From the NCBI GenBank assembly GCA_028819845.1, contig JAPPKS010000027.1, forward strand, positions 310,001 to 374,000: a stretch of 64,000 nucleotides of DNA, given 5' to 3'. This DNA is from Candidatus Poribacteria bacterium. GTDB taxonomy: Bacteria; Poribacteria; WGA-4E; PCPOR2b. Shown here piece by piece: positions 1-64,000 of this stretch; positions within the stretch are counted from its first letter, which is position 1, and the number at the start of each line of letters is the position of its first letter. The notes under the pieces were generated by a model. It was not told where the DNA came from. It searched no databases and saw nothing but the letters and a program-made list of their open reading frames with translations. The position numbers were made by a program, and so were the translations under genes.

Positions 1-472
1 TCTTTGCTGCTGAACTTGTCATTTTATGAAACCTTTTCAACAACCATCTTGCCCGTGTAATACTTCCGACCAAGCCGAAATTGTGTCCCATCATGAGCAG
101 CGTGTCGAAGGTGCCGATTTGGGAATTTAGTCGGGTAACTGGCACCACAACAGCGTTTTTTAGCCCGCGTTGCCGGCAAACTTGAATGGCTAAAGGTGAA
201 TTGTCAACGCCTAATACATCAAACCCACGCTCCTGAAGATAGATAGCGTGCCGCCCCGCGCCGCAGCCGATATCCAAAACGCGTCCCGTGACATGGTCCA
301 TTGCGACTTGTTGATGTTCCGCCCAGTCATCAAATTCAGCGAGGTAGGTCAACGGGCCCAACCGGCTTGTACCGATGAAGCCGTCATCCCGCTCCACAAT
401 TTCGACAATTTCCTGACCGTTATAATAATCCAAAATCAGGTGCCCGTAGGCATCTTGGGCGTCTTTTAGCAT
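1..472 (-). CDS. Class I SAM-dependent methyltransferase, 3' end beyond the window
   Basis: The reading frame starts at ATG 472, behind an AAAGGAAAG ribosome site, and runs open off the left edge, giving 157 visible codons. Residues around 67-76 read RVLDIGCGAGRHA, the glycine-rich SAM-binding motif I of class I methyltransferases. It is followed by an acidic motif II (DVLGVDNSPLAI) and by a DTLLMMGHNFG stretch typical of motif IV in small-molecule methyltransferases. The acceptor substrate cannot be told from the sequence. It lies about 230 bp downstream of the pyruvyl-transferase-like gene on the same strand. The missing C-terminus is only a window-edge effect. The fold assignment is firm; the function is open. 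Confidence 0.85.
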   Translation of the reverse strand, partial: MLKDAQDAYGHLILDYYNGQEIVEIVERDDGFIGTSRLGPLTYLAEFDDWAEHQQVAMDHVTGRVLDIGCGAGRHAIYLQERGFDVLGVDNSPLAIQVCRQRGLKNAVVVPVTRLNSQIGTFDTLLMMGHNFGLVGSITRARWLLKRFHKMTSSAAK

Positions 473-698
473 ATAATCTTTCCTTTACGGAGTGGGTATT
501 ACCGTCGTAATCAGTTTTCGAAATTGACCAAATTAGCGCAAGTGTTCTAGAAAAATCCTATTTGTCTTCGCATAATACCAGTATAATTGGGAATTATATC
601 ATAAGTATACGCATGTTATCAAGTCTGTGTTTGGTCAAGTAATAAAAAAAAGCAAACAAGGGAACGTGGATAAATGGGAGGCGGGTGGAACATGTTAG

Positions 699-1766
699 CT
701 ACTCGAATGTGTTCGGAAGTGCGGAACGAATAACATCCTGGTACTTCTTTTCCCAAGAGTGGAGATCCGCCGGATCTGAGGGTTCAAGTTTGGCGATTTC
801 GGTTAGAAGGACATCGGCGTTGGCATTGCCAACCTGGAGGTTTTGAATTTTGGGAAGCACCTCAACAGCTGTACCACGAACATCAACGGATAAATTCAAT
901 ACCCGTGTTCCAACAAGTCCATAGGCGGGGAGACTGCCGTGAAGCCGAGCTGAGACAACGGTATGCGCGAGGGAATATTGCCGCAACAGCGTGTAGGAAT
1001 CACCGTGATACCAGAGATCTTCTTGGGGAATGGCATCGCGGAGGGCGGTATATTCGCTATAGCCGTGACAGTTTGCCTTTACGTTGTGACCGTTCTCTTT
1101 GAGCGCTATATAAAAGCTGCGCCACTGGGACGCGAACAGTTCCCGCCTTCTACGGCGAGGTACGCGTTTTCCATCAGCCCGCTTTGCGGCGTGGCGTAGC
1201 GCTGGCGGTACCAACAGCAGATACGGCCGGACATTCATGGGTTCAATCTGCCACATCTTGGCTGCCCAAATCGACGGGCACGGCAGGTAGGTATTTGGAA
1301 TGTTAAGGGCGTTTAGCAAGGCGTGGGCATACGCATCTCGCACGGTGAAGCAGAGACTTGGGCCGACCCGCTGCCGAATGATTCGCTGTGTTTTTTTGCT
1401 GCGAATACAATGTGCGACATATTCGTTGATGTTTATGTTTGGGTGCGAAAAACCGGCGCCGCCTGCCATAGTAAAGATTTTCCGCCTCCAGCGAACGATA
1501 AAATCGCGCCACATGGCATCATCGTACCAGTGTTTCCAGTCGTTGTAATTATTATATTGCGGCATCCCGCCATAGACGAGAAACGGTGCATTGCGGACTA
1601 ATTCTTCGTGTTTCCGGAAGCCGTTTGGGTTAAAGCGGTCAATGAGCACCCAAACTTGGGGCCCCAGTACTCTTTCGAAGAGATATTGGAGCCCAACGCC
1701 GATGAAGGTGTCTCCCGGGTTTGAATGCGTGCGTCCGGTCGTTGTAATAAGCGGGATGTGCATCAT
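699..1766 (-). CDS. Polysaccharide pyruvyl transferase family protein
   Basis: The protein has 355 residues. Its N-terminus carries TTGRTHSNPGDTFIGVG and its C-terminal half carries SARLHGSLPAYGLVGTRVL. These are the two signature regions of the PF04230 pyruvyl transferase family (CsaB/WcaK-like, GT-B-like fold): an N-terminal NxGD loop and a C-terminal S-R-L-H motif. Family members transfer pyruvate from phosphoenolpyruvate to sugar residues of exopolysaccharide or cell-wall polymers, but many members are uncharacterised. The start is one of two adjacent ATGs with a weak ribosome site. The gene follows gpmI after about 70 bp on the same strand, although no other polysaccharide genes are nearby. 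The family call is fairly secure; the acceptor sugar is unknown. Confidence 0.75.
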   Translation of the reverse strand: MMHIPLITTTGRTHSNPGDTFIGVGLQYLFERVLGPQVWVLIDRFNPNGFRKHEELVRNAPFLVYGGMPQYNNYNDWKHWYDDAMWRDFIVRWRRKIFTMAGGAGFSHPNININEYVAHCIRSKKTQRIIRQRVGPSLCFTVRDAYAHALLNALNIPNTYLPCPSIWAAKMWQIEPMNVRPYLLLVPPALRHAAKRADGKRVPRRRRRELFASQWRSFYIALKENGHNVKANCHGYSEYTALRDAIPQEDLWYHGDSYTLLRQYSLAHTVVSARLHGSLPAYGLVGTRVLNLSVDVRGTAVEVLPKIQNLQVGNANADVLLTEIAKLEPSDPADLHSWEKKYQDVIRSALPNTFE

Positions 1767-1836
1767 GTTTTTTGCACACTCTGCGAACGGAATGGCGTGT
1801 GGATTAATCGTAGACGATATTCGGCGGCGCGAAACA

Positions 1837-3456
1837 TTAGATTAGGGATTGCCCGGTCATCTCGGCGGGTTGATCCAAACCGAGCAATCTTAATGCGGTG
1901 GGCGCAATGTCCGCAAGCCGGCCGCCAGTTCTCAAGCGGCATCCCTTGAAGCGATTATCGACAACGCTGAGGGCGACATCGTACATTGTGTGTGCGGTAT
2001 GGGGTGCGCCGGTGTCGGGATCGACCATCTGTTCGCAATTGCCGTGATCGGCAGTCACGATTAATGCACCACCCTTGGCCATTACCGCACGAATCACCTC
2101 GCCGACGCATGCGTCTACTGTTTCCACCGCTTTTATTGCGGCAGGCAGCGATCCCGTATGACCGACCATATCGCCGTTTGCGTAGTTGAGGATGATTAAG
2201 TCGTATTTATCCGACGCAATGCGGCGAAGCACCTCTTTAGTAACTTCAGGCGCGGACATTTCGGGTTTTTGATCGTAGGTGGAGACATTCCGCGGCGATG
2301 GAATGAGTTTCCGATCTTCCCGATCGAATGGCTCGTCACGGTAGTCGTTAAACATCAATGTGACGTGAGGGAATTTCTCTGTTTCGGCGCAGCGAAACTG
2401 CGCCAATCCAAGTTTACTTGTGTAGGCACCCAGAATGTTTTTCATCTTGGGCGGTTTTGGCAGCGCTACCGAAACCGGGAGTCCTTCTTCATATTGGGTC
2501 ATTGTAACGAACTCGATTTCCGGTTTCTTCTTACGTTCAAAACCCATTGTCCGCACCACGCCATCTTTTCCAACACCTTCAAACGGGAACTCTGAGAGGC
2601 AGAACGCTTTACAAATCTCACGCGGCCTGTCTCCGCGGAAGTTGTAAAAAATTACCGCATCTCCATCACAGACACTAGGCAGCGGCTGACCGTGACTGTC
2701 TGTAACCACTGTCGGCTCAATGAATTCATCCCCAGTTAGATTTGTTTCAGTTGGATGGGCGTAGTAGTGTTTATAGGCTTCGATCGCGCTACTGACTCGG
2801 CGCCCACGGCTCTCAGTTAGAAGGCGGTAAGCTTGTTCCACACGTTCCCAGCGGTCGTCGCGGTCCATGGCGTAGTATCTGCCGACAACCGAAGCAATGC
2901 GTCCAACGCCAATTTCCTTCAGTTTTGCCTCAATCTGTCTGCAAAAGTCAATGCCGCTAGTCGGGGGGCTATCTCGCCCATCGGCAAAGTTGTGAACAAG
3001 CACGCGATCAGCAGAAATGCCCGTTTCTTTTGCTAACGCGAGTAGACCGAAGAGGTGCTCGATTGTGCTATGCACACTAGCGTTGCTCGCCAGCCCTATG
3101 AGGTGCAGACAACTGCCGTGTTTTTTGACGCGGTTCATTGAGGCGATTAAGGTTTTGTTTTTTGAAAACTCGCCGGAACGGACCATCTCGCTGATTCGCA
3201 AAATTTCCTGACTAACAACCCGCCCGGCGGAGATGTTCAGGTGACCCACCTCGCTATTTCCGATTACCCCGGGCGGCACACCGACATGTTCGCCTGACGT
3301 GTGTATTAATGTGTTCGGATATTCACTCATTAGCCGATTCTCGACCGGTGTTTTGGCGAGATAAACGGCGTTGGCTTTGTTCCATTCCGGATAGGGATTG
3401 CATCCCCAGCCGTCGCGAATAATGATGACCATCGGTCGAATGTGCAGTTTAGTCAC
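1837..3456 (-). CDS. gpmI: 2,3-bisphosphoglycerate-independent phosphoglycerate mutase
   Basis: This cofactor-independent mutase interconverts 3- and 2-phosphoglycerate in glycolysis and gluconeogenesis in the cytoplasm. At 539 residues it is close to the usual ~510-550. It shows the alkaline-phosphatase-superfamily metal site: RDGWG with Asp15 near the N-terminus, the catalytic serine in VIGNSEVGH (Ser68), and late metal ligands in VTADHGNCE and the GHTG segment. The FADGRDSPPTSG motif of the phosphotransferase insertion domain is also present. The start is ATG 3456. A 160-bp gap separates it from the lysine aminomutase upstream. Nothing about the enzyme looks damaged. Confidence 0.96.
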   Translation of the reverse strand: MTKLHIRPMVIIIRDGWGCNPYPEWNKANAVYLAKTPVENRLMSEYPNTLIHTSGEHVGVPPGVIGNSEVGHLNISAGRVVSQEILRISEMVRSGEFSKNKTLIASMNRVKKHGSCLHLIGLASNASVHSTIEHLFGLLALAKETGISADRVLVHNFADGRDSPPTSGIDFCRQIEAKLKEIGVGRIASVVGRYYAMDRDDRWERVEQAYRLLTESRGRRVSSAIEAYKHYYAHPTETNLTGDEFIEPTVVTDSHGQPLPSVCDGDAVIFYNFRGDRPREICKAFCLSEFPFEGVGKDGVVRTMGFERKKKPEIEFVTMTQYEEGLPVSVALPKPPKMKNILGAYTSKLGLAQFRCAETEKFPHVTLMFNDYRDEPFDREDRKLIPSPRNVSTYDQKPEMSAPEVTKEVLRRIASDKYDLIILNYANGDMVGHTGSLPAAIKAVETVDACVGEVIRAVMAKGGALIVTADHGNCEQMVDPDTGAPHTAHTMYDVALSVVDNRFKGCRLRTGGRLADIAPTALRLLGLDQPAEMTGQSLI

Positions 3457-3617
3457 GACAGTCTACTCCTAAAGTCATCACGTATCCGCACAAAACCGAT
3501 ATGTGTGCGAGCATTGCGGCCGCGCTGGTGTTTGGGACAGTAACCGTATGATTTCTTTTCGTAGTGATTCTCTCCCATGCCCTTCATTACTTATGTGCGT
3601 TAGTTGTGGATAATATT

Positions 3618-4679
3618 TTACCAGTCCTCGTCGTAGAAAGGCATACTTGGATAACCATACACGTTGCCTTCGTAATTCCTGAGCTTGATTTCTTCATCGT
3701 CGAACGACACAATTGAATTCGGAATTAGCGCAATTTTACCGCCGCCGCCGGGAGCATCAATGACATAATGCGGAACGCCTAACCCAGAGATATGACCGCG
3801 TAATGCGGCGACAATTTCAAGTCCTTTTTTTACAGATGTGCGGAAGTGATCGGTTCCATACACGAGATCCGCCTGATAGATATAGTAAGGCTTCACGCGG
3901 ATTTTGAGGAGTTTCTTCATCAGCTCAGCCATGACTGTAGAATCATCGTTGACGCCCCGCAGCAGCACGCACTGGTTGCCGAGCGGTATTCCAGCATCCG
4001 CTAACCTTGCGCACGCTTCCGTGGTTTCCGGCGTAATTTCACGAGGGTGGTTGAAGTGTGTGTTGATGTAGAAGGGATGGTGTTTTTTGAGGATTTGGCA
4101 TAGTTCGGGCGTGATGCGCTGCGGTAATGTCACCGGCACTCGGGTACCGATACGAATTATCTCAATGTGTTCGATTGCTCGAAGTCCACCCACGACGTAT
4201 TCGATTTTGCGGTCAGTCAACATGAGCGGATCGCCGCCGGATATTATCACATCGCGCACCTCGGTATGTTCACGGAGATACTGCAAGCCCATCTCAATAC
4301 TTCCATCAGGGATGGATCCTGGGTCGCCAACCTTGCGTTTCCGTGTACAAAACCGGCAATAGATTGGACACATGTAGTTGACATAAAACAGGGCGCGGTC
4401 CGGATAACGATGTGTAACATTGGGGACTTTACTGTCGTCCTCTTCATGCAGCGGGTCGTCTTCTTCAACGCCCGTTCTGACGAGTTCCTTCGGATCGGGA
4501 ACAACCTGCCTCCAGATTGGGTCACCGGGTTTCTCAATCAGACTCAGATAGTAGGGATTGATGCGAATTGGAAATACTTCGTGAACCCGCCGCATCTCTT
4601 CGAGGTCAACATCAAAGATAGAGGCAAGTTTTTCAGGCGTATTCACGGAATTACGCACCAGTTGTTTCCAATCTTCCAT
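3618..4679 (-). CDS. kamA: Lysine 2,3-aminomutase (radical SAM, PLP)
   Basis: This radical SAM/PLP aminomutase moves the alpha-amino group of lysine to C3, giving beta-lysine. The cluster motif CPIYCRFC supplies Cys104, Cys108 and Cys111 in the CX3CX2C spacing of the family, and DAPGGGGK carries the PLP lysine, Lys315. Two aspartates that bind the side-chain amine of lysine in characterised aminomutases appear conserved (Asp271 in YQADLVYG, Asp308 in the DAPGGGG motif), which argues against the glutamate enzyme. At 353 residues it lies between EpmB (~340) and catabolic KamA (~416). The product could be an osmolyte, a lysine-fermentation intermediate or an EF-P modifier. No beta-lysine acetyltransferase or efp gene is in the window to decide. 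Confidence 0.88.
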   Translation of the reverse strand: MEDWKQLVRNSVNTPEKLASIFDVDLEEMRRVHEVFPIRINPYYLSLIEKPGDPIWRQVVPDPKELVRTGVEEDDPLHEEDDSKVPNVTHRYPDRALFYVNYMCPIYCRFCTRKRKVGDPGSIPDGSIEMGLQYLREHTEVRDVIISGGDPLMLTDRKIEYVVGGLRAIEHIEIIRIGTRVPVTLPQRITPELCQILKKHHPFYINTHFNHPREITPETTEACARLADAGIPLGNQCVLLRGVNDDSTVMAELMKKLLKIRVKPYYIYQADLVYGTDHFRTSVKKGLEIVAALRGHISGLGVPHYVIDAPGGGGKIALIPNSIVSFDDEEIKLRNYEGNVYGYPSMPFYDEDW

Positions 4680-4812
4680 TCGAAATTAAAGTCCTTTCTA
4701 AAGCAGGTGTTGAGCGTTAGGAATAGCTAACCCTAAATTTTTGCGGCCCGCGATTTGGGCGCACCCAATTTAATTTGTAACGACATCTCATGCCGTGGGT
4801 TGAATTGGCGTG

Positions 4813-5352
4813 CTAACGCTTCAGTTTTACCCGATTCATCTTATCTCCCTTTCGCAGCAGAACAACCACATCCGAACCTTCAATTACGCGTCCAAAAGTT
4901 GTGTATTTGCCTTCAAGATGACGATAGCGATTAGGATCTGGATTCAGGCAGATGTAGAACTGGCTTCCAGCGGAATCGGGATTGGCGGTTCTCGCCATTG
5001 CAACGACACCCTTTTCGTGCCTGGGCATCTTCTCACGAAGTTCAGGGATTTGAAACTCTCCGGGGATTTTCCACGGCGGACCGCCAGACCCATCACCCTT
5101 CGGATCGCCACCTTGTATCACAAAGCCGGGTTCATACCGATGAAATGTGAGACCATCATAGAACCCCTGCTGAATGAGGTTAATAAAGTTCTCGACCGTT
5201 TGTGGTGCCGCTTCATTGAGAAGTTCGACTGCAATTTTCCCTTTGTTGGTCTCAATGATTGCGACTGGATTTGACTTTCCGCAACCACAGTAAGTTATGA
5301 GAATTAGAAAGATAACACCGGAAGTTATCGAATATCGTACTATCCAGATCAT
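4813..5352 (-). CDS. Cyclophilin-type peptidyl-prolyl cis-trans isomerase, exported
   Basis: The 179-residue protein consists of a hydrophobic leader (residues 1-23, ending in a Cys-rich TYCGCG segment) and a single cyclophilin domain. Hallmarks are FHRYEPGFVIQGGDP, which holds the catalytic arginine, and SAGSQFYI. Prolyl isomerases of this family speed protein folding. The leader suggests export to the periplasm, possibly as a lipoprotein through one of the leader cysteines, but the lipobox is poor. The start at ATG 5352 is the only one that keeps the leader. The gene is divergent from the TPR gene across a ~390-bp gap. Confidence 0.9.
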   Translation of the reverse strand: MIWIVRYSITSGVIFLILITYCGCGKSNPVAIIETNKGKIAVELLNEAAPQTVENFINLIQQGFYDGLTFHRYEPGFVIQGGDPKGDGSGGPPWKIPGEFQIPELREKMPRHEKGVVAMARTANPDSAGSQFYICLNPDPNRYRHLEGKYTTFGRVIEGSDVVVLLRKGDKMNRVKLKR

Positions 5353-5432
5353 ATCGAATTCGCCCTATTTGGACCGACTTAATTATACCAATCACACGGT
5401 AGACAGTCAAACGAAATCGGCAGGTTTTGGCG

Positions 5433-5462
5433 TTGACTTTTCAGCTAGGCTTCTGTTAGAAT
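5433..5462 (+). promoter_or_regulatory. Candidate sigma-70 promoter of the TPR gene
   Basis: TTGACT (5433-5438) and TAGAAT (5457-5462) are separated by 18 bp, a good match to the -35 and -10 consensus. It points at the TPR gene starting at 5742 and would give a leader of roughly 270 nucleotides. No other start on this strand lies nearer. Confidence 0.5.
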
Positions 5463-5579
5463 AGCCGTGATAAAATCAACCCAAATATTGATTTGCCATG
5501 CTGCACCGTTAAAGAAACCGAGTTTTCAAGAAACCACTCGATTTGACGATAGAATTGCGTTATTTACTAATTGATACCG

Positions 5580-5626
5580 GGACATTTCCCCCGAAAGATG
5601 TCCTGCTTCGATAAAGCTGAAGTAGG
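5580..5626 (+). other. Two consecutive stem-loops in the long leader of the TPR gene
   Basis: GGACAT (5580-5585) pairs with ATGTCC (5598-5603), and CCTGCTTC (5602-5609) pairs with GAAGTAGG (5619-5626) with one G-U. The two arms share two bases, so the hairpins abut or compete. They lie inside the 5' leader predicted from the promoter at 5433. I do not recognise a known riboswitch. The remaining bases of the 5353-5741 gap hold nothing else I can identify. Confidence 0.4.
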
Positions 5627-5741
5627 AAATCTTGCGCCTCTGATAACATCGTGCTTGGCAAGTGCGCAGGCGAAAAGCGTTTCGAATATCCACATTCTGC
5701 TTAGATGGCCATTTTAAATTGGAAAAGAGAGGAGATTTCTG

Positions 5742-6053
5742 TTGAAAGAGGAACTTTACGATCGAGCGCTATCCTATTTTGGAAATAACGAACTCGACGC
5801 GGCTATTGACGCATTCAATGACCTCATCAATCAGTACCCGGATTATGCGGACGGGTACGTTGGACTCGGACACACTTATGAGAGAATGGGTAGGTACGAC
5901 GATGCGATTGAAGCGATTAAGAAATCGATCGAAGTTAACCCGAATGATCCGCTGAATTACACGAGTTTATCCGTCTGTTATCAACGCAAGGGCATGATTC
6001 CCGAAGCGGAGGAAGCGATGGCAAAATCCAAAGAGATTCAGATGAATATGTAA
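5742..6053 (+). CDS. Small TPR-repeat protein
   Basis: The 103-residue protein is made almost wholly of about three tetratricopeptide repeats, with typical spacing such as GYVGLGHTYERMGRYDDAIE and LNYTSLSVCYQRKGMIPEAEE. It has no signal peptide, so it is probably cytoplasmic. TPRs form helical scaffolds for protein binding; the partner is unknown. Translation starts at TTG 5742 behind a GAGAGGAG ribosome site, the only start that fits. It is preceded by a long leader with hairpins and followed 108 bp later by the M48 protease gene. Confidence 0.8.
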   Translation: MKEELYDRALSYFGNNELDAAIDAFNDLINQYPDYADGYVGLGHTYERMGRYDDAIEAIKKSIEVNPNDPLNYTSLSVCYQRKGMIPEAEEAMAKSKEIQMNM

Positions 6054-6161
6054 TTCCAGCCGTTCGGCAATTCAAATCTCCCCGCCCAAAAATTTAGCCG
6101 GTCGCGCCGAGATACATTTACACTGACAAGAAGAGAATGTGCAAGTTGGAAGGGAAACAAA

Positions 6162-7517
6162 GTGAGGCAGATTAGCCTTATACTAATCGCTGGGTTTATC
6201 TTTCTATTCTCCTTCGAACCTACAATAAATGACAGAGAAATTTATCGCAGCCTTATTCTCCTGTTTACTGCAGCGTCGACCGTTACACCATCTGTTCTTT
6301 TATATTTACTTGGAAGGTTTACCACTAAAACCCTTGCTAGCAATTCAGCCGATTTTCTGCACCGGCGTTTTCGCATTAATCAGGCAGCGATTGGATTCGA
6401 CCTTTTGGGCATCGCCGGTTTTGTCTGTAATGTTTACATCTTGAATTTTCCGGTTCTCGTCCATCAAACCTTACACTTCGTCAATTTGCCCCGCATTCGC
6501 CATGCCTTTTCAATTCTTCCCCTTATCGCCGGGTTGATGCTTATTCGTCTAGCACTTTATGAGATTGACCGAAGTGCGCGCCGTAGTACGGCAAAAAGGC
6601 TTGAGTTTCTAAGCGTCCACTTTAAATTCTTGATTTTTCCGCTGCTGCCTTTATTGATCTATTTTATACTGCTTGATTTGATCGACGGCTTCCCGGAAAC
6701 GGAGCGATTCTTTGTCGAACATACATATCTATTTTTAGCCCTTATGGCTCTTCTTGTTCTGCTTATGTACATTTACGCGCCGCTATTAGTGAGCCGAATC
6801 GGTAAAATGCTCCCGCTGGCTGACATGAGCTTAAAAGAAAAGATTAGCCGTCTCGCGGTACAAGGTAAAATAAGGTACAAAAAGATAGTTGTTTGGCAAA
6901 CAGGGTCATTGTCTATAGCGAATGCGGCAGTCGCTGGAATCGTCCGATGGTCGCGCCAAATATTCTTGACCGATGCGTTGTTGACCCATTTTTCCGATGA
7001 CGAGATTGAAACCATTGTTGCGCATGAGTTTGGGCATGTGCGTTACAATCATATCCCAACCTATTTCATCTTTTCGATGACATATTTTCTCGGATATGCA
7101 ATCTTTTCTATCTACGTTGGCGGACCGATATTGTCGCTCTTGCCTGAATCCGCCATCCTGACATCAATTGAGGCAATAGTCTTCCTTTTCCTTTACTTTG
7201 TCCTCTTATTTGGTTACCTTTCGAGACGATTTGAACACCAAGCGGACCTTTATGCAGTGGAGCTTACCGGCAACCCAGAGGCATTCAAATCCGCGCTCTG
7301 CCGGCTTTCGCGGTTGAATTTTATTCCGTATTCGATTCAACGAGTTTTTGAAATTTTCCACACACATCCTTCGATCCATCGGCGAATCGAGTTAATTGAC
7401 CGGTATGAGGAAAAAGATTCACGTTCATTACGCTATCAGGGATATTTGGTGGAAGTAAAGATTCTATTTGTTTTATTGCCAGTCCTCATGTTTATCCTAT
7501 TATTGTATGGTTGGTAG
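6162..7517 (+). CDS. M48-family integral membrane zinc metalloprotease (Ste24/HtpX-like)
   Basis: This is a 451-residue polytopic protein with hydrophobic segments at the N-terminus, around 45-65, 80-125, 150-170 and 185-205, and again after the active site. The zinc motif is IVAHEFGHVRYNH (His288, Glu289, His292), and the third ligand is likely Glu358 in FEHQADLYAVE. The order of membrane segments followed by HExxH and then ExxxD matches Ste24/HtpX proteases of the M48 family, which cleave membrane proteins in quality control or prenyl-type processing. The start is GTG 6162. The gene sits between the TPR gene and glnD without clear operon linkage. Confidence 0.88.
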   Translation: MRQISLILIAGFIFLFSFEPTINDREIYRSLILLFTAASTVTPSVLLYLLGRFTTKTLASNSADFLHRRFRINQAAIGFDLLGIAGFVCNVYILNFPVLVHQTLHFVNLPRIRHAFSILPLIAGLMLIRLALYEIDRSARRSTAKRLEFLSVHFKFLIFPLLPLLIYFILLDLIDGFPETERFFVEHTYLFLALMALLVLLMYIYAPLLVSRIGKMLPLADMSLKEKISRLAVQGKIRYKKIVVWQTGSLSIANAAVAGIVRWSRQIFLTDALLTHFSDDEIETIVAHEFGHVRYNHIPTYFIFSMTYFLGYAIFSIYVGGPILSLLPESAILTSIEAIVFLFLYFVLLFGYLSRRFEHQADLYAVELTGNPEAFKSALCRLSRLNFIPYSIQRVFEIFHTHPSIHRRIELIDRYEEKDSRSLRYQGYLVEVKILFVLLPVLMFILLLYGW

Positions 7518-7603
7518 TTTACACGTGGGGCATTGCGGTTAGAGAGCCTCTCCCGCGGACGTTGTTGCCACATAACTGGATTATTTCAAATTGGAGAAAA
7601 TAG

Positions 7604-10273
7604 ATGCAACAGGATCGTGCGCATGTTGAAGATTTGAAGGATTTCTGCGCAAAAGAGCGCGAACGAATCTACTCACGCCACCAGTTCGGCATCGGCGGCA
7701 AAGAGATTGTCGAGGAGTACACGCGACTCACGGATAACGTTATCCAACGGATTTATTACGCGGCAATACAAGATAACATTTTACCTCAAGAACCTTACCT
7801 TGCAATTCTTGCATTGGGAGGGTATGGGCGAGAAGAATTGAATCCATATTCAGATATTGACATAATGTTGGTATATGATGCCTCACGGATGAACGCTAAA
7901 GAAATACAACCGTTTGCGTCCCAGTTGATAACGGTGCTATGGGATGCGGGCTTTGAGGTTGGACATAGCTGCCGATCGATTAAAGAGTGTATCCGCGCAA
8001 CGTACGAGGACATTTTTTCAAAGACGTCAATGCTGGATGCGCGTTATATCGTTGGGTCAAGGGCGATTTACCGTAAATTTCAGGTGCACACATCAAAGCA
8101 TTTTTTTAAAAGGCGGGTTGGGAAATTTATCGCACAGAAAATACAGGAATGGAACGAGCGCCATGAATCTTACGGCGCCTCGATTTATCTACAAGAACCA
8201 AACATTAAGGAAAGCGTCGGAGGACTTAGGGATTTTCACACAGCGATTTGGATTGCGGCAGTTCGATATGGGGTAAAAGATTTACCGGGTCTCGCCAACC
8301 GGGGTATGATTATCCAAACGGAATCAGATGCGTGTGAAACTGCGCTCGATTTTCTTTGGCGATTGCGTAATGAGCTGCATTACGTCAACCAGAGAAGGAA
8401 CGATCAACTGACGTTTGAGGTCCAAGAAACCGTGGCAAAAAATTTGGGTTACAGGGATAAGGATCACACCCTAGCTGAAGAAGATCTTATGCGCGATTAC
8501 TATCTTCACGCTGAGCACCTTTTTGAATTTGCAAAGCTGATAATAGACCGGGTGAAACATAACGAATCCAAGCTGTTTCGGCTAATTAATCGAATGCTGA
8601 CCAAACGGCTGCCTGACGGATTTGCTGTCGTGCGCAATGAGATAAGTTTCCAGCCGGGCCAATCGGATTTTACGAACGACCCGAGTCGAATGATGAAGGT
8701 GTTTGTACATCGTCAACAACTCAATCGGCGAATTAGCGCCATTATTCGTCAACAGATTGCAGCCAACCTAAATCTCATTGATGACGAGTTTCGCCGTCTA
8801 TTGGAAAACGCCAAATGTTTCCTTTCAATCCTAAGTTATCCGACAGCCGTTGCCGAGGTGCTGCGCCGGATGCACCGCTGGCAAGTGTTGGATTCTTACC
8901 TGCCTGAGTTTGGAAAGGTACGATCGCTGATTCGATTTGATCGGTATCACCAATATACCGTTGATGAACACACAATGTATGCCATTGAAAATTTGGATGA
9001 AGGCGTGTTGAGGGATTTAAAAGATGGAAACGTATTTCTGGAAATATTGAACGGGTTGAAAAAGCCGGCAATGCTACGGTTGGCGCTCTTATTACATGAC
9101 GTGGGAAAAGGCGTTGACGGGCCAATAGGAGGGCATGATGTCCGAAGCGTTGAGATGGCAAAGGGTGCACTGAACCGGTTGGGGCTGAACGATGTTGACC
9201 AAGAGATGGTGTTGTTTCTGATTTTGCGGCATCGAGAAATGAGCTACACAGCGCAACAGCGCGATGTGGACGATCCGGCAGAGATTGAACGATTTGCCGG
9301 GTTAGTGGGTGATGAACAGCATTTGAAGATGCTTTACCTCCTGACGTTTGCGGACATGCGAGCAGTCAATCCGTCAATCTGGAATGAATGGAATTCGACG
9401 CTGCTGTCAAAGCTGTATACGCGGACTTTGAAACATCTGGAGGGCAAACAAGATTCATTGAAGTTGGATGATTTGAAGGAACAGGTCACGCGGTTTATGG
9501 GGGGAACCGTCGGTGAGGCCGAGATCACGCAACACTTTAAGATGATGCCCGAGCAGGAGTTAATTTCGCAGACTCCGGACTCAATAGGCAAACAGATTCA
9601 GTTAGTTGAACAATTGAAATCAGATCCGGTTCCAGTTTCCTGTTTTGAAGAAATGGAGACCTATACGCAAATCGGAGTTTGCACACGTGATGCGCGAGGC
9701 ATATTTCGGGGAATTACAGGCGTTCTCGCTGCCGAGGATATTAACATCTTGAGCGCTGTCGTCAACACGCGAAGGGATGGGATTGTTATTGATATGCTCA
9801 ATGTAGCGGTTGGGCGTTCTGATGAATCCATGAGAGACATCTCTTTGCAAGGGATTTCTTTAAATCAGTGTAATCAATTTGCGGAAACTCTAAGAGCCGT
9901 TTGGAGAGGGGAGAAAGCAGTAGAAGCACTGCTTAAAGAGCGGGGTGATTCCAGTTTTCCGGCGCATCTGCAGCGCCGCAGCAGTCCTTCAGAAATTCGG
10001 ATTGACAGTACGAGTTCGGATTATGCCATCATTGTCGATATTCGTGTACCGGATCGGGTCGGCTTACTTTACACGATTTCAAATGTATTTTATGAACTGG
10101 ATTTGGGCATTCGCTTGGCTAAGGTTACGACTAGAGCATTTACTGCAATCGATTCGTTCTACGTTACGGAGGAAGATGGGACAAAAACTACATCGCCCGA
10201 TCGGATTGCAGCAATTAAGCATACACTGGCGGAAGCGCTGGGGCATGCGGAAATTATCAACAATTCGCCATGA
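7604..10273 (+). CDS. glnD: [Protein-PII] uridylyltransferase / uridylyl-removing enzyme
   Basis: GlnD senses glutamine and uridylylates or deuridylylates PII signalling proteins, so controlling nitrogen assimilation. All family domains are in order in 889 residues: a nucleotidyltransferase domain with LGGYGREELN and Asp84/Asp86 (SDIDIM), an HD phosphohydrolase domain with His498-Asp499 (LLHDVGKG), and two C-terminal ACT domains (about 685-760 and 805-885). The length is typical. It overlaps rtcA by 4 bp (ATGA), so the two are translationally coupled. PII itself and glutamine synthetase are not in the window. Confidence 0.95.
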   Translation: MQQDRAHVEDLKDFCAKERERIYSRHQFGIGGKEIVEEYTRLTDNVIQRIYYAAIQDNILPQEPYLAILALGGYGREELNPYSDIDIMLVYDASRMNAKEIQPFASQLITVLWDAGFEVGHSCRSIKECIRATYEDIFSKTSMLDARYIVGSRAIYRKFQVHTSKHFFKRRVGKFIAQKIQEWNERHESYGASIYLQEPNIKESVGGLRDFHTAIWIAAVRYGVKDLPGLANRGMIIQTESDACETALDFLWRLRNELHYVNQRRNDQLTFEVQETVAKNLGYRDKDHTLAEEDLMRDYYLHAEHLFEFAKLIIDRVKHNESKLFRLINRMLTKRLPDGFAVVRNEISFQPGQSDFTNDPSRMMKVFVHRQQLNRRISAIIRQQIAANLNLIDDEFRRLLENAKCFLSILSYPTAVAEVLRRMHRWQVLDSYLPEFGKVRSLIRFDRYHQYTVDEHTMYAIENLDEGVLRDLKDGNVFLEILNGLKKPAMLRLALLLHDVGKGVDGPIGGHDVRSVEMAKGALNRLGLNDVDQEMVLFLILRHREMSYTAQQRDVDDPAEIERFAGLVGDEQHLKMLYLLTFADMRAVNPSIWNEWNSTLLSKLYTRTLKHLEGKQDSLKLDDLKEQVTRFMGGTVGEAEITQHFKMMPEQELISQTPDSIGKQIQLVEQLKSDPVPVSCFEEMETYTQIGVCTRDARGIFRGITGVLAAEDINILSAVVNTRRDGIVIDMLNVAVGRSDESMRDISLQGISLNQCNQFAETLRAVWRGEKAVEALLKERGDSSFPAHLQRRSSPSEIRIDSTSSDYAIIVDIRVPDRVGLLYTISNVFYELDLGIRLAKVTTRAFTAIDSFYVTEEDGTKTTSPDRIAAIKHTLAEALGHAEIINNSP

Positions 10274-11316
10274 GAATTATCGAAATTGACGGCGATTACG
10301 GCGAGGGTGGCGGACAGATTTTGCGATCGAGCTTAAGTTTGTCGGCGATTCTCGGACAGCCCATCCGTTTGACGAAAATCCGTTCGAGACGCAAAAAACC
10401 GGGTCTGGCGGCACAACATCTCACCACGGTTAATGCGGTGACGGCGATTACAAACGCGGAAGTGGCTGGCGATACGCTTGGTTCGCAAACATTAACCTTT
10501 GTTCCGCAGCGGATTCGCGCCGGTAACTACAGCTTTGACGTGGCTGATGTCCGTCCAAGCGCCGGGGCACTATCGCTGGTCTTTCAGTCCATTGCCCTCC
10601 CGCTTACATACGCTGATGCACCGTCAACCGTGACGCTGCGGGGTGGGACGCATGTACCTTACAGCCCAAACACGCATTACCTTCAGACGATTTTCATCCC
10701 TACGCTGGCGAGGTTTGGATTTCAAGGCTCATTGAAGTTGAAACGGTGGGGCTGGTATCCAAAAGGGGGTGGTGAAGCAACTGCGAGTATTCAACAGGTT
10801 TCCAACTGGTGCGGCGTAAACTTGAGTGAGCGGGGCGCATTGAAATTGATTCGGGGCATTTCCGCCGTTTCTAATTTGCCCAGGCACGTTGCGATCCGCC
10901 AGCAGGATCAGTGTATGGCGCGCTTAGCGCCATTCGCCCCGCGCATTTCTATCGAAATGGTAGAGACAAAATCTATTGGAAAGGGAACGCTTGTTTTACT
11001 AATTGCGGAATTTGAGCGTGCGCAAGCGGGATTTTCGGCACTGGGGAAACGCGGCAAACCTGCCGAACAGGTTGCCGATGAGGCCTGTCTAGCTCTGATT
11101 GATTTCTTGGAATCGGGGGCAGCGATTGACCCGCACCTTTCCGATCAACTCATTTTACCCATGGCGCTTTCCGAAGGGGAATCTTGTTTTACCACTTCGC
11201 AAATTTCGCGACATCTCACGACGAATATTTGGTTGGTTCAGCAGTTTTTGCCCGATCGATTTGAAGTCGAGGGTGCGGAGGGAGAGCGGGGGACGGTTAT
11301 GACGCGCCCACTTTGA
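10270..11316 (+). CDS. rtcA: RNA 3'-terminal phosphate cyclase
   Basis: RtcA converts RNA 3'-phosphate ends to 2',3'-cyclic phosphates through an AMP-enzyme intermediate. The N-terminus (DGDYGEGGGQILRSSLSLS) and the catalytic histidine motif near the C-terminus (ISRHLTTNIWLVQQFLP, His315) match the family, and 348 residues is the usual length. The start ATG overlaps the glnD stop by 4 bp. The usual partner rtcB (RNA ligase) and the sigma-54 regulator rtcR are absent here. Coupling to glnD rather than to RNA-repair genes is unusual. Confidence 0.93.
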   Translation: MRIIEIDGDYGEGGGQILRSSLSLSAILGQPIRLTKIRSRRKKPGLAAQHLTTVNAVTAITNAEVAGDTLGSQTLTFVPQRIRAGNYSFDVADVRPSAGALSLVFQSIALPLTYADAPSTVTLRGGTHVPYSPNTHYLQTIFIPTLARFGFQGSLKLKRWGWYPKGGGEATASIQQVSNWCGVNLSERGALKLIRGISAVSNLPRHVAIRQQDQCMARLAPFAPRISIEMVETKSIGKGTLVLLIAEFERAQAGFSALGKRGKPAEQVADEACLALIDFLESGAAIDPHLSDQLILPMALSEGESCFTTSQISRHLTTNIWLVQQFLPDRFEVEGAEGERGTVMTRPL

Positions 11317-11324
11317 GAGTAGCG

Positions 11325-11392
11325 CGGCGAGATGCCCCGCGTACGGTGTGTGTAGTGGCGTAAGGAGCCCTGCCTACGGCGGGGCGGGAAAT
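11325..11392. repeat. Copy of a dispersed GC-rich intergenic repeat
   Basis: The rtcA-thiI gap contains GCGAGATGCCCCGCGTACGG and CCTGCCTACGGCGGGGC, closely related to the words GCAAGATGCCCCGCCTACGG and GGGCAAGATGCCCGGCCTAC at 22539-22612. Each unit can pair GGGGC with GCCCC. This looks like a REP-type element in which the same short words recur in inverted or direct order. Confidence 0.5.
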
Positions 11393-11403
11393 GAAGGGTA
11401 TAC

Positions 11404-12567
11404 ATGATGGATAGGGTGTTTCTGGTTCACTACGGAGAAGTCGGACTAAAGGGGAAGAACAGGTCTTTCTTTGAAAATAAGCTGGTTCAAAACATCAGGC
11501 GTTCACTAAAGGGTTCGGGATGCGCAGACGTAAAACGCATATACGGGCGGATACTGGTCCCAATCCAACCAGAATGTGACGTTACGGCGATACGGGAAAA
11601 GTTGGGAAAAGTAATGGGGATTGCCCATTACGCGCTTGCTTGTGTCACCGAACAGAACATTGAGGCAATCCAGACTACTGCGCTCGAGTGGATACGGGAC
11701 AAGGCGTTTAAGACGCTTAAGGTTGAAACCAAGCGTGCGAACAAGGATTTTCCGATGACTTCACCGGAAATTAGTGCTGCGGTGGGGGGTTACCTGATAG
11801 AACATACCGGCGCACGTGCGAACATGCGCGATCCGGAATTATTGTGTCAAATTGAGGTAGTTGAAAAAGCCGCGTATATCCGTGCCGAGAAAATTCAGGG
11901 AATCGGCGGGCTGCCAGTTGGCGTTAGCGGAAAAGTGCTTGTGATGCTCTCGGGGGGAATTGATTCGCCTATTGCGGCATGGCGAATGATGAGACGCGGC
12001 GCGAAAGTCAGCCACATTCACTTTTACAGTTATCCGTATACGGACAAAGCCTCACTCGAAAAGGTAAAAGCGCTGGCTCAGCTTTTGGCGATTTGGAACT
12101 ATCGCACACTTGTTTATCTGGTGCCATTTGCGGACATTCAGCGCGAAATTGTGACTAAAACACCAGCGCCGTTTCGGGTGATTCTTTACCGGCGCTTCAT
12201 GGCTCGAATTGCGCAGCAGATTGCAAAGGTTGTTAAAGCGGATGCCTTAGTCACGGGGGAGAGCCTTGGACAAGTCGCTTCCCAAACACTTGGGAATCTC
12301 AGAGCCATCGAAGATGCAGTTGAGATACCGATCCTACGTCCACTCATCGGCGATGACAAGGAGGAGATTATCCGACTCGCTCAGCGGATCGAGACGTTTG
12401 AAATATCTACGCTGCCGCACGACGATTGCTGCTCCCTATTCGTCCCCGATCATCCCGCTACCAACGCTTCAATTGAGTCGGTGAGGGAAGCAGAGCTAAA
12501 TCTAGAAACTGACGCTCTCTTGGAACAGGCATTGGAAAACATGGAAACACTGACAATTGACGATTAA
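11404..12567 (+). CDS. thiI: tRNA uracil 4-sulfurtransferase
   Basis: ThiI transfers sulfur to uridine 8 of tRNA (s4U) and can supply sulfur for thiazole synthesis. Residues 60-165 form a THUMP RNA-binding domain, followed by the PP-loop VLMLSGGIDSPIAAW (Ser183-Ser188) and the family marker GESLGQVASQTLGNL. The conserved acceptor Cys342 lies in HDDCCSLF. The C-terminal rhodanese domain of the E. coli enzyme is absent; 387 residues is the short Bacillus-type form. The start is ATG 11404; a second ATG follows directly. It may be co-transcribed with glnD-rtcA across an 87-bp repeat-bearing gap. Confidence 0.94.
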   Translation: MMDRVFLVHYGEVGLKGKNRSFFENKLVQNIRRSLKGSGCADVKRIYGRILVPIQPECDVTAIREKLGKVMGIAHYALACVTEQNIEAIQTTALEWIRDKAFKTLKVETKRANKDFPMTSPEISAAVGGYLIEHTGARANMRDPELLCQIEVVEKAAYIRAEKIQGIGGLPVGVSGKVLVMLSGGIDSPIAAWRMMRRGAKVSHIHFYSYPYTDKASLEKVKALAQLLAIWNYRTLVYLVPFADIQREIVTKTPAPFRVILYRRFMARIAQQIAKVVKADALVTGESLGQVASQTLGNLRAIEDAVEIPILRPLIGDDKEEIIRLAQRIETFEISTLPHDDCCSLFVPDHPATNASIESVREAELNLETDALLEQALENMETLTIDD

Positions 12568-12731
12568 GCCGGCAGACACGATTGCAAGACACATCGCATA
12601 AAGAGCGCACCGGTACGTGGTAACCGTAGAAAACGGGAGAAAATATGATGTTGCAAATGAAAAGGTCTTGTTTGTGGTAAAATACTGCTAGTTTCAGAAT
12701 TTCCGCACATTCCATGAAGGAGGAAACTTCG

Positions 12732-13475
12732 ATGAAGAGAATCGTGCTGTTGTTGACGTTTGGAATGATAATTCCCACGACACTTAGCGGCGTTGAGGTA
12801 TTTTATGAGCAGGGTTTTGAAGACGGCGCAGCCGACTGGGCATTTCAGGGTATGGCGATTTCCGATAAAAAAGCCCATAGTGGAAACCACAGCATATTGA
12901 GCACTGGGAAAGGCGTTGGGGTTCCTAGTGCACGGGTGCCACTGGACCTGCCAAAAAAGGACCGAATTGATGATGCTATCTGGTTTTACGTTGATGGCAC
13001 CCTGCGTGGTGATCCTCATCTACACCACATTCATGTTTGGACAAACGATGTGTGGGGATGGGTCGGCCCGCATATCGGAATCCGCGCAGACAATCTGATG
13101 GTTTATGCGATTAACGGATTTCCTCAGCCTGCGAAGCCCGTAAACTTGGAACCCCGCACATGGTACCGGTTAAAAACGGAGATTAACTTGAAGAACCAGA
13201 CTTTTGACTGTTACGTTGAAGCCGAAGGAGAAGAACCGGTAATCGTTTTCGAGGACACGTCCTTTATCAAGAACCGCGGCGGTGCATTAGGCGACAAGAT
13301 GGAGGGCGGAGGGCATTATTTTCGGCAGGTTGGCAAATGGGAAAGCCCCGGTGCAGATGTGTACTTCGATGACCTTCAGATTGCTGACGAGATACTATTT
13401 TTGAAAGATGCACTACAGATCCAACCTGGTAGCAATCTTACAACGATATGGGGAGAGATTAAAACAGCATCATGA
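12732..13475 (+). CDS. Secreted ConA/CBM-like beta-sandwich protein with shared C-terminal tail
   Basis: I chose ATG 12732 because AAGGAGG lies at 12717-12723; an upstream ATG overlaps this site. The 247-residue product opens with a signal peptide (MKRIVLLLTFGMII...), so it is exported. The body reads like a lectin or carbohydrate-binding sandwich (EQGFEDGAADWAFQG, SGNHSILS, WFYVDG, VYFDDLQI), but I cannot assign a named family. It ends in NLTTIWGEIKTAS, matching the tail of the LamG protein starting at 13946. It is probably a sugar-related or surface protein of the accessory cluster; its function is unknown. Confidence 0.7.
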   Translation: MKRIVLLLTFGMIIPTTLSGVEVFYEQGFEDGAADWAFQGMAISDKKAHSGNHSILSTGKGVGVPSARVPLDLPKKDRIDDAIWFYVDGTLRGDPHLHHIHVWTNDVWGWVGPHIGIRADNLMVYAINGFPQPAKPVNLEPRTWYRLKTEINLKNQTFDCYVEAEGEEPVIVFEDTSFIKNRGGALGDKMEGGGHYFRQVGKWESPGADVYFDDLQIADEILFLKDALQIQPGSNLTTIWGEIKTAS

Positions 13476-13945
13476 AGAATTTGGATCAAAATGATGGTGT
13501 TGACTGAACTTTCAATCTGACTATATTCCTTAATTGCCGGACTGACCGGGCGGCGTTTGAATAACGACGTGCAGTTCCATCGGAATCGTTTAACCCCGCG
13601 ATTTTCCAAAGTCCGCCTAAATTCCGATATTCGGCGCAGGAGCCAAGTTTTGTACGAGAAACCAAAATCCTCGCTCCTCTGAAATGCTGGAATGTTGATG
13701 AGGAGAAATGAAGGGATTGAAATGGTTTGACACCGCACCCCAACTAGTGATACGATGACGCGTGGATACTATCCAACTTGGGCTTTGAAATGCCCATGTG
13801 ATATGTACCTTTTGGATTCAACGATGTCTTGGCGTCTTAGCGCGCGACACATTAGCGTCCGAATTCTTGAGATTATAGTATCGGGCTGCCGAGGATTTTA
13901 CTATTGCAAAACTGAAAGCCTAACCCAATTTCGGGAGGAAATGAC
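13476..13945. other. 470-bp gap between two secreted-protein genes; no gene seen
   Basis: Short open frames occur on both strands but none has a ribosome site, a family motif or convincing composition. A GGGAGGAAATGACATG ribosome site at the right end belongs to the LamG gene. Confidence 0.5.
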
Positions 13946-14800
13946 ATGTACACCAAGCTACACTTATGGCTGTTCGGATTGGCTGCTTTTTTCTTGGCAT
14001 TCTCCGCCGTTGCGTTTGAAAGCGGAGATGTCGTAGGATATTGGCCGGCTGATGAAGGGCGCGGCAGTAGAGTCGCGGATCTGGCCGGCCGTTTACACGG
14101 TACCCTAAGCGTTGGGCCCGAATGGGACGGGAAACCTCACGATGACGCTTGGGTGGAAGGCAAATTTGGTATGGGCTTGGAATTCAATGCAGGCAAGAAA
14201 TGGTTTGTACTTGTCGGCACGAATGACAAACATGACGCGCTAGGCAAGCCTGGCACAGAATTGAGCGTTGCTTACTGGGTTAAAACGACCATGAGATCGG
14301 GGAAAGGGCGGACGATTGAAAAGGGATCAAGCGGATGGACACAAGGGTGGCATGCTGCGATTGTCGGCGGAAGACCTTTTTCTGAAGCTGTAGACAATGT
14401 TGCGCCGGGCTGGGCACTTCAATCTGCGACTAACGTAGCTGACAACAAATGGCATCACGTTGTTCATGTATTTAATTTGGATACGCTCGAAGCCAAAATT
14501 TATGTGGACGCCAAATTGGATGGGGAAAGGGATATCTCCGGCGATAAGGACATCTCCGGAATCGACTGGCCCATCGTCTTTGGGGCGTTAGGGAATGTAC
14601 ACGAGTGTTGCGGTGGGAACGAGCCGTTGATGTTTGAGTTTTTCAACGGCACGATGGACGAAATGGCTATCTTCAGCAAGGAGCTGGATGTACCAGAAAT
14701 CGAAGAGTTAATGGACCATCCGATTAGCGATATGCTTGCTGTTGTTGAACCTACAAGTAAACTTGCAACATTTTGGGGTGCGCTCAAAGTGACCCGTTAA
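13946..14800 (+). CDS. Secreted LamG-domain protein
   Basis: The start at ATG 13946 follows a GGGAGGAAATGAC ribosome site. Residues 1-25 are a signal peptide (LFGLAAFFLAFSAVAFE). The rest is one LamG/concanavalin-A-like jelly roll: VVGYWPADEGRG, GKFGMGLEFNAG, LSVAYWVKT, KWHHVVHVFN, AKIYVDAKLDG, FNGTMDEMAIFSKEL. LamG domains bind glycans or serve as adhesive modules outside the cell. The protein ends in SKLATFWGALKVTR, nearly the same tail as the preceding secreted protein. It lies about 1.1 kb upstream of a GH127-like hydrolase, which suggests a glycan-related role, but no substrate can be named. Confidence 0.85.
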   Translation: MYTKLHLWLFGLAAFFLAFSAVAFESGDVVGYWPADEGRGSRVADLAGRLHGTLSVGPEWDGKPHDDAWVEGKFGMGLEFNAGKKWFVLVGTNDKHDALGKPGTELSVAYWVKTTMRSGKGRTIEKGSSGWTQGWHAAIVGGRPFSEAVDNVAPGWALQSATNVADNKWHHVVHVFNLDTLEAKIYVDAKLDGERDISGDKDISGIDWPIVFGALGNVHECCGGNEPLMFEFFNGTMDEMAIFSKELDVPEIEELMDHPISDMLAVVEPTSKLATFWGALKVTR

Positions 14801-15342
14801 GCCAAAAACGTTAGTTTTGTCGATTGGAATGGGGTAAATCGACAACGAACCGGACGCTCTTCACTTTGGTTTCTTGTCGAACTGTTGATTGTCACGCGCG
14901 GCAGTCTGCAAGCATTAAGCGTGTAGGTAAAATAAAACGAATTTCCGCGTAAGTCAGATTGGACATCTCTTCCGATTAAGTCGATGCCGCAGACAAAACC
15001 GAAGCGGCATCGGACCGCGGAAAAATTTTGGAAAGATGCCTTTCAGCATGTAAAGTAGGGCAACTGCTTTTATAGTTGGGCGGCGCGAACCGATTTGCCC
15101 TAATCCAGGTATTACTATACAGCAGGATATGAAAGTGGGGCGGCAGCTAATTTGAACATTCATTGTGCCAAGGTCTCGACGCTTTCATCAAGGCCTTGGA
15201 CTATCGATTGCAGCCGGAAATCCTCCGACACGAAATGCCCCACAGTTTTGTCTGAAATTCATTTACTCGCTGACAGGCACGCCCCATCCACTAGCCGCAA
15301 TTTTAGCCTCTCTAGAGAATTTAAGCATCAATCCCTTTCCAC
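14801..15342. other. 542-bp gap without a supported gene
   Basis: The stretch following the LamG gene has only short frames. A plus frame at about 15165-15356 gives a plausible-looking peptide (RNAPQFCLKFIYSLTG...) without a start signal, and may be a further fragment of the decayed gene that follows. No RNA gene or hairpin terminator stands out. Confidence 0.4.
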
Positions 15343-15897
15343 ATGACGAATTCTGAAATCATGCTAGTTGTTTTGGCCAAGCGCGTCTCACGTCGGCGTG
15401 TGCGCCGCCAGGTCTGTAGGTTACCAAGGGACGATACCCAATACGAGGATGTATTTTACATTGATTGGCCGCAAGCGCGATCTTGAGGTGGTTCAACAGT
15501 ATTACCAAGAAGATTGGTGGTTGGGTCAGATAATCGTAAATGACGATAGAGCAGTTATAAGCGCCGCGACGCGCACTGCTATGAAGTTACGGCGATTGAA
15601 GCATATTTGGATGTGAATAGAGCCACTGGCATAGAAAGATAGTTGACGGATGTGTCCAATGCTTGGAATCTGATTCACAACAGATGGGAGCACGTCGGCG
15701 GCAGCATAGCCATCTCTTGGGGTGAAAACATCAAGAGGGATTATCCGCCGAAATCATATTTTATCGACTGGGAAAGCCCATGTACCGGTGAACTTTGCGG
15801 CTCCGTATTCTGGATTAAACTTAACTATGAAATTCAGGATGAGCGGGTCACCTGTTACCCGGTAATTGCGAATGAGGAACCAAAATCAAAAGAATAA
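15343..15897 (+). pseudogene. Decayed gene upstream of the GH127-like hydrolase
   Basis: Plausible coding segments follow one another in different frames: 15343-15486 (MTNSEIMLVVLAKRV... YEDVFYIDWPQARS, stop), then 15450-15560 (EVVQQYYQEDWWLGQIIVNDD), then 15570-15897 (CYEVTAIEAYLDVNRATGIER, TAG at 15640, LTDVSNAWNLIHNRWEHVGG ... YFIDWESPCTGELCGSVFW). No single frame crosses the region, so I read it as one gene broken by frameshifts and a stop. The family is not recognised. The last piece could instead be a short 84-residue gene with a TTG start. It ends 21 bp before the hydrolase gene. Confidence 0.4.
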
Positions 15898-15918
15898 GGA
15901 CGACTCAAAGGAAACCCG

Positions 15919-17682
15919 ATGAATATGACCGAGAACCCTCAAATTTCCGAATTGAATCAACCGCAGTTGTTTTTGCGCTTGGAAGGTGAAATCGGGCAGC
16001 GAATTCAAGCCAATCTGGACAATTGGCTGTATCCCTGCCCGAAAGTGAACCCCGGTCTTCTGGAGATGTTTCGCATGCGGGACCGTGCGCCAAAACCGAA
16101 AGTCACCATTGACTCGGGGTCTTTGTGGGGGAAGTATTTGATTTCCGCCGTGCAGGCGATGCGCATGACGGACGATCCAAAGCTGCGTCCCTTTATCGGC
16201 GAACTCGTCGAAGATTTTATCTCCACGCAAGACGAGGACGGATACTTGGGGGTCTACTACAAACATGAGCGGCTTTTTGCGCATTGGGATATCTGGGCGC
16301 ATTATCATTGCATATTGGGTCTTTATATGTGGCACCGAGAAACTGGCGACCAAGCCGCATTGGATTGCGCCCTGCGCGCAGCGGACTTAATCTGCCATGG
16401 GTTACTAACCGGGGAAAAGGGATTTCATGATACGCCGGGACCGGAAATTAACACGTCGATTATTCACGCCTTGGGGATTCTCTACCAAGAAACTGGTACC
16501 GATCTCTACCTCCAAGGCATACAACATATTCAGACTTTCTGGGAAAAGCTGGGCGGGCGTGGATACTACCATCAGGCGATAGAGGGTGTAGACTTTTACC
16601 AAACCGGTTCCCACCGCTGGGAAATTCTTCATGCGCTGCAGGGATTGAGCGAGCTCTACCGGATTACCGGTGATGAGACCTACAAGCAGGCACAAGTACA
16701 CTATTGGCACAGTATCCTCAAGACTGATGTTCACAACGCCGGCAGTTTTTCTGTGGGCAAGCAGGCGGCCGGCAATCCATTTATGCCGGGCGCGATTGAA
16801 ACTTGTTGCACAGTTGCTTGGATTGCGTACAGTATTGACGCGCTGCGATTCAGTCCGGACTGCAAAATCGCCGACGCCATCGAAAACGCCACATGGAACG
16901 CTATGCTCGGCTCCCAGCATCCCAGCGGCCGATGGTGGACGTACGACACTCCGATGGATGGCAAGCGGCTCGCCGCATTCCATCATTTGGCAGATGTCCA
17001 TTCGGCCTGCGGTTCACCGGAGTTAAATTGCTGTGCAGTAAACGGTCCCCGGAGTTTAGGTATGCTTTCCGAATGGGCGATTTTGGGAGACGACCAGCAG
17101 GGCTTATATGTGAACTATTTTGGCCCGGGCACGATTGAGGTGAATTTAAACACGACTTCGAAATGGGTATTTAGGCAACAGACGAGATATCCGGCTGAGC
17201 CGACGGTTCGCATAGAAGTGGAACCAGACAGCCCGCTAGAGATTCCCATTTACCTGCGAATACCTGCTTGGTCAATGAAAACGAAAGTATCTTTGAACGG
17301 CAACCCCGTCGGCGATGTCCGACCGGGGGTTTACCTCAAACTAGACAGGATATGGAAAACTAAGGATTGCATTGATGTGGAGTTAGACTTTAACCTGCGA
17401 CTGCTTCGGGGCGATGCATATGTCAATCATAACGCATCCCTTTACAGAGGTCCCCTATTATTGGCATTTGACCAAAAGCACAACACCATTGAACCGGATG
17501 ATATGCCGACGTTGGATTTTGGCAAACTAGAGTTAAGCCCTGCGGCATGCAACGACCGGTTTCAACCGTTGACCTTATTCAAGACGATGGCTATGGACGG
17601 GACGGAGATTCACCTGACCGACTACGCTACTGCTGGCGCCCACGGCACTTGGTCCCGTTCTTGGCTGCCCATCGTTCAATAA
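15919..17682 (+). CDS. GH127/DUF1680-like glycoside hydrolase (beta-L-arabinofuranosidase family)
   Basis: The 587-residue protein has an (alpha/alpha)6 barrel followed by beta domains, as in the DUF1680/GH127 family. Markers are TQDEDGYLGVYY (about 103-114), IETCC (Glu294, Cys296) and LNCCAVNGPR (Cys371, Cys372). By analogy with HypBA1, these supply the Glu-Cys-Cys-Cys zinc site, Cys371 being the nucleophile position. The region where HypBA1 has its acid/base Glu (GEAF) reads GSFS here, so that glutamate seems to be missing. There is no signal peptide, so it is probably cytoplasmic. It follows a decayed gene and two secreted glycan-type proteins. The family is confident; arabinofuranosidase activity is not. 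Confidence 0.85.
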   Translation: MNMTENPQISELNQPQLFLRLEGEIGQRIQANLDNWLYPCPKVNPGLLEMFRMRDRAPKPKVTIDSGSLWGKYLISAVQAMRMTDDPKLRPFIGELVEDFISTQDEDGYLGVYYKHERLFAHWDIWAHYHCILGLYMWHRETGDQAALDCALRAADLICHGLLTGEKGFHDTPGPEINTSIIHALGILYQETGTDLYLQGIQHIQTFWEKLGGRGYYHQAIEGVDFYQTGSHRWEILHALQGLSELYRITGDETYKQAQVHYWHSILKTDVHNAGSFSVGKQAAGNPFMPGAIETCCTVAWIAYSIDALRFSPDCKIADAIENATWNAMLGSQHPSGRWWTYDTPMDGKRLAAFHHLADVHSACGSPELNCCAVNGPRSLGMLSEWAILGDDQQGLYVNYFGPGTIEVNLNTTSKWVFRQQTRYPAEPTVRIEVEPDSPLEIPIYLRIPAWSMKTKVSLNGNPVGDVRPGVYLKLDRIWKTKDCIDVELDFNLRLLRGDAYVNHNASLYRGPLLLAFDQKHNTIEPDDMPTLDFGKLELSPAACNDRFQPLTLFKTMAMDGTEIHLTDYATAGAHGTWSRSWLPIVQ

Positions 17683-18019
17683 GTCCGACCAAAAAGCCGC
17701 CAATAGCTGGCAAGATGTGTTCCTACAGATATTAATTGGCCAGTTCAGTGATACAGATAAAGAATTTGGACGAACTATATCCAGCAGACAAATATCCAAT
17801 TTTTGAAACAGCGATGAAGGTCAAGGAGGCGAGTGAGCAAGTGTAACCAACACAAGGCGTACAAAGCCGCCTAGCTGAGCGCGAATGGGACCGAAATCGT
17901 GTGATGTGAATTCGGGTTGGCCACACAAGGCAAACCCGAAATGTCTGTTTACGGGGAGGAAATGAAAATTCAGAAGCCTACGATAGTGCCCTGCCTAGTC
18001 AAACTCGCATTGTTTTGGG
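17683..18019. other. 337-bp gap between convergent genes; nothing identified
   Basis: The stretch separates the GH127-like gene (plus) from a lipoprotein gene (minus). I see no convincing gene, tRNA or strong terminator hairpin in it. Confidence 0.4.
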
Positions 18020-18691
18020 TTATGAAATTTTGATTCCGGGCAAATTGTTTAGAAATGAACGCGCCGCTATGTTGACCAAGTCCTCGATGGAATGCTTTAG
18101 ATACTGAACTTCCACCTCAGTTCGCACCATAGCCTCTCCCGTACCCTCCCACACAATATCACCTAAATCGCAGTCCCACACTTGTCCGAATATACTGACG
18201 TTCCTAATTTGCACGTTGATAATTTCGTCGGATAAGAGAGCGGGACCGACGGTTTCCGTATGGGATTGATCCAATAGTTTCACGTGCAAGAGGTAACGGA
18301 TTCCAGTCGCCTCGCCAATCTGGCGAAGTGTTTTCTTGTTGAGAATTGCAGCGCGGGCATAATCATCAATCATCTGCGCGTAGGCTTCCGTCAGATTCGC
18401 TTCATTAATCAAGTCAAGCGTTGGAATTGTCGCGATGAATTTTCCTTCAGGCAACTGATTTGTCAGATTGGAATCAAGTTTTGCCCCTAGGGGTCGACGC
18501 AACCCCTCTTGCCCATGGCCAGCGACGATGGGAAGTAGGCTCAGACCATGTTCAGGCAGGGAATTGTCTGTAAATTCGGGAGCGATGTACTGGAGTTGAG
18601 AATTATCCATGACTTTAGCCGCACACGCTGACAAGAGCCAAGCCATGAACATGAGCATGGGCAAATGGAAAGAGAAATATTTGGTACGCAT
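18020..18691 (-). CDS. Putative lipoprotein with CsgG/TolB-N-like fold pattern
   Basis: I place the start at ATG 18691, behind a TTGGAGG ribosome site. The longer frame to 18724 runs through an inverted repeat and is unlikely. The 223-residue product has a lipoprotein signal peptide ending LLSAC, so it should be lipid-anchored, probably in the outer membrane. The body alternates strands and helices: LSLLPIVAGHG, GIRYLLHVKLLDQ, IWDCDLGD-type turn, IVWEGTGEAMV. This recalls CsgG-like lipoproteins and resembles the lipoprotein at 62296 in layout. That resemblance is inference; no family motif is decisive. Confidence 0.7.
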   Translation of the reverse strand: MRTKYFSFHLPMLMFMAWLLSACAAKVMDNSQLQYIAPEFTDNSLPEHGLSLLPIVAGHGQEGLRRPLGAKLDSNLTNQLPEGKFIATIPTLDLINEANLTEAYAQMIDDYARAAILNKKTLRQIGEATGIRYLLHVKLLDQSHTETVGPALLSDEIINVQIRNVSIFGQVWDCDLGDIVWEGTGEAMVRTEVEVQYLKHSIEDLVNIAARSFLNNLPGIKIS

Positions 18692-18705
18692 TAATTGGCC
18701 TCCAA

Positions 18706-18729
18706 TTTTCGTGCCTATTAGCACGAAAA
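18706..18729 (-). promoter_or_regulatory. Perfect 9-bp inverted repeat just upstream of the lipoprotein ribosome site
   Basis: TTTTCGTGC (18706-18714) and GCACGAAAA (18721-18729) flank a 6-base loop. It lies immediately 5' of the GGAGG site for the gene starting at 18691. It could be an operator or an mRNA stem-loop controlling translation. Confidence 0.45.
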
Positions 18730-18980
18730 CGCGAAAATAATCAATATCGATTTAGGTTCACCACCCTTGCGTGACTACAGCGTTTGCAACTTAATCTTCA
18801 GTGGCAAGTGCGATGAATTTTGGCAGAAAAATTAAGCGGCGGTTAGCAACCAACCCGACCTAATCTGAGATTAGGATTGCTGTCATGCAGGCAAAACTGC
18901 CGATGGTGCAATGCGCCAAGAAATGAGGAATTCTTCGCGCATAGTTTGGTTAAACTGGAAGGTGAACGTTACGATACGGT

Positions 18981-20273
18981 TCAGTACCGATATGCAGCGG
19001 ACACGAAAATTCGATGGTCGGTTCGCTTTTCTGACAATTCCCCATCCGATTGCTGCCATGAACCGAGCATATAAGCAACATCAATCTTGACTGTCTGGTC
19101 AAAAATCTTTCCAACTCCAAGTGCCAGGAAATTTCGATTGCTTTCAATGTCTTTTCCACGATAAGGGATGGGATCATGGACAAAACCGGCGCGGAACCGG
19201 GTGTCAATTTCCGATAAATGATACTCTGCACCTGCGCGAACTTGGAATGTGCTATCATACAGTTCCTCAAAATAGCCGCTGGAAATATCTTCCGCCGGAG
19301 GCGGATTGTAAACAGCTTGTGTCCAATCCGAAAACTGGACATCGGCGGAGAGAGTTAAACGTTTTTCCAAAAGTTTGACGGCGATTCCGGTGGTGAACTC
19401 GAATGGGCGTTCGATATTGTATTCAATATCACCCTCGGTATAATCGCTTTCCCGTTCACCGTCATCAAACGATACGATAGTTCCTTGACTCCAAAATTCG
19501 TAAATTTCAAGGTTCATGGGAAAGACCGCTGTCAAGCCGAGCGTCACTTGCTCGCTCAAATGGGCTAATGCGCCAACCCTAGCACCCAATCCAGCATACT
19601 CCCGATCGACCGTGTCGTGAAACTCCATGCCCGCAATTTCCATGTCAATGCCGTTGACATCGGCGGCGTTGCTGTCTAGTTCGTTAAGGCTTTTGCCATA
19701 CCAGTAGTCCAACGCACCGCCAAGTATGATATTCTCAGACACATAGACGCCCGTACCTAAACTCCAAATGCCGATTCCCCCTTTATAACTGTTTGATTCA
19801 TCGACATCAAAGCCGCCGAAGACAGGGTCATCAGAGGGGTCTAATCCTTTAACCACAATTCGCGAATCGAAGTTTTGAGGGCGGTTATATCCTACTGCGA
19901 TTGCCATGCCGCCACGGGTTGTGTATAACGGATAGACCAAGCCGATTGAATTTGGGCGAGTTTTCGATCTACCGGCATCTGTTGTTTCTCTCGCTTGTGA
20001 AAACTGAGTTTCGGTGTCCATTTCATTGTGCGAGAAACTAGAAAATAGCTCGAATTTCCGTATCTGGGCAAGGCCTGCGGGATTCCAGTACAGCGTTGTA
20101 AAATCATCGGCGGTACTTACGAACGCTCCGCCCATACCCATTGCTCTTGCGCCAAGCCCGAATGTGTTACCCACGGCAATTTCTTCCGTTTGTGCGACTG
20201 GTACGATTCCCCACATTGTAAGACCGAGTAGTGTGAAACTCAAAATGGTGGTGCGTTTAATCGTCATTCTCAT
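18981..20273 (-). CDS. OmpP1/FadL-family outer-membrane protein
   Basis: I chose ATG 20273 from three nearby ATGs because CCTCC (20284-20288, GGAGG on this strand) sits ~10 bases upstream. After a signal peptide the mature protein begins with GLGARAMGMGGAFVSTADDFTTLYWNPAGLA, the signature of FadL/OmpP1-type hydrophobic-compound channels and related UPF0164 proteins. Repeated amphipathic strands follow, and the last residues are SAAYRY, with the terminal aromatic expected of a barrel recognised by the BAM complex. The ~430-residue length fits a 14-strand barrel. The substrate (fatty acids, aromatics or other hydrophobics) is unknown. Confidence 0.85.
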   Translation of the reverse strand: MRMTIKRTTILSFTLLGLTMWGIVPVAQTEEIAVGNTFGLGARAMGMGGAFVSTADDFTTLYWNPAGLAQIRKFELFSSFSHNEMDTETQFSQARETTDAGRSKTRPNSIGLVYPLYTTRGGMAIAVGYNRPQNFDSRIVVKGLDPSDDPVFGGFDVDESNSYKGGIGIWSLGTGVYVSENIILGGALDYWYGKSLNELDSNAADVNGIDMEIAGMEFHDTVDREYAGLGARVGALAHLSEQVTLGLTAVFPMNLEIYEFWSQGTIVSFDDGERESDYTEGDIEYNIERPFEFTTGIAVKLLEKRLTLSADVQFSDWTQAVYNPPPAEDISSGYFEELYDSTFQVRAGAEYHLSEIDTRFRAGFVHDPIPYRGKDIESNRNFLALGVGKIFDQTVKIDVAYMLGSWQQSDGELSEKRTDHRIFVSAAYRY

Positions 20274-20370
20274 CGGATTCATGCCTCCTGTCAAATTGTC
20301 GCAACTATCGTTAGGTGTTGTGATGTAGATTTTTCACATATGATATTGGCAAGGCTCATGAAATCAGCAT

Positions 20371-20937
20371 TCAATGCGATCTGCCGCGGTACTGCCGCGA
20401 ACGTTTTTTTCCGTGATGCGCGTCACGATTTTTGTAGGTGCGGCTTGAGCGGGTCCCGCCATAACGATGATGGCGACCGTAGTTTCCACCGTAATGCCGA
20501 TGATAACCGCTATACCTATAGGGGCGATATGGATACAAACTGTAATAGCCTCCATAAGAATAATACGGGTAATGCGGGTAATACCGATATGTTGGTGGAT
20601 GGTAGTAATCGTAATAGTAAGGTGTGTGATAACGATAGTAGGGTCTGTGATAACGCGGGTATCTGCGATATGCGGGTTTGTGGCGTCCGTAATATCCCTT
20701 ATCTTCCTCTACGTCCACACGATCCGCGCCAGTATCTTCTCGTTCTACTCCCTCTTCGGATTGCGATTCTGCGCGTGTCCGCTTATCGTGTTTGGATTGC
20801 TCCGCCGAGTCCTTTTTGTGCCGGTGGTACGTTGATGGTTTTTCGAAACGGGATTCATAGTAACCGACTTGGGTGTAACACCCTGCCGCTATCAGCACAG
20901 CCAATAGCAATGCGCCTGTCAGAGCAAGGTTTTTCAT
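20371..20937 (-). CDS. Tyr/His/Arg-rich low-complexity lipoprotein
   Basis: The start at ATG 20937 gives MKNLALTGALLLAVLIAAGC, a clean lipoprotein signal with lipobox IAAGC; an AAAGGA site precedes it. After a charged linker rich in Glu, Lys and Asp, the C-terminal ~110 residues are built from short Y-R-Y, Y-P-Y and H-Y-G-G patterns, about one third tyrosine, and end in a basic His/Arg tail. Such tracts occur in adhesive or metal-binding surface proteins, but no family is recognised. It is separated from the FadL-like gene by ~100 bp and faces the same way. Confidence 0.7.
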   Translation of the reverse strand: MKNLALTGALLLAVLIAAGCYTQVGYYESRFEKPSTYHRHKKDSAEQSKHDKRTRAESQSEEGVEREDTGADRVDVEEDKGYYGRHKPAYRRYPRYHRPYYRYHTPYYYDYYHPPTYRYYPHYPYYSYGGYYSLYPYRPYRYSGYHRHYGGNYGRHHRYGGTRSSRTYKNRDAHHGKKRSRQYRGRSH

Positions 20938-21222
20938 GGCTCTCATTCCTTTCACCAGAGTTAGTGTACGATTTTTGAGAGTATATCATAGCAACCCTCA
21001 TATGCCAAGTTAAAATAAAGATTTAGCAATTCAGATGCCAACGCTAAGATTCAGTGGGAGATGGGTAGATGAAATCTGCATAAAGGCAACCTGTTGCAAG
21101 AGTGATACAACTTCGTAGCACAAGTGTCACAATTCGATGTATATGGCGTTTATAGAATGAAGCCGAACTTTGGTGATTAAACTGCGAAATACCGAAAATC
21201 CCAATTGTCACTTAGGGCTGAA

Positions 21223-21528
21223 ATGATGTATAATCATAGATTGCATGATAATCCCAGGATTTCGCGTGCATCTCATTTGGGTGGGCGCAAGCTGCGGATA
21301 TCAAGCAACCAATTTAACTCTCACTTCGCAGCAGTAACTGACAGATTGACGCGGCAAAGGGAAAAGAAGTGGGCAAAACAGAGGGCAAATAGAGCAGCAT
21401 GGTTCGTGCTGTGGATGAATCAATTCTTTGAAGTCGTTCGGTATATGTCCGAAATTGAAGAAATGCGGCGGCTAGGCGCGTCTTTAGAGGATAACGTGTA
21501 TTTCTCCTATCATGGAAAGGAGTTTTAG
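21223..21528 (+). CDS. Small basic hypothetical protein preceding the SDR gene
   Basis: An open frame of about 100 residues begins at ATG 21223, five bases after an AGGG site, and ends directly before the SDR start codon at 21529. The central part is basic and helical (TRQREKKWAKQRANRA), followed by a hydrophobic-aromatic patch (WFVLWMNQFF) and an acidic helix. I know no family. The tight junction with the SDR gene supports a real two-gene unit, although the SDR ribosome site (AAAGGAG) also lies inside this frame and composition alone is not conclusive. Confidence 0.4.
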   Translation: MMYNHRLHDNPRISRASHLGGRKLRISSNQFNSHFAAVTDRLTRQREKKWAKQRANRAAWFVLWMNQFFEVVRYMSEIEEMRRLGASLEDNVYFSYHGKEF

Positions 21529-22329
21529 ATGCGATTGAAGGGCAAAATTGCTATCGTTACCGGTGCCGGCGGCGGAATGGGGCGCGGGATTTGTGCATGC
21601 CTCGCGAGGGAAGGCGCAGATGTGGTAGTGTCTGACATGAATTTAGATGCTGCGAAGGGATGTGTCGAGACTTTAGAAGCGATGGGACAGCATGGACTAG
21701 CAGTTCGGACTGATGTGACGAACGAGGAAGACTGCCAGAATCTGGTAGATACGGCGTTAGAAGCGTTCGGGGTTGTAGACATTCTCGTTAATAACGCCGG
21801 ACATTTTGGCGAGCAGTTGGGGCTTCCTTTCACGAACCAGACAGAAGGGGACTGGGACGATAACTATGCGGTGAACGTAAAGGGGCCGTTTTTCCTCTGC
21901 AAAGCCGTTGCGTCGCATATGATGGATCGGAAGTATGGGAAGATAATCAACATCTCTTCCATCGCAGCGAAGCGGGATCCACAGATTGCGCCGGCGTATG
22001 CGGCTGCAAAGAACGCCTTGTTGAACCTGACGCGGCTAGTCGCAAAAGATTTAGGTGCGTATAACATCAATGTCAATGCGGTCTGTCCGGGATTAGTTTG
22101 GACCGCCTTCTGGCGAAAGCTGGCACCGCTCATAACTCGCAGCAATCCAACGTACGCAAATCTTGCGCCGCGTGAACTATTTGAGGAGTGGGTAAAGCAT
22201 AACACGCCCCTACAACGCGAGCAGACGCCCGAGGACATCGGCAATTTGGTGGTGTTTTTGGCATCGGAAGAGGCGCGGAATATCACCGGTCAGAGTATCC
22301 ACGTGGATGGCGGGATATGTATGGGTTAG
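21529..22329 (+). CDS. Short-chain dehydrogenase/reductase (classical SDR)
   Basis: The 266-residue protein is a single Rossmann-fold SDR. It has the cofactor motif TGAGGGMGRG near residue 12, VNNAGHF, the catalytic serine segment IINISSIA, YAAAK with the catalytic Tyr and Lys, and the C-terminal VDGGICMG. The aspartate at the end of the second strand (VSDMN) suggests NAD(H) preference. Members oxidise or reduce alcohols, sugars, sterols and acyl chains; the substrate is not predictable. The start at ATG 21529 follows AAAGGAG. It probably shares a transcript with the small frame just before it. Confidence 0.92.
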   Translation: MRLKGKIAIVTGAGGGMGRGICACLAREGADVVVSDMNLDAAKGCVETLEAMGQHGLAVRTDVTNEEDCQNLVDTALEAFGVVDILVNNAGHFGEQLGLPFTNQTEGDWDDNYAVNVKGPFFLCKAVASHMMDRKYGKIINISSIAAKRDPQIAPAYAAAKNALLNLTRLVAKDLGAYNINVNAVCPGLVWTAFWRKLAPLITRSNPTYANLAPRELFEEWVKHNTPLQREQTPEDIGNLVVFLASEEARNITGQSIHVDGGICMG

Positions 22330-22713
22330 TTTATGAAACCCATGCGGACTTTTAGGTAGGTAAGCTCATATTTGCGTAGCGCGGTGTTGGAAAGACTATG
22401 AAAGTCTACAATAAATCTGCGCGAATTTTGTAGTTAAAGTAGTAGAAATGCCATAATTTTGTAACATCTGAGTGTTAGACTTATCAGCTGATGCTAATCG
22501 GCCGCTTGATTCCGATAATTACCTTACTCCAGCATTGGGCGGGGCAAGATGCCCGGCCTACAGGGCGTGTTGGTTCACGCGGTGCAAGATGCCCCGCCTA
22601 CGGACGCTTCTCTGGGGCTGTATAAAATGAATTGTCAAACGGTTCTAAGGATTCTTGGAATAAAACACTTATTCGGCGGTATTTTCCGGTGGAAGAGAGG
22701 TGAGTGGTTCATT
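22330..22713. other. 384-bp gap holding a repeat and the pst leader
   Basis: The gap contains the dispersed GC-rich repeat at 22539-22612 and the GAGAGGTGAG ribosome site of pstS at its right end. An open frame extends upstream of pstS through the repeat, but it lacks a start with a ribosome site. I see no clear Pho-box-like direct repeat. Confidence 0.5.
22539..22612. repeat. Two-unit copy of the dispersed GC-rich repeat
   Basis: GGGCAAGATGCCCGGCCTACAG and, 29 bp on, GCAAGATGCCCCGCCTACGG are arranged in tandem between the SDR gene and pstS. The same words recur in the rtcA-thiI gap, and a more diverged relative occurs near 59210-59250. All copies are intergenic. Confidence 0.6.
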
Positions 22714-23721
22714 ATGTTTATGAAATTCAGATGGTTCGGCACACTTGCGCTCCTGTTGAGCGTATTTTACAGCGGCTGCGGCGACGATTCCCTCCTAGTT
22801 GAAGTGGATGGTTCAAGCACGGTTTATCCTATTACCGAGGCAGTGGCTGAAGAGTTCCAGAAAGAAAACCCTACATTCAGAGTAACTGTCGGTATCTCCG
22901 GCACCGGCGGCGGATTTAAACAATTCGGACGCGGTGAAACCGACGTGACTAATGCGTCGCGCCCTATCAAACCCTCGGAGGTTGAATTGTGTAAGAAGAA
23001 CGGCATTGAGTATATTGAACTGCCAGTGGCATTCGACGGTTTGGCAATCACAGTCAATCCGGAAAACGACTGGGTGGATTATATGACGGTTGCGGAACTG
23101 AAGAAGCTTTGGGAGCCGGAGGCGCAAGGGAAGATATTATACTGGAATCAAATTCGACCGGATTGGCCGAGTAAGAAGATTTCACTTGCTGGCCCTGGCC
23201 CGGATTCTGGATCGTATGATTACTTTACGAAGGCTGTCTGTGGTGAAGAGGGGGCGAGCCGCGGGGATTTTATTGCTAGCGAGAATGACAACGTACTCGT
23301 GCAGGCGGTAGCCCGGGATGATTACACGCTAGGAGTCTTTGGACTTGCATATTACGAAGCCAATCGGGAAATTCTGAAGCTCGTACCGATAGACGATGGG
23401 AAAATGGACAACGGCGACGGTGCCATCGCTCCCTCGCTAGAGACAGTCAAAAATGCCACGTATCAGCCGCTATCGCGGCCAATCTTCATATACGTCAGCA
23501 AGCAGTCGGCTGACCGTCCGGAGGTTGAAAAATTTGTTGAATTTTATTTGCAGCAAGCGAAGACTTTGACCGAGGAAGCTGAATACATTCCGCTTCCGGA
23601 AGAGACATACCAACTCATCCTGCGGCGTTTCCAAAATCGCGTCACCGGCTCAGTGTTTGGCGGTAAGGGTTCGACATTGGGAGTTTCGATAGATGATGTT
23701 CTACGCGGCGATATAAATTAA
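22714..23721 (+). CDS. pstS: Phosphate ABC transporter substrate-binding lipoprotein
   Basis: The start at ATG 22714 follows GAGAGGTGAG and gives a lipoprotein signal ([10 protein letters not shown]). The mature part opens with [20 protein letters not shown], the phosphate-binding loop of PstS. It continues with [18 protein letters not shown] and [14 protein letters not shown], both contact regions in the family. About 335 residues is normal. The protein captures inorganic phosphate outside the cytoplasmic membrane and hands it to PstCA. It leads the gene order pstS-pstC-pstA-pstB-phoU. Confidence 0.94.
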
Positions 23722-23805
23722 GCGGTGCCGGGAATCCCGTGTTCTAACGGGGCGGAGGATAATCTTGTTTTTTATGAAAAACAACAGTTTCGATGGCCGA
23801 ATCCA

Positions 23806-24705
23806 ATGAGATCGAAGCAGACAAAGACGTCTCGGATCATTGAGCGGATTATTGAATTGAGCCTTATGGCATGTGGTCTACTCTCCATCTTAACCACCGT
23901 TGGAATTATCTGTGTGCTGTTGTTTGAGACGATTGCCTTTTTTAAAGAGGTTTCGGTCTTCGAATTCCTAACCGACAGGGAGTGGACTCCCCAATTCACG
24001 AACAAGCGATTCGGTGTGCTTTCCCTGCTGTCAGGGACAGTGTTAATATCACTAATCGCCGTTTTCACGGCTGTACCCTTGGGGCTGTTGACGGCGATTT
24101 TTTTGAGTGAATATGCCCCGGACAGACTGCGTCGATTGTTGAAACCCATTTTGGAGATATTAGCCGGTGTACCCACGATTGTCTACGGTTACTTTGCGCT
24201 GCTGTTTGTCACGCCGCTTTTGCAGCGACTGATTCCTTCCCTTGAAGCGTTTAACGCACTCTCACCCGGCATCGTAATGGGCATCATGATACTCCCGTTA
24301 GTCTCCTCTCTCAGCGAGGATGCTATGTTTGCAGTGCCCCGCAGTTTGCGGGATGCAGCCTATGCGTTAGGTTCTTCTCGGCTTCAGGTTTCGTGGCGGG
24401 TTGTCGTACCGGCGGCGTTTTCCGGCATAACAGCGTCCTTTGTTATCGCGGTTTCCCGTGCTATCGGCGAGACGATGTTGGTTACAATTGCCGCGGGCAA
24501 GAAACCGACATTCACGTTTAACCCGTTGGTGGCTATAGAGACGATGACGGCTTACATCGTTCAGGTCAGTTTGGGCGACACACCGAGCGGTACGCTTGTA
24601 TACAGGACGATTTTTGCGGTGGGTATGGTGCTGTTTGTATCAACGTTCATGCTCAACATTCTCGGAGACCGGTTGCGCCGGCGTTTTAGGGAGAGGTACG
24701 AATGA
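23806..24705 (+). CDS. pstC: Phosphate ABC transporter permease
   Basis: This integral membrane permease has six predicted helices and the inner-membrane component motif [22 protein letters not shown], followed by AIGETMLV, both diagnostic of PstC/PstA. The start is uncertain. ATG 23806 leaves 13 residues before helix 1, whereas a GTG at 23725 would add 27 residues; neither has a good ribosome site. It overlaps pstA by 4 bp (ATGA). With PstA it forms the channel for phosphate uptake powered by PstB. Confidence 0.92.
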
Positions 24706-25580
24706 TCTCAAGGACACAACTCCAAAGGCTTCTTGCTAGGCAAAGGCGGAATGACCGAATTTTTCAGATTGTTGCTGCAATTGGCGTATTGATAGCGCTA
24801 ATCACATTAGGAGCGCTGATTGTAGATGCGCTCATCGATGGGGTGCCGCGGCTCAGTTGGAAGTTTCTAACTAGCTACTTGTCCCGGTTCCCTGCAGAAG
24901 CCGGAATATTTGCGGCGTTGCTTGGCAGTATGTACGTAATAGCGCTAACCGCGTTAATCAGTGTGCCATTGGGCGTGGGTGCGGCAATCTATCTTGAAGA
25001 ATATACGAATCGGTCAAGCCGCATTAGCCGCATCATCGAAATCAATGTCGCTAATTTGGCAGGAGTGCCTTCGATAATTTACGGAATTTTAGGATTAGGG
25101 CTGTTTGTCAGGATCATGCGCCTAGACAAGAGCCTTTTGGCGGGGGCATTGACATTGGCGCTACTCGTGCTGCCAATTGTTATTATTTCGGCTCGCGAGG
25201 CAATTCGGTCTGTACCCCCCAGTATCCGTGAAGCGGCGTATGCACTCGGCGCCTCGCGCTGGCAGGCGATTAGTCACCATGTCCTGCCAATGGCGTTCCC
25301 GGGGATTCTCACCGGAGTAATCCTTGCCATTTCGCGTGCGGTCGGAGAAACTGCTCCGTTGATTATGATAGGGGCGCTGATGTTCGTTACACATCCGCCC
25401 GAAGGGCTACTCAAGCCATTTACCGTGTTACCTATTCAGATTTACAATTGGGTTGACAGACCACAAAAAGAATTTCTCACCAATGCAGCAGCAGGAATCG
25501 TTGTCCTGTTGGCGGTGACACTCCTCTTAAATGCCCTCGCTATCTTTTTACGAAACCGTTATCAGACACAGTATTCGTGA
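24702..25580 (+). CDS. pstA: Phosphate ABC transporter permease
   Basis: The 292-residue protein is the second membrane subunit of the phosphate importer. It has six hydrophobic segments, the coupling-helix motif [20 protein letters not shown], and [13 protein letters not shown], which marks PstA. The start ATG overlaps the pstC stop by 4 bp, so the two are co-translated. Its stop is 7 bp before the pstB start. Confidence 0.94.
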
Positions 25581-25587
25581 GGCAAAG

Positions 25588-26367
25588 ATGAACCACGAGC
25601 AACTGGATAAAGTAGACACCATCTTAAATGTACAAAGTTTAAACGCTTGGTATGGCACGGCACTGGCGCTGAAAGATATATCGTTTAATATTGAACGTTT
25701 CAGAGTGACCGCGTTGATTGGCCCGTCCGGATGCGGCAAAAGTACGCTCATCCGGTGTTTCAACCGTATGAACGACTTCATTCCCACTTTTAGGCTGGCG
25801 GGACAAATCCTATTGGAGGGCGAGGATTTATACTCCCCAGCAGTTGATCCGGTTGAGGTGCGTTTGCGGCTCGGCATGGTCTTTCAGAAGCAGAACCCGT
25901 TTCCAAAATCCATCTATGAAAATGTGGCTTACGGCCCTAGGATTTCGGGGATTCGCAATCGTCTTAAGCTTGATATGATAGTTGAAGACAGTTTGAAAAA
26001 GGCTGCGCTATGGGATGAAGTCAAGGACAAGTTGAAAGACAACGCGTACACACTTTCTGGCGGACAACAACAGCGGCTTTGCATCGCGAGGACGTTAGCA
26101 ATTGAGCCGGAGGTATTGTTGCTGGATGAACCGTGTTCAGCGCTCGATCCAATAGCGACGGGCAAAATTGAGGAACTGATACTGGAATTGAAAGCCAACT
26201 ACACGGTTCTAATCGTTACGCACAACATGCAACAGGCGGCGCGTGTTTCGGATTTTACGGCTTTTCTCTATCTCGGCGAGCTGATTGAGTTTGATGCGAC
26301 AGAAAAGATATTTACCAATCCGGGAGACTCAAGGACAGAGGCTTACATCACAGGCAAGTTTGGTTAA
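25588..26367 (+). CDS. pstB: Phosphate ABC transporter ATPase
   Basis: The start at ATG 25588 follows GTGAGG within the pstA-pstB junction; an earlier in-frame start lies inside pstA and is not needed. The 259-residue protein has Walker [10 protein letters not shown], the PstB-type phrase IRCFNRMND, the Q-loop [19 protein letters not shown], signature LSGGQQQR and Walker [14 protein letters not shown]. The phrase NRMND and the QKxNPFP loop are specific to PstB among ABC ATPases. It drives phosphate import. Confidence 0.95.
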
Positions 26368-26515
26368 TTGGCCTTAAATTTTCGGCGAGACAGTAGTCTG
26401 GATGACTGTCCATTATGCATGAATTACAGATTTCTTAACCAAATGATGCGCCCTGAATTAGGTTGATGTACGGATTGCATGAAATATACATCATCCGGCA
26501 AAAGGAGGTATTACG

Positions 26516-27196
26516 ATGCAGCGGCGTTTTGAACTTGAATTAAGTGAACTTCAACAGAAACTGCTCGTGCTCGGGGGCCTTGCGGAAGATATGCTACACC
26601 GGGCGGTCGAGTCTGTTCTCAACCGCAACGGAGAGCTTGCGCAGGCGGTCATTGACAGTGATGACCAAGCCGATGCACTTGAGAATGAAATTGAAGAATA
26701 CTGCATCCAACTCATTGCCCTCCACCAGCCAGCGGCGTCAGATGTCCGTTTTCTCACGATGGCGATGAAGATTAACCGTGACCTTGAGCGGATGGCAGAC
26801 AAGGCAGTCGATATTGCTCAACGATGCCTAGAATTAATGGAGCATGCGCCGGTTAAGCCGTTTATAGACTTGCCGCGCGTTGCTAGAATCGTCCAGGAAA
26901 TGGTGAAAGACACACTCGACGCATTTGTAAACCGCGACGCTATCTTAGCCCAGGAGGTGCGGGAACGAGATAAGCAGGTTGACGCCATATACGACCAAAC
27001 TTTGCGTGAGCTTTTGACGTATATGATTGAGCGGCCTGAACTCGTCCGGCCTGGCATCAGCACGTTGCTGCTCTTCCGGCATTTGGAGCGGATTGGAGAC
27101 TTGGCGGCGAATATTGGCGAAGAGGTATACTATTTGGTTGAAGGCGATGTGATTCGTCATCAACGTGCCGCGAAACTCAAGGAAAAAACGGAATAG
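26516..27196 (+). CDS. phoU: Phosphate transport regulator
   Basis: The 226-residue helical protein has two PhoU repeats, each of three helices, with metal-binding E-x-x-x-D patterns (residues ~50-60 and ~105-165). The start at ATG 26516 follows AAAGGAGG. PhoU links the state of the Pst transporter to the PhoR/PhoB pair and limits phosphate uptake. In this window the adjacent regulator gene is wrecked, so its partner must be elsewhere or absent. A 148-bp gap separates it from pstB, so it may have its own promoter. Confidence 0.93.
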   Translation: MQRRFELELSELQQKLLVLGGLAEDMLHRAVESVLNRNGELAQAVIDSDDQADALENEIEEYCIQLIALHQPAASDVRFLTMAMKINRDLERMADKAVDIAQRCLELMEHAPVKPFIDLPRVARIVQEMVKDTLDAFVNRDAILAQEVRERDKQVDAIYDQTLRELLTYMIERPELVRPGISTLLLFRHLERIGDLAANIGEEVYYLVEGDVIRHQRAAKLKEKTE

Positions 27197-27211
27197 TTCT
27201 TGCGGAAGCGA

Positions 27212-27499
27212 CGCTTTTAACCGAAATCCCACGCCGTGCGCGGTTTAGATTAAATCGCCAAATCCACCTAATTTGCGTCTAAGTCGGCTGATGTGCGTGT
27301 CTATTGTGCGATTCGCGCCGTAATACTCCTGTCCCTTAACTACGTCCATCAAAATGTTCCGAGTAAATGCACGCCCCGGTGAACCGGCGAATAACGTCTG
27401 CATCTTAATTTCCGTCGTCGTTAAATCAATTAACGCTTCGTGACTGAAGGCTTCATGCTATTCCAAATCAACTGTTAGTCCGTTGAGCCGGAGTTTTGA
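27212..27499 (-). pseudogene. Remnant of a PhoB/OmpR-type response regulator (DNA-binding domain)
   Basis: Reading the minus strand gives a winged-helix effector domain in one frame: SKLRLNGLTVDLE, stop, HEAFSHEALIDLTTTEIKMQTLF, then GRAFTRNILMD, NRTIDTHISRLRRKLGGFGDLI, stop, TAHGVGFRLKA. The pattern LTxTExK...GRxFTR...RTxDxHISRLRRKL...GVGFRL is that of PhoB-type regulators. TAG at 27458-27460 and TAA at 27245-27247 interrupt it, and the receiver domain is gone. Its position beside phoU fits a former PhoB. Both stops could come from C-to-T changes in CAG and CAA. Confidence 0.75.
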
Positions 27500-27582
27500 G
27501 GCGGCAGATTCGTTTCGATTGCCGGCAAAAACACCAGCACAATGGTGATATAATTCCAGATAAGTCGGGTGCGAATGCGCAT
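27475..27582 (-). other. Short frame resembling the N-terminus of a sensor histidine kinase
   Basis: Overlapping the regulator remnant in another frame, ATG 27582 opens MRIRTRLIWNYITIVLVFLP, which looks like the first transmembrane segment of a PhoR-like kinase, and stops after 35 residues. If it is real, a deletion fused the start of a kinase gene to the end of a regulator gene. The evidence is the local pattern only. The rest of the gap 27197-27694 holds nothing else I recognise. Confidence 0.25.
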
Positions 27583-27694
27583 CTTTAATCGTCTTCTAGC
27601 GTTCTAGAGAGTCAATCTAGAAAACGATGTTGAAAGTTTACATGAGCAAGGCGGTCGAGCACGTTACGTTCACGGCACAATGCTCGGGGATTTA

Positions 27695-29164
27695 CTATTG
27701 AAGACCTAACGATGAAATGGAAGCGGCTTGAGGTGCCCGCGTCGGCACTTTTTCCAGGGCATCGTCATTTCTCCACTTGTCGGATGGAACATAGTGCTTG
27801 TAATCGCTTATCTTCCCGTGTGTTCCAGCATAGAACATAAAATTTGCACCCATGCGTAGGATTGAGGGCACAAAATCAATCCCGCCCATACCCCTGCCGG
27901 GAGCTTCCCATCCGTTGTTATAGTCGTCATAGCTGATGACTACGGAGAGGCGTCCATTCAACTCAAACGCGGTCATAGGAAGGGTGGGCCGGCTGTACGG
28001 ATTGGGACTGGCAGGTTGCCCGCCGAGTTTAAACGGTTCATTCCAGATTGGATGATCGTTTGGAATCTTCATGAGTTCTCTACCACCAGCGCCGAGGATA
28101 ATCTCTCGAAACTGTGCGCGCAATGAACGTGCAAATGCCCGTACTGATGCGCTGCCTTGCCCCATATCGTCGTCAACAAAGATGAAGCCGCCTTTCTCAA
28201 CGAGATAACGTGTGAGGTTCCATTTTTCCGCGGGGCGCAGGCGAACTGCGCGCGTGCCGTTCATATAGAGCATTGGAGATTCATGAATTCCCGGGTCATC
28301 AAGAAAAAGCGTACGACCGGCGATTCGACCTTTGATGTGTGTACTTTGCGTCATCCATCTCACCAAAAAGTAAAGTGCGGTCGGATCGACTTCAAAAAAT
28401 TCATTCATTCCACGTTGGCGAAAACGGACGTAGCAGATATGGAAATAGCCGGTGGGCATACCAGTGTGGGGGTCGGTGTAAATTCGAGCACCTAATTCGT
28501 TCGCCTTAAGTGGCACCATGAGTTGATTTCCCAAATGAATCTCGCGGTTTAAAGCATTTAGTGCGGACGGTTCGGCGCCAGTGTCATTCACTAAGGACTT
28601 TATACCGGAAGCCATGCGGTGAGAATTCTGCCCGATTGGAATGCCGTGATGTGCAGAGTGAATCCCGCGTTGGCTATACCGGTTTGCGCGGCCGCCACCC
28701 GGCAAAACAGATGCAGAAAAAGCCGGCGCACCCTGCGAGTCGGCGGTTGGGAGATTCACGTGCGTGATTATGTGGGCAGTTGGTTGATTGGGATTGACAA
28801 CCCTTGGTGTTTCTGGATTTGGCGTTAAATCGAGCTTTAAGCGGCGATTTGAAAATGCAACCTTCTGTTCAGCGGTAACGCGGGGGCTTTCATGCCTTAC
28901 CGATGTTGTGACACGTGGTGTAGTTTGAATTTGGTCGACAACTATTACTGATTGAACGGGAACAATAGGCTTTGCCGCTGGTTTAACTATCGGCTTGCGG
29001 ATCATCGGCTTGGGAGGTTCGGCGGGTTGTAGAATGCTGGCGTCAATGAGATCACGAAACGCACGCGTCCGAGTTATCAAGAACACCCCGATGACGAAGG
29101 CGATTAGCGCATGAATTAGAAGGGAGACTATAAACGATTGAGAAGCCGTCCTTAAGCGCGACAC
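27695..29164 (-). CDS. DUF4159-domain protein with TonB-like N-terminal anchor
   Basis: In this 489-residue protein, residues 10-30 form one membrane segment (FIVSLLIHALIAFVIGVFL). A Pro/Lys/Ile-rich linker (PKPMIRKPIVKPAAKPIV) follows, as in TonB or energy-transducing proteins. The C-terminal ~220 residues match DUF4159: FLVRWMTQSTHIKG, LYMNGTRAVRL, YLVEKGGFIFVDDD, a DHPIW motif and ISYDDYNNGWEAPGRGMGG. DUF4159 proteins often sit with MoxR/vWA systems in diderm bacteria, but their role is unknown. It lies 23 bp after accA on the same strand, so the two probably share a transcript. Confidence 0.8.
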   Translation of the reverse strand: MSRLRTASQSFIVSLLIHALIAFVIGVFLITRTRAFRDLIDASILQPAEPPKPMIRKPIVKPAAKPIVPVQSVIVVDQIQTTPRVTTSVRHESPRVTAEQKVAFSNRRLKLDLTPNPETPRVVNPNQPTAHIITHVNLPTADSQGAPAFSASVLPGGGRANRYSQRGIHSAHHGIPIGQNSHRMASGIKSLVNDTGAEPSALNALNREIHLGNQLMVPLKANELGARIYTDPHTGMPTGYFHICYVRFRQRGMNEFFEVDPTALYFLVRWMTQSTHIKGRIAGRTLFLDDPGIHESPMLYMNGTRAVRLRPAEKWNLTRYLVEKGGFIFVDDDMGQGSASVRAFARSLRAQFREIILGAGGRELMKIPNDHPIWNEPFKLGGQPASPNPYSRPTLPMTAFELNGRLSVVISYDDYNNGWEAPGRGMGGIDFVPSILRMGANFMFYAGTHGKISDYKHYVPSDKWRNDDALEKVPTRAPQAASISSLGLQ

Positions 29165-29187
29165 TTGACACCCGCCTTATTCACCAT

Positions 29188-30159
29188 TCACAAGTTTTCT
29201 TCACCGTAGATTCCTATTCTCCGGTAACGTTCACTTCGCTGTTGAAGCAATACATCTCGATCGAGTTGCATCAATTCTTTCAGATGTTTTCGAATTGCAG
29301 ATTTGACGCGCTTGGCAGCCATCGGAAAGTCTCGATGCGCTCCACCGAGCGGCTCACGAATGATTCCATCAATGATGCCGAATTCGAGCAAATCCACGGC
29401 GGTGGGTTTTAGCGCTTCAGCGGCTTGCGGTGCATGTGTGCCGTCGTCCTTCCACACGATACTGCTACACGCCTCCGGAGGGGCTACGCAATAAATGGCG
29501 TATTCCATCATGAGCACACGATCTCCCATTGCGATGGCTAACGCACCGCCGCTGCCTCCTTCGCCAATCAGAATAACTATCATTGGCACCTGCAATCGCG
29601 CCATCTCTGCCAAATTTTCGGCGATTGCCATGGCTTGTCCACGCTCCTCCGAGCCTCTATCAAAATGCGCCGCGGGAGTGTCGACAAAGCTGATAATAGG
29701 CCGGTTAAACTTTTCTGCAAATTTCATCAACCGCCGCGCCTTCCGATAACCCTCCGGGTGCGGCATTCCAAAATTTACAGCTTGCCGCTCTTTCAGGTTT
29801 TTTCCCTTCTGATGCGCCAGGTAGACAATTGGATTCCCGTCGAACCAAGCCAGACCGCCATTTAACGCTTGATCGTCGTCAAACAACTTATCTCCGTGGA
29901 GTTCAATGGGATCATCGAAGAGCGCATTGATGTATATTGGCGTTTGCGGGCGTTCTTCGTGCCGCGCCAGCCAAACCTTATCCCACCGGGTCAACTTTTG
30001 AAGGGTGTGCCGGGTAAATCGATCGGCATCGGCTTCGAGCGCTTTTATGTTTTCTGCAATACTCGATTCCGGATTTTCTTCGGCGAATGATTTCAGTTGT
30101 TCTATGTGTTGGCCTAACTCGATGAGCGGTTTTTCAAAGTCCAAATTTTTCGAACGCAT
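29188..30159 (-). CDS. accA: Acetyl-CoA carboxylase carboxyltransferase subunit alpha
   Basis: AccA, with AccD, transfers the carboxyl group from carboxybiotin to acetyl-CoA, forming malonyl-CoA for fatty-acid synthesis. The protein has 323 residues, the usual length, with a helical N-terminus (LDFEKPLIELGQHIEQL) and the crotonase-like core: GKNLKERQAVNFGMPHPEGYRKA, FVDTPAAHFDRGSEERGQ, GEGGSGGALAI. accD is not in the window. The gene starts 12 bp after the dprA stop, so the two are probably co-transcribed. Confidence 0.95.
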   Translation of the reverse strand: MRSKNLDFEKPLIELGQHIEQLKSFAEENPESSIAENIKALEADADRFTRHTLQKLTRWDKVWLARHEERPQTPIYINALFDDPIELHGDKLFDDDQALNGGLAWFDGNPIVYLAHQKGKNLKERQAVNFGMPHPEGYRKARRLMKFAEKFNRPIISFVDTPAAHFDRGSEERGQAMAIAENLAEMARLQVPMIVILIGEGGSGGALAIAMGDRVLMMEYAIYCVAPPEACSSIVWKDDGTHAPQAAEALKPTAVDLLEFGIIDGIIREPLGGAHRDFPMAAKRVKSAIRKHLKELMQLDRDVLLQQRSERYRRIGIYGEENL

Positions 30160-30171
30160 AGTGTCAATCTC

Positions 30172-31371
30172 TTATTTTTTCGCAAAATGTTTGCCCGGCA
30201 ACTGTTCGACAATACCTTTCAGTTCAAGGGTGAGGAGAACACTGGACACTCGGTTAATGGGGAGCTGTGCTGTTCGGACAATCTGATCAATGTGTGAGGT
30301 GGGCGCATCTATCGCCGAGAGAACTACGCCTTCATCCGGTGTCAGTTGTACAGACGGCGCAGGCTTGTCCTCCTCCTGCGGCATATCATCTAGTGTCAAT
30401 TGGCGGGAATGGCTGATTGTTGAATCGGGGTGCGGATGTTGCTCATGGGGTTGAGAGGCCGTAGATGATGGAGGTGCCAATCCTGTAAAGGCCTGAGGCA
30501 GTTCATCAAAGAGGTCGTCAACGGAGTGGATGAGGGTGGCTCCTTGATTGATAAGTTTGTGCGTGCCCTGAGAGAGTTTTGAAAAGATTTGGCCCGGCAC
30601 GGCAAAAACTTCACGTCCTTGTTCGGCGGCAAGCCGGGCAGTAATCAGAGAACCGCTGCGTTCAGAGGCTTCGACAACGAGAGTTCCCGAAGTCAATCCG
30701 CTGATAACGCGATTTCGAAGCGGGAAGTTTGTTCCCATTGGCGGCACGGTCATCGGGAATTCGGAGATTAGTGCGCCGCCCGATTCAAGAATTTCATCAG
30801 CGAGATGCCGATTTTCCTCCGGGTATACATGATTCAACCCATTTCCCATGACAGCAATTGTACGGCCGCCCGCTTCTAATGCGCCGCGGTGCGCAACGGT
30901 ATCTATGCCTCGCGCAAACCCGCTGACAATGGTGACCCCCCGCGCTGCAAGCTGCTGGCTAAGTTGCTGACAGGTGGTTTTACCATAATGTGTCGGACTC
31001 CGCGACCCCACAATTGCGATGCTCAATGCGTCTTGCGGAGGCAACCGCCGCTTGACATATAGTACCAGCGGCGGGTCGCTAATCTGTTTGAGAAGGGGTG
31101 GATAAGCTTCATCCTCGAATGTAACGATGTGACACTGATGGGATTGAATAAGTTCAAGTTCCCGATTCAAAGAGACGTGCGACCTGCCGTTGACTAGTCG
31201 TTGGCGCGCCTTATGCGTAAGCCCCTCAATCTGAACCAATTGCTCCGATGTTGCCGTTAAAGCCCTCTCCGCGGATCCAAACGCCGCCATCAGACATCGA
31301 ATTGATTGACTCCCAACACCGGGGATGATGCTGAGATGAATCAAGTTCTTCACTTCATCAGATAACGTCAT
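30172..31371 (-). CDS. dprA: DNA-processing protein DprA
   Basis: DprA loads RecA on incoming single-stranded DNA during natural transformation. The 399-residue protein has an N-terminal helix-hairpin-helix region (about 1-70), the Rossmann-like DprA core (IAIVGSRSPTHYGK, VSGFARGIDTVAHRGAL, GNGLNHVYPEENRHLA, ISEFP, FPLRNRVISGLT), and a C-terminal winged-helix (DLM) domain after a linker. The complete set of core motifs argues for a functional gene. It lies 9 bp downstream of a lipoprotein gene on the same strand. Confidence 0.95.
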   Translation of the reverse strand: MTLSDEVKNLIHLSIIPGVGSQSIRCLMAAFGSAERALTATSEQLVQIEGLTHKARQRLVNGRSHVSLNRELELIQSHQCHIVTFEDEAYPPLLKQISDPPLVLYVKRRLPPQDALSIAIVGSRSPTHYGKTTCQQLSQQLAARGVTIVSGFARGIDTVAHRGALEAGGRTIAVMGNGLNHVYPEENRHLADEILESGGALISEFPMTVPPMGTNFPLRNRVISGLTSGTLVVEASERSGSLITARLAAEQGREVFAVPGQIFSKLSQGTHKLINQGATLIHSVDDLFDELPQAFTGLAPPSSTASQPHEQHPHPDSTISHSRQLTLDDMPQEEDKPAPSVQLTPDEGVVLSAIDAPTSHIDQIVRTAQLPINRVSSVLLTLELKGIVEQLPGKHFAKK

Positions 31372-31380
31372 CTACGGTTC

Positions 31381-31971
31381 TCACTGGTCAGATGTTTCGG
31401 GAACAACTGGTTCTTCCGGCGGCAGCGCATAATAGACTTCAATCTCTTGAATTTTTCGATTTCGTACAACCGGTGCGCCGCCATCCGTTACCGTTCTTCG
31501 TTTCTCACCCCCCACCCGGCGAGAATCCCATCTACGAGGAACTTTGAGGCGGACTTTGCGAGTCGTCATTGGTTCCTTACCGGTGTATTTGTATTCCGGT
31601 CTCAAATGATCCCTGACACTTCTGACAGTCTTCCATTTCCCGTTCTCATCTTCGTACTGGATTTCGAAAAACTCCAGTTGTCCTTCCTTGGCTATTACAA
31701 TAATCCGCTGGACTTGTTGCGGTCTGCCCCATTGAATCACAGCTTGGCTGTATTCATCAGCTTCTTTGTATGAGTCCGGGTTGTTCGGATCATCCCTTAT
31801 TGGGCTAGTTTCACCAACTGAATAGAGATTACCGTCGTTTAGCCTCGGATCGTCCGCTGTTCCGGACATAGCAATGTTCTCACTCCATCTGATTGATGAG
31901 GTGGACGAGGTCAAACAACCGAGGCATGAAACCATTGCCAGAATTATCAGTGTATACGCGGCGTATCGCAT
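31381..31971 (-). CDS. Lipoprotein with discoidin-like (F5/8 C) domain pattern, paralogue 1
   Basis: The 196-residue protein begins with a lipoprotein signal (LIILAMVSCLGC) and contains one beta-sandwich-like domain: LNDGNLYSVGETSP, AVIQWGRPQQVQRIIVIA, LEFFEIQYEDENGKWKTV, and a closing IQEIEVYYA. The order 'DGN, hydrophobic strand with R-I-V-I, D-x-x-G-x-W, final E-I-E-x-Y' is that of F5/8-type C (discoidin) domains, which bind glycans or lipids. The next gene upstream (32083-32703) encodes a protein of the same layout. The fold is inferred from pattern only. Confidence 0.7.
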   Translation of the reverse strand: MRYAAYTLIILAMVSCLGCLTSSTSSIRWSENIAMSGTADDPRLNDGNLYSVGETSPIRDDPNNPDSYKEADEYSQAVIQWGRPQQVQRIIVIAKEGQLEFFEIQYEDENGKWKTVRSVRDHLRPEYKYTGKEPMTTRKVRLKVPRRWDSRRVGGEKRRTVTDGGAPVVRNRKIQEIEVYYALPPEEPVVPETSDQ

Positions 31972-32082
31972 GTTTTCCTCCTATTCTAGTTTTATTGCGG
32001 ATTGCTTTCTGCAAAAGCAGAGCGTCTATTTTAAAAGTATTGATTCGATATAAAAAGAGGGAGTTGAGGTTGAATTTTCGAG

Positions 32083-32703
32083 TTACTTTAATTCTAAGAG
32101 GTCATCCAATTCCTGTTCCCGCTTTTCTACTTCCTGTTTTATTTCGGCATCCTCTGATGATCTGTAACCGTAGAGTTCAATCTCATAAAACTTACCCGGT
32201 GCACGGCTGTATCCGAAACCCACGGCCTGAAAACCGCCGCGTGCTCGTTCTCTCCGCCGCAACTCGGCATCATCGGTTGTTCCTAACACACGGATTCGGA
32301 TTCTGTCAGTCGGGAAATGCGCCCGAAGTCCGGAAAGTACGATGGGATTGGATTTGGCGCTCCTGACTTCCTTTAACACCACCCAATCGCTGTTTCCTTT
32401 ATCCGCCCACACGTCAAACTCTTTTAAGTTTTTTGAATGGATTACAATTCGGCTGATCACCTTTTTTTCAGGTAATGTTACAATGGCTTCGGTTGTAGGA
32501 GACATTCCGAATGCTCCTTCGGCGCCTTCAGGCAATGAAGCTTCGCCGACTGTCCTCAAGTTGCCATCAATCATTTCAGGGGTTGTTGCCCTTACGCCTT
32601 CCATTAGAGCATAGTTTTCGCTGAGCTCCTGCTTAGACACCAGCTTGCTAACAATATTACATCCAGTTAGACAAACCAACAATAAGGGTACAAAGCGGTA
32701 CAT
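32083..32703 (-). CDS. Lipoprotein with discoidin-like domain pattern, paralogue 2
   Basis: The 206-residue protein has a short lipoprotein signal (LLLVCLTGC). MIDGNLRTVGEASL, VISRIVIHSKNLKEFDVWAD, DWVVLKEVR and YEIELYG align in order with the neighbouring lipoprotein at 31381. It ends in a charged coiled segment (EQELDDLLELK) that the paralogue lacks. An insert rich in Arg (ELRRRERARGG) precedes the last strand. The pair probably arose by duplication and is likely anchored in the outer membrane. The ligand is unknown. Confidence 0.7.
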   Translation of the reverse strand: MYRFVPLLLVCLTGCNIVSKLVSKQELSENYALMEGVRATTPEMIDGNLRTVGEASLPEGAEGAFGMSPTTEAIVTLPEKKVISRIVIHSKNLKEFDVWADKGNSDWVVLKEVRSAKSNPIVLSGLRAHFPTDRIRIRVLGTTDDAELRRRERARGGFQAVGFGYSRAPGKFYEIELYGYRSSEDAEIKQEVEKREQELDDLLELK

Positions 32704-32745
32704 TTGTTATCACGCTCCTTGTATAATTTAGTGTGAGTTTGAAAT

Positions 32746-34206
32746 TCATGCGTCGTATTGTTGCCAAGTAGTTCCCGATCGAGAGTCCTTTAGCTCAATA
32801 TTCAGTTGCTTTAAGCTGTCGCGAATTTTATCCGAAATTTCCCAATCTTTGCGATTTCTCGCCTCTTGACGTACCTCCAAAATGAGCTGCATTAAATGTT
32901 CAATCAACAGGGCGTTGTCACTGCGGGCATCGGATTTCTGAGCGTAAATTCCCAACACCCCGCACAATTCAGTGAGCTTACGGTATGCATTGCCGAGCAC
33001 CGTTTTCACCAGAATTGAGGGGTGGGTGTGGTTTTCAGCGAGGAAGGAGTTGACATTACCCACGAATTTGAAAATCGCACCTATGGCGCCGGCGGTATTA
33101 AAATCGTCATTCATTGCGGCGTTAAATTCACGACGCATAGCATCTACAGATTCGATTAAAGCGATTTCATCTTCGCTGCGTTCAGCTTCAGCAACAGGTG
33201 TATTAGCGTGGTGTTCTTGGTATTGCCTCAACTCGATTAGACAGTTTTCCAACCGCCGGATCGCGCTGCTCGATTCCTTTAAGCTGGTGTCGTTGAAATC
33301 AAGTGGATGGCGGTATTGAGCGGAAATTAGGAAATGGCGGATTGCTTCGGGAGCATAATCTCGAAGCGCGTCGCGCACCAGAATGAAATTTTGCTCAGAT
33401 TTTCCCATTCTCTTTCCACCAGTTCTCAAGAATGCGACGTGCAACCAGTAACGAGCAAATTGCTTTCCGGTAGCCAACTCGCTCTGGGCAATCTCATTTT
33501 CGTGATGGGGAAATTGGAGGTCTTGCCCCCCGGCGTGAATGTCTAATGTTTCACCCAGATGCTTCATAGCCATTGCCGAGCACTCGATGTGCCAGCCCGG
33601 CCGTCCTCTCCCCCATGGGCTTTCCCACGACGGTTCACCGGGTTTAGCCATTTTCCAGAGGTCAAAATCGCGCGGATCTTCTTTTCGTTCGTTCACCGCG
33701 ACTCTGGCGCCGGCGCGCACATCCTTAACGTCTCGGTTTGAAAGTTTGCCGTAATTGGGGAAACGGTTTATGCGGTAATACAGGTCTCCGCCGCGTTCAT
33801 ACGCCGCACCTTTGTCAATCAACGTCTGAAGCAATTCAATGATTTCAGGCACATGTTCGGTTGCGCGGGGATGAACATCAGCAGGACGAATTCCAAGATG
33901 TCTCGAATCTTCAAAGTACGCTGCGGCATATTTCTGGGAAAGCTGTTTAGCATCAACACCAGATTCGTTTGCGCGATTGATAATTTTATCGTCAATGTCG
34001 GTGATGTTCTGAACTAGTTTGACTTGGTAACCCTGAAATTCGAGATAGCGCCGCACAACGTCAGAAACGAGGAACGTGCGCGCGTTTCCGATGTGAAAGT
34101 AATCGTAGACGGTAGGACCACAGGTATACATTTGTACCTTTCCCGCCCGCAATGGGGTAAATTCCTCCAGCCGTCTCGTGAGAGAGTTATAAATTCTTAA
34201 TGCCAA
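32746..34206 (-). CDS. cysS: Cysteinyl-tRNA synthetase
   Basis: This class I synthetase charges tRNA-Cys. The 486-residue protein has the HIGH motif in YDYFHIGNARTF and zinc ligands in CGPTVYD, HIECSAM and FPHHENEIAQ. Its KMSKS loop is GGKRMGKSEQNF, the serine-for-glycine variation being common in this family. The DALR-type helical domain fills the C-terminus. The start is ATG 34206. It follows ispF after a 69-bp gap in the usual ispD-ispF-cysS order found in many bacteria. Confidence 0.97.
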   Translation of the reverse strand: MALRIYNSLTRRLEEFTPLRAGKVQMYTCGPTVYDYFHIGNARTFLVSDVVRRYLEFQGYQVKLVQNITDIDDKIINRANESGVDAKQLSQKYAAAYFEDSRHLGIRPADVHPRATEHVPEIIELLQTLIDKGAAYERGGDLYYRINRFPNYGKLSNRDVKDVRAGARVAVNERKEDPRDFDLWKMAKPGEPSWESPWGRGRPGWHIECSAMAMKHLGETLDIHAGGQDLQFPHHENEIAQSELATGKQFARYWLHVAFLRTGGKRMGKSEQNFILVRDALRDYAPEAIRHFLISAQYRHPLDFNDTSLKESSSAIRRLENCLIELRQYQEHHANTPVAEAERSEDEIALIESVDAMRREFNAAMNDDFNTAGAIGAIFKFVGNVNSFLAENHTHPSILVKTVLGNAYRKLTELCGVLGIYAQKSDARSDNALLIEHLMQLILEVRQEARNRKDWEISDKIRDSLKQLNIELKDSRSGTTWQQYDA

Positions 34207-34275
34207 TGTTATTCCAATTTAGAGTCGTATTTTATCGTGCCGCGCATTAGAAATATGCGATAACATATCCCATAC

Positions 34276-34749
34276 CTAATGCCTAGCGTCTAAGCTAACA
34301 ATCGCTTGCGCGGCAATTGCTTTTTCCTTGCCAATGAATCCAAGCCCCTCCGATGTAGTGGCTTTTACGTTGATTCGATCTACGGGGACTGACAATGTAC
34401 TAGCGAGTTGCTGACGCATTTTTGGTATGTAAACGGCAAGCTTTGGACGTTGCGCGATAATAGTGCTGTCCACATTTAGAAATGAATAGTCCCGTTCAAC
34501 GAGCGTTTTGACGTGTTTCAACAATTTAAGGCTATTGACATCCGCATATGCTTCGTCCGTATCGGGAAAGTGAACGCCAATATCACCTAGGCCTGCCGCT
34601 CCCAATATTGCGTCGCAAACGGCGTGAGTTAATACATCAGCGTCGGAGTGTCCCAAGAGTCCTTTTGCATAGGGAATCTGAACTCCACCTAAAACCAGCT
34701 TTTGATTTTCCACCAGCCGGTGGACATCGTATCCAATTCCGACACGCAT
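34276..34749 (-). CDS. ispF: 2-C-methyl-D-erythritol 2,4-cyclodiphosphate synthase
   Basis: IspF closes the cyclodiphosphate ring in the MEP pathway of isoprenoid synthesis. The 157-residue protein shows GIGYDVHRL with the metal-binding Asp and His, [28 protein letters not shown], and [16 protein letters not shown], all family signatures. It lies 30 bp after ispD on the same strand, so two enzymes of one pathway are encoded together. Confidence 0.97.
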
Positions 34750-34779
34750 ATTTTTGAGTTGAAGATGGTCAACTAACTT

Positions 34780-35493
34780 TCAATTTGTAGGGGCGCAAAA
34801 CGATTCGGCGATGAGAAGATCTTCCGCGGTTGTAATTTTTAGGTTTCGATGACTTCCCGTTATCAACTTGACCCTGCAGCCGAGTTGTTCAACGAGCGCA
34901 GCGTCATCAGTTGCAACCAAGCCTTTCTCCTGCGCCTGTTGGTGCGCTCCCATTAGCACCTCTCGCCTGAAGCCCTGAGGGGTCTGCACCGCCCAAAATT
35001 TGCTGCGATTTGGGGTGTCAACAATGAACCCGCCCGCATCAACGACCTTGATCGTGTCATGGACAGGCACAGCAGCAACCGCCGCGCCCCATTCATCCAC
35101 CGCTTCGAGACAAGAGTTTATTAAATCGTCGGTGACAAAAGGGCGGACTCCATCGTGTACAATGACAAAATCCGTATCGCTAGGAAGTAACCGCAAGCCA
35201 TTGAAAACGGAATCTTGACGAGTTTCCCCGCCGGGAATCAGATTCCCCACTTTTCGGAAACCGTATGGGTCTATTGCAATAGATTCACACAACTCAAAAT
35301 CCGAAGCATTGATGATGACAAATATCGAATCTACGACAGGGTTTTTATCGAAGACGCTAATGGTATGCGCGAGGATCGGTTTGCCGTGCAGTTGCAAATA
35401 CGGTTTTCTAATAAGACGATGTCCCATCCGTCTTCCGCTGCCAGCTGCGGGAATAAGAACGCTCACCTTCCGATTCATCACGATCCGTTTCAC
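34780..35493 (-). CDS. ispD: 2-C-methyl-D-erythritol 4-phosphate cytidylyltransferase
   Basis: IspD activates methylerythritol phosphate with CTP in the MEP pathway. It has the nucleotide-binding N-terminus VLIPAAGSGRRMG, the conserved Lys of RKPYLQL, GGETRQDSVFNGL, VIVHDGVRPFV, and AVQTPQGFRREVL followed by DDAALVE. 237 residues is normal. The start could be ATG 35493 or the inner ATG at 35478. Either way the 5' end overlaps the 3' end of the PIN/TRAM gene by about 70-86 bp, which suggests translational coupling. Confidence 0.95.
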   Translation of the reverse strand: MKRIVMNRKVSVLIPAAGSGRRMGHRLIRKPYLQLHGKPILAHTISVFDKNPVVDSIFVIINASDFELCESIAIDPYGFRKVGNLIPGGETRQDSVFNGLRLLPSDTDFVIVHDGVRPFVTDDLINSCLEAVDEWGAAVAAVPVHDTIKVVDAGGFIVDTPNRSKFWAVQTPQGFRREVLMGAHQQAQEKGLVATDDAALVEQLGCRVKLITGSHRNLKITTAEDLLIAESFCAPTN

Positions 35494-36454
35494 CGAGTTT
35501 ACGGCGGCTAAAAATCATGCGGCCTGCACTCGTTTGCAGTGCTTGTGTGATGACCACTTCAACGGTCTGCCCGATATAGTGTTTGCCGTTTTCGACAATA
35601 ACCATCGTTCCGTCATCAAGATAACCGACGCCTTGATTTGGTTCTTTGCCCTCTCGAATTACGCGCACCTTGATAACTTCACCCGCAACAACAATCGGCC
35701 GAATAGCATTTGCGAGCACATTGATGTTGAGAACTGTTACACCTTGAAGTTCTGCGACCTTATTTAAATTAAAGTCGTTGGTGATAATTTTCGCCTGAAT
35801 TTTGCGGGCAAGATGGATCAATTTTGCGTCAACTTCTGCTACATCGGGAAAATCGTCCTCTGTCATTTCGACGTTGATTTTTGGATTCTGCTGTAGGTCT
35901 TCCAGAATCTCGAAACCCCGTCTTCCCTTATTCCGTCGAAGAGGATCCGGCGAATCGGCAATGTGCTGCAATTCATTGAGTACAAATCTTGGAACGACAA
36001 CGATGCCATCAATAAACCCCGTTTCGCAGATGTCTCGAATTCGCCCATCAATAATAACGCTCGTGTCCAAGATTTTGAAAGCCGGGGAAGTGGAATGTAA
36101 ACCCTGTGCCGTCAAGGAAAACAAACCAACAGCTTCCCGCCTTCGATAGATTATCATTATTCCTGCATAAGCGAATAAGAGCGTTATGCAGGCTTTGACA
36201 AGGTTTGTGATAATGGTTGTTTGGGAAACGATGTAAATGATTAGAGCAGCCACGATCAACCCAAAAACCAATCCTACCAAGCAAGCGAACAAATCCCGTA
36301 ACATTGGCCGCCGTATTAATGATTCGGCACCGACCAAGATGGCAGCTAGGACGAGCGCCGTTCCGCAGCCCTCCCAATCTCCCGTGATAAAGCCAAAAAT
36401 TGCACCAAATAAAATAAACGAAGCCCGGATGAACCAAATTTGCATCGGAGTCAC
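35408..36454 (-). CDS. Membrane-anchored PIN/TRAM-domain protein (YacL family)
   Basis: The 348-residue protein begins with four hydrophobic segments (about 5-105). A PIN nuclease domain follows (FKILDTSVIIDGRIRDI, NELQHIADSPDPLRRNKGRRG, AKIITNDFNLNKVAE), with acidic residues for metal binding. Then comes a TRAM RNA-binding domain (GEVIKVRVIREGKEPNQGVGYLDDGTMVIVENG). This is the YacL architecture, found beside radA and ispD in Bacillus as here. It is a possible membrane-bound RNase. The last ~28 residues are polar and overlap ispD in another frame. Confidence 0.92.
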   Translation of the reverse strand: MTPMQIWFIRASFILFGAIFGFITGDWEGCGTALVLAAILVGAESLIRRPMLRDLFACLVGLVFGLIVAALIIYIVSQTTIITNLVKACITLLFAYAGIMIIYRRREAVGLFSLTAQGLHSTSPAFKILDTSVIIDGRIRDICETGFIDGIVVVPRFVLNELQHIADSPDPLRRNKGRRGFEILEDLQQNPKINVEMTEDDFPDVAEVDAKLIHLARKIQAKIITNDFNLNKVAELQGVTVLNINVLANAIRPIVVAGEVIKVRVIREGKEPNQGVGYLDDGTMVIVENGKHYIGQTVEVVITQALQTSAGRMIFSRRKLGETDRDESEGERSYSRSWQRKTDGTSSY

Positions 36455-36486
36455 CCACTTTCATATAATTATGAGTATAATTTTGA

Positions 36487-37851
36487 TTATAGTAACTCAC
36501 TGAGTGCGCCATGAAGATCCTTCACGCCAACTAAGTCAATATCTTGCTTTAAATCCAGGTTATTGCGATTGTATTCGGGGAATACCGCCCGATCGAAGCC
36601 CAACTTTGCTGCTTCGCCCAACCGCTTATCAATATGATTAACAGGCCGAACTTCTCCCCCCAAACCGACCTCACCGATGACAACAGTGCGCGGGTCGACG
36701 GCAGTATCTCGGTGGTTTGATGTAATGGCGATGGCCGTGCCGAGATCAATCCCCGGTTCGTCCAATCGCATACCTCCGGTAATATTGACAAAGACATCTG
36801 ATCCGCCAATGTCAATTCCGGCACGTTTCTGAAGTACAGCGAGTAGCAGCGCAATGCGATGCCGATCCACGCCTGCCGCGGTATTGCGCGGAATTCCGGA
36901 GCTAGCCGGTGAAACCAAAGCCTGAAGTTCCAAGAGTAGGGGGCGCGTACCCTCAATGGTCGATACGACCACCGATCCAGTGATATGCCTTTGCCGTTCA
37001 CCGATGAACATAGCTGACGGATTTTTAACTTCAACAATACCGGTGCTCAACATTTCAAAAATCCCGATTTCGTTGGTAGAACCAAATCGGTTTTTGACGG
37101 CGCGCAACACACGGTAAATGAGACGGCTCTCGCCTTCAAAAGATAGAACCGTGTCGACCATGTGCTCCAAAACGCGAGGTCCCGCTAAAGCCCCATCTTT
37201 TGTCACATGTCCAACGAGCACGATTGGGATATTTTTGTTCTTAGCGGAAATCAGCAATTGGACCGCGCTCTCACGAACCTGAGTAATACTACCGGGCGCT
37301 GCTTGTATTTCCGGAACGTAAACGGATTGGATAGAATCAATAATGACAATATCAGGTTGAAGCGACGCAACATGCGCTTCAATTTGTTCAAGATTATTTT
37401 CACAAATAACGTACAGCGAATCAGAATCAATGCCTAGGCGATTTGCCCTCAATTTTATCTGCGTCACCGACTCCTCGCCCGAGACATAGAGCACACTCCC
37501 ATAGATTCGGCTGAGGGCGTTACTTGCTTGCAACAGAAGCGTGGATTTTCCGATACCCGGATCTCCGCCGAGGAGGACGACGGAACCTGGCACAAACCCT
37601 CCGCCAAGTACCCGATCGAATTCCGCGATACCAGTTTGGAGGCGATCGGCGTCGCTAGCAGCGATTTGCGTAATCGGTTCCGGAAGACTGGCAGGCTGAC
37701 CTAAATGCCGGCGTGATGTCTTTTGCGGTGAGATGTTCTGAACTTCATCGGTCAAGGTGTTCCACTGTTCACACGCCGGACAGCGCCCGAGCCATTTTGC
37801 TGAACTGTAGCCACACTCGCCACAAACGAACTGGCGACGTTCTTTTGACAT
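36487..37851 (-). CDS. radA: DNA repair protein RadA
   Basis: RadA/Sms is a RecA-like, hexameric branch-migration helicase. The 454-residue protein has an N-terminal C4 zinc finger (CGECGYSSAKWLGRCPAC), Walker A GGDPGIGKSTLLLQ, the RadA-specific KNRFGSTNEIGIFEM motif, and a C-terminal Lon-protease-like domain (ADVFVNITGG-like region, VIGEVGLGGEVRPV). All are intact. It is 32 bp upstream of the PIN/TRAM gene on the same strand. Confidence 0.96.
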   Translation of the reverse strand: MSKERRQFVCGECGYSSAKWLGRCPACEQWNTLTDEVQNISPQKTSRRHLGQPASLPEPITQIAASDADRLQTGIAEFDRVLGGGFVPGSVVLLGGDPGIGKSTLLLQASNALSRIYGSVLYVSGEESVTQIKLRANRLGIDSDSLYVICENNLEQIEAHVASLQPDIVIIDSIQSVYVPEIQAAPGSITQVRESAVQLLISAKNKNIPIVLVGHVTKDGALAGPRVLEHMVDTVLSFEGESRLIYRVLRAVKNRFGSTNEIGIFEMLSTGIVEVKNPSAMFIGERQRHITGSVVVSTIEGTRPLLLELQALVSPASSGIPRNTAAGVDRHRIALLLAVLQKRAGIDIGGSDVFVNITGGMRLDEPGIDLGTAIAITSNHRDTAVDPRTVVIGEVGLGGEVRPVNHIDKRLGEAAKLGFDRAVFPEYNRNNLDLKQDIDLVGVKDLHGALSELL

Positions 37852-37916
37852 TTTATCGATTATTAGGAGATGAATGATATTAAGCGATTATTGGCATTAA
37901 ACCTCAAGGCGGTGCG

Positions 37917-39512
37917 TTACCAATTTTTTGAAGCCAGCCGAAATCCGGCTGTGTATCGGATATCATTGATTAGGTTTTCTGCGCCGAAAATCACATGTCC
38001 ATGAGGAAAAACCCTCCACGACAGTTCCGTTTCCAGTTCGGGCCGACCGCTCGTCAAACGAGCCGCTTCTATTGTGACACCGAGTTTCTTCGAAAGCAGC
38101 CATAAATCGAATCCCAATCCGGGCGTTGAACGCATGAACCCCAAACGACCGCGTAAATGGTTGTTGAAATCATAACCAAATTGAAGTTCAACCTTCAATT
38201 CTTCTTCGCGGATGCCAAAGCCGAATCGGTACCGGTGATTATGTGCGGGCAATAGCAAAACCGCCAACTCGTTATGGAGGCGTTCCTCAAGGTTTAGATA
38301 TCGGAGTTCGTAATCCCAAGCGACGTCCGGGAATTTAAAACTCTCTGATTTTTCATTAAAGGTTTGGAATAGTTCTCTAACCTCACCGATTGTTTCGTCC
38401 GCCGATTGCAGCACATCTTGTGCCTTATCGTGTGTATCGGGCGTGTTAATTAAGGCCGCAACACTGCCCTCCCCAGTTTGCACCTTATCCAGCAATTGGG
38501 CGAAGTTTTCGCGCAATCCGTCCAAATCCTCGGAAACGGCAGTAAGGTTTTTTAGCAGCCGGTCAATTTTAGGTGCTTCGGCGTCAATAACTTCCTCACT
38601 CTTTAGAATAAGATTCGACATCTCGGATTTTAAGGCGGCGAGATCCGTGTGCAGCGTTTGGGACGTTTCTCGAAAATTTGAAGCACTTACGTGTAAATCA
38701 CGAACAATCTCATCAACCGTCTGCGAGTTTCGGTCAATTAAACCAATTACGGACTGTGTAATCGCTCCCGCATCGCTGCTGAGCGCTGAAGCATCGCTTT
38801 CCAACTTTTCAAACGAACGGTTTATTTGATTAAAAACCTGTTGCAAACGCGCGTCGTTGTCGGACGCAAACCGATTTAGGGTTTCGATAGACTTTTCGGT
38901 GTTTCTGACGACCGACTCTAAAGCCGCGCCGGTTTGCACGACCAACTCGCGGACTTCTCTAATTCCCTCACCGACGCCGATGCGGTTCGACTCAATTAGT
39001 GTATTTGCGGACTGGGCAACCTGTGCCGCTTGAGTGACAGCTTGCTCGGCAATATCAAGGAGGTCTACGATGCTCTTTGGGTCTTCGCCGACTAAAGGGA
39101 GGTCCTCCGGTTGTAGAGGCGGATTCCCCACAGGACCGTTTCTAATATCAATGTAAGTTTCACCTACAAATCCGATTGTGCCAATCCTGACTCTACACCC
39201 CTGGCGTAACCGCTGAAATCCTTCCTTGACTCGAAATTGAACGTCAATTAAATTTTTGTCGGCTTTGAGTTCTATCCCCGTGACTTTTCCGACCTTCACG
39301 CCTGACAATTGAACTCCAGCGCCGAGGTGCAGGTCGTTTACAGCGCCAAATTGAACCTGCAAAACGTCACCACTTACACTCCACGGCCAATTCGATGCAT
39401 TGAACAACAGAACGACAAGTAAAGCTAAGCCGATGACCGCCGCGAGCCCAACTTTAACTTGCTCATTCCACTTTGCCACCAATGCCCCCTTTTGACTAAC
39501 GGCCGCCGTCAC
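37917..39512 (-). CDS. MCE/MlaD-family lipid-transport protein with barrel-like C-terminus
   Basis: The start is GTG 39512, overlapping the ATPase stop by 4 bp. Residues 20-42 form a membrane anchor, followed by an MCE domain (about 45-125; VQFGAVNDLHLGAGVQLSGVKVG, FVGETYIDI). A long coiled coil (about 140-370) comes next, with repeated heptads. The last ~150 residues are unlike MlaD. Alternating aromatic/charged strands (YELRYLNLEERL, HRYRFGFGIREEELKVELQFGYDF, ETELSWRVFPHG, YTAGFRLASKNW) resemble outer-membrane strands. The protein could span from the inner membrane toward the outer membrane. It belongs to the mlaE-mlaF operon and probably moves phospholipids. Confidence 0.88.
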   Translation of the reverse strand: MTAAVSQKGALVAKWNEQVKVGLAAVIGLALLVVLLFNASNWPWSVSGDVLQVQFGAVNDLHLGAGVQLSGVKVGKVTGIELKADKNLIDVQFRVKEGFQRLRQGCRVRIGTIGFVGETYIDIRNGPVGNPPLQPEDLPLVGEDPKSIVDLLDIAEQAVTQAAQVAQSANTLIESNRIGVGEGIREVRELVVQTGAALESVVRNTEKSIETLNRFASDNDARLQQVFNQINRSFEKLESDASALSSDAGAITQSVIGLIDRNSQTVDEIVRDLHVSASNFRETSQTLHTDLAALKSEMSNLILKSEEVIDAEAPKIDRLLKNLTAVSEDLDGLRENFAQLLDKVQTGEGSVAALINTPDTHDKAQDVLQSADETIGEVRELFQTFNEKSESFKFPDVAWDYELRYLNLEERLHNELAVLLLPAHNHRYRFGFGIREEELKVELQFGYDFNNHLRGRLGFMRSTPGLGFDLWLLSKKLGVTIEAARLTSGRPELETELSWRVFPHGHVIFGAENLINDIRYTAGFRLASKNW

Positions 39513-40222
39513 TCAGAAATAAACTGTTGGAGAATCGCATTATCAATCATCCGGATTTCATCAAGAGAACCGGATGCAATAACTTGTCCCGCGTGTATCA
39601 TCGCCATCCTAGTCCCAACTGAGAAGGCGCTATCCATGTCGTGTGTTACAACAACCGACGTGACCTTTAGTTTCGCGTGGAGATTGCGAATTAACCGATT
39701 GATTTCGGACCCCGTTATAGGGTCTAAACCGGTCGTCGGCTCATCATATAGAATCACCTCCGGATTGAACGCGATAGCTCGTGCAAGCCCGACGCGTTTT
39801 CGCATGCCCCCACTCAGTTCTGCAGGTCTGAGTTTCTGAACGCCGTCAAGATCGACCAAATGGAGCTTTTCCGCGACAATTCCTTCAATTTCGCGTTTGC
39901 TGAGATTTGTATGTTGCGACAACATGAAGCCAACATTTTCCTCAACCGTCATCGAATCAAACAACGCTGCCGATTGGAAAAGCATGCCAATTTTTCGGCG
40001 AATCCGATTTAAATCTTTGACGTTGGAGATTGGCTCCCCATCAATCCGGATTTCTCCACCATCAGGCTGCATCAGCCCAGTAACTAGCTTGAGCAAAACG
40101 CTTTTCCCACATCCGCTTCTTCCAATTACGATTGACGTTTCGCCGCGAGGGATGTGAAGGTTCAAACCCTTGAGGACTGCTTTGTCTCCAAAGCGTTTCC
40201 ACAAATTTTCCACGTGAATCAT
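39509..40222 (-). CDS. mlaF: Mla-type lipid ABC transporter ATPase
   Basis: The 237-residue ATPase of the MCE transporter has Walker A GRSGCGKSVLLKLVTGL (Ser-Val-Leu-Leu after the P-loop is typical of MlaF), Q-loop MLFQSAALFDSMTVEENV, signature ELSGGMRKRVGLARA and Walker B VILYDEPTTGLDP. It energises lipid transport through the MlaE permease. Its start lies 72 bp after the mlaE stop, and its stop overlaps the MCE gene start. The assignment rests on motifs and gene order. Confidence 0.94.
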   Translation of the reverse strand: MIHVENLWKRFGDKAVLKGLNLHIPRGETSIVIGRSGCGKSVLLKLVTGLMQPDGGEIRIDGEPISNVKDLNRIRRKIGMLFQSAALFDSMTVEENVGFMLSQHTNLSKREIEGIVAEKLHLVDLDGVQKLRPAELSGGMRKRVGLARAIAFNPEVILYDEPTTGLDPITGSEINRLIRNLHAKLKVTSVVVTHDMDSAFSVGTRMAMIHAGQVIASGSLDEIRMIDNAILQQFISE

Positions 40223-40294
40223 TCAACAACTTCCTGAATCCGCCGCAGGGTTGGAAACCTCTTGCCGCTCATAAACGCCTCGAAACGATAGGAT

Positions 40295-41215
40295 TCACCA
40301 GATTGTATAGAGCACATGATTCAGAACAAAGTCCAAGATTAAAATGGCGATCAGGGAAGTAACTGCTGAGCCTGTTGTGGCTTTGCCGACGCCCTCTGCA
40401 CCCCCTGCAGAAGAGATTGTGAATCCCTTATAACACCCTACGGACGCGATTGCCATTCCGAAGGTTGACGATTTGATGAGGCTTACAACGACACTGCTTA
40501 TGAAAATGTAAGTGCGAGCCTGCTCCAAAAAAAAGCGCCCGTTCATCTTGAAGGGCAAGATGTAAACGGATGTGAAATAGCCTCCTGCAATCCCGAAGAC
40601 TATCGAAAACGTCGTCAGGAGTGGAAGCATAATTGCGCAAGCGACGAACCGAGGTACAACGAGGTATTTTATCGGGCTAGTCGCCATTACCTCCAACGCG
40701 TCAATCTGTTCGGTCACCTTCATCGTGCCAAGTTCTGCCGTGATTGAGGCGCCGATGCGGCCTGCCAAGATAAAGGCCGTGACCATGGGGCCTAGCTCTT
40801 TTACTACCGAAACGCTGACAAATCTTCCGACAGAGCCTTCGGCTGAAAGGTCCTTCAGTTGGTGATATCCCTGCGTTGCCAATACCATTCCCGTGAAGAT
40901 TCCAGAGACCAACACGACCGGCAGTGAGTTAACGCCAACCAACAGTAACTGTCGAACAAGCAGATTGAATTGAAACGGGCGTCTGAAAATTAGAGAAAGG
41001 ATTGAATAGACAAATGTAACCGCGCTTCCAATTCCATGTAACTTCTTGAATATCCAACCACCCACAAAACCTACAACACGGACTGAAACCGAGCGGCGAT
41101 GTGGTTGGGTTGAGAGTGATTGTTCCTCGTCATTGCCCATCGAAATCATAAAGTTTGAAATGTACAACCTTAAATTTTCAACAATATTGGATTGAGGAAC
41201 ATTGTGCTTCCCCAC
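40295..41215 (-). CDS. mlaE: Mla-type lipid ABC transporter permease
   Basis: The MlaE family permease has about six hydrophobic segments, the motif VKELGPMVTAFILAGRIGASITAELGTM (given here only as a landmark near residues 140-170), the EQIDALEVMATSPIKYLVVPR coupling segment, and a C-terminal GCYKGFTISSAGGAEGVGKATT region. The start is uncertain: GTG 41215 gives an unusual 40-residue polar extension with no ribosome site, and an internal ATG at 41149 is a reasonable alternative. With MlaF and the MCE protein it forms an inner-membrane lipid transporter. Confidence 0.93.
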   Translation of the reverse strand: MGKHNVPQSNIVENLRLYISNFMISMGNDEEQSLSTQPHRRSVSVRVVGFVGGWIFKKLHGIGSAVTFVYSILSLIFRRPFQFNLLVRQLLLVGVNSLPVVLVSGIFTGMVLATQGYHQLKDLSAEGSVGRFVSVSVVKELGPMVTAFILAGRIGASITAELGTMKVTEQIDALEVMATSPIKYLVVPRFVACAIMLPLLTTFSIVFGIAGGYFTSVYILPFKMNGRFFLEQARTYIFISSVVVSLIKSSTFGMAIASVGCYKGFTISSAGGAEGVGKATTGSAVTSLIAILILDFVLNHVLYTIW

Positions 41216-41245
41216 TTTTTAGTTTGCCGAAAACCTCCAATTGCC

Positions 41246-42577
41246 TTACGCAGGAATATCGGAGAATCGCATCAGTCTCTTATGGAATTCCAGTTGAATG
41301 GTACCGGTTGGTCCATTTCGCTGCTTTTTAATTATCAAATCTGCGAGCCCTTGGTCTTCTTCGGTCTGGTCATCATAATAATCTTCCCTGTACAAGAAGG
41401 CGACCACGTCGGCATCTTGCTCAATAGCGCCGGATTCTCTTAAATCGGAGAGTTGTGGCCGTTTATCCGGCCGCCTTTCGACTTCGCGGCTAAGTTGGGA
41501 ACAAGCAACAATCGGAACGTTTAACTCCCACGCGAGGGTTTTGAGGGAGCGTGAAATATCAGAAATTTCTTCGACTCGCCCGTAGTATTTGCTAGTGCCA
41601 CTGAGCAACTGCAAGTAGTCTACGATTATAACGGCGAGATCGTCGCGTTCGCCTTTTAACCTTCTCCCTTCGGCGCGCAATTCATGTACAGATAAACCTC
41701 GCGCATCGTTAATGAAAATCGGAACGGAGATTAAGCTGCTTGTTCCCTGCGTCAAGGATTCCCAGTGTTCATCAGTGAGTTTACCGGTACGGATGCGGCC
41801 AAAATCAATTCCTGTTTCTGCAGCGAGCATTCGCATCACCACATGCCTAGCGGGCATTTCAAGGCTAAAGATTAAGACCGGCAAATTATTTCTGGCAATG
41901 TTTTGAGCAATGTTCAGCACGAGAGTTGACTTGCCCATACTGGGACGCGCGGCGATAATACTCAAATCACCGGGCTGCAACCCTGATGTCATTACGTCAA
42001 GATTGAAGAAGCCTGTGGACACGCCGAGAATCTGTTCTTCTTTATGATATAGGCTTTCGATCTCCTTCAGGGTCTGCTTAACAAGCGGTGCAATCAACAT
42101 CGAGCCGCGTCTGGCATCGGCGTGACTGAGACGAAACACTTCCTCTTGCGCTTGGCTTAAAACATCGTTGAGTTCCCGTTCTTGATCGTTAGCAAGTGTG
42201 CCGATTTGCTGCCCAGCGCGAACCAACTGGCGCCGCATCCACTTTTCTTTTACAATCTGCGCATACAGCTCAGTGCTTTCAGTTTCGACGATCTGCGCCT
42301 GCAGGTCGTACAAGTAAACCGCACCGCCAGCCCGATTCAGTTGATCTATTTTTTCAAGTTCGTTTGCGACGAGGAGTGGATCGACCTGATTATGACGCTC
42401 GTAGCTCGAATGAATCGCCGCGTAGATGAGCTGATGATCTGTTGTGAAAAAGGGTTCAGCCGTGTGGCCGAGCGCTGAAACTACACGAGGTATAACTGCT
42501 CGGTCGGTCATCATTGCCCCGAGAACAGCTTGTTCAGCTGCTTTATCATGAAGTGTGTCTCTGGGTTCAGATTGCAC
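41246..42577 (-). CDS. dnaB: Replicative DNA helicase
   Basis: DnaB unwinds DNA at the replication fork. The 443-residue protein has an N-terminal helical domain (DKAAEQAVLGAMM) and a RecA-like motor: Walker A AARPSMGKSTL, LSIIAARPS, FSLEMPARHVVMRM, Walker B-type VIIVDYLQLL, and the C-terminal LSDLRESGAIEQDADVV plus KQRNGPTGT. No intein interrupts it. It follows rplI in the ribosomal cluster rpsF-ssb-rpsR-rplI-dnaB, an order shared by many bacteria. Confidence 0.97.
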   Translation of the reverse strand: MQSEPRDTLHDKAAEQAVLGAMMTDRAVIPRVVSALGHTAEPFFTTDHQLIYAAIHSSYERHNQVDPLLVANELEKIDQLNRAGGAVYLYDLQAQIVETESTELYAQIVKEKWMRRQLVRAGQQIGTLANDQERELNDVLSQAQEEVFRLSHADARRGSMLIAPLVKQTLKEIESLYHKEEQILGVSTGFFNLDVMTSGLQPGDLSIIAARPSMGKSTLVLNIAQNIARNNLPVLIFSLEMPARHVVMRMLAAETGIDFGRIRTGKLTDEHWESLTQGTSSLISVPIFINDARGLSVHELRAEGRRLKGERDDLAVIIVDYLQLLSGTSKYYGRVEEISDISRSLKTLAWELNVPIVACSQLSREVERRPDKRPQLSDLRESGAIEQDADVVAFLYREDYYDDQTEEDQGLADLIIKKQRNGPTGTIQLEFHKRLMRFSDIPA

Positions 42578-42723
42578 GGCTCAAATGAATTTATGGTGCT
42601 TGTTATGGATATCCGACATATAGCCAGAACCCTGCCGCAGTGAATTAGTAAGCATGGGTGAAACTGGCGAGCGTCTTAGGACAGCGGCGACAGTCAGGAT
42701 AATTACCTTTTACGATATGCAAA

Positions 42724-43170
42724 CTACTCTTCACGGACAACGAAAACTTGAAGGTTAGCGATGACATCTGAATGTAGTCGGATGGGAACCATGAAAACCC
42801 CAAGATCCCTTATGGGTGCTTCAAGTTCAATCTGACGGCGACTGATGTCAACTGATTGCGCGGCAAGCGCTTCGGCAAGGTCCGCGGCGGTTACCGACCC
42901 AAAGAGCCGATCACCTTCTCCTGCCCGCCTTTGGATTGTACATGACGTATCTGCGATTTGAGCTGCGAGTTTTTCTGCTTCTTGCTTTCCTTTGATGTGC
43001 TTAACCGCTAATACACGCCGCTCATGTTCTAGCAGACGCCGATTCTTTTCCGTCGCCAGAACAGCGAGCTGCCTTGGAATCAGAAAGTTACGTGCGTAAC
43101 CGTCAGCAACGTTTAATACCGCCCCTTCGTTGCCGAGTCCTTCAACGGTTTGCCTTAGAATAATCTCCAT
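42724..43170 (-). CDS. rplI: 50S ribosomal protein bL9
   Basis: The 148-residue bL9 has the signature GNEGAVLNVADGYARNFLIPRQLAV at the N-terminus, a long connecting helix and a C-terminal rRNA-binding domain (DRLFGSVTAADLAEAL). It is full length. It lies about 190 bp after rpsR and about 150 bp before dnaB, with nothing recognised in either gap. Confidence 0.97.
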   Translation of the reverse strand: MEIILRQTVEGLGNEGAVLNVADGYARNFLIPRQLAVLATEKNRRLLEHERRVLAVKHIKGKQEAEKLAAQIADTSCTIQRRAGEGDRLFGSVTAADLAEALAAQSVDISRRQIELEAPIRDLGVFMVPIRLHSDVIANLQVFVVREE

Positions 43171-43360
43171 GGAAATTCTACCTCAATTTTACATGTTATC
43201 TGTGTTTTTCTAAAAATGTACTTCTGCTTGGGCCGAGTTTGCTGCGTGTCTGGTGATGCACAGTAACAAAGTGTATATGCCCGCCGGATGAAGCCGGCTT
43301 AATGAACGAGACTAGATGCTAATGTAGAACACTACCGCAATGCGCATATACTACTACGGT

Positions 43361-43597
43361 TTACTGGCGGGTAAAAGGCACAAGCGCAATGTTACGAGCC
43401 CGCTTAATTGCCCGGTTGACCTGCCTTTGATGCTTTGCGCAGTTACCGACTACGCGCCGCGGGATAATCTTTCCGCGCTCTGTAATAAAGTTCCTCAACA
43501 GCGTCACATTTTTGTAATCAATGAATTTTAGCTTTTCTGCACATAGCCGGCAGCGTTTTCGCCGAACCGAAAATGTCCTGCGTGGACCATTCTCCAT
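43361..43597 (-). CDS. rpsR: 30S ribosomal protein bS18
   Basis: The 78-residue protein has [22 protein letters not shown] and the C-terminal [25 protein letters not shown] motif of bS18. It keeps the zinc-type cysteines (C-x-x-C ... C-x-x-H) that many bS18 proteins lack. It pairs with bS6 in the ribosome. An intrinsic terminator separates it from ssb, so its expression may be partly independent of rpsF-ssb. Confidence 0.97.
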
Positions 43598-43746
43598 AAT
43601 TCAACCGCGGATAAGTCTCTCCGAAAAAACGTGAGAGACGACCGCGTCTCCTCCCTTAATTTATTTTTTTTTAGTCGCTTTTGTGTGAGAATTCGCGAAG
43701 TTTCCCGTTTAATGGATTTGAACAAGCAGTTACTGAATAGGCGTGG

Positions 43747-43777
43747 AAAAAGCGGGCATGAAATGCGCCCGCTTTTT
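43747..43777 (-). terminator. Intrinsic terminator between ssb and rpsR
   Basis: AAAAAGCGGGC (43747-43757) and GCCCGCTTTTT (43767-43777) form a perfect 11-bp stem around a 9-base loop. Read on the minus strand it ends in a T-run. It lies downstream of ssb and about 150 bp before rpsR, so it would limit read-through from the rpsF promoter into rpsR-rplI-dnaB. Confidence 0.75.
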
Positions 43778-43810
43778 CTTAAACTACCGGGAATTTACCC
43801 CTTTGGGTTG

Positions 43811-44239
43811 TTAGAACGGGATGTCATCTTCTGTATCTTTAGGCGCTGCTTCAGTAGGGCTAGCGTATCCCGCGCCCTCATCCTTGAGCGAGTCCTGACC
43901 TCCTTGGCGACTGTCAACAAATGAAAACCGTTCAACGAAGACATCGTGTTTACTTCGCCTTTGCCCGTCGTCGGTTTCCCATGTCTGAAATCTAAGGCGG
44001 CCTTCAATGAGTACCGTTCTACCTTTTTGAAGATACTCGTTCATGGTCTCGGCAGTTCTCCCAAAAGCGTCCATATCTATGAAGCAGACCTCTTCTTTTC
44101 TTTCGCCAGACTGACGATCGGTATAAGTGTGATTCACAGCCAATGCCAACCTAGTAACTGCCGTGCCGCTCGGAAGGTACTTCAATTCCGGATCTCGAGT
44201 AAGGTTTCCCATCAGAATAACCTTATTATAACTTGCCAT
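43811..44239 (-). CDS. ssb: Single-stranded DNA-binding protein
   Basis: SSB coats single-stranded DNA during replication and repair. The 142-residue protein opens with MASYNKVILMGNLTRDPELKY, contains an OB-fold with FGRTAETMNEYLQKGRTVLIEGRL, and closes with the acidic tip DTEDDIPF that recruits partner proteins. It lies 66 bp after rpsF, and an intrinsic terminator follows it. Confidence 0.97.
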   Translation of the reverse strand: MASYNKVILMGNLTRDPELKYLPSGTAVTRLALAVNHTYTDRQSGERKEEVCFIDMDAFGRTAETMNEYLQKGRTVLIEGRLRFQTWETDDGQRRSKHDVFVERFSFVDSRQGGQDSLKDEGAGYASPTEAAPKDTEDDIPF

Positions 44240-44305
44240 TATATTTTCTCCTCAACTCCATTTCGATGCCGCATAATATCTCAAGCAAAATTTTCATCAG
44301 AGGTT

Positions 44306-44662
44306 TTACTCCCTAGGCTCGTCAGCGTCCTCATTGCCGTTTGATACCGGGACATCCTCTTGGCTTTCTCTGATTTCCCCTTCAAAATTCACTACCATAT
44401 ACTTGATAATGGGTTCGGCAATCCGATAGTATGTATTAAGCTCGCGTACAGATTTAGGATCGCTCTCAAAAACCAATAACGCGTAGTAGCCGTCATTGTG
44501 GCGTTTAATCGGATAGGCAAGCCTGCGCTTGCCCCATATATCAGTTGTTAGAATCTTGCCACCGTTCGTTTCAATGACCGTTTTGACACCTTCGATGACG
44601 CTGTTGGTCTCGTTTTCTTCGAGATTTGGATTAACAATAAAAATTGTTTCGTACTGACGCAA
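44306..44662 (-). CDS. rpsF: 30S ribosomal protein bS6
   Basis: The 118-residue bS6 shows YETIFIVNPNLEENE, DIWGKRRLAYPIKRHNDGYYALLVFE and the final R-x-x-E tail. The start is TTG 44662, preceded by GGGAGG; no ATG lies in frame nearby. In many bacteria a bS6:bS18 complex represses this operon through a hairpin in the leader. The ~107-nt leader here has an ACACG/CGTGT hairpin with a CCG in its 3' arm, which may be such a site but is not proven. Confidence 0.96.
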   Translation of the reverse strand: MRQYETIFIVNPNLEENETNSVIEGVKTVIETNGGKILTTDIWGKRRLAYPIKRHNDGYYALLVFESDPKSVRELNTYYRIAEPIIKYMVVNFEGEIRESQEDVPVSNGNEDADEPRE

Positions 44663-44775
44663 TATTTTTGCCTCCCTTTTTGGCCCTATGGCTCCATATC
44701 AACACGGAATTTACGTGTAAACACTACGAATCTTGAACGACTTGAATCCGCAAAATTATGGAGCAAAGATTTTAA

Positions 44776-44805
44776 ATTATATCATATCTTTCACCGCTTT
44801 ATCAA
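44776..44805 (-). promoter_or_regulatory. Promoter of the rpsF-ssb operon
   Basis: On the minus strand TTGATA (44805-44800) and TATAAT (44781-44776) are 18 bp apart, an almost consensus sigma-70 promoter. Transcription would begin near 44769, leaving a leader of about 107 bases before the TTG start of rpsF. Confidence 0.65.
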
Positions 44806-45007
44806 CTGAAATTCTCGCGAATGTGACGAGACAATATCGGAGGTAATTCACGATCTCAATAGCCGTAAAGCATCAAACCCATCATTCCACGTAACTCTCA
44901 ATACGGTAAATTTACGGATGTAGAGCAAACTTTCAATTATGACGCTAGGCTATGCAACGTTTCGACTGACTGATTTTAGAAGATATTTCGATTTAATAAT
45001 TATGGGT

Positions 45008-45036
45008 TTGCGTTCCGCTGAAAGCTATGCTATAGT
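45008..45036 (+). promoter_or_regulatory. Candidate promoter of the comM/yifB gene
   Basis: TTGCGT (45008-45013) and TATAGT (45031-45036) are 17 bp apart, about 58 bp upstream of the start codon. The remaining part of the 431-bp divergent gap (44663-45093) also holds the rpsF promoter; nothing else is recognised. Confidence 0.4.
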
Positions 45037-45093
45037 ATAATACCTGATAAGCATTCATACGTTTATAAGTACGTAGAACACAATGTTGAGGAC

Positions 45094-46635
45094 ATGCATA
45101 TGCTTGCGAGCGTCCTGAGTAGTGCACTGATGGGGATTGATGCATATATCGTGAAAGTGGAGATTGACATCTCTGACGGCCTGCCGGCGTTCGCCACGGT
45201 TGGACTTCCAGACAACGCCGTTAAAGAAAGCCGCGAACGGGTTACCGCGGCAATCAAGAATTCAGGGTTTTATTTCCCGAGCAGCCGAATAACCGCAAAT
45301 CTTGCCCCCGCGGATATACGAAAAGAGGGTTCGGCGTTCGATCTCCCAATGGCTGTCGGCGTTATTGCAGCAACTGGACAGGTTCGGACGGATTTCATTG
45401 AGCATACATTGATGTTAGGGGAGTTGGCACTTGATGGAAGTGTCAGATCCGTGCACGGGTGTCTACCGGTTGCAGTTGCAGCCAAGGAGAATCAGTACAA
45501 AGGCGTTATCCTGCCGAAGTCGAATGCCAAGGAAGCGGCGATTGTTGATGGATTGGATATTTATCCTGTAGAATCTCTACGCGAGGCGGTTGATTTCTTA
45601 AATGCCGATCAAACCATTCAGCCTTTCGAGTACAACATTCAGGATGCATTTGACCAGTTTGCGGAGTATACAATCGACTTCTCAGATGTCAAGGGCCAGG
45701 AGCATGTCAAACGAGCCATTGAAGTTGCGACATCGGGCGGACACAATCTGATTATGATTGGCCCGCCGGGCTCCGGCAAAACGATGGTCGCAAGACGGAT
45801 TCCGACGATATTGCCGGATATGACGCTTGAAGAAGCACTCGAAACGACGAAGATACATAGTGTCGTAGGCATGCTTCATGGTGATGTGCCCTTAATCGCA
45901 ACGCGCCCATGCCGGTCGCCGCATCATACGATTTCCGATGCGGGGCTTATCGGCGGCGGCAGATATCCTCGCCCAGGCGAAGTGAGTCTTTCGCATAACG
46001 GCGTGCTTTTTCTCGACGAGCTCCCTGAATTCCGCAAAAACGTACTCGAAGCCATGCGTCAACCGCTTGAGGACTTGCAAGTGACAATTTCCCGCGCGGC
46101 TGCCTCCTACACCTATCCCGCCAATTTTATGCTTGTGGCTTCGATGAACCCATGCCCCTGCGGTTTCTTCGGCGACCCTACCCGGAATTGCAGGTGCACG
46201 CCGACGCAGATCCAGAGCTACGTGTCTCGAATCTCTGGACCACTTTTGGACAGAATAGATTTGCAGGTAGAGGTGCCTGCGGTTAAATACAAGGATCTGT
46301 CCAGCGATTTTACGGGGGAAGCCTCTACAGCCATTCGTAAACGAGTGCAGGCTGCGCGGGGCATTCAGCAGGAGCGATTTTCGGACACTAAAATTTTCTG
46401 TAACGCAAATATGGAAACGCGGCATATCCGCGAATACTGTCAGATGCAGCCTGACGCACAGGAATTGCTGCGCGTGGCAATCACTCAGCTTGGACTCAGT
46501 GCACGTGCGTACGATCGAGTATTGAAGGTGGCGCGCACGATTGCGGATCTCGCCGAAAGCCCTACCATAGAGGCAGAGCACACTTCAGAGGCGATTCAAT
46601 ACCGGAGCTTGGATCGCAGCTTCTGGAGACGGTGA
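45094..46635 (+). CDS. comM: YifB/ComM-type Mg-chelatase-like AAA+ ATPase
   Basis: ComM is a hexameric helicase that promotes branch migration during integration of transforming DNA. The 513-residue protein has the N-terminal Lon-like domain (FATVGLPDNAVKESRERVTAAI, ANLAPADIRKEGSAFDLP), Walker A GPPGSGKTM, the chelatase motif CRSPHHTISDAGLIGGG, Walker B VLFLDELPEF, NPCPCGFFGDP with a cysteine cluster, and a C-terminal helical domain. With dprA 14 kb away it suggests a capacity for natural transformation, but no uptake pilus genes are seen here. Confidence 0.94.
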   Translation: MHMLASVLSSALMGIDAYIVKVEIDISDGLPAFATVGLPDNAVKESRERVTAAIKNSGFYFPSSRITANLAPADIRKEGSAFDLPMAVGVIAATGQVRTDFIEHTLMLGELALDGSVRSVHGCLPVAVAAKENQYKGVILPKSNAKEAAIVDGLDIYPVESLREAVDFLNADQTIQPFEYNIQDAFDQFAEYTIDFSDVKGQEHVKRAIEVATSGGHNLIMIGPPGSGKTMVARRIPTILPDMTLEEALETTKIHSVVGMLHGDVPLIATRPCRSPHHTISDAGLIGGGRYPRPGEVSLSHNGVLFLDELPEFRKNVLEAMRQPLEDLQVTISRAAASYTYPANFMLVASMNPCPCGFFGDPTRNCRCTPTQIQSYVSRISGPLLDRIDLQVEVPAVKYKDLSSDFTGEASTAIRKRVQAARGIQQERFSDTKIFCNANMETRHIREYCQMQPDAQELLRVAITQLGLSARAYDRVLKVARTIADLAESPTIEAEHTSEAIQYRSLDRSFWRR

Positions 46636-46778
46636 AGGCATTGGGTGGTGGAAATAGTTTGGAAAGATGCTTATCGCGATTGTATTAGTGTCATTACAGC
46701 GATTGCTAGCGACGTTTTGTGCTTCGGCCAAATGACCTTTCTTGGACGCCTAAGTTTGGCGAGAATGGATTGTAAGAC

Positions 46779-46807
46779 TTGACTTTATTTTCTTGTCGTG
46801 ATAAAAT
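46779..46807 (+). promoter_or_regulatory. Promoter of the small FtsX-like permease operon
   Basis: TTGACT (46779-46784) and TAAAAT (46802-46807) are exactly 17 bp apart and 35 bp upstream of the TTG start with its GGAGG site. This is one of the clearest sigma-70 matches in the window. Confidence 0.6.
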
Positions 46808-46842
46808 GCTGACGAGAAGATAGGGATTCGGAGGTAAACAGT

Positions 46843-47529
46843 TTGGTACAACACGACCAGGGTCAAATTGAACAGCAAATTGAACTCCCATTCGTAGAGT
46901 CGGTGCGTATCAGTTTTCAGAGTCTGATGATCCGTTTTTGGCGCTCGATTATCACGACTGCTGGCATTACGTTGGGGATTGCGTTTCTGGTATCAGTCTG
47001 GACAAATAGCGAAATTGGCGAGGCGATGAAGTCAAGCGGCCGTACGGACCAGATAGCCAGTTTTGAGGATGAAGAGTCGACGGGCGGAATTTCAATCAAA
47101 GATAGGTGGCTGATCCTGATGTCGTTAATTGTCTGCGTAGTTGGGATTGCGAACTCAATGCTGATGGCTGTCACGGAGCGGTTCCGAGAAATTGGTACGA
47201 TGAAGTGCCTCGGCGCATTGGACCGTTTCGTGGTCAGGTTGTTTTTGTTAGAATCGGGATTTCAAGGATTAGCCGGCGCCATCGTCGGCGCGTTGATTGG
47301 CTGCATTGGATCGATTCTACTGAATCTCAAAGATTTCGGGTTGGATGTATTCTTTTATTTTCCGTTTTTCCCAGCCGTTGGTGACGATGGTGCTGTTAGA
47401 TACGGCGTGCTACTCATTATTCTTGGCGGCTGTGTGCTCGGCATGATTTTGGCGGTCATTGGCGCAGCGTTTCCAGCTTGGCGTGCGGCGAAACTGCCTC
47501 CTGCCGAAGCGATGCGGACTGAGGTCTAA
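46843..47529 (+). CDS. Small FtsX/MacB-like ABC transporter permease
   Basis: The start is TTG 46843, seven bases after CGGAGG. The 228-residue protein has one helix near 35-52, a short ~45-residue extracytoplasmic loop, and three helices in the C-terminal FtsX domain (WLILMSLIVCVVGIANSMLMAVTERFREIGTMKCLGAL, described here only as the region after residue 85; then FLLESGFQGLAGAIVGALIG; and a final GMILAVIGAAFPAWRAAKLPP). MacB/LolC relatives have a ~200-residue periplasmic domain in the loop, which this protein lacks. It is followed 13 bp later by its ATPase. Confidence 0.8.
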   Translation: MVQHDQGQIEQQIELPFVESVRISFQSLMIRFWRSIITTAGITLGIAFLVSVWTNSEIGEAMKSSGRTDQIASFEDEESTGGISIKDRWLILMSLIVCVVGIANSMLMAVTERFREIGTMKCLGALDRFVVRLFLLESGFQGLAGAIVGALIGCIGSILLNLKDFGLDVFFYFPFFPAVGDDGAVRYGVLLIILGGCVLGMILAVIGAAFPAWRAAKLPPAEAMRTEV

Positions 47530-47542
47530 TTTGGGAGGATTC

Positions 47543-48271
47543 ATGGCAGACATTGTAGTTAGGGCTGAAGAGGTTATCAAAGAGTATCGGATGGGTAGCA
47601 ATGTAGTAAAAGCGTTAAACGGGGTCAATTTAGAAATCGTACGTGGAGAGTACATTTCACTGATGGGGCCCTCCGGATCAGGAAAGTCCACGCTGTTCAA
47701 CATGATAGGCGCTTTGGATCACCCGACAGGGGGAAGTATCTACATTGACCGCCAGAACATGTCACAATTGAGTATGTCTCAAATTGCTTGGTTCCGTTGC
47801 CACCGCGTCGGATACATCTTTCAAAACTACAATCTGCTGTATGTGATGACGGCGTTAGAAAACGTGACCTTGCCGATGATATTCGCGGGGTTGTCGGTGA
47901 GCGAACGGAACGACAAGGGCGCAGAACTCCTCAAGATGGTTGGATTGGGCGATCGAACCCACCACAGACCGGATGAGTTATCGGGCGGACAATGCCAGCG
48001 CGTAGCGATCGCTAGAGCGCTCGCAAACGACCCCACAATTATTCTGGCGGACGAACCTACTGCCAATTTAGATATGACCACGGGCCGTGAAATCATTAAT
48101 CTAATCAAAGAACTCAATGTTCGTCAAAAAGTGACTGTGATTTCGGCGACGCACGACGCGAAAATGCTTGACGTATCTGATCGGGTCGTCAACATTCGGG
48201 ACGGCATGATAGAACGTATCCGAAATCGAGACGAAATTGAAATCGAGATTGGCAAAGTGGGCGGCCACTAA
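47543..48271 (+). CDS. MacB/LolD-type ABC transporter ATPase
   Basis: ATG 47543 follows TTGGGAGG, so I use it rather than an upstream frame inside the permease gene. The 242-residue ATPase has Walker A GPSGSGKSTLFNMIGALDHP, Q-loop YIFQNYNLLYVMTALENV, signature LSGGQCQRVAIARA and Walker B ILADEPTANLD, the pattern of LolD/MacB/FtsE-type ATPases. A glutamine-cysteine pair in the signature replaces the usual QQ. With the small permease it should form a mechanotransmission-type transporter or lipoprotein/efflux system of unknown substrate. Confidence 0.92.
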   Translation: MADIVVRAEEVIKEYRMGSNVVKALNGVNLEIVRGEYISLMGPSGSGKSTLFNMIGALDHPTGGSIYIDRQNMSQLSMSQIAWFRCHRVGYIFQNYNLLYVMTALENVTLPMIFAGLSVSERNDKGAELLKMVGLGDRTHHRPDELSGGQCQRVAIARALANDPTIILADEPTANLDMTTGREIINLIKELNVRQKVTVISATHDAKMLDVSDRVVNIRDGMIERIRNRDEIEIEIGKVGGH

Positions 48272-48653
48272 CGACCACTTCTCTTGAGGCGGATTGCACG
48301 GGCGCGGCTTGTCCAAGTTCAATCTTTCCCAATCGAAGGGCAACCGAACCTCCGTTGATTAAGGTAGATTAACCCGTTTGGCAAGCCTTAACCAATCGCC
48401 GTCCCATCAAGCTGCGAGGCGGCTTGGCTAGACACCCTGTCCGTGATTCAGGCGAAACCGCGTCGCGATTAAACTGTTTACGACCGCGGTGGACGTTCTC
48501 GCTACCCACGTAATTGACCTGTAGCGGGCGCGGCGAGTGACATACTCAGTGACCGTTGGTCAGCGAAAAACCCTCCTCTACACTAGCTCAACACCTTCCC
48601 AATTTCCCACGTTGGTATTATTCGGGCACTGACACCCTCCTGCCCCCACGAAC
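48272..48653. other. 382-bp gap before the ABC-2 exporter; nothing identified
   Basis: The gap is moderately GC-rich and carries no frame with family features on either strand. The exporter ATPase at 48654 has no clear ribosome site immediately upstream (CCTCCTGCCCCCACGAAC), which is odd for this genome. Confidence 0.4.
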
Positions 48654-49640
48654 ATGTCCATCATCAAGGTTGAACACCTGTGCAAACAATTCAAGGTACG
48701 CGAACGCCCGGCCGGATTTTGGCGTGGCCTGGGCGGCCTGTTTTCGCGGACACACCACATTATCCAGGCAGTCGACGATGTGAATTTCACCCTGCAACGC
48801 GGAGATATGGTGGGATACATCGGCGCCAACGGAGCGGGGAAGTCAACGACCATCAAAATGCTGACGGGGATTCTCGTGCCGACATCGGGAAAGATTGACG
48901 TCATGGGATTGACGCCGTATCAGCATCGAAGACAGTACACGCGGCGAATCGGCGTGGTGTTCGGGCAACGAACCCAACTCTGGTGGGATTTGCCCGTGAT
49001 GGACTCTTTCGAACTGCTTAAGCACATCTACGAGATTCCAGAGCGTACATACAAGCAAAATCTGGCGTTTTTCAGCGAATTGTTACAACTGGATTGTCTA
49101 ACATCTATGCCGGTCCGGACATTGAGCCTCGGTGAACGGATGCGATGCGATCTAACCGCCGCCCTATTGCATAACCCTGAAATTCTTTACTTGGACGAAC
49201 CTACCATCGGTTTAGATGTAGTTGCCAAAGAACAGGTTCGCCAGTTTCTCCAACGGGTTAACGCTGAACGGCAGGTGACGGTGATTCTGACAACCCATGA
49301 CCTCAATGACGTGGAAAAAATCTGTCAACGGCTGCTGATAATTGACACCGGCCGCATCATCTATGATGGCGGTATTGACGCATTGAAACAGCGCTACGGC
49401 AGAACGCGGATGCTCATCGTGGACCTCGCACGAGCCTATTCTAAAATTCAGATTGAGAATGTGGATGTGATTCGACGAGAGGGGAATCGTATCTGGCTCG
49501 CGTTTGACAGGGACACTATCTCAGCTTCCGAAGTCATAACGCGAGTGACGGCGCATTATGAAATTCAGGATTTAACGATTTCCGAACCGGAAATTGAGGA
49601 AATCGTGAGAAAAATCTACCAGTCCGGCATGACGGATTAA
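48654..49640 (+). CDS. ABC-2 type exporter ATPase
   Basis: The 328-residue ATPase has Walker A GANGAGKSTTIKMLTGIL, the Q-loop phrase VVFGQRTQLWWDLPV, the degenerate signature RTLSLGERMRCDLTAAL, Walker B ILYLDEPTIGLD and a C-terminal ~80-residue regulatory extension. The GQRTQLWWDLP and LSLGxRMR phrases mark the subgroup that pairs with ABC2_membrane_6/DUF990 permeases, which are encoded by the next two genes. Substrates of such exporters include xenobiotics, but the one here is not known. The ATG at 48654 lacks a recognisable ribosome site. Confidence 0.92.
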   Translation: MSIIKVEHLCKQFKVRERPAGFWRGLGGLFSRTHHIIQAVDDVNFTLQRGDMVGYIGANGAGKSTTIKMLTGILVPTSGKIDVMGLTPYQHRRQYTRRIGVVFGQRTQLWWDLPVMDSFELLKHIYEIPERTYKQNLAFFSELLQLDCLTSMPVRTLSLGERMRCDLTAALLHNPEILYLDEPTIGLDVVAKEQVRQFLQRVNAERQVTVILTTHDLNDVEKICQRLLIIDTGRIIYDGGIDALKQRYGRTRMLIVDLARAYSKIQIENVDVIRREGNRIWLAFDRDTISASEVITRVTAHYEIQDLTISEPEIEEIVRKIYQSGMTD

Positions 49641-49649
49641 GGGCCAATC

Positions 49650-50447
49650 GTGCGAAAATACCTCGCTTTTGCTGCAAACGCCTTTCAGAGAACGCTGACC
49701 TACCGATTTGAGCTGTGGGTTGAGTTATTTATCAATGTATTGTTCATGCTGATATATGTGTATCTTTGGAAGGCACTCTACAACGGGAGGTCCGCCGTAG
49801 AAGGGTATGACCTTACCCGTATTCTGACGTACATCGTTGTTTCGCAAACGCTGTTGTCCTTTCACTTTACGTTACGGATTGCACGTGTCATTGAGGAAAA
49901 GGTTCGTACCGGCGAAGTCGTAACCGATTTGATGAAGCCGATTGACTTTCAGTTAATGCTGCTTGCAACAGGGGTGGGAACGACATTCCACACAGTGCTA
50001 TTCAACATGCTTCCAAAACTCCTGCTATTTTATGTCGGTTTGCGTTTGTTGCTGCCCGGTTCTATTCTGACCGTGGGGGTGTTTATAATCAGTGTAATGT
50101 TGGGGTTCGTCATCTTGTTCAACATTGAATTTCTCATTGGGATTCTTGCGTTCTGGGTAGTTGAAATACGCGGTATCTATTTTGCCGTGATATGGGGCAT
50201 TTCTTGGTTTTTTTCGGGCTACTTTTTGCCTTTGGAGCATTATCCCGACCTTCTGGCCAAAATGGCTGAGTATTTGCCCTTCCAAGCGATAATTTATTCT
50301 CCGACAGCAATCTATGTTGGCAGAATTACAGGAAGTGCTATGGTTGGTGTGCTCCTGATTCAACTGTTTTGGGCAGTAGTGTTAATGGGGCTTGGACGAT
50401 TTGCCTACTTAGCTGCCTTGCGAAAATTGGCGATTCAAGGTGGATAA
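49650..50447 (+). CDS. ABC-2 exporter permease subunit 1 (DUF990-like)
   Basis: The start is GTG 49650, 9 bp after the ATPase stop. The 265-residue protein has six hydrophobic segments and begins KYLAFAANAFQRTLTYRFELW, the typical amphipathic N-terminus of ABC2_membrane_6 permeases, with the landmark SGYFLPLEHYPDLL before the last helices. It overlaps the next permease gene by 8 bp. The two permeases probably form a heterodimeric exporter channel. Confidence 0.88.
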   Translation: MRKYLAFAANAFQRTLTYRFELWVELFINVLFMLIYVYLWKALYNGRSAVEGYDLTRILTYIVVSQTLLSFHFTLRIARVIEEKVRTGEVVTDLMKPIDFQLMLLATGVGTTFHTVLFNMLPKLLLFYVGLRLLLPGSILTVGVFIISVMLGFVILFNIEFLIGILAFWVVEIRGIYFAVIWGISWFFSGYFLPLEHYPDLLAKMAEYLPFQAIIYSPTAIYVGRITGSAMVGVLLIQLFWAVVLMGLGRFAYLAALRKLAIQGG

Positions 50448-51264
50448 AATGTGCAACCCGATAGTGCGTTACAGCAAACTTTACCTGCTTCTCGCCGGTG
50501 CATATGTGCGGTCTCGACTTCAATACAGGCTGTCTTTCGGTTTCATGTGCGCAGCGGTCATTGCCGGTGAAGCGTGTTTGATTGGCTTACTCGGTGTCTT
50601 ATTCACCAAGTTTCGCACGGTGAACGGATGGACTTTGCCCGATATCATGTTTCTATACAGCTTAGGGTCGTTAGCGTTCGCTTTGATGAAAATTGTGGGG
50701 AATCAATTGGACGATTTCGACCGGTATGTGGTTCGCGGCGACCTCGACGCTGTATTGATTAAACCGGTGCCACCCTTATTTTACGTCCTAGCAAGCCGGG
50801 TGGAACTCCATCATGCGTCACGGATGTTGACGAGTATTGTAATTTTCTGCGCCGCTTTTTACATGGCGCGGATTCGCTTAACCATCGGACGCGGGTTATT
50901 CACAATCATCACCGTTGTAAGCGGGAGCTTAATCATGTTTGCATTCATGCTTCTCAGCGCAACCGTTGCACTGCTGACCGGAAAATCCGGTAAAATCACC
51001 GATATCCTCATCACCGCAAGTAAAGAGGCTGCCGCGTTTCCCATCTCGATCTATCCTCTCGCGGTGCGATTGTTATTGACGTTTATCCTGCCCGTGGCAT
51101 TTGTGACATATTATCCCGCCATGCATTTACTGGGCAAAGACCAATTCTTGGGCATGCCTGCATACTTTCAATTCGGTGCCCCGGTTGCCGCGGTCGCGCT
51201 GTTGCTTTGTTGTTATGCACTCTGGCGCATCGGAATGCGGCACTATTACAGCACGGGTTCATGA
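50440..51264 (+). CDS. ABC-2 exporter permease subunit 2 (DUF990-like)
   Basis: This is a 274-residue six-helix protein, paralogous to the previous one (VRSRLQYRLSFGFM at the N-terminus, LDAVLIKPVPPLFYVLASRVEL after helix 2). The LDxxLIKPxPPL phrase is characteristic of the second permease of this exporter type. It starts at GTG 50440, overlapping subunit 1; an in-frame ATG 50449 is possible. It ends the three-gene operon. Confidence 0.88.
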   Translation: MDKMCNPIVRYSKLYLLLAGAYVRSRLQYRLSFGFMCAAVIAGEACLIGLLGVLFTKFRTVNGWTLPDIMFLYSLGSLAFALMKIVGNQLDDFDRYVVRGDLDAVLIKPVPPLFYVLASRVELHHASRMLTSIVIFCAAFYMARIRLTIGRGLFTIITVVSGSLIMFAFMLLSATVALLTGKSGKITDILITASKEAAAFPISIYPLAVRLLLTFILPVAFVTYYPAMHLLGKDQFLGMPAYFQFGAPVAAVALLLCCYALWRIGMRHYYSTGS

Positions 51265-51465
51265 CGGTTCTTATTCTGAATTGCATTTGGGTGCACTTTC
51301 ATTTATTTGCAGTAATTTCCATCTGAATTTTGCGGAGGCGAGTTGGAGCGCAGATTTCGACGGGAGTTAACGCACAAGCTAGACGGTTGGCCTGGAGGGA
51401 TTGTCAACTGGCGAGAGCGGGAATGATAAATGGATTCTCTTGTCATAGTTCGCCGTTTTCACGAT

Positions 51466-51495
51466 ATCGAAGCGACCGACATCGAAGCGACCGAC
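51466..51495. repeat. Tandem 15-bp direct repeat upstream of the tRNA promoter
   Basis: ATCGAAGCGACCGAC occurs twice without spacer (51466-51480 and 51481-51495), ending 20 bp before the -35 element of the tRNA promoter. It might be an activator or UP-region site, or simply a slippage duplication. Confidence 0.7.
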
Positions 51496-51515
51496 GGACT
51501 CAAACGAATTAAGGC

Positions 51516-51545
51516 TTGACAAATCAGACGGCATTAGATTACAAT
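51516..51545 (+). promoter_or_regulatory. Promoter of the tRNA cluster
   Basis: The consensus TTGACA (51516-51521) and TACAAT (51540-51545) are 18 bp apart, 49 bp upstream of tRNA-Leu. It is the strongest -35 match in the window, fitting a stable-RNA promoter. Confidence 0.65.
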
Positions 51546-51594
51546 ATAGCATGGCAGCATCGGGGGAGCAGCGTTTATGCACCCTTGCGCCAGC

Positions 51595-51679
51595 GGGCGA
51601 GTGGTGGAATGGCAGACACAATGGACTTAAAATCCATCGCCCATAACCGGGTGTGAGGGTTCGAATCCCTCCTCGCCCA
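51595..51679 (+). tRNA. tRNA-Leu (anticodon TAA)
   Basis: GGGCGAG pairs with CTCGCCC in the acceptor, with A as discriminator. The anticodon arm ATGGA-CTTAAAA-TCCAT gives anticodon TAA, a long variable arm (CGCCCATAACCGGGTG) marks a type II tRNA, and the T arm GAGGG-TTCGAAT-CCCTC is standard. CCA is not encoded. Confidence 0.95.
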
Positions 51680-51701
51680 TCTGTGACCTTCGCGAAACTT
51701 G

Positions 51702-51776
<75 letters not shown>

Positions 51777-51783
51777 TTTTTGA

Positions 51784-51818
51784 GGGAAATGCGCTCCATG
51801 TGCGCGTTTCCCTTTTTT
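51784..51818 (+). terminator. Intrinsic terminator between tRNA-fMet and the third tRNA
   Basis: GGGAAATGCGC (51784-51794) pairs with GCGCGTTTCCC (51802-51812) over 11 bp with one G-U, with a 7-base loop, and is followed by six T (51813-51818). It begins 8 bp after tRNA-fMet and ends 6 bp before the next tRNA. Confidence 0.8.
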
Positions 51819-51824
51819 CACGCC

Positions 51825-51896
51825 GCCGGTGTAGCTCAGTGGTAGAGCACACGACTCATAATCGTGTTGTCCGGAGTTCAACTCTCCGCACCGGCA
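51825..51896 (+). tRNA. tRNA with CAT anticodon (elongator Met, or Ile2)
   Basis: The acceptor is GCCGGTG/CACCGGC with discriminator A, the D arm GTAGCTCAGTGGTAGAGC, the anticodon arm CACGA-CTCATAA-TCGTG, and the T arm CGGAG-TTCAACT-CTCCG. A normal G1-C72 pair rules out the initiator. Sequence alone does not fully separate elongator Met from a lysidine-modified Ile2 tRNA; I favour Met. Confidence 0.93.
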
Positions 51897-51929
51897 TCAC
51901 ACACGACTGTTGAGTGGGATAATCCTTCT

Positions 51930-51978
51930 AAACCGCAGGGAGAACGAGTGCGTATATTGCTGCTCCCTGCGGTTTTTT
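51930..51978 (+). terminator. Intrinsic terminator after the tRNA cluster
   Basis: AAACCGCAGGGAG (51930-51942) pairs perfectly over 13 bp with CTCCCTGCGGTTT (51963-51975), and the T-run continues to 51978. It ends the plus-strand tRNA transcript and lies just beyond the stop of the convergent queG gene. Confidence 0.85.
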
Positions 51979-51994
51979 GTATCGGCTTGGGTGG

Positions 51995-53119
51995 TCAACT
52001 TACGCACAGAGCGTCGTTGATTTCGTCGATGACTTCAGTTTTTGATTCCACTTTTAGCCGTTCCCGTAATGCCGTTTTGGCGGATTTAACGTTGATTTGC
52101 CCGAGCGCCCAAGCGGCATGTGCACGCACCAACGGTTCATCGTCGTTCAGTGCGATTTTGAGTGCAGGCACTGCCGTGCGACTCTTCCAATTCCCTAGCG
52201 CGACAGCGACATTCCGCAAAAACCCCTTCCGCTTAGCTCGCTTAATTGGGCTGTTCTTGAAGCGTTTGCTAAACTCCTCTTGGGTCATGTTGATAAGCGA
52301 AATCAGTTTGGGCGCAAGGTTGCCCTTCCGCGGGTAAAAGCCGCGTTCCCGTGTAGGTTTTGCTTTGCTGTTCCACGGGCAAACTTCTTGGCAGATGTCG
52401 CAGCCGAAGATTAGGTTCCCCATTTGCGGACGCAGATTTTGAGGGATGCTGCCTTTTAATTCAATGGTGAGGTATGAGATGCATAGCCGCGAATCGAGGA
52501 GATTTGGCGAAATAATGGCGTCCGTTGGACATGCGTCGATACAGAGTGTGCATGTACCGCAATCGCCGCGCGGCGGTAGGTAATCATAGTCCAATGCGAC
52601 GCTGACGAGCAGTTCTGCAAGAAAATACCACGATCCCGATTGCCAGTTAATCAAGTTAGTGTTTTTGCCAATCCAACCGATACCCGACTTTTGCGCGTAT
52701 TCGCGCTCAAGAATTGGGCCCGAATCGACAAAGACTCTGCTTTTAACGTGTTCCTGCGCAGCCGCTTTAATGAACTGCGCCACCCGACGAAGTTTCTTTT
52801 GAATAATATCGTGGTAATCCGTTCCCCATGCATATCGGGAAATTTGCCCCCGGGATGAATCACGGGCGAGCGAATCGGGCGGATCGATTGTATAGTAATT
52901 GAACCCTAACGTTATGATTGATTTGGCTTCTGGTAGTAGATTCCGAACATTCTGTTTCAACGGCGAATGTCTTTCGAGGTAACGCATTTCCCCGCCGTAG
53001 CCGCACTCCAACCATCTCTCGTAGCGATCGATTGTTTGGCTGGGTTCAGCCGGGACAATTCCAATAAGATTGAATCCAAGTTTCTGCGAGAAATCTTTAA
53101 TTTGCGCTGTTAGGCTCAT
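51995..53119 (-). CDS. queG: Epoxyqueuosine reductase
   Basis: QueG reduces epoxyqueuosine to queuosine at tRNA position 34, using cobalamin and two 4Fe-4S clusters. The 374-residue protein has the cobalamin-dependent reductase domain (FVDSGPILEREYAQKSGIGWIGKNTNLI), cluster motif CGTCTLCIDACPTDA, and a second CDICQEVCPWN. A C-terminal HEAT-like repeat domain (about 300-374; VPALKIAL, VRAHAAWALGQI) is present. The gene ends close to the tRNA terminator. Confidence 0.96.
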   Translation of the reverse strand: MSLTAQIKDFSQKLGFNLIGIVPAEPSQTIDRYERWLECGYGGEMRYLERHSPLKQNVRNLLPEAKSIITLGFNYYTIDPPDSLARDSSRGQISRYAWGTDYHDIIQKKLRRVAQFIKAAAQEHVKSRVFVDSGPILEREYAQKSGIGWIGKNTNLINWQSGSWYFLAELLVSVALDYDYLPPRGDCGTCTLCIDACPTDAIISPNLLDSRLCISYLTIELKGSIPQNLRPQMGNLIFGCDICQEVCPWNSKAKPTRERGFYPRKGNLAPKLISLINMTQEEFSKRFKNSPIKRAKRKGFLRNVAVALGNWKSRTAVPALKIALNDDEPLVRAHAAWALGQINVKSAKTALRERLKVESKTEVIDEINDALCVS

Positions 53120-53306
53120 ACCCTTTTTTTGCCCTATCTATTAATGCCTCGGACAGTTCAAGTGCGGACCGTACTGCTGATTGACGACTCGTGCCAGAAA
53201 CTGAATCGGTATGCGTCATACGACGACGATTTGTGCAGGTACAACGTAGATAGTTACGTAGAAACTGGGCGATTGGAAAGGTGAAGGCAGTTGACAATAA
53301 CGACAT

Positions 53307-54371
53307 GTGCGTGTTACTATGCGCGACGGTTTATTACTGGCGGGAGTGCGTGATTTGTTGGAGATAATCGGGCTATTGGTTCGGCTGTTAATTCATGTCG
53401 GTTTGGCGCTTTGGACGTACCGCGATATCAAGCTTCGCGAGCGATCGATGCTGTGGATTTTAGGCGTCCTATTCGTCCCGGAGGCATTCTTCCCACTATA
53501 TTTTTGGAATCGAGCACCCGAACTTATTTGGACATGCCGCGATTGTCATCGAAACAACCGCGCCACCTCGCGCCAATGTAGATACTGCAATCGATCTTAC
53601 ACCATAGAGGAAACAATATCGAAATTACACGGGTATTTTGAGCCATCAGACGCAATCGTTATCATCTTGGCCGCGCTATTGGTTCACAATTTTGCCTTGT
53701 TTGCGGCGATTGGGTTTTCGGCGGGCGCGGAGAAGTTATTGGAGCCACAAGACATCGCTTCATATATATCGACGCTTCCACCTTCTCACTTTTGGATTAT
53801 TGAGATGATTGTACGAAATGCCCTGATTTGGTTGTGCCTCCACTGTGTGACCGTGCGTTATCGAAGGCCGCTTGCCGCCGTTGGGCTGAGATTCAGCGGC
53901 GATTTTAGGATAATTGGTTTGCCTTTTCTACTTGCTCCGGTTTTGGTGTTGATCTCAGAAGCCGGGATGCAGGTGATAGTTGGAGTAAACGGCATAATAT
54001 CGTCCAGTGCGGTAGAATCTCTAATCAAGATGGAAGAAGAGCGCCAAGCGACCGGGATGCCAGAACATCTTCGTGATGCCTCTGTGGTGCTCATGGGTTT
54101 TGTTTTACTTGTTCTGACGCCGGTCGGCGAGGAAATTTTATTCCGAGGGATAATGTACAGCGCCTTTTCCGATCGATTCGGGAATCAGAAGGGGCTTTTG
54201 TTGAGTTCTCTTTTGTTTGCTCTTCTTCATGGGTCCGTAATCCGATTCATTCCAACATTTGTTATGGGGCTCGCCTACGCCGCGCTGTCTGTTAGGACGA
54301 AGTCAATTTTTCCCGCTATCATTACGCATAGTTTTGTGAACCTGATTTCGGTTGTCATATGGTATAATTGA
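53307..54371 (+). CDS. CPBP-family intramembrane metalloprotease with zinc-ribbon
   Basis: In this 354-residue membrane protein, residues 75-95 form a zinc ribbon between membrane segments (CRDC ... CRYC; Cys77, 80, 91, 94). The C-terminal half is a CPBP/Rce1-type abortive-infection protease domain. Motif 1 is VGEEILFRG (Glu275, Glu276, Arg280), motif 2 is FALLHG with His308, and a third histidine lies in IITHSFVN. Such proteases process or degrade membrane peptides. The start is GTG 53307 or ATG 53319. It is divergent from queG and convergent with pheA. Confidence 0.87.
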   Translation: MRVTMRDGLLLAGVRDLLEIIGLLVRLLIHVGLALWTYRDIKLRERSMLWILGVLFVPEAFFPLYFWNRAPELIWTCRDCHRNNRATSRQCRYCNRSYTIEETISKLHGYFEPSDAIVIILAALLVHNFALFAAIGFSAGAEKLLEPQDIASYISTLPPSHFWIIEMIVRNALIWLCLHCVTVRYRRPLAAVGLRFSGDFRIIGLPFLLAPVLVLISEAGMQVIVGVNGIISSSAVESLIKMEEERQATGMPEHLRDASVVLMGFVLLVLTPVGEEILFRGIMYSAFSDRFGNQKGLLLSSLLFALLHGSVIRFIPTFVMGLAYAALSVRTKSIFPAIITHSFVNLISVVIWYN

Positions 54372-54380
54372 CCTAGCAAC

Positions 54381-55445
54381 CTATGCAGCACACGGATAAA
54401 CCCCGAGGATTTTTACGAGCACGCATAGCTCTTCAATCTCGTCTAAAGCGGTTCGGACGTTTTCATCTTCGGCATGTCCATCAAAATCCACAAAGAATAC
54501 GTATTCCCAAGCTTTTGTTCGAGCAGGCAAGGATTCAATCCGGCTCATATTGATACCGTTGCGCTCCAAGACTCTGAGGACTTCATAGAGCGCACCGACT
54601 TTGTCTTTAATTGCGAAAAGGATTGATGTCCGGTCGTTTCCGCTTCTTTCCGCGGCGTGCCATCCAATAACAAGGAAGCGGGTCGTGTTGCTTGGGTCGT
54701 CCATTATTGACGCGTTGGATATAGGCACATTATAGATTTCCGCTGCAAGCTTGCTAGCGATTGCCGCGGCACCGTGTTCGTCGGCGGCTATTCGCGCGGC
54801 CTCAGACGTACTTGCGACTTCAATTTGTTGAACACCTTCCAAGTTTTGATGAAGCCATTTTCTGCATTGCGCAAAGGGTTGCGGATGTGAGTAAACTTTA
54901 ACGACTTCGTTCAGTGGAAAATTTGCGAGCAGGTTGTGATCGATTGGCAGGAAGATTTCGGCGCAAATTTGCAACTGCGAGTGCTGGAACATTTCCAGAA
55001 CGTCGCGCACACTACCGTATGTGGAATTTTCGATTGCAACCACTCCGTAATCGGCCCTGCTAGCTTCGACCTCTACGAAGATATCGGTTTGAGGCGATTG
55101 TGGAATGAAATTTGCCGAGCCGCCAAAATGGCGCAGGCTGGCGGCATGCCCAAAACTACCAACGGGGCCGAGGTATGCAATGCGCAATGGCTTTTCTAAG
55201 AATCGGCAAGCCGATATAATCTCTTTGTAAATTTTCTCAAGGGCAATGGATGGAAATCCATCCTTGTTGCGCGCCTTCAACCGAGTCAGAATCTCTTTTT
55301 CACGGTGCGGCGCGTACACAGTCCCCGTTTTTGCGCTTTCTTTGAGGTCGCCGACCTTTTTAGCAATTCGGGCGCGTTGAAACAAGAGATCCAAGATTTG
55401 ATCGTCAATTTGATCGATTTGATTTCGGTAGTCTGCCAGATTCAA
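54381..55445 (-). CDS. pheA: Bifunctional chorismate mutase / prephenate dehydratase (P-protein)
   Basis: This enzyme converts chorismate to phenylpyruvate for phenylalanine synthesis. The 354-residue protein has an AroQ-type chorismate mutase at residues 1-85 (RNQIDQIDDQILDLLFQRA), a prephenate dehydratase at about 88-265 (AYLGPVGSFGHAA, GVVAIENSTYGSV, the TRF motif in NTTRFLVIG), and a C-terminal ACT domain (about 275-345; SILFAIKDKVGALYEVL, ESLPARTKAWEYVFFVDF) for feedback control by Phe. It lies 54 bp downstream of the DUF5069-like gene. Confidence 0.96.
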   Translation of the reverse strand: MNLADYRNQIDQIDDQILDLLFQRARIAKKVGDLKESAKTGTVYAPHREKEILTRLKARNKDGFPSIALEKIYKEIISACRFLEKPLRIAYLGPVGSFGHAASLRHFGGSANFIPQSPQTDIFVEVEASRADYGVVAIENSTYGSVRDVLEMFQHSQLQICAEIFLPIDHNLLANFPLNEVVKVYSHPQPFAQCRKWLHQNLEGVQQIEVASTSEAARIAADEHGAAAIASKLAAEIYNVPISNASIMDDPSNTTRFLVIGWHAAERSGNDRTSILFAIKDKVGALYEVLRVLERNGINMSRIESLPARTKAWEYVFFVDFDGHAEDENVRTALDEIEELCVLVKILGVYPCAA

Positions 55446-55499
55446 TAAAAGACATCTCCAACAAGTGTATTGTAGCTGTTACGACAACATTCCGAATAA

Positions 55500-55751
55500 T
55501 TAGTCTTTCACTAGCGACCGAATCGCAGCAATCATGTCATCGTCTGACGGATTGTTTTTTACGATTTCAATAAACTCGTCGCCAGTAAGCTTGTATTCCT
55601 CCAGGAATACTGATTGATCCATTGGTCACGGGTAAATGTAGTCGCCGATTGTCCCGTTCAATTTAGCGCGCGCTTTATCCGTGATTCGGGCAAGCCAAGG
55701 AATTCCGCCAATGACTAAATCCCGGTGACGCGGTTTCCAGTCGAGTCCCAT
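55500..55751 (-). CDS. DUF5069-like small protein with in-frame TGA (possible selenocysteine)
   Basis: ATG 55751 follows GGAGGTGA, a near-perfect ribosome site. The frame reads 41 residues (GGIPWLARITDKARAKLNGT, GDYIYP), meets TGA at 55626-55628, and continues 41 more codons in the same frame (PMDQSVFLEEYKLTGDEFIE ... AIRSLVKD) to TAA. The joined 83 residues read like one DUF5069-type protein, in which TGA replaces the Cys I recall in the family's C-P-x-D-Q motif. A SECIS-like hairpin follows. Either residue 42 is selenocysteine, or a nonsense mutation split the gene; ATG 55622 has no ribosome site of its own. Function is unknown in both cases. The family match is from memory. Confidence 0.6.
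55593..55610 (-). promoter_or_regulatory. SECIS-like hairpin downstream of the in-frame TGA
   Basis: On the minus strand GTATTCC (55610-55604) pairs perfectly with GGAATAC (55599-55593) around a UGGA loop. The loop begins 23 nucleotides after the UGA. Bacterial SECIS elements are hairpins just 3' of UGA with the loop about 16-37 nt away and a G among its first loop bases; this one meets those criteria. Confidence 0.45.
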
Positions 55752-55781
55752 TAGAGTCACCTCCATGTTTGGTGTTAGTGG

Positions 55782-58700
55782 TTAATTAGCATTTTGTTCC
55801 AACTGCTTCAATGTCTGCTCCAGCAGATTTTGTAAACGCCCGTATTCAGCCCAATTTCCCGTCCGTCTCGCATCTACCGCTTGTTGATAAATTTGGTTTG
55901 CATCTCTCGCCAACTTTGAAATTAAGGTTTGCGTTGCGGCGCGGCCAGATACGTTCTGTAGGTCTTTTTTCTGTACGCCAGATTCCGGTTGCCCTGACGG
56001 CGGCGAACTCGATGCGACCGCTCTCCCAAACATCTTGACCAAGGCTTCGTCAAAACTCGCGCCCCAGACGACGTTTTCTTTATAGCCGATGACGACACGA
56101 CGGAGTTCAGGAATTGCCGATTCCTCATTCTCCGATTGAATGTAGATTGGCTCTACGTACAAGAGGGCGTTGTGCATGGGGATAATTAACAAATTTCCAC
56201 GCAGCACGCGCGATCCTTCCCTATTCCATAAGCTAATCTGTTCGGAAATTTCAGGTTTTTGGGTGATAAAATTTTCGACCTGCATTGGTCCAGGGGCAAG
56301 TTTTCCTTTTGGAAAGCGATAAACGAGCAGTTGGCCGTATTGCGGCAAATCGCATCTTGCAGCTAGCCAAGCCGTGAGATTTAACTTGCTCTTTGGGGTG
56401 AAGGGAAGCATGAGCATGAATTCCGCCTGTTCTTCGCCCGGCAGTTTTATTACAACGTAATAGGGTGCGACTTCTTGTTCATTTGTCAAGTGCGGCTGTG
56501 GGCTCACTTGTTGGGTTGGGAAGGGACTGGGCGGCGCCACAGGCTGATTACGTGGGCGCTCAGTCGTGTCGTAAACCTCTTTACCGATTTCCCAGGGGTC
56601 TTCTTGTGCATAGAAGGTCGTTGGGTCTTTCATGTGATAATCCTGATACATCCGAGCCTGAATAAGGAACATCGTGGTTGGATAACGGATGTGGCTTTTG
56701 AGATCTTCAGGCATGTCGCCAAATGGTTTGAAGAGATCGGGGAAAATACGGTTGTAGCACTCTACAATGGGGTCGTTTTCGCGCTTCATCAGATAGAAAT
56801 TCACGGTGCCATCGTAGGCGTCCACAGTCACTTTTACAGCGTTTCGAATATAGTTTCCATCCCAGGGTTGTTCACCGCCGACGATTCGGCTTGCCGCGCG
56901 TCTTCCCTGCCGTTCCGCAATAGTTGCCCGCACCACATCCGGCATGGGGGCGGAATACGGATAACGTCTCGTTGTCGTGTATGCGTCGATCATCCAGATA
57001 AGCCTGCCGTTGTGAATAACCGCATAGGGGTCTTTATCGAATCGTAAGAATGGTGCGATTTTTTGAACACGCTCTTGTATGTTTCGATGGTAGAGCACCC
57101 GACTAGTAGATGTAATTTCTCCTGGTAGGATGAATTTCAGCTCATTGTTAAATTTCAGCATGTAAACGAACCTGCGCATGAATGATGCGAGTTCAACCCC
57201 GCCCTGTCCCGTGTACGAATATTTGGCATAGCCCTGCCCTTGTTCAGGGTAATCAAACTCCAGTTTGTCATGACGCCCTGGGTGGACGATTGCGTAATGC
57301 GGTGTGAGTTCTCCGTAGTATATACGCGGTCCTGGCTCGGCATTAAACCGATTATCCGTCCATTCGGCTGCATAATTGACTGGGATGTCCTCAATGTACA
57401 TTTTGGGTTTTCCGTCATCAATCTCATTGACGGGGCTCATCACGGCGCCATAACCGTGAGTATAGACGTAGGTCCGCTTATACCAATCTTCATTTCGAAG
57501 TTCGTTCAAATCCAACTCACGAGTTGAGAGCATCACTTGTCGCGCTTCGCCGTCTTCCATTGGGTAGCGGTCAATGTCTACGTCGGCAAAATCATACTGA
57601 CGCCGCAGTTCTTGCAATTGACGAAATGTACGCCTGAGCGGACGCCAATCCCAAAGCCGCACGCTGTTTACGACTGCGGAATTTTCCTCATTCGTAATCT
57701 GCTCGTAGGATAACTCGCCTGTCAAGGGGTATTCTTCTTCCGTCACGGTGTTATCTTCCAAATCATAAGCGAATAAAGTTGCCTTTATGTTAAAGTTAAT
57801 GTATTTGGATTCAAGCTCCTGCTTATTGGGTTCGACCTTTAGCCTTTGAATGAGGCTAGGATAGACCTGGCCAAAGAAGCCAACAATCAATAGGATTACA
57901 ACACCACCGACAGCGGGTGAGATTCGCCGCAAGAAGATGCTGATTAGAAACACTACGGCACAGATGATTGAAATCGCCAGCAAAATTTTCAGCACAAGCA
58001 ACCGCGCTTGGATGGCTGCATATCCGCCGCCGCCGCGGACAACATCGTTCGTAGCGTACAGCAGGTCAAACATTGTAAAGCGGTAATTCCAAGCGCGAGT
58101 CAGCAGTGTAATACCGACTAACAAAAAGAGATGTGTCTTTACGCGCCGCGGCGGATCGAAGCGGTTATTATCGCCAATTAAAGAGCCGTGAAAAAAGTAG
58201 AGCACCGCGGAAAAGATTGTCATTAACAGAAACAATCCAACTAAATTGCCGCAAATAAAGCGTTCAAACGGCATTCTGAAAACGTAATAACTGACGTTTT
58301 TATCGAATATTGGATCGCGGGTAGCCGCGGTTAACACGGCTTTTTCCGTCGTGGTGAACTCGAGAGGACGGCTCAATGTAATTTTGGTTCTACCGTTGCC
58401 AGCACTGCTAATGGAATTGACATTTGCCTGGTGGCTTTGATTTTCCTGCTCAATAACAACTTTATCTCCTACCTTTAAGCCTTTAGCTTCGACATCCAAC
58501 TGAGAAATTAAAACATCTGTGTTGCCGCTTTCAACAGTTTCGGATAGGCGGCTGGCCGATTGAAAGGCGAGGTCGTCCGCTTTGAAATAGCGCAGAGCGA
58601 TTTCCCATCGATCTGCCGCTGTATATCCCATAAGGGCGCTAAACGCAATGGCGAGAAGCGCCAGCACTACGTAAATCATTTTGCGCAGATCGAAATCGAA

Positions 58701-58982
58701 TTCGCCGCTGATTGGGATTGATTCAAGAAGGGTAGGGCTTAGTCGGGAGGGAGTGAAACGCCAAATCAGATAGAGGTTGACGAGAAGGATGACCAGAAAA
58801 AGCCCCCCGACGGCAGCACCCAATGCAACTTTCGTCAATAGAATTTCCGTGAATACTGAAACGTAGCCCACCATATCAAACCAAAGTACGTTGGGGTAAA
58901 TATTGACGAAAATTGCGATAATGCCGGCGATGACCGCCAATACCGCGGCGAGAATAATGAGCCGTTTAAAACGTGATTCCAT
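55782..58982 (-). CDS. UPF0182-family large integral membrane protein
   Basis: The 1066-residue protein has seven hydrophobic segments in the first ~390 residues, the first being LIILAAVLAVIAGIIAIFV. A large extracytoplasmic domain follows, with the UPF0182 phrases IYYGELTPHYAIVH, YPYSAPMP, NYIRNAVKVTVDAYDGTVNFY, FGDMPEDLKSHIRYPTTMF and YQDYHMKDPTTFYAQED. The C-terminal ~60 residues form a helix like that of other members (GNWAEYGRLQNLLEQTLKQLE). The family is widespread in Actinobacteria, cyanobacteria and others, and its function is unknown. It is upstream of and co-directional with the DUF5069-like gene. Confidence 0.93.
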   Translation of the reverse strand: MESRFKRLIILAAVLAVIAGIIAIFVNIYPNVLWFDMVGYVSVFTEILLTKVALGAAVGGLFLVILLVNLYLIWRFTPSRLSPTLLESIPISGEFDFDLRKMIYVVLALLAIAFSALMGYTAADRWEIALRYFKADDLAFQSASRLSETVESGNTDVLISQLDVEAKGLKVGDKVVIEQENQSHQANVNSISSAGNGRTKITLSRPLEFTTTEKAVLTAATRDPIFDKNVSYYVFRMPFERFICGNLVGLFLLMTIFSAVLYFFHGSLIGDNNRFDPPRRVKTHLFLLVGITLLTRAWNYRFTMFDLLYATNDVVRGGGGYAAIQARLLVLKILLAISIICAVVFLISIFLRRISPAVGGVVILLIVGFFGQVYPSLIQRLKVEPNKQELESKYINFNIKATLFAYDLEDNTVTEEEYPLTGELSYEQITNEENSAVVNSVRLWDWRPLRRTFRQLQELRRQYDFADVDIDRYPMEDGEARQVMLSTRELDLNELRNEDWYKRTYVYTHGYGAVMSPVNEIDDGKPKMYIEDIPVNYAAEWTDNRFNAEPGPRIYYGELTPHYAIVHPGRHDKLEFDYPEQGQGYAKYSYTGQGGVELASFMRRFVYMLKFNNELKFILPGEITSTSRVLYHRNIQERVQKIAPFLRFDKDPYAVIHNGRLIWMIDAYTTTRRYPYSAPMPDVVRATIAERQGRRAASRIVGGEQPWDGNYIRNAVKVTVDAYDGTVNFYLMKRENDPIVECYNRIFPDLFKPFGDMPEDLKSHIRYPTTMFLIQARMYQDYHMKDPTTFYAQEDPWEIGKEVYDTTERPRNQPVAPPSPFPTQQVSPQPHLTNEQEVAPYYVVIKLPGEEQAEFMLMLPFTPKSKLNLTAWLAARCDLPQYGQLLVYRFPKGKLAPGPMQVENFITQKPEISEQISLWNREGSRVLRGNLLIIPMHNALLYVEPIYIQSENEESAIPELRRVVIGYKENVVWGASFDEALVKMFGRAVASSSPPSGQPESGVQKKDLQNVSGRAATQTLISKLARDANQIYQQAVDARRTGNWAEYGRLQNLLEQTLKQLEQNAN

Positions 58983-59351
58983 GCGTACCTACTTTCAGTT
59001 AATGGCTAACGCGAACTGTGAATTCGCAATGTGATTTCCCTCTGGAGGTTCAAAGGGGTTGAAAACCTTTCGAGTCTTTAAAGAAAAGACGAAAGTCTAA
59101 ACTAGGGCGTGTTGACATTTTTAACGGACGATAGTGTGATTTGCCTAGAACCCAATTCAACAGTAGTAGGTTTGGCTTCCTCTCCCAACTAGTGCGGAAT
59201 TTCACAAGTCAAGCGAGGCTCCCGACCTACAGCCGGGCGGCCACAAGGGCTGCTTAAATGCAGCGACAGGACTTCTGCCTGCCCAAATCGGTCGGAACTG
59301 AGATGTGTTCAAGTTTTCAAATATCAACAGTGCCCATTACATATTCAAAAT
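58983..59351. other. 369-bp gap with a diverged GC-rich repeat; no gene seen
   Basis: At about 59205-59290 the words GCGAGGCTCCCGACCTACAGCC and GGGCGGCC resemble the dispersed repeat at 11325 and 22539, but more loosely. No other feature is supported. Confidence 0.4.
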
Positions 59352-62273
59352 TCAAAAGGCTTGGCTTAGTCCAAAGTGGAACATTGTGTCCGGATTAATC
59401 TCGGCGAGGTCGGTTCGACGCGCAACATCGAAATCGAGAGAGAAGAACCCAAGCTGTAATCGGAGTCCAATGCCAACAGAACCTTTGACATCATCGAGGC
59501 GATAGCGGTTATTCTCCTTATGAAAGACGTGATATGGATTGTCGCGGTGGAGCGCCTCCGACCAAACGGTGCCAAAATCAGAGAAAGCAATACCACGAAT
59601 CCCGCTGATTGCCCACGGGAAGGGCCAACCAAACCTAAGCTCGTCAATGAATGGGATTCGAATCTCAAAATTCATTAGTCCCATACGCGTACCGATTAGG
59701 TCCTGGTAACGATATCCCCTGAGGGTATCGATTCCGCCGAGATAAAAGAGGGATTTATCTGAGCCAAAGCTGCCGCCTAGCAGCAAACGGGTTGCAAATG
59801 TTGAACGCCTGCCAAGTTTAAAATAGCGTCGATAGTCGAAGACGACATTCGTCAGTTCTAGTTCGCTGCCTAAAGCCCGAAACGACTTCTCGAATGTAAG
59901 TTTGTAGCGTGTGCCAGTATGGGGCCCAAACACTTTCCACATCGTGGTATCACCCACGAGAGAGAGTGTTCCGAGAAAGAGGATTGCACGGTTGTCGCCG
60001 AAATTACGCGCCGGATTAGGTTCAAAGTTGAAGGAAAACGGGGTAGAGTACATTAAGAGGTTGAAATCTAACCGACGATAGCGATTGAATGGATGACTCA
60101 TGAATCCGAGAAAGCCGGTGGTACGCTGCAAATATCCGCGGCGATCGCGAGTTGTGCCCAAGAGGTAATATTGGTGGTAGTTAAAAAGGGCGGCGCCAAG
60201 ATCGCTGCGGCGCGCGAGAAATCCGTATCGTAGTATGAAATCCGGTGCCAGGAAGCCTGATTGATTTATCAAACTTGCGCCCAACCGATGATTGCCCATC
60301 ATATCGCTTCCGATGAACTCCGTTGTGTTACGCAGAAGACCGTCAGCGCCCAAGTTAAAGTTGGTGAAAATTGCGTCCAGGGCAATGTTGGTATCGTATT
60401 TCCGGCGGCCAATGCGGCGCGGCGGCGGTGTCGAAGCGTCTGCAATTATCGGCTGCACCTCCAAAGGCGGCATGTCAATCTTGTCATTCATTGCCTTTGC
60501 CGCGTCCATGAGATAGATGTCCTGTCTTCCATTTTGATACGCAGTAAAGACAATATTTTTCTGATGGGGGTCAAGGCTAGGGTTGAAGCACCCCGTGATG
60601 ATACTTGTCAATCGCGTAAAATCCGATCCATCCGGTTTAATCGTGTGCAAATCGTAGACACCGTGCAGGTCCGAGCAGAAAATTATTTTTTCCCCATCGG
60701 GCGACCATTTTGGACTCACGGCGTTGTGTTCGCCGTATGTCAACTGCCGTTGTGTGCGGTCAATTAGATTAAAGATGACTAGTTTGTTCTTGCTCTCGCG
60801 CTCTGAGGAATAGATGATTTCTTCTGTTGTTGGGTGCCATGACGGGTGGTTATCATTGAAGGGGTCGTTTGTCAACCGAGTGATCTCTCCGGTTAAAAGT
60901 TCGATGACATATAAATCGGATTGTCCTTTGTCTAATGCAGCAAAAACGATGCGGTCGCCGTTTCCATCATAGCTCGGTGAATATGCTGCATCGAAGTCGA
61001 GTTTTAAGCGGCGCTTTAGTTTTTTGGTTATGATATCAATCTCCAATAGATAATCCGTTCCGTGATGCTTGGCAATACATGCAATACAATCACCATCAGG
61101 CGACCAAGCAATTCCGCTGCCGTCCATGCGGAGGTCTTCATATTTGCTCCCAAAGAAACGTTTACTAATTCGGGCAAGTCTTTTCCCGCTCTTTGCGGAC
61201 ACGAGGACGATTTCGCCAAATCCGTCGCTGCCGGTAATGTAAGCGATGATGTCGCCGCTTGGCGACCAAGCTGGCTTTACGTTGCTGGAAAATCGGGATT
61301 TTTCAGTCAGGCTTTTGGCAATCGTATCTGGCGTATCCTTGTGCTCAACCAGGGGCCAATATTTTTTCTGAACGACGCGGCGCCAACTTTTATCGAACTC
61401 TTCTAGACCAATGCCGAGCACATTTTTGAAGGCAATGTCGATATCTTTTGTTCGGATGTGCCTTAATTCATGCATGATCTGCCCCACTTTGTCTCGGCCG
61501 TAAGTTTCCACCAAGTACCCAACTGCAGATTGCCCCATCTTATACCCGAGAAAGACATGCGGGCCGAGAACGCGGAAATCTTGAAGGCGGGTCAACGGAA
61601 CAATGTAGTTGGCGAGGCTTGCATCCCGTAAAACCATCTCTCCGATCGTGTCATTGTCTTCGCCAAAGTAGTCTGCTGATCCTTCAATGAACCAAATTGG
61701 AGGTGAATAGAGAAATTCGCCGCTATAGATATGAGCCGCAGGTTTCTGATAGATAATATCGTATTGAAAGATATGTACCAATTCGTGAAATATGACCTCT
61801 CGAAACGCTTCCATTGAACCCGTGAAGGGAATCACCATACGCCGCTTAAATATTTCAGCGAAACCGCCTATGCCTTCGTGAATCTCCTGCAGTATAATAT
61901 TGGTCTCCTGAAAATCTTTGTGGGATTGATATAGAATTAGCGGTGTGCGATCTTTGATTTCGTGGTCAAAATCTTCGCTGTGCTTTTCATACGCTTCTTC
62001 CGCAATGTCTGCCATAATCGGAACAAGCCGCTCTTCGCTAGGGTAGTAATGAATATCAAAATGTTCTGTGCGGTGAATTTTCCAGTCGAAAGGTTCATCG
62101 GTAACTTTGTTTTTGCCAAATCCCTGCGCCCAACTGGTTTGGGAGTAAAAGAGAAATGTGGACAGACACAAGAAGAACAATGAAATCGCCGGTGAAGCCG
62201 GTGTGATGCGCGAATTGCGGCGCTCGACACAAAACTTGAAGCGTGTTATGAACAATTGTATCAATGTAATCAT
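59352..62273 (-). CDS. Outer-membrane fusion: MA-type metallopeptidase, TolB-like propeller, Omp85/BamA-like barrel
   Basis: The 973-residue protein has a signal sequence (about 29-50) and a gluzincin peptidase domain with EVIFHELVHIFQYD (His163, Glu164, His167) and a downstream glutamate in IWFIEGSADYF (Glu197), as in Peptidase_MA-type families. Residues ~300-600 carry PD40/WD-like repeats (WSPSGDIIAYITG, WSPDGDCIACIAK, WSPDGEKIIFCSD), a TolB-type propeller. The last ~330 residues form a surface-antigen barrel with GGIDTLRGYRYQDL (the Omp85 loop-6 position), FEIRIPFIDELRF, and final phenylalanine in FGLSQAF. The barrel may anchor the peptidase in the outer membrane. Substrate unknown. Confidence 0.85.
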   Translation of the reverse strand: MITLIQLFITRFKFCVERRNSRITPASPAISLFFLCLSTFLFYSQTSWAQGFGKNKVTDEPFDWKIHRTEHFDIHYYPSEERLVPIMADIAEEAYEKHSEDFDHEIKDRTPLILYQSHKDFQETNIILQEIHEGIGGFAEIFKRRMVIPFTGSMEAFREVIFHELVHIFQYDIIYQKPAAHIYSGEFLYSPPIWFIEGSADYFGEDNDTIGEMVLRDASLANYIVPLTRLQDFRVLGPHVFLGYKMGQSAVGYLVETYGRDKVGQIMHELRHIRTKDIDIAFKNVLGIGLEEFDKSWRRVVQKKYWPLVEHKDTPDTIAKSLTEKSRFSSNVKPAWSPSGDIIAYITGSDGFGEIVLVSAKSGKRLARISKRFFGSKYEDLRMDGSGIAWSPDGDCIACIAKHHGTDYLLEIDIITKKLKRRLKLDFDAAYSPSYDGNGDRIVFAALDKGQSDLYVIELLTGEITRLTNDPFNDNHPSWHPTTEEIIYSSERESKNKLVIFNLIDRTQRQLTYGEHNAVSPKWSPDGEKIIFCSDLHGVYDLHTIKPDGSDFTRLTSIITGCFNPSLDPHQKNIVFTAYQNGRQDIYLMDAAKAMNDKIDMPPLEVQPIIADASTPPPRRIGRRKYDTNIALDAIFTNFNLGADGLLRNTTEFIGSDMMGNHRLGASLINQSGFLAPDFILRYGFLARRSDLGAALFNYHQYYLLGTTRDRRGYLQRTTGFLGFMSHPFNRYRRLDFNLLMYSTPFSFNFEPNPARNFGDNRAILFLGTLSLVGDTTMWKVFGPHTGTRYKLTFEKSFRALGSELELTNVVFDYRRYFKLGRRSTFATRLLLGGSFGSDKSLFYLGGIDTLRGYRYQDLIGTRMGLMNFEIRIPFIDELRFGWPFPWAISGIRGIAFSDFGTVWSEALHRDNPYHVFHKENNRYRLDDVKGSVGIGLRLQLGFFSLDFDVARRTDLAEINPDTMFHFGLSQAF

Positions 62274-62295
62274 TCTACTTCGCCCAATTACAATG

Positions 62296-63162
62296 TTATC
62301 TCACCAGAAATCTTTCTTCAGTTTGATAGTGAGGTGCAATTTTGCGTGTAAATTCTGTGATTGCTTGTTTTGCTAGATTTTTTAAGGTGCTTTCGTCGGG
62401 AGTAGCTTGTGACACGAGAAAGGAACCGAGGGTGTGTGCTTCAGCCGCGGTACGTTCGTATTTTTCATCCCAAACGACTTCTTCAGATTCTGCATCTGCA
62501 ATCAAAACTCTAAGCGAGAAGATATAGTTTTTCTGCAGGTAATCCTGATAGTCGGTCACATAGCGTTGCATCGTCCTTGAATATCGTTCACCATAGTAGC
62601 GCCGAGACCTGCTCACGGTATAAAATTTATAGCTGCCTAGAACGACCGCATCTACCTCGAATAGTTCTCCATATTGAAATATCTGGCTAGGTTCATTCAA
62701 AAGATTGAGGTCAAGTGGTTCGCCATCTAGCATTCGCAGCGTTTCCTGTGTGCCAAGGATGTTAAGGTTTTTTTGTTGCCCAAGTCTCCGCCGCATTAAA
62801 GACGCAATCTCTTCCTCTGCCTCTTTAGCTGCAGATTTCGTTTCTCCGTCCGGCCGTTCATCAAAAAATGGCAAGACCACAAAACTCGAATACTGACTCA
62901 CGTTTAATTCTGATTGAACCTTGATGGGAATCGAGATCCGTGTAATCGGACCACCGCAGCCGCAGAAAAAACAGATACACATCACAACCATCAGCAGACT
63001 AACGCCGAATCTGTCTTTGGTTATCCTTAGACAAAAAAGTGGTGTTGCAACGGTCAAAATGCACGCAGGGAACGCACAGAGGGCGAAACTTTCACCTTTC
63101 TTCGATTGGCTGATACTTTGTTTGCGAGTCCACGGAGTGGATTTTACAGTAGCAATTTTCAT
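62296..63162 (-). CDS. Putative CsgG/TolB-N-like lipoprotein
   Basis: The conserved body starts after a hydrophobic, cysteine-rich segment (MVVMCICFFCGCGG), which is probably a lipoprotein signal. The ~90 residues ahead of it in the long frame look non-native, and the true start is probably internal (GTG or ATG near 63000). The mature part reads SSFVVLPFFDERPDGE, EEEIASLMRRRLGQQKNLNILG, FEVDAVVLGSYKFY, FSLRVLIADAESEEVVWDEKYER. This strand-helix alternation resembles CsgG or TolB N-terminal domains. It resembles the lipoprotein at 18020 in layout. Function unknown. Confidence 0.65.
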   Translation of the reverse strand: MKIATVKSTPWTRKQSISQSKKGESFALCAFPACILTVATPLFCLRITKDRFGVSLLMVVMCICFFCGCGGPITRISIPIKVQSELNVSQYSSFVVLPFFDERPDGETKSAAKEAEEEIASLMRRRLGQQKNLNILGTQETLRMLDGEPLDLNLLNEPSQIFQYGELFEVDAVVLGSYKFYTVSRSRRYYGERYSRTMQRYVTDYQDYLQKNYIFSLRVLIADAESEEVVWDEKYERTAAEAHTLGSFLVSQATPDESTLKNLAKQAITEFTRKIAPHYQTEERFLVR

Positions 63163-63361
63163 ACACGGCGGACGCTAGTGGGAGTATATATTTTTTGACG
63201 AAAGTACAGATGGATAAAGAACCCATTAATTCATGCCTTCGCTATGCGGGGTTAAAACCGCCGCGGGTACGCTTACGATATATATTTTAACCGCGCACTT
63301 AATCCTTGGCGCTCCCTGAGGCACACATTAGGGTGAATCACAAAAAGTTTCCAGCGGTGAT

Positions 63362-63778
63362 TCAAGATTTGCCTTGGCTGTCCTCTTCGGTATCTTCATC
63401 TTCTTCAACGGCGTCATCCTCTGTATCAGGTTGCCTTTTGATATTGCGTTGAATGTTGAGGCGGCACTTTCTATAGTTGAATCGGTAAAACTTGTTGGAT
63501 GAATCTAATTCCGTCGCCCGTTTGTAGGCTTCAATGGCTTCATCGGTCTTTCCCAACGCTTCGAAAGCGACGCCTAAATTATTGTGTGCTCGTGCATACT
63601 GCGGGTCAATTTCAATGACGCGTTCCCATCGGAACACAGCTTCGTTCCATAATTGCAATTCAGCAGCCTCTATTGCAAATTCATTGTATTGGTCAATGGT
63701 AGCGTGATGTTGTAGCGGCGAGCATCCCGATGCAAGAAAGGAAACGGCAGCTAGAAAGAAAAGGAATCGGACGGGCAT
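63362..63778 (-). CDS. TPR-repeat lipoprotein
   Basis: ATG 63778 gives MPVRFLFFLAAVSFLASGC, a clean lipoprotein signal; an ATG six codons upstream (63796) is possible. Two tetratricopeptide repeats follow (LQLWNEAVFRWERVIEIDP, ARAHNNLGVAFEALGKTDEAIEAYKRATELD). The tail is acidic (EDDAVEEDEDTEEDSQGKS). Such lipoproteins often serve as scaffolds in outer-membrane assembly or secretion (BamD/PilF-like size range). No specific role is evident. It lies 200 bp downstream of the preceding lipoprotein gene; the 63797-64000 stretch beyond holds nothing recognised. Confidence 0.82.
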   Translation of the reverse strand: MPVRFLFFLAAVSFLASGCSPLQHHATIDQYNEFAIEAAELQLWNEAVFRWERVIEIDPQYARAHNNLGVAFEALGKTDEAIEAYKRATELDSSNKFYRFNYRKCRLNIQRNIKRQPDTEDDAVEEDEDTEEDSQGKS

Positions 63779-64000
63779 CTTTATTACCCCATTCATGGTA
63801 ATATTCTACACAACACCATGTAGATCGTCAAGCCAAAAAGCTACGAGTATTGGAGGTTCGGGAACCGATTCTCAATTCCGTTTTACGGTAAGATTTGCAA
63901 AACCTAAACCTTGTCTCAAAATCATGTAACAGCGCACGCCGCGTTTCTCGTAAGAACAGGCATGAATAATGATACATTGAAGCGCGGCGCGTAAAATTCG

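Follow-up and report, generated by a model that had tools for sequence, protein, structure and literature searches.

We identified, in a genome of Candidatus Poribacteria, a barrel-type long MlaD encoded by the third gene of an mlaE-mlaF-mlaD operon, i.e., a component of a three-gene transenvelope lipid transporter. This assignment is well supported, and the protein is ordinary in kind, since its architecture has been known since 2023. The MlaD chain very probably spans the whole double envelope, from the inner membrane to a ten-strand barrel in the outer membrane. Such a bridge made by a single polypeptide had been proposed in an earlier reading of the same DNA (hereafter, the original prediction), and it is sustained by the predicted barrel, by fold matches to outer-membrane proteins, by a marginal asymmetry of the loops, by profile homology, and by the fact that MlaA and MlaC were not found. 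We give a probability of about 0.8 to the whole explanation, a minimal MlaEFD transenvelope transporter with an outer-membrane barrel, in which we infer the insertion, the hexamer, and the lipid transport. Here, the window means the whole stretch of 64,000 nucleotides that was analysed; the genome to which it belongs has a completeness of 96.6%.

The mlaD gene occupies positions 37917..39512 of the window on the minus strand, as does every other feature given below with window coordinates. The frame, read from GTG 39512 down to 37917, is complete with 531 codons, and the product ends in ...RLASKNW. The coordinates given in the original prediction were exact; the strand, which is minus, had been left unstated. 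GTG 39512 overlaps the stop codon of mlaF. An alternative in-frame GTG (39479), found eleven codons on, is preceded by AAGGGGG and aligns with the starts of relatives. The choice of the start codon is uncertain, and the true start is possibly GTG 39479, which would give a product of 520 aa. Upstream of mlaD are found the mlaF gene for the ABC ATPase (39509..40222), with MlaF as the best NCBIfam match (199.8 bits, under the model cut-off of 441), and the mlaE permease gene (40295..41215), matched by PF02405 (E 1.6e-72) and, above its cut-off, by TIGR00056.

This operon is embedded in a deeply conserved gene order, i.e., rplI, dnaB, mlaE, mlaF, mlaD, radA, a PIN/TRAM-type gene, and ispD, where the names other than mla were assigned from sequence and are presumed types. 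The two immediate neighbours, the dnaB-type gene upstream of mlaE (41246..42577) and the radA-type gene beside mlaD (36487..37851), are context and have no functional part in the transporter. Using tblastn on 59 poribacterial loci, we recovered RadA in 58, MlaF in 58, MlaE in 54, DnaB in 51, RplI in 49, PIN/TRAM in 46, and IspD in 45. The order holds in these loci up to the limit of each stretch, single-gene misses aside, and many of the misses correspond to short stretches or contig ends; the PIN/TRAM match is absent inside the full-length stretches of two loci (L057 and L078, tblastn). RadA also lies within the stretch at three of the 20 loci outside the phylum (L133, L140, and L148, tblastn), and its presence beside mlaD inside and outside Poribacteria hints at an old neighbourhood. 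At another locus (L096, 6143-8026, minus strand), the dnaB-type frame reaches 627 aa, against about 445 usually, an extra length that could be an insertion such as an intein.

At its N-terminus, MlaD presents a putative inner-membrane helix (39393..39503; helix 4-40 of the model), with a hydrophobic stretch conserved in relatives. It is followed by an MCE domain (39138..39365, residues 50-125) recognised by Pfam MlaD/MCE PF02470 with an E-value of 2.2e-13 and 50.7 bits, for a cut-off of 25.1. This domain was found once, while PqiB and LetB are characterised by more than one. The E. coli-type NCBIfam equivalog OM_asym_MlaD (TIGR04430) gives 60.7 bits, below its cut-off of 135. Several coiled-coil models of Pfam and NCBIfam also match along the rod; these matches were set aside as compositional.

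Residues 148-388 (about 240) are helical in the models. They comprise a long amphipathic rod helix (38475..39071, residues 148-346), a G-x-G hinge (38466..38474, residues 347-349, GEG), and a shorter helix between the hinge and the barrel (38349..38465, residues 350-388). The pLDDT of the rod model is under 50 over residues 172-393; the V. parvula rod is likewise weakly modelled (PMC10665443). The amphipathic stripe along the rod is seen in the periodicity of the sequence: over residues 148-346, hydrophobicity has a period of 3.56 residues, as expected for a single long amphipathic helix, with a power of 62.1, for a mean of 7.3 in shuffles, a power reached by none of 1000 shuffles.

The dimensions of this rod are nearly constant in the phylum. 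In the alignment of 47 poribacterial rows, the distance from the end of the MCE domain to the barrel is 249 residues in 37 rows, 250 in eight, 251 in one, and 254 in one, and the two glycines of the hinge, Gly 347 and Gly 349, are conserved at 96% and 100%, respectively. In 17 diverse poribacterial rows, this same distance is 242-252, while the 50 outside sequences span 129 to 249 (median 176), and one of them (L164) attains 249, as in most of the 47 rows. The hinge motif was found directly in 16 of the 17 diverse rows; in these, it is located exactly 200 residues after the MCE domain in 13 and 49 residues before the barrel in 12. Outside the phylum, the MCE-to-hinge distance goes from 87 to about 200 residues, and the hinge-to-barrel distance, in the 37 sequences with a motif match, is 35 in 28, 42 in seven, 44 in one, and six in one (the latter, L163, is counted here though its match is spurious). 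Thus, with hinge and barrel positions taken from a MAFFT alignment, the hinge-to-barrel distances are mostly multiples of seven (35, 42, and 49), in related sequences that are non-independent. We also considered a heptad quantisation of the longer section of the rod. It is weakly marked when each length is counted once (R at period 7 = 0.16 for 21 values), hence only the hinge-to-barrel spacing was retained.

A helix rises by 1.5 Å per residue. Two collinear helices would make a rod of about 36 nm, more than the periplasm width of 24 nm measured in V. parvula; hence, either the rod must kink or the poribacterial periplasm is wide. The portion of PMC5087111 in which a known wide poribacterial periplasm was sought gives no periplasm width. 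It is tempting, though doubtful, to see in the rod a molecular ruler of the envelope width. If true, the helix length would be set in whole heptads to the periplasm of each lineage, the distance between the two membranes could be predicted from MlaD length in diderm bacteria at large, and the periplasm of Poribacteria would be unusually wide, at roughly 35 to 40 nm. The lineage-specific rod lengths can be compared with measured periplasm widths.

The C-terminal domain (37932..38327, residues 396-527) is a predicted ten-strand beta-barrel. An AlphaFold2 model of residues 370-531, built from 48 sequences, contains one helix and ten strands, with a mean pLDDT of 87.6 and a pTM of 0.73. The full-length model gives the same ten strands again, together with helix 4-40, the MCE fold, and helices through residue 388. 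In Foldseek searches against the PDB, the best matches are mostly designed or natural transmembrane barrels; among the eight matches below 0.001, one is a soluble phycobiliprotein lyase. Using VIA-align, the top match is the omptin Pla (Z 15.0, rmsd 2.7, 132 aligned), and further matches are a Legionella porin I (Z 14.7), OpcA (Z 13.9), and the designed transmembrane barrel TMB10_163 (Z 13.6). Lower values are obtained for the soluble ten-strand barrels BFA1 (12.3), Rv2717c (12.2), and nitrobindin (11.8). In this comparison, we take omptins and OpcA to be ten-stranded, and BFA1, Rv2717c, and nitrobindin to be soluble. At the sequence level, the barrel profile retrieved no credible match among solved structures (best E 0.083), and the barrel domain alone had no match in NCBIfam at E up to 1. 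The barrel-like extension announced by the original prediction is thus confidently predicted by the models, with structural matches that are mostly outer-membrane barrels. A soluble globular C-terminus, the outcome set against that prediction, was not what the models returned, and soluble ten-strand barrels match at somewhat lower Z.

By itself, the fold match would be compatible with a soluble barrel too, and the outward face was judged indirectly, from strand alternation, conservation, and loop lengths. Alternation splits the ten strands into a hydrophobic and a polar face: the mean hydrophobic contrast is 2.37, against 0.97 (sd 0.22) in within-strand shuffles, none of 20,000 reaching the observed value. 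In 47 sequences (the window protein and 46 poribacterial relatives), the polar face is better conserved (entropy 0.89 vs 1.28, permutation p 0.007). On the contrary, in the MCE domain of the same 47 proteins, it is the hydrophobic face which is much better conserved (0.59 vs 1.80). Polar conservation in the barrel, opposite to that of the MCE domain, is the pattern expected of an inside-out barrel. The contrast is non-significant when computed in nine residue classes (p 0.12) and becomes marginal when restricted to 18 diverse sequences of the phylum (p 0.07). With the 37 joint rows or the 20 outside ones, conservation of the hydrophobic face equals or exceeds that of the polar face, by far less than in the MCE control, and this reversal in the wider joint set is clearest with nine classes. 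The connections between strands were compared in 36 sequences (L141, cut by a contig end, was excluded from this comparison only): on the side away from the rod, their lengths vary with a mean sd of 3.90, against 0.76 on the near side. Varying far loops and near-constant near loops are as in outer-membrane barrels, in an asymmetry of marginal strength (attained by 6 of 126 relabellings) which one far-side loop, the S5-S6 connection, does not follow, as it never varies in the 36 sequences.

The domain could also be a soluble periplasmic barrel of the lipocalin or nitrobindin type, which would remain outside the outer membrane and act at the distal end of the tube by binding lipid or a partner. 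Soluble folds do occur in the match list, at Z about 10 to 12, and the better conservation of the hydrophobic face in the widest joint alignment, with nine classes, goes in the same direction. We nevertheless consider such a soluble barrel improbable: the top Z values belong mainly to outer-membrane barrels, face conservation in the poribacterial barrels runs opposite to that in the soluble MCE domain, the loop variation is mostly one-sided, and the barrel of V. parvula MlaD, when isolated, localised with the outer membrane by fractionation (PMC10665443). Taken together, alternation, conservation, and loops favour a membrane barrel over a soluble one, and we consider that the barrel is probably inserted in the outer membrane.

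A search for the C-terminal domain in other proteins, suggested as a check by the original prediction, retrieved it in most of the phylum and in 50 genomes outside it. The domain alignment, scanned against named genomes, gave 48 loci, all 48 in Poribacteria. Overall, 77 of the 84 phylum genomes contain the domain; among those with good completeness and low contamination, the count is 54 of 55. With a profile built from 18 poribacterial barrels, matches were obtained in 124 of 288 genomes, 50 of them among the about 211 outside the phylum. All 50 outside open frames also carry an MCE domain. Indeed, the 20 outside proteins examined in full have an MCE-helix-barrel organisation (among them L141, cut at a contig end), and the MCE profile matches each of the other 30 frames (worst E 4.4e-13). 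By blastp, 15 of the 20 examined outside loci have MlaE- and MlaF-like genes next to the gene of the barrel protein. In plasmids, the window protein had no named barrel-type relative, and, for one outside protein, the matches among the best 15 of 122 records were confined to the MCE domain, with a query coverage of 66% at most.

Neither MlaA (PF04333) nor MlaC (PF05494) was detected in any of the 84 phylum genomes, the controls being positive in E. coli and Caulobacter. An operon with mlaE and mlaF, and mlaA and mlaC not found, correspond to what is observed in transenvelope MlaEFD systems. The genome of the window also encodes TamB (a frame of 2275 aa), LpxC (E 1.3e-85), and Omp85 and FadL-type proteins, i.e., a diderm setting; LptD was not found in this genome, by a model which also misses the Bacteroides control.

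The same genome contains a second MlaEFD-type operon on another contig (C12), whose MCE protein of 442 aa is barrel-less (L102, 4588-5916, minus strand, in its own mlaE-mlaF-type operon). This second protein harbours six GxG motifs spaced by 34, 34, 52, 34, and 68 residues, mostly 34 or twice 34. In seven of the nine genomes of the window's family (G000, G002-G005, G007, and G008), a second or sole MCE gene was identified, with a frame of 410-486 aa, and the absence of a barrel in second MCE proteins was read in the window's own genome. A gene of the same size class (444 aa) was found in G069, and a further weak MCE match, below cut-off, in G058.

From these elements, a mechanism can be proposed. 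The N-terminal helix would lie in the inner membrane and dock onto the MlaE/MlaF ABC transporter, as suggested by the operon and by homology. Six copies would assemble, like characterised MCE proteins, into an MCE ring prolonged by a tube of long amphipathic helices, hydrophobic inside. Past the GxG hinge and the shorter helix, each chain would end in its own predicted ten-strand outer-membrane barrel. ATP hydrolysis by MlaE/MlaF may then move phospholipids along the tube between the two membranes, most likely from the outer to the inner one, a direction suggested by the V. parvula and E. coli systems. With a lipid path along the tube, the MlaC shuttle and MlaA would be unneeded.

For the barrel, we favour the role of an anchor over that of a lipid channel, because it is small, with conserved charged residues on the less hydrophobic strand faces. 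Alternatively, it could be the lipid conduit, several barrels fusing or opening into one larger TolC-like pore across the outer membrane. This possibility is raised in PMC10665443, and six chains would meet at the barrel end if the protein is a hexamer. However, AlphaFold2 confidently gives each chain its own ten strands, a single barrel is judged too narrow for a phospholipid (PMC10665443), and charges are conserved on the strand faces, which makes a conduit very improbable. The anchor thus remains our preferred role, and the fixed distance between hinge and barrel gives a handle on the role of the barrel, a question found in PMC10665443.

As for the function of the operon, it could export lipids from the inner to the outer membrane, or carry another hydrophobic substrate, instead of retrieving phospholipids. 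The sequence does not tell the direction, lipids of other kinds are carried by MCE systems elsewhere (PMC10665443), and the second MCE gene of some genomes of the window's family could split the work. Against this, the mla mutants of V. parvula have the behaviour of lipid-asymmetry mutants, with suppression by mutations in tamB (PMC10665443), and both TamB and LpxC are present in the genome of the window. Hence, we regard export or another substrate as rather unlikely, and phospholipid retrieval as the preferred function.

Other features of the window are worth reporting. At 59352-62273, a protein of 973 aa combines Peptidase_MA_2, PD40 propeller repeats, and a C-terminal Omp85 barrel, and is a candidate fusion of a protease-like domain, a propeller, and an outer-membrane barrel. 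Two adjacent small proteins, encoded at 31381-31971 and 32083-32703, each start with a hydrophobic stretch ending in Cys and, judged by eye, are possibly lipoproteins; the product of 31381-31971 only is matched by F5/8 type C (discoidin) models, below cut-offs.

The closest described layout is that of V. parvula MlaD, in which a helical region of about 150 residues connects the TM helix and the MCE domain to a ten-strand barrel (Grasekamp et al. 2023, PMC10665443). In that study, the architecture is described as widespread, and the barrel was inferred in 103 sequences, is associated with the absence of MlaA and MlaC, and is stated to be absent from the PVC and FCB groups (PMC10665443). The word Poribacteria does not occur in the main text of PMC10665443. 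In the open-licence literature, we found no paper on Poribacteria with MlaD and recognised no further paper describing the barrel type. Three points were not found in print: the phylum-wide occurrence in Poribacteria; the unusually long rod of near-constant length, in which about 249 residues separate the MCE domain from the barrel (median of 176 in the 50 relatives); and the conserved GxG hinge placed 35, 42, or 49 residues before the barrel. The proposed ancestral layout, MlaEFD with a membrane-to-membrane MlaD, is thereby extended to a whole uncultivated phylum of sponge symbionts.

Likened by described layout, the window and V. parvula systems share the TM helix, the one MCE domain, the long helix, the ten-strand barrel, and mlaE and mlaF in the operon; they also share the presence of TamB and have no MlaA or MlaC. 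They differ in the length of MlaD, which is 531 aa in the window and 419 aa in V. parvula, with about 240 and about 150 helical residues, respectively. Their locations differ too, the poribacterial operon lying between dnaB- and radA-type genes and that of V. parvula beside tolC and tamB. The original prediction had contrasted the extension with the tails of MlaD and PqiB, which is right for E. coli; the extension is not novel, however, since V. parvula MlaD is built in the same way (PMC10665443).

With E. coli MlaD, the window protein shares the TM helix, the MCE domain, and the MlaE/MlaF partners. The E. coli protein, of 183 aa, has neither the long rod nor the barrel and works with MlaC and MlaA, which were not found in Poribacteria. 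PqiB and LetB (YebT) of E. coli are also MCE proteins, and the helical tube of PqiB reaches towards the outer membrane, but they carry several MCE domains per chain and are not known to have an ABC partner, whereas the window MlaD has one MCE domain and a barrel. PqiA is described as devoid of an ATPase (PMC12436622). Finally, the mycobacterial Mce1A-1F proteins share with the window MlaD a single MCE domain and a long helical needle. In the Mce1A-1F heterohexamer, a six-strand barrel is built with one strand from each chain (PMC10665443), whereas each chain of the window MlaD is predicted to form its own ten-strand barrel.

What the first reader, a model, noticed from the sequence alone, without database searches (positions are those of the whole stretch)
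55500..55751. Possible undescribed selenoprotein: DUF5069-like gene with one in-frame TGA and a SECIS-like hairpin
Seen: a gene with a GGAGGTGA ribosome site encodes 41 residues, then TGA, then 41 more codons in the same frame. Codons on both sides read like one small protein (…GDYIYP-TGA-PMDQ…). From memory, the DUF5069 family has a Cys in a C-P-x-D-Q motif at this place, and Cys-to-Sec (TGA) exchange is the classic mark of a selenoprotein. A perfect 7-bp hairpin with UGGA loop starts 16 nt after the TGA, within the usual bacterial SECIS window. The rest of the frame has no other stop or frameshift. The alternative is one fresh nonsense mutation.
Basis: partly seen in the sequence, partly recalled or inferred. 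Interest (0 to 1): 0.85.

Follow-up and report, generated by a model that had tools for sequence, protein, structure and literature searches.

The report
DUF5069 selenoprotein family in Poribacteria
A tiny bacterial gene that looks broken by a stop codon in fact encodes, by strong comparative evidence, a selenium-containing protein of a family not listed among known selenoproteins and conserved across two groups of uncultured bacteria.

Summary
The observation and the interpretation both hold. Window 55751-55500 (-) is a DUF5069 (PF16798) gene of 83 codons with one in-frame TGA at codon 42 and a hairpin whose loop starts 22 nt downstream. The genome (a Ca. Poribacteria relative) carries a selA-selB-tRNASec(UCA) cluster and a selD that itself contains an in-frame TGA. 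The same codon is TGA in 72 of 78 Poribacteria genomes that have the gene and in 36 of 43 genomes of a second phylum-level group. Every no-stop gene I read (10 sequences) has Cys there. In TGA forms the four codons that build the hairpin (TTC CTG GAG GAA) are the only ones, of 34 testable, without synonymous variation, and the stem shows compensatory changes. All ten Cys forms read have lost the hairpin or its loop guanines. TGA is an ordinary stop elsewhere in the window. DUF5069 is absent from the 2026 catalogue of 119 prokaryotic selenoprotein families and from all searched papers. What the protein does is unknown; Sec lies at the N-terminus of a helix with no conserved partner Cys, so a single-selenol redox or nucleophilic catalyst is the best guess. 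Sec insertion itself has not been shown experimentally.

The parts
55500..55751 (-). DUF5069 selenoprotein gene, 83 aa with Sec (U) at residue 42, stop TAA
   Evidence: PF16798 hit across the TGA; 48-75% identity to 22 relatives, 18 of them with TGA at the same codon.
55757..55764 (-). Ribosome-binding site GGAGGTGA
   Evidence: Sequence; the GGAGGTGA motif recurs upstream of most Poribacteria orthologues.
55626..55628 (-). Sec codon TGA (codon 42)
   Evidence: TGA in 72 of 78 Poribacteria genomes and 36 of 43 genomes of a second group; every no-stop gene read has TGC or TGT.
55593..55610 (-). Bacterial SECIS hairpin, 7-bp stem with UGGA loop (loop 55603-55600)
   Evidence: Covariation 0.382 against a shuffled mean of 0.134, 0 of 500 shuffles as high; synonymous invariance of the TTC CTG GAG GAA codons; lost or altered in all 10 Cys forms read.
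54381..55445 (-). pheA: chorismate mutase / prephenate dehydratase / ACT, TTG start 54 nt after the selenoprotein stop; likely the same transcript
   Evidence: Pfam; a homologue lies directly downstream in 14 of 23 loci, three Cys forms included.
55782..58982 (-). Upstream neighbour, UPF0182 protein (1066 aa)
   Evidence: Pfam; a large upstream ORF of one homologous group in several Poribacteria loci.

Best explanation
The gene encodes a genuine bacterial selenoprotein. Inferred from the parts: SelA charges tRNASec(UCA) using selenophosphate from SelD; SelB carries it to the ribosome and binds the UGGA-loop hairpin that starts 16 nt after the UGA; UGA 42 is read as selenocysteine and an 83-residue single-domain DUF5069 protein is made. 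Shown here: the gene, the machinery, the conserved TGA, the hairpin under selection, Sec/Cys exchange, and loss of a functional hairpin in Cys forms. Inferred: actual Sec insertion. Guessed (about 50%): the Sec, at the N-terminus of an alpha-helix in a U-P-x-D motif with conserved Arg, Lys, Asp and Tyr elsewhere in the protein and no conserved second Cys, acts as a single-selenol redox or nucleophilic catalyst, perhaps regenerated by an external thiol.
For: Sec machinery in the same genome: selA 594 bits, selB 373.8 bits and tRNASec (77.5 bits, anticodon TCA) in one cluster at C21:5473-8947, and selD 377 bits with its own in-frame TGA. Codon 42 is TGA in 72 of 78 Poribacteria genomes and 36 of 43 in a second group; the rest have no stop, and all 10 of those read are Cys. 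Tree: at least two Sec/Cys exchanges. Hairpin: of 34 codon columns testable for synonymous variation in 39 TGA genes, only the four hairpin codons are invariant (mean entropy elsewhere about 1.3 bits). Compensatory pairs G-C/C-G/A-U: 20 cells changed on both sides against 7.2 by shuffling, 0 of 500 as high, and every slid register is worse. Loop 19-22 nt after the UGA with G at position 2 followed by G fits the bSECIS model of PMC13188914 (16-37 nt). Codons downstream of the TGA are under purifying selection. 64 of 72 genomes with the TGA form have selA at E<=1e-60.
Against: No protein-level or selenium-labelling evidence. Eight TGA-form genomes have no selA in the assembly at E<=1e-60, though these are mostly fragmented MAGs and one of them (the genome of L012) has a 36-codon selA fragment at a contig end. 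Short upper stems of 5 bp in some members (about -5.7 kcal/mol alone) lie above the -7.5 kcal/mol guide value. The covariation control is not a probability, because sequences are related. The redox role rests on position and composition only.
Confidence: 0.95

Rival explanations
1. A fresh nonsense mutation or sequencing error in an otherwise ordinary DUF5069 gene.
For: One TGA in one assembly could be either; an in-frame stop is the usual mark of a pseudogene.
Against: The same codon is TGA, never TAA or TAG, in 72 Poribacteria genomes and 36 genomes of a second group. Downstream codons are conserved at protein level with synonymous divergence near saturation (pS about 0.7).
Confidence: 0.01
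2. The 41-residue product ending at the TGA is the real protein, and the downstream frame is conserved for another reason, for example an overlapping element or a regulatory hairpin.
For: Premature termination at Sec codons is common even in real selenoprotein genes (general knowledge); no full-length protein has been seen.
Against: Downstream pN/pS is 0.24. The DUF5069 match, the AlphaFold model (pLDDT 90) and the 3OMD alignment span both halves. Cys forms read straight through.
Confidence: 0.02
3. UGA is reassigned or read through to another amino acid (Trp, Gly or a suppressor tRNA) rather than Sec.
For: Some uncultured bacteria reassign UGA (general knowledge).
Against: 14 of 36 long open reading frames in the window end in TGA, with in-frame extensions of at most 48 codons. 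Homologues have Cys here, not Trp or Gly. tRNASec, SelA, SelB and SelD are present, and the hairpin tracks the TGA.
Confidence: 0.01
4. It is a selenoprotein, but Sec serves metal or substrate binding (ligand or regulatory role) rather than redox catalysis.
For: No conserved second Cys or UxxC/CxxU motif in the protein; conserved Arg, Lys, Asp and Tyr could build a binding pocket; linked to pheA in 14 of 23 loci.
Against: Most selenoproteins with known function use Sec in redox reactions (PMC13188914). Lineages swap Sec for Cys, which fits a reactivity requirement.
Confidence: 0.35

Closest known systems
Pfam PF16798 (DUF5069), solved member 3OMD from Leptospirillum rubarum
   Same: Same domain: 43% identity in the fold match, TM-score 0.79 on the query, phmmer E 4e-14; 3OMD has YNCPLDQ where this protein has YPUPMDQ.
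   Different: 3OMD is 145 aa with Cys; this form is 83 aa, lacks the C-terminal half of the Pfam model (matches positions 4-75 of 133) and has Sec. Multi-domain DUF5069 proteins of the same phylum mostly lack the Cys.
Bacterial selenoproteins decoded through a bSECIS hairpin (for example E. coli FdhF)
   Same: UGA, hairpin just downstream inside the coding region, loop spacing 19-22 nt, G in the first two loop bases, SelA/SelB/SelD/tRNASec present.
   Different: Protein family not in the list of 119 families/subfamilies in PMC13188914; no UxxC or CxxU motif.
Hypothetical protein GOS_A (Global Ocean Sampling selenoprotein candidate, 2 sequences)
   Same: An unassigned marine selenoprotein candidate with Cys homologues (PMC2398784).
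   Different: Its sequence is not in the held text, so identity with DUF5069 could not be tested; it is missing from the 2026 table.

Membership tests
DUF5069 (PF16798) | Score above the Pfam gathering cut-off of 27 bits | tested here: met
   55.1 bits, residues 7-79.
DUF5069 (PF16798) | Full-length domain of about 133 positions | tested here: not met
   Only profile positions 4-75 matched; the short form recurs in both groups of bacteria, so it is an N-terminal-half subfamily rather than a full member.
DUF5069 (PF16798) | Same fold as the solved member | tested here: met
   3OMD, Foldseek probability 1.00, TM-score 0.79 on the query.
Bacterial selenoprotein | In-frame UGA aligned with Cys in homologues | tested here: met
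Bacterial selenoprotein | bSECIS: stem of 4-16 bp, 3-9 nt loop with G in the first two bases, 16-37 nt after the UGA | tested here: met
   7 bp, UGGA, 22 nt; model from PMC13188914.
Bacterial selenoprotein | bSECIS free energy of -7.5 kcal/mol or lower | tested here: met
   Window hairpin -8.1 kcal/mol alone; some relatives with 5-bp stems reach only -5.7 alone.
Bacterial selenoprotein | Genome encodes SelA, SelB, SelD and tRNASec | tested here: met
Bacterial selenoprotein | Selenocysteine present in the mature protein | not testable with these tools
   Needs 75Se labelling or mass spectrometry.
Any NCBIfam selenoprotein family | Match to an NCBIfam model | tested here: not met
   No family at E<=10.

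The most novel reading that the evidence does not exclude
DUF5069 is a new selenoprotein family, and its short form is a single-Sec enzyme of a fold not previously linked to selenium (helical, not thioredoxin-like). It was ancestrally a selenoprotein in Poribacteria and a second phylum-level group and has been converted to Cys at least twice, leaving a decayed SECIS behind in one lineage.
Probability: 0.6. Interest if true: 0.75.

Novelty: new member of a known kind. Interest (0 to 1): 0.68.

Why it matters
It adds a family of unknown function to the bacterial selenoproteome, present in nearly all sampled Poribacteria (78 of 85 genomes hold the short form, 72 of them with TGA). No NCBIfam model covers it, so pipelines that rely on such models would be expected to call it as a truncated fragment or miss it. 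SelA and SelB were reported to be enriched in sponge symbionts compared with relatives (PMC5649159); this gives one concrete client in one of those phyla. The paired Sec and Cys lineages, including one with a decaying SECIS, make Sec-to-Cys conversion directly testable, and the selenium dependence is a handle on what DUF5069 does.

Tried and rejected
Nonsense mutation: rejected by recurrence of TGA. Code reassignment: rejected by TGA stops elsewhere in the window and Cys homologues. A specific link to phenylalanine synthesis: pheA is downstream in 14 of 23 loci, but the rest and the second group have other neighbours, so co-transcription is likely and functional linkage unproven. Rfam found no SECIS family at this place, which is uninformative. 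Viral contigs and plasmids hold no relative. A motif search for the long-form Cys by regular expression failed and was replaced by a profile search. L065 and L086 were missed by my first pattern and recovered by hand. Literature: no paper on DUF5069/PF16798; the '3OMD' search returned only an unrelated abbreviation.

Full report
Observation. On the minus strand, window 55751-55500 reads ATG, 40 further sense codons, TGA as codon 42, 41 codons, TAA, preceded by GGAGGTGA. The TGA is at 55628-55626. A perfect 7-bp hairpin with loop UGGA lies at 55610-55593; the loop begins 22 nt after the TGA. Read through, the protein is 83 residues and matches Pfam DUF5069 at 55.1 bits against a cut-off of 27. 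In the window only 0.34% of TGAs are followed by such a hairpin, so the coincidence is unusual but not decisive alone.

Machinery. The window lies in a 4.6 Mb genome (96.6% complete) whose closest named relatives are Ca. Poribacteria MAGs. The genome holds selA (594 bits), selB (373.8 bits) and tRNASec with anticodon TCA in one cluster on contig 21, plus selD (377 bits) on contig 10. selD itself contains an in-frame TGA, read as ...CAG-U-ASKL..., with a potential GGATCC-GGG-GGATC hairpin 17 nt downstream by my reading of the sequence printed. TGA is otherwise a normal stop: it ends 14 of 36 long frames in the window, with at most 48 codons of open frame after it.

Conservation of the TGA. A scan of 84,980 species genomes with the joined protein returned 22 relatives: 18 with TGA at codon 42 and 4 with Cys codons. 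A profile search of all 85 held genomes of the phylum found the short gene in 78. It has one TGA in 72 genomes and no stop in 6, the six all in one family. A second phylum-level group reached through L033 (64 genomes; NCBI titles say Gemmatimonadetes or 'uncultured', the group's own name is not shown) has it with TGA in 36 and without a stop in 7 (my counts from the listed rows). In every short-form sequence read out, the non-TGA codon is TGC or TGT. No other residue was seen.

Selection after the TGA. Among Poribacteria TGA genes, pN/pS is 0.18 before the TGA and 0.24 after it, hairpin codons excluded, with pS about 0.7. The downstream half is therefore translated and constrained.

The hairpin as SECIS. 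In 39 distinct TGA genes from both groups, 34 codon columns can be tested for synonymous variation. Exactly four show none, and they are the four that build the hairpin: TTC CTG GAG GAA. The outer stem pairs vary with compensation (G-C, C-G and A-U at the fifth pair): 20 both-side changes against 7.2 in shuffles, covariation score 0.382 against 0.134, 0 of 500 shuffles as high, and every slid register far worse. These sequences are related, so the shuffle count is not a probability, but the slide control keeps relatedness. All 30 Poribacteria loci read from the second search (some are the same genomes as in the first) had TGA and the same core at the same distance. Spacing is 19 nt, or 22 nt in the window because of one inserted codon; this and the loop fit the published bSECIS model (PMC13188914).

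Loss with Cys. Nine Cys genes have broken the stem. The tenth, L065 (TGT), keeps the 7-bp stem but has UACA in place of UGGA. That is what a SECIS decaying after a Sec-to-Cys change would look like, and it suggests direction in that lineage (inference). A tree needs at least two exchanges; with 83 columns its deeper forks are weak, and the root is unknown.

selA co-occurrence. 64 of 72 TGA-form Poribacteria genomes have selA at E<=1e-60, 5 of 6 Cys-form genomes, and 3 of 7 without the gene (counts). The eight gaps are mostly in fragmented assemblies; for one of them (the genome of L012) a selA fragment sits at a contig end.

Structure and function. AlphaFold2 gives pLDDT 90 and four helices. 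Residue 42 immediately precedes the helix at residues 43-50. The only solved relative is 3OMD, function unknown, with Cys in YNCPLDQ. Invariant residues are D4 K6 P7 R8 R10 G15 W19 L20 R22 D25 K26 A29 G36 Y38 P41 U/C42 D45 L50 F60 D70. There is no conserved second Cys. A selenol at a helix N-terminus is an arrangement that favours a reactive selenolate (general knowledge), hence the single-selenol catalyst proposal at about 50%; a ligand or regulatory role is the main rival. In Poribacteria the gene often precedes pheA (14 of 23 loci), probably one transcript, but the link is not universal.

Novelty. No paper in the held library contains DUF5069 or PF16798, and none combines Poribacteria with selenoprotein. 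The 2026 catalogue of 119 families/subfamilies does not list it, and no NCBIfam model matches. A residual doubt is GOS_A, a two-sequence marine candidate whose sequence I could not see. It is a new family of a known kind.

Noticed in passing
L094 (G000:C10:184709-185632): selD of this genome is itself a TGA-containing gene (CAG-U-ASKL) with a GGATCC-GGG-GGATC hairpin 17 nt downstream, so the genome has at least two selenoprotein genes.
   Followed up: partly
L065: Cys form (TGT) that keeps the 7-bp stem but has loop UACA instead of UGGA: a likely relic SECIS after Sec-to-Cys conversion.
   Followed up: partly
L046-L063 and other multi-domain DUF5069 loci: Many Poribacteria also carry tandem DUF5069 proteins of two to three domains (about 290-430 aa) in which the Sec/Cys position is mostly lost (..SGxD..).
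   Followed up: partly
L002 (G000:C7:21893-22183): A second, diverged DUF5069 protein without stop in the same genome (27.3 bits).
   Followed up: no
window 22519-24705 (+) and 29188-31371 (-): Two places, one on each strand, where a long open frame ends in TAA and continues for another 327 codons in the same frame; probably adjacent in-frame genes of a repeated gene pair.
   Followed up: no
window 48633-50447 (+): A long frame ends in TAA and a further 268 codons follow in the same frame; the downstream part looks like one of a pair of ABC-2-type permease genes.
   Followed up: no
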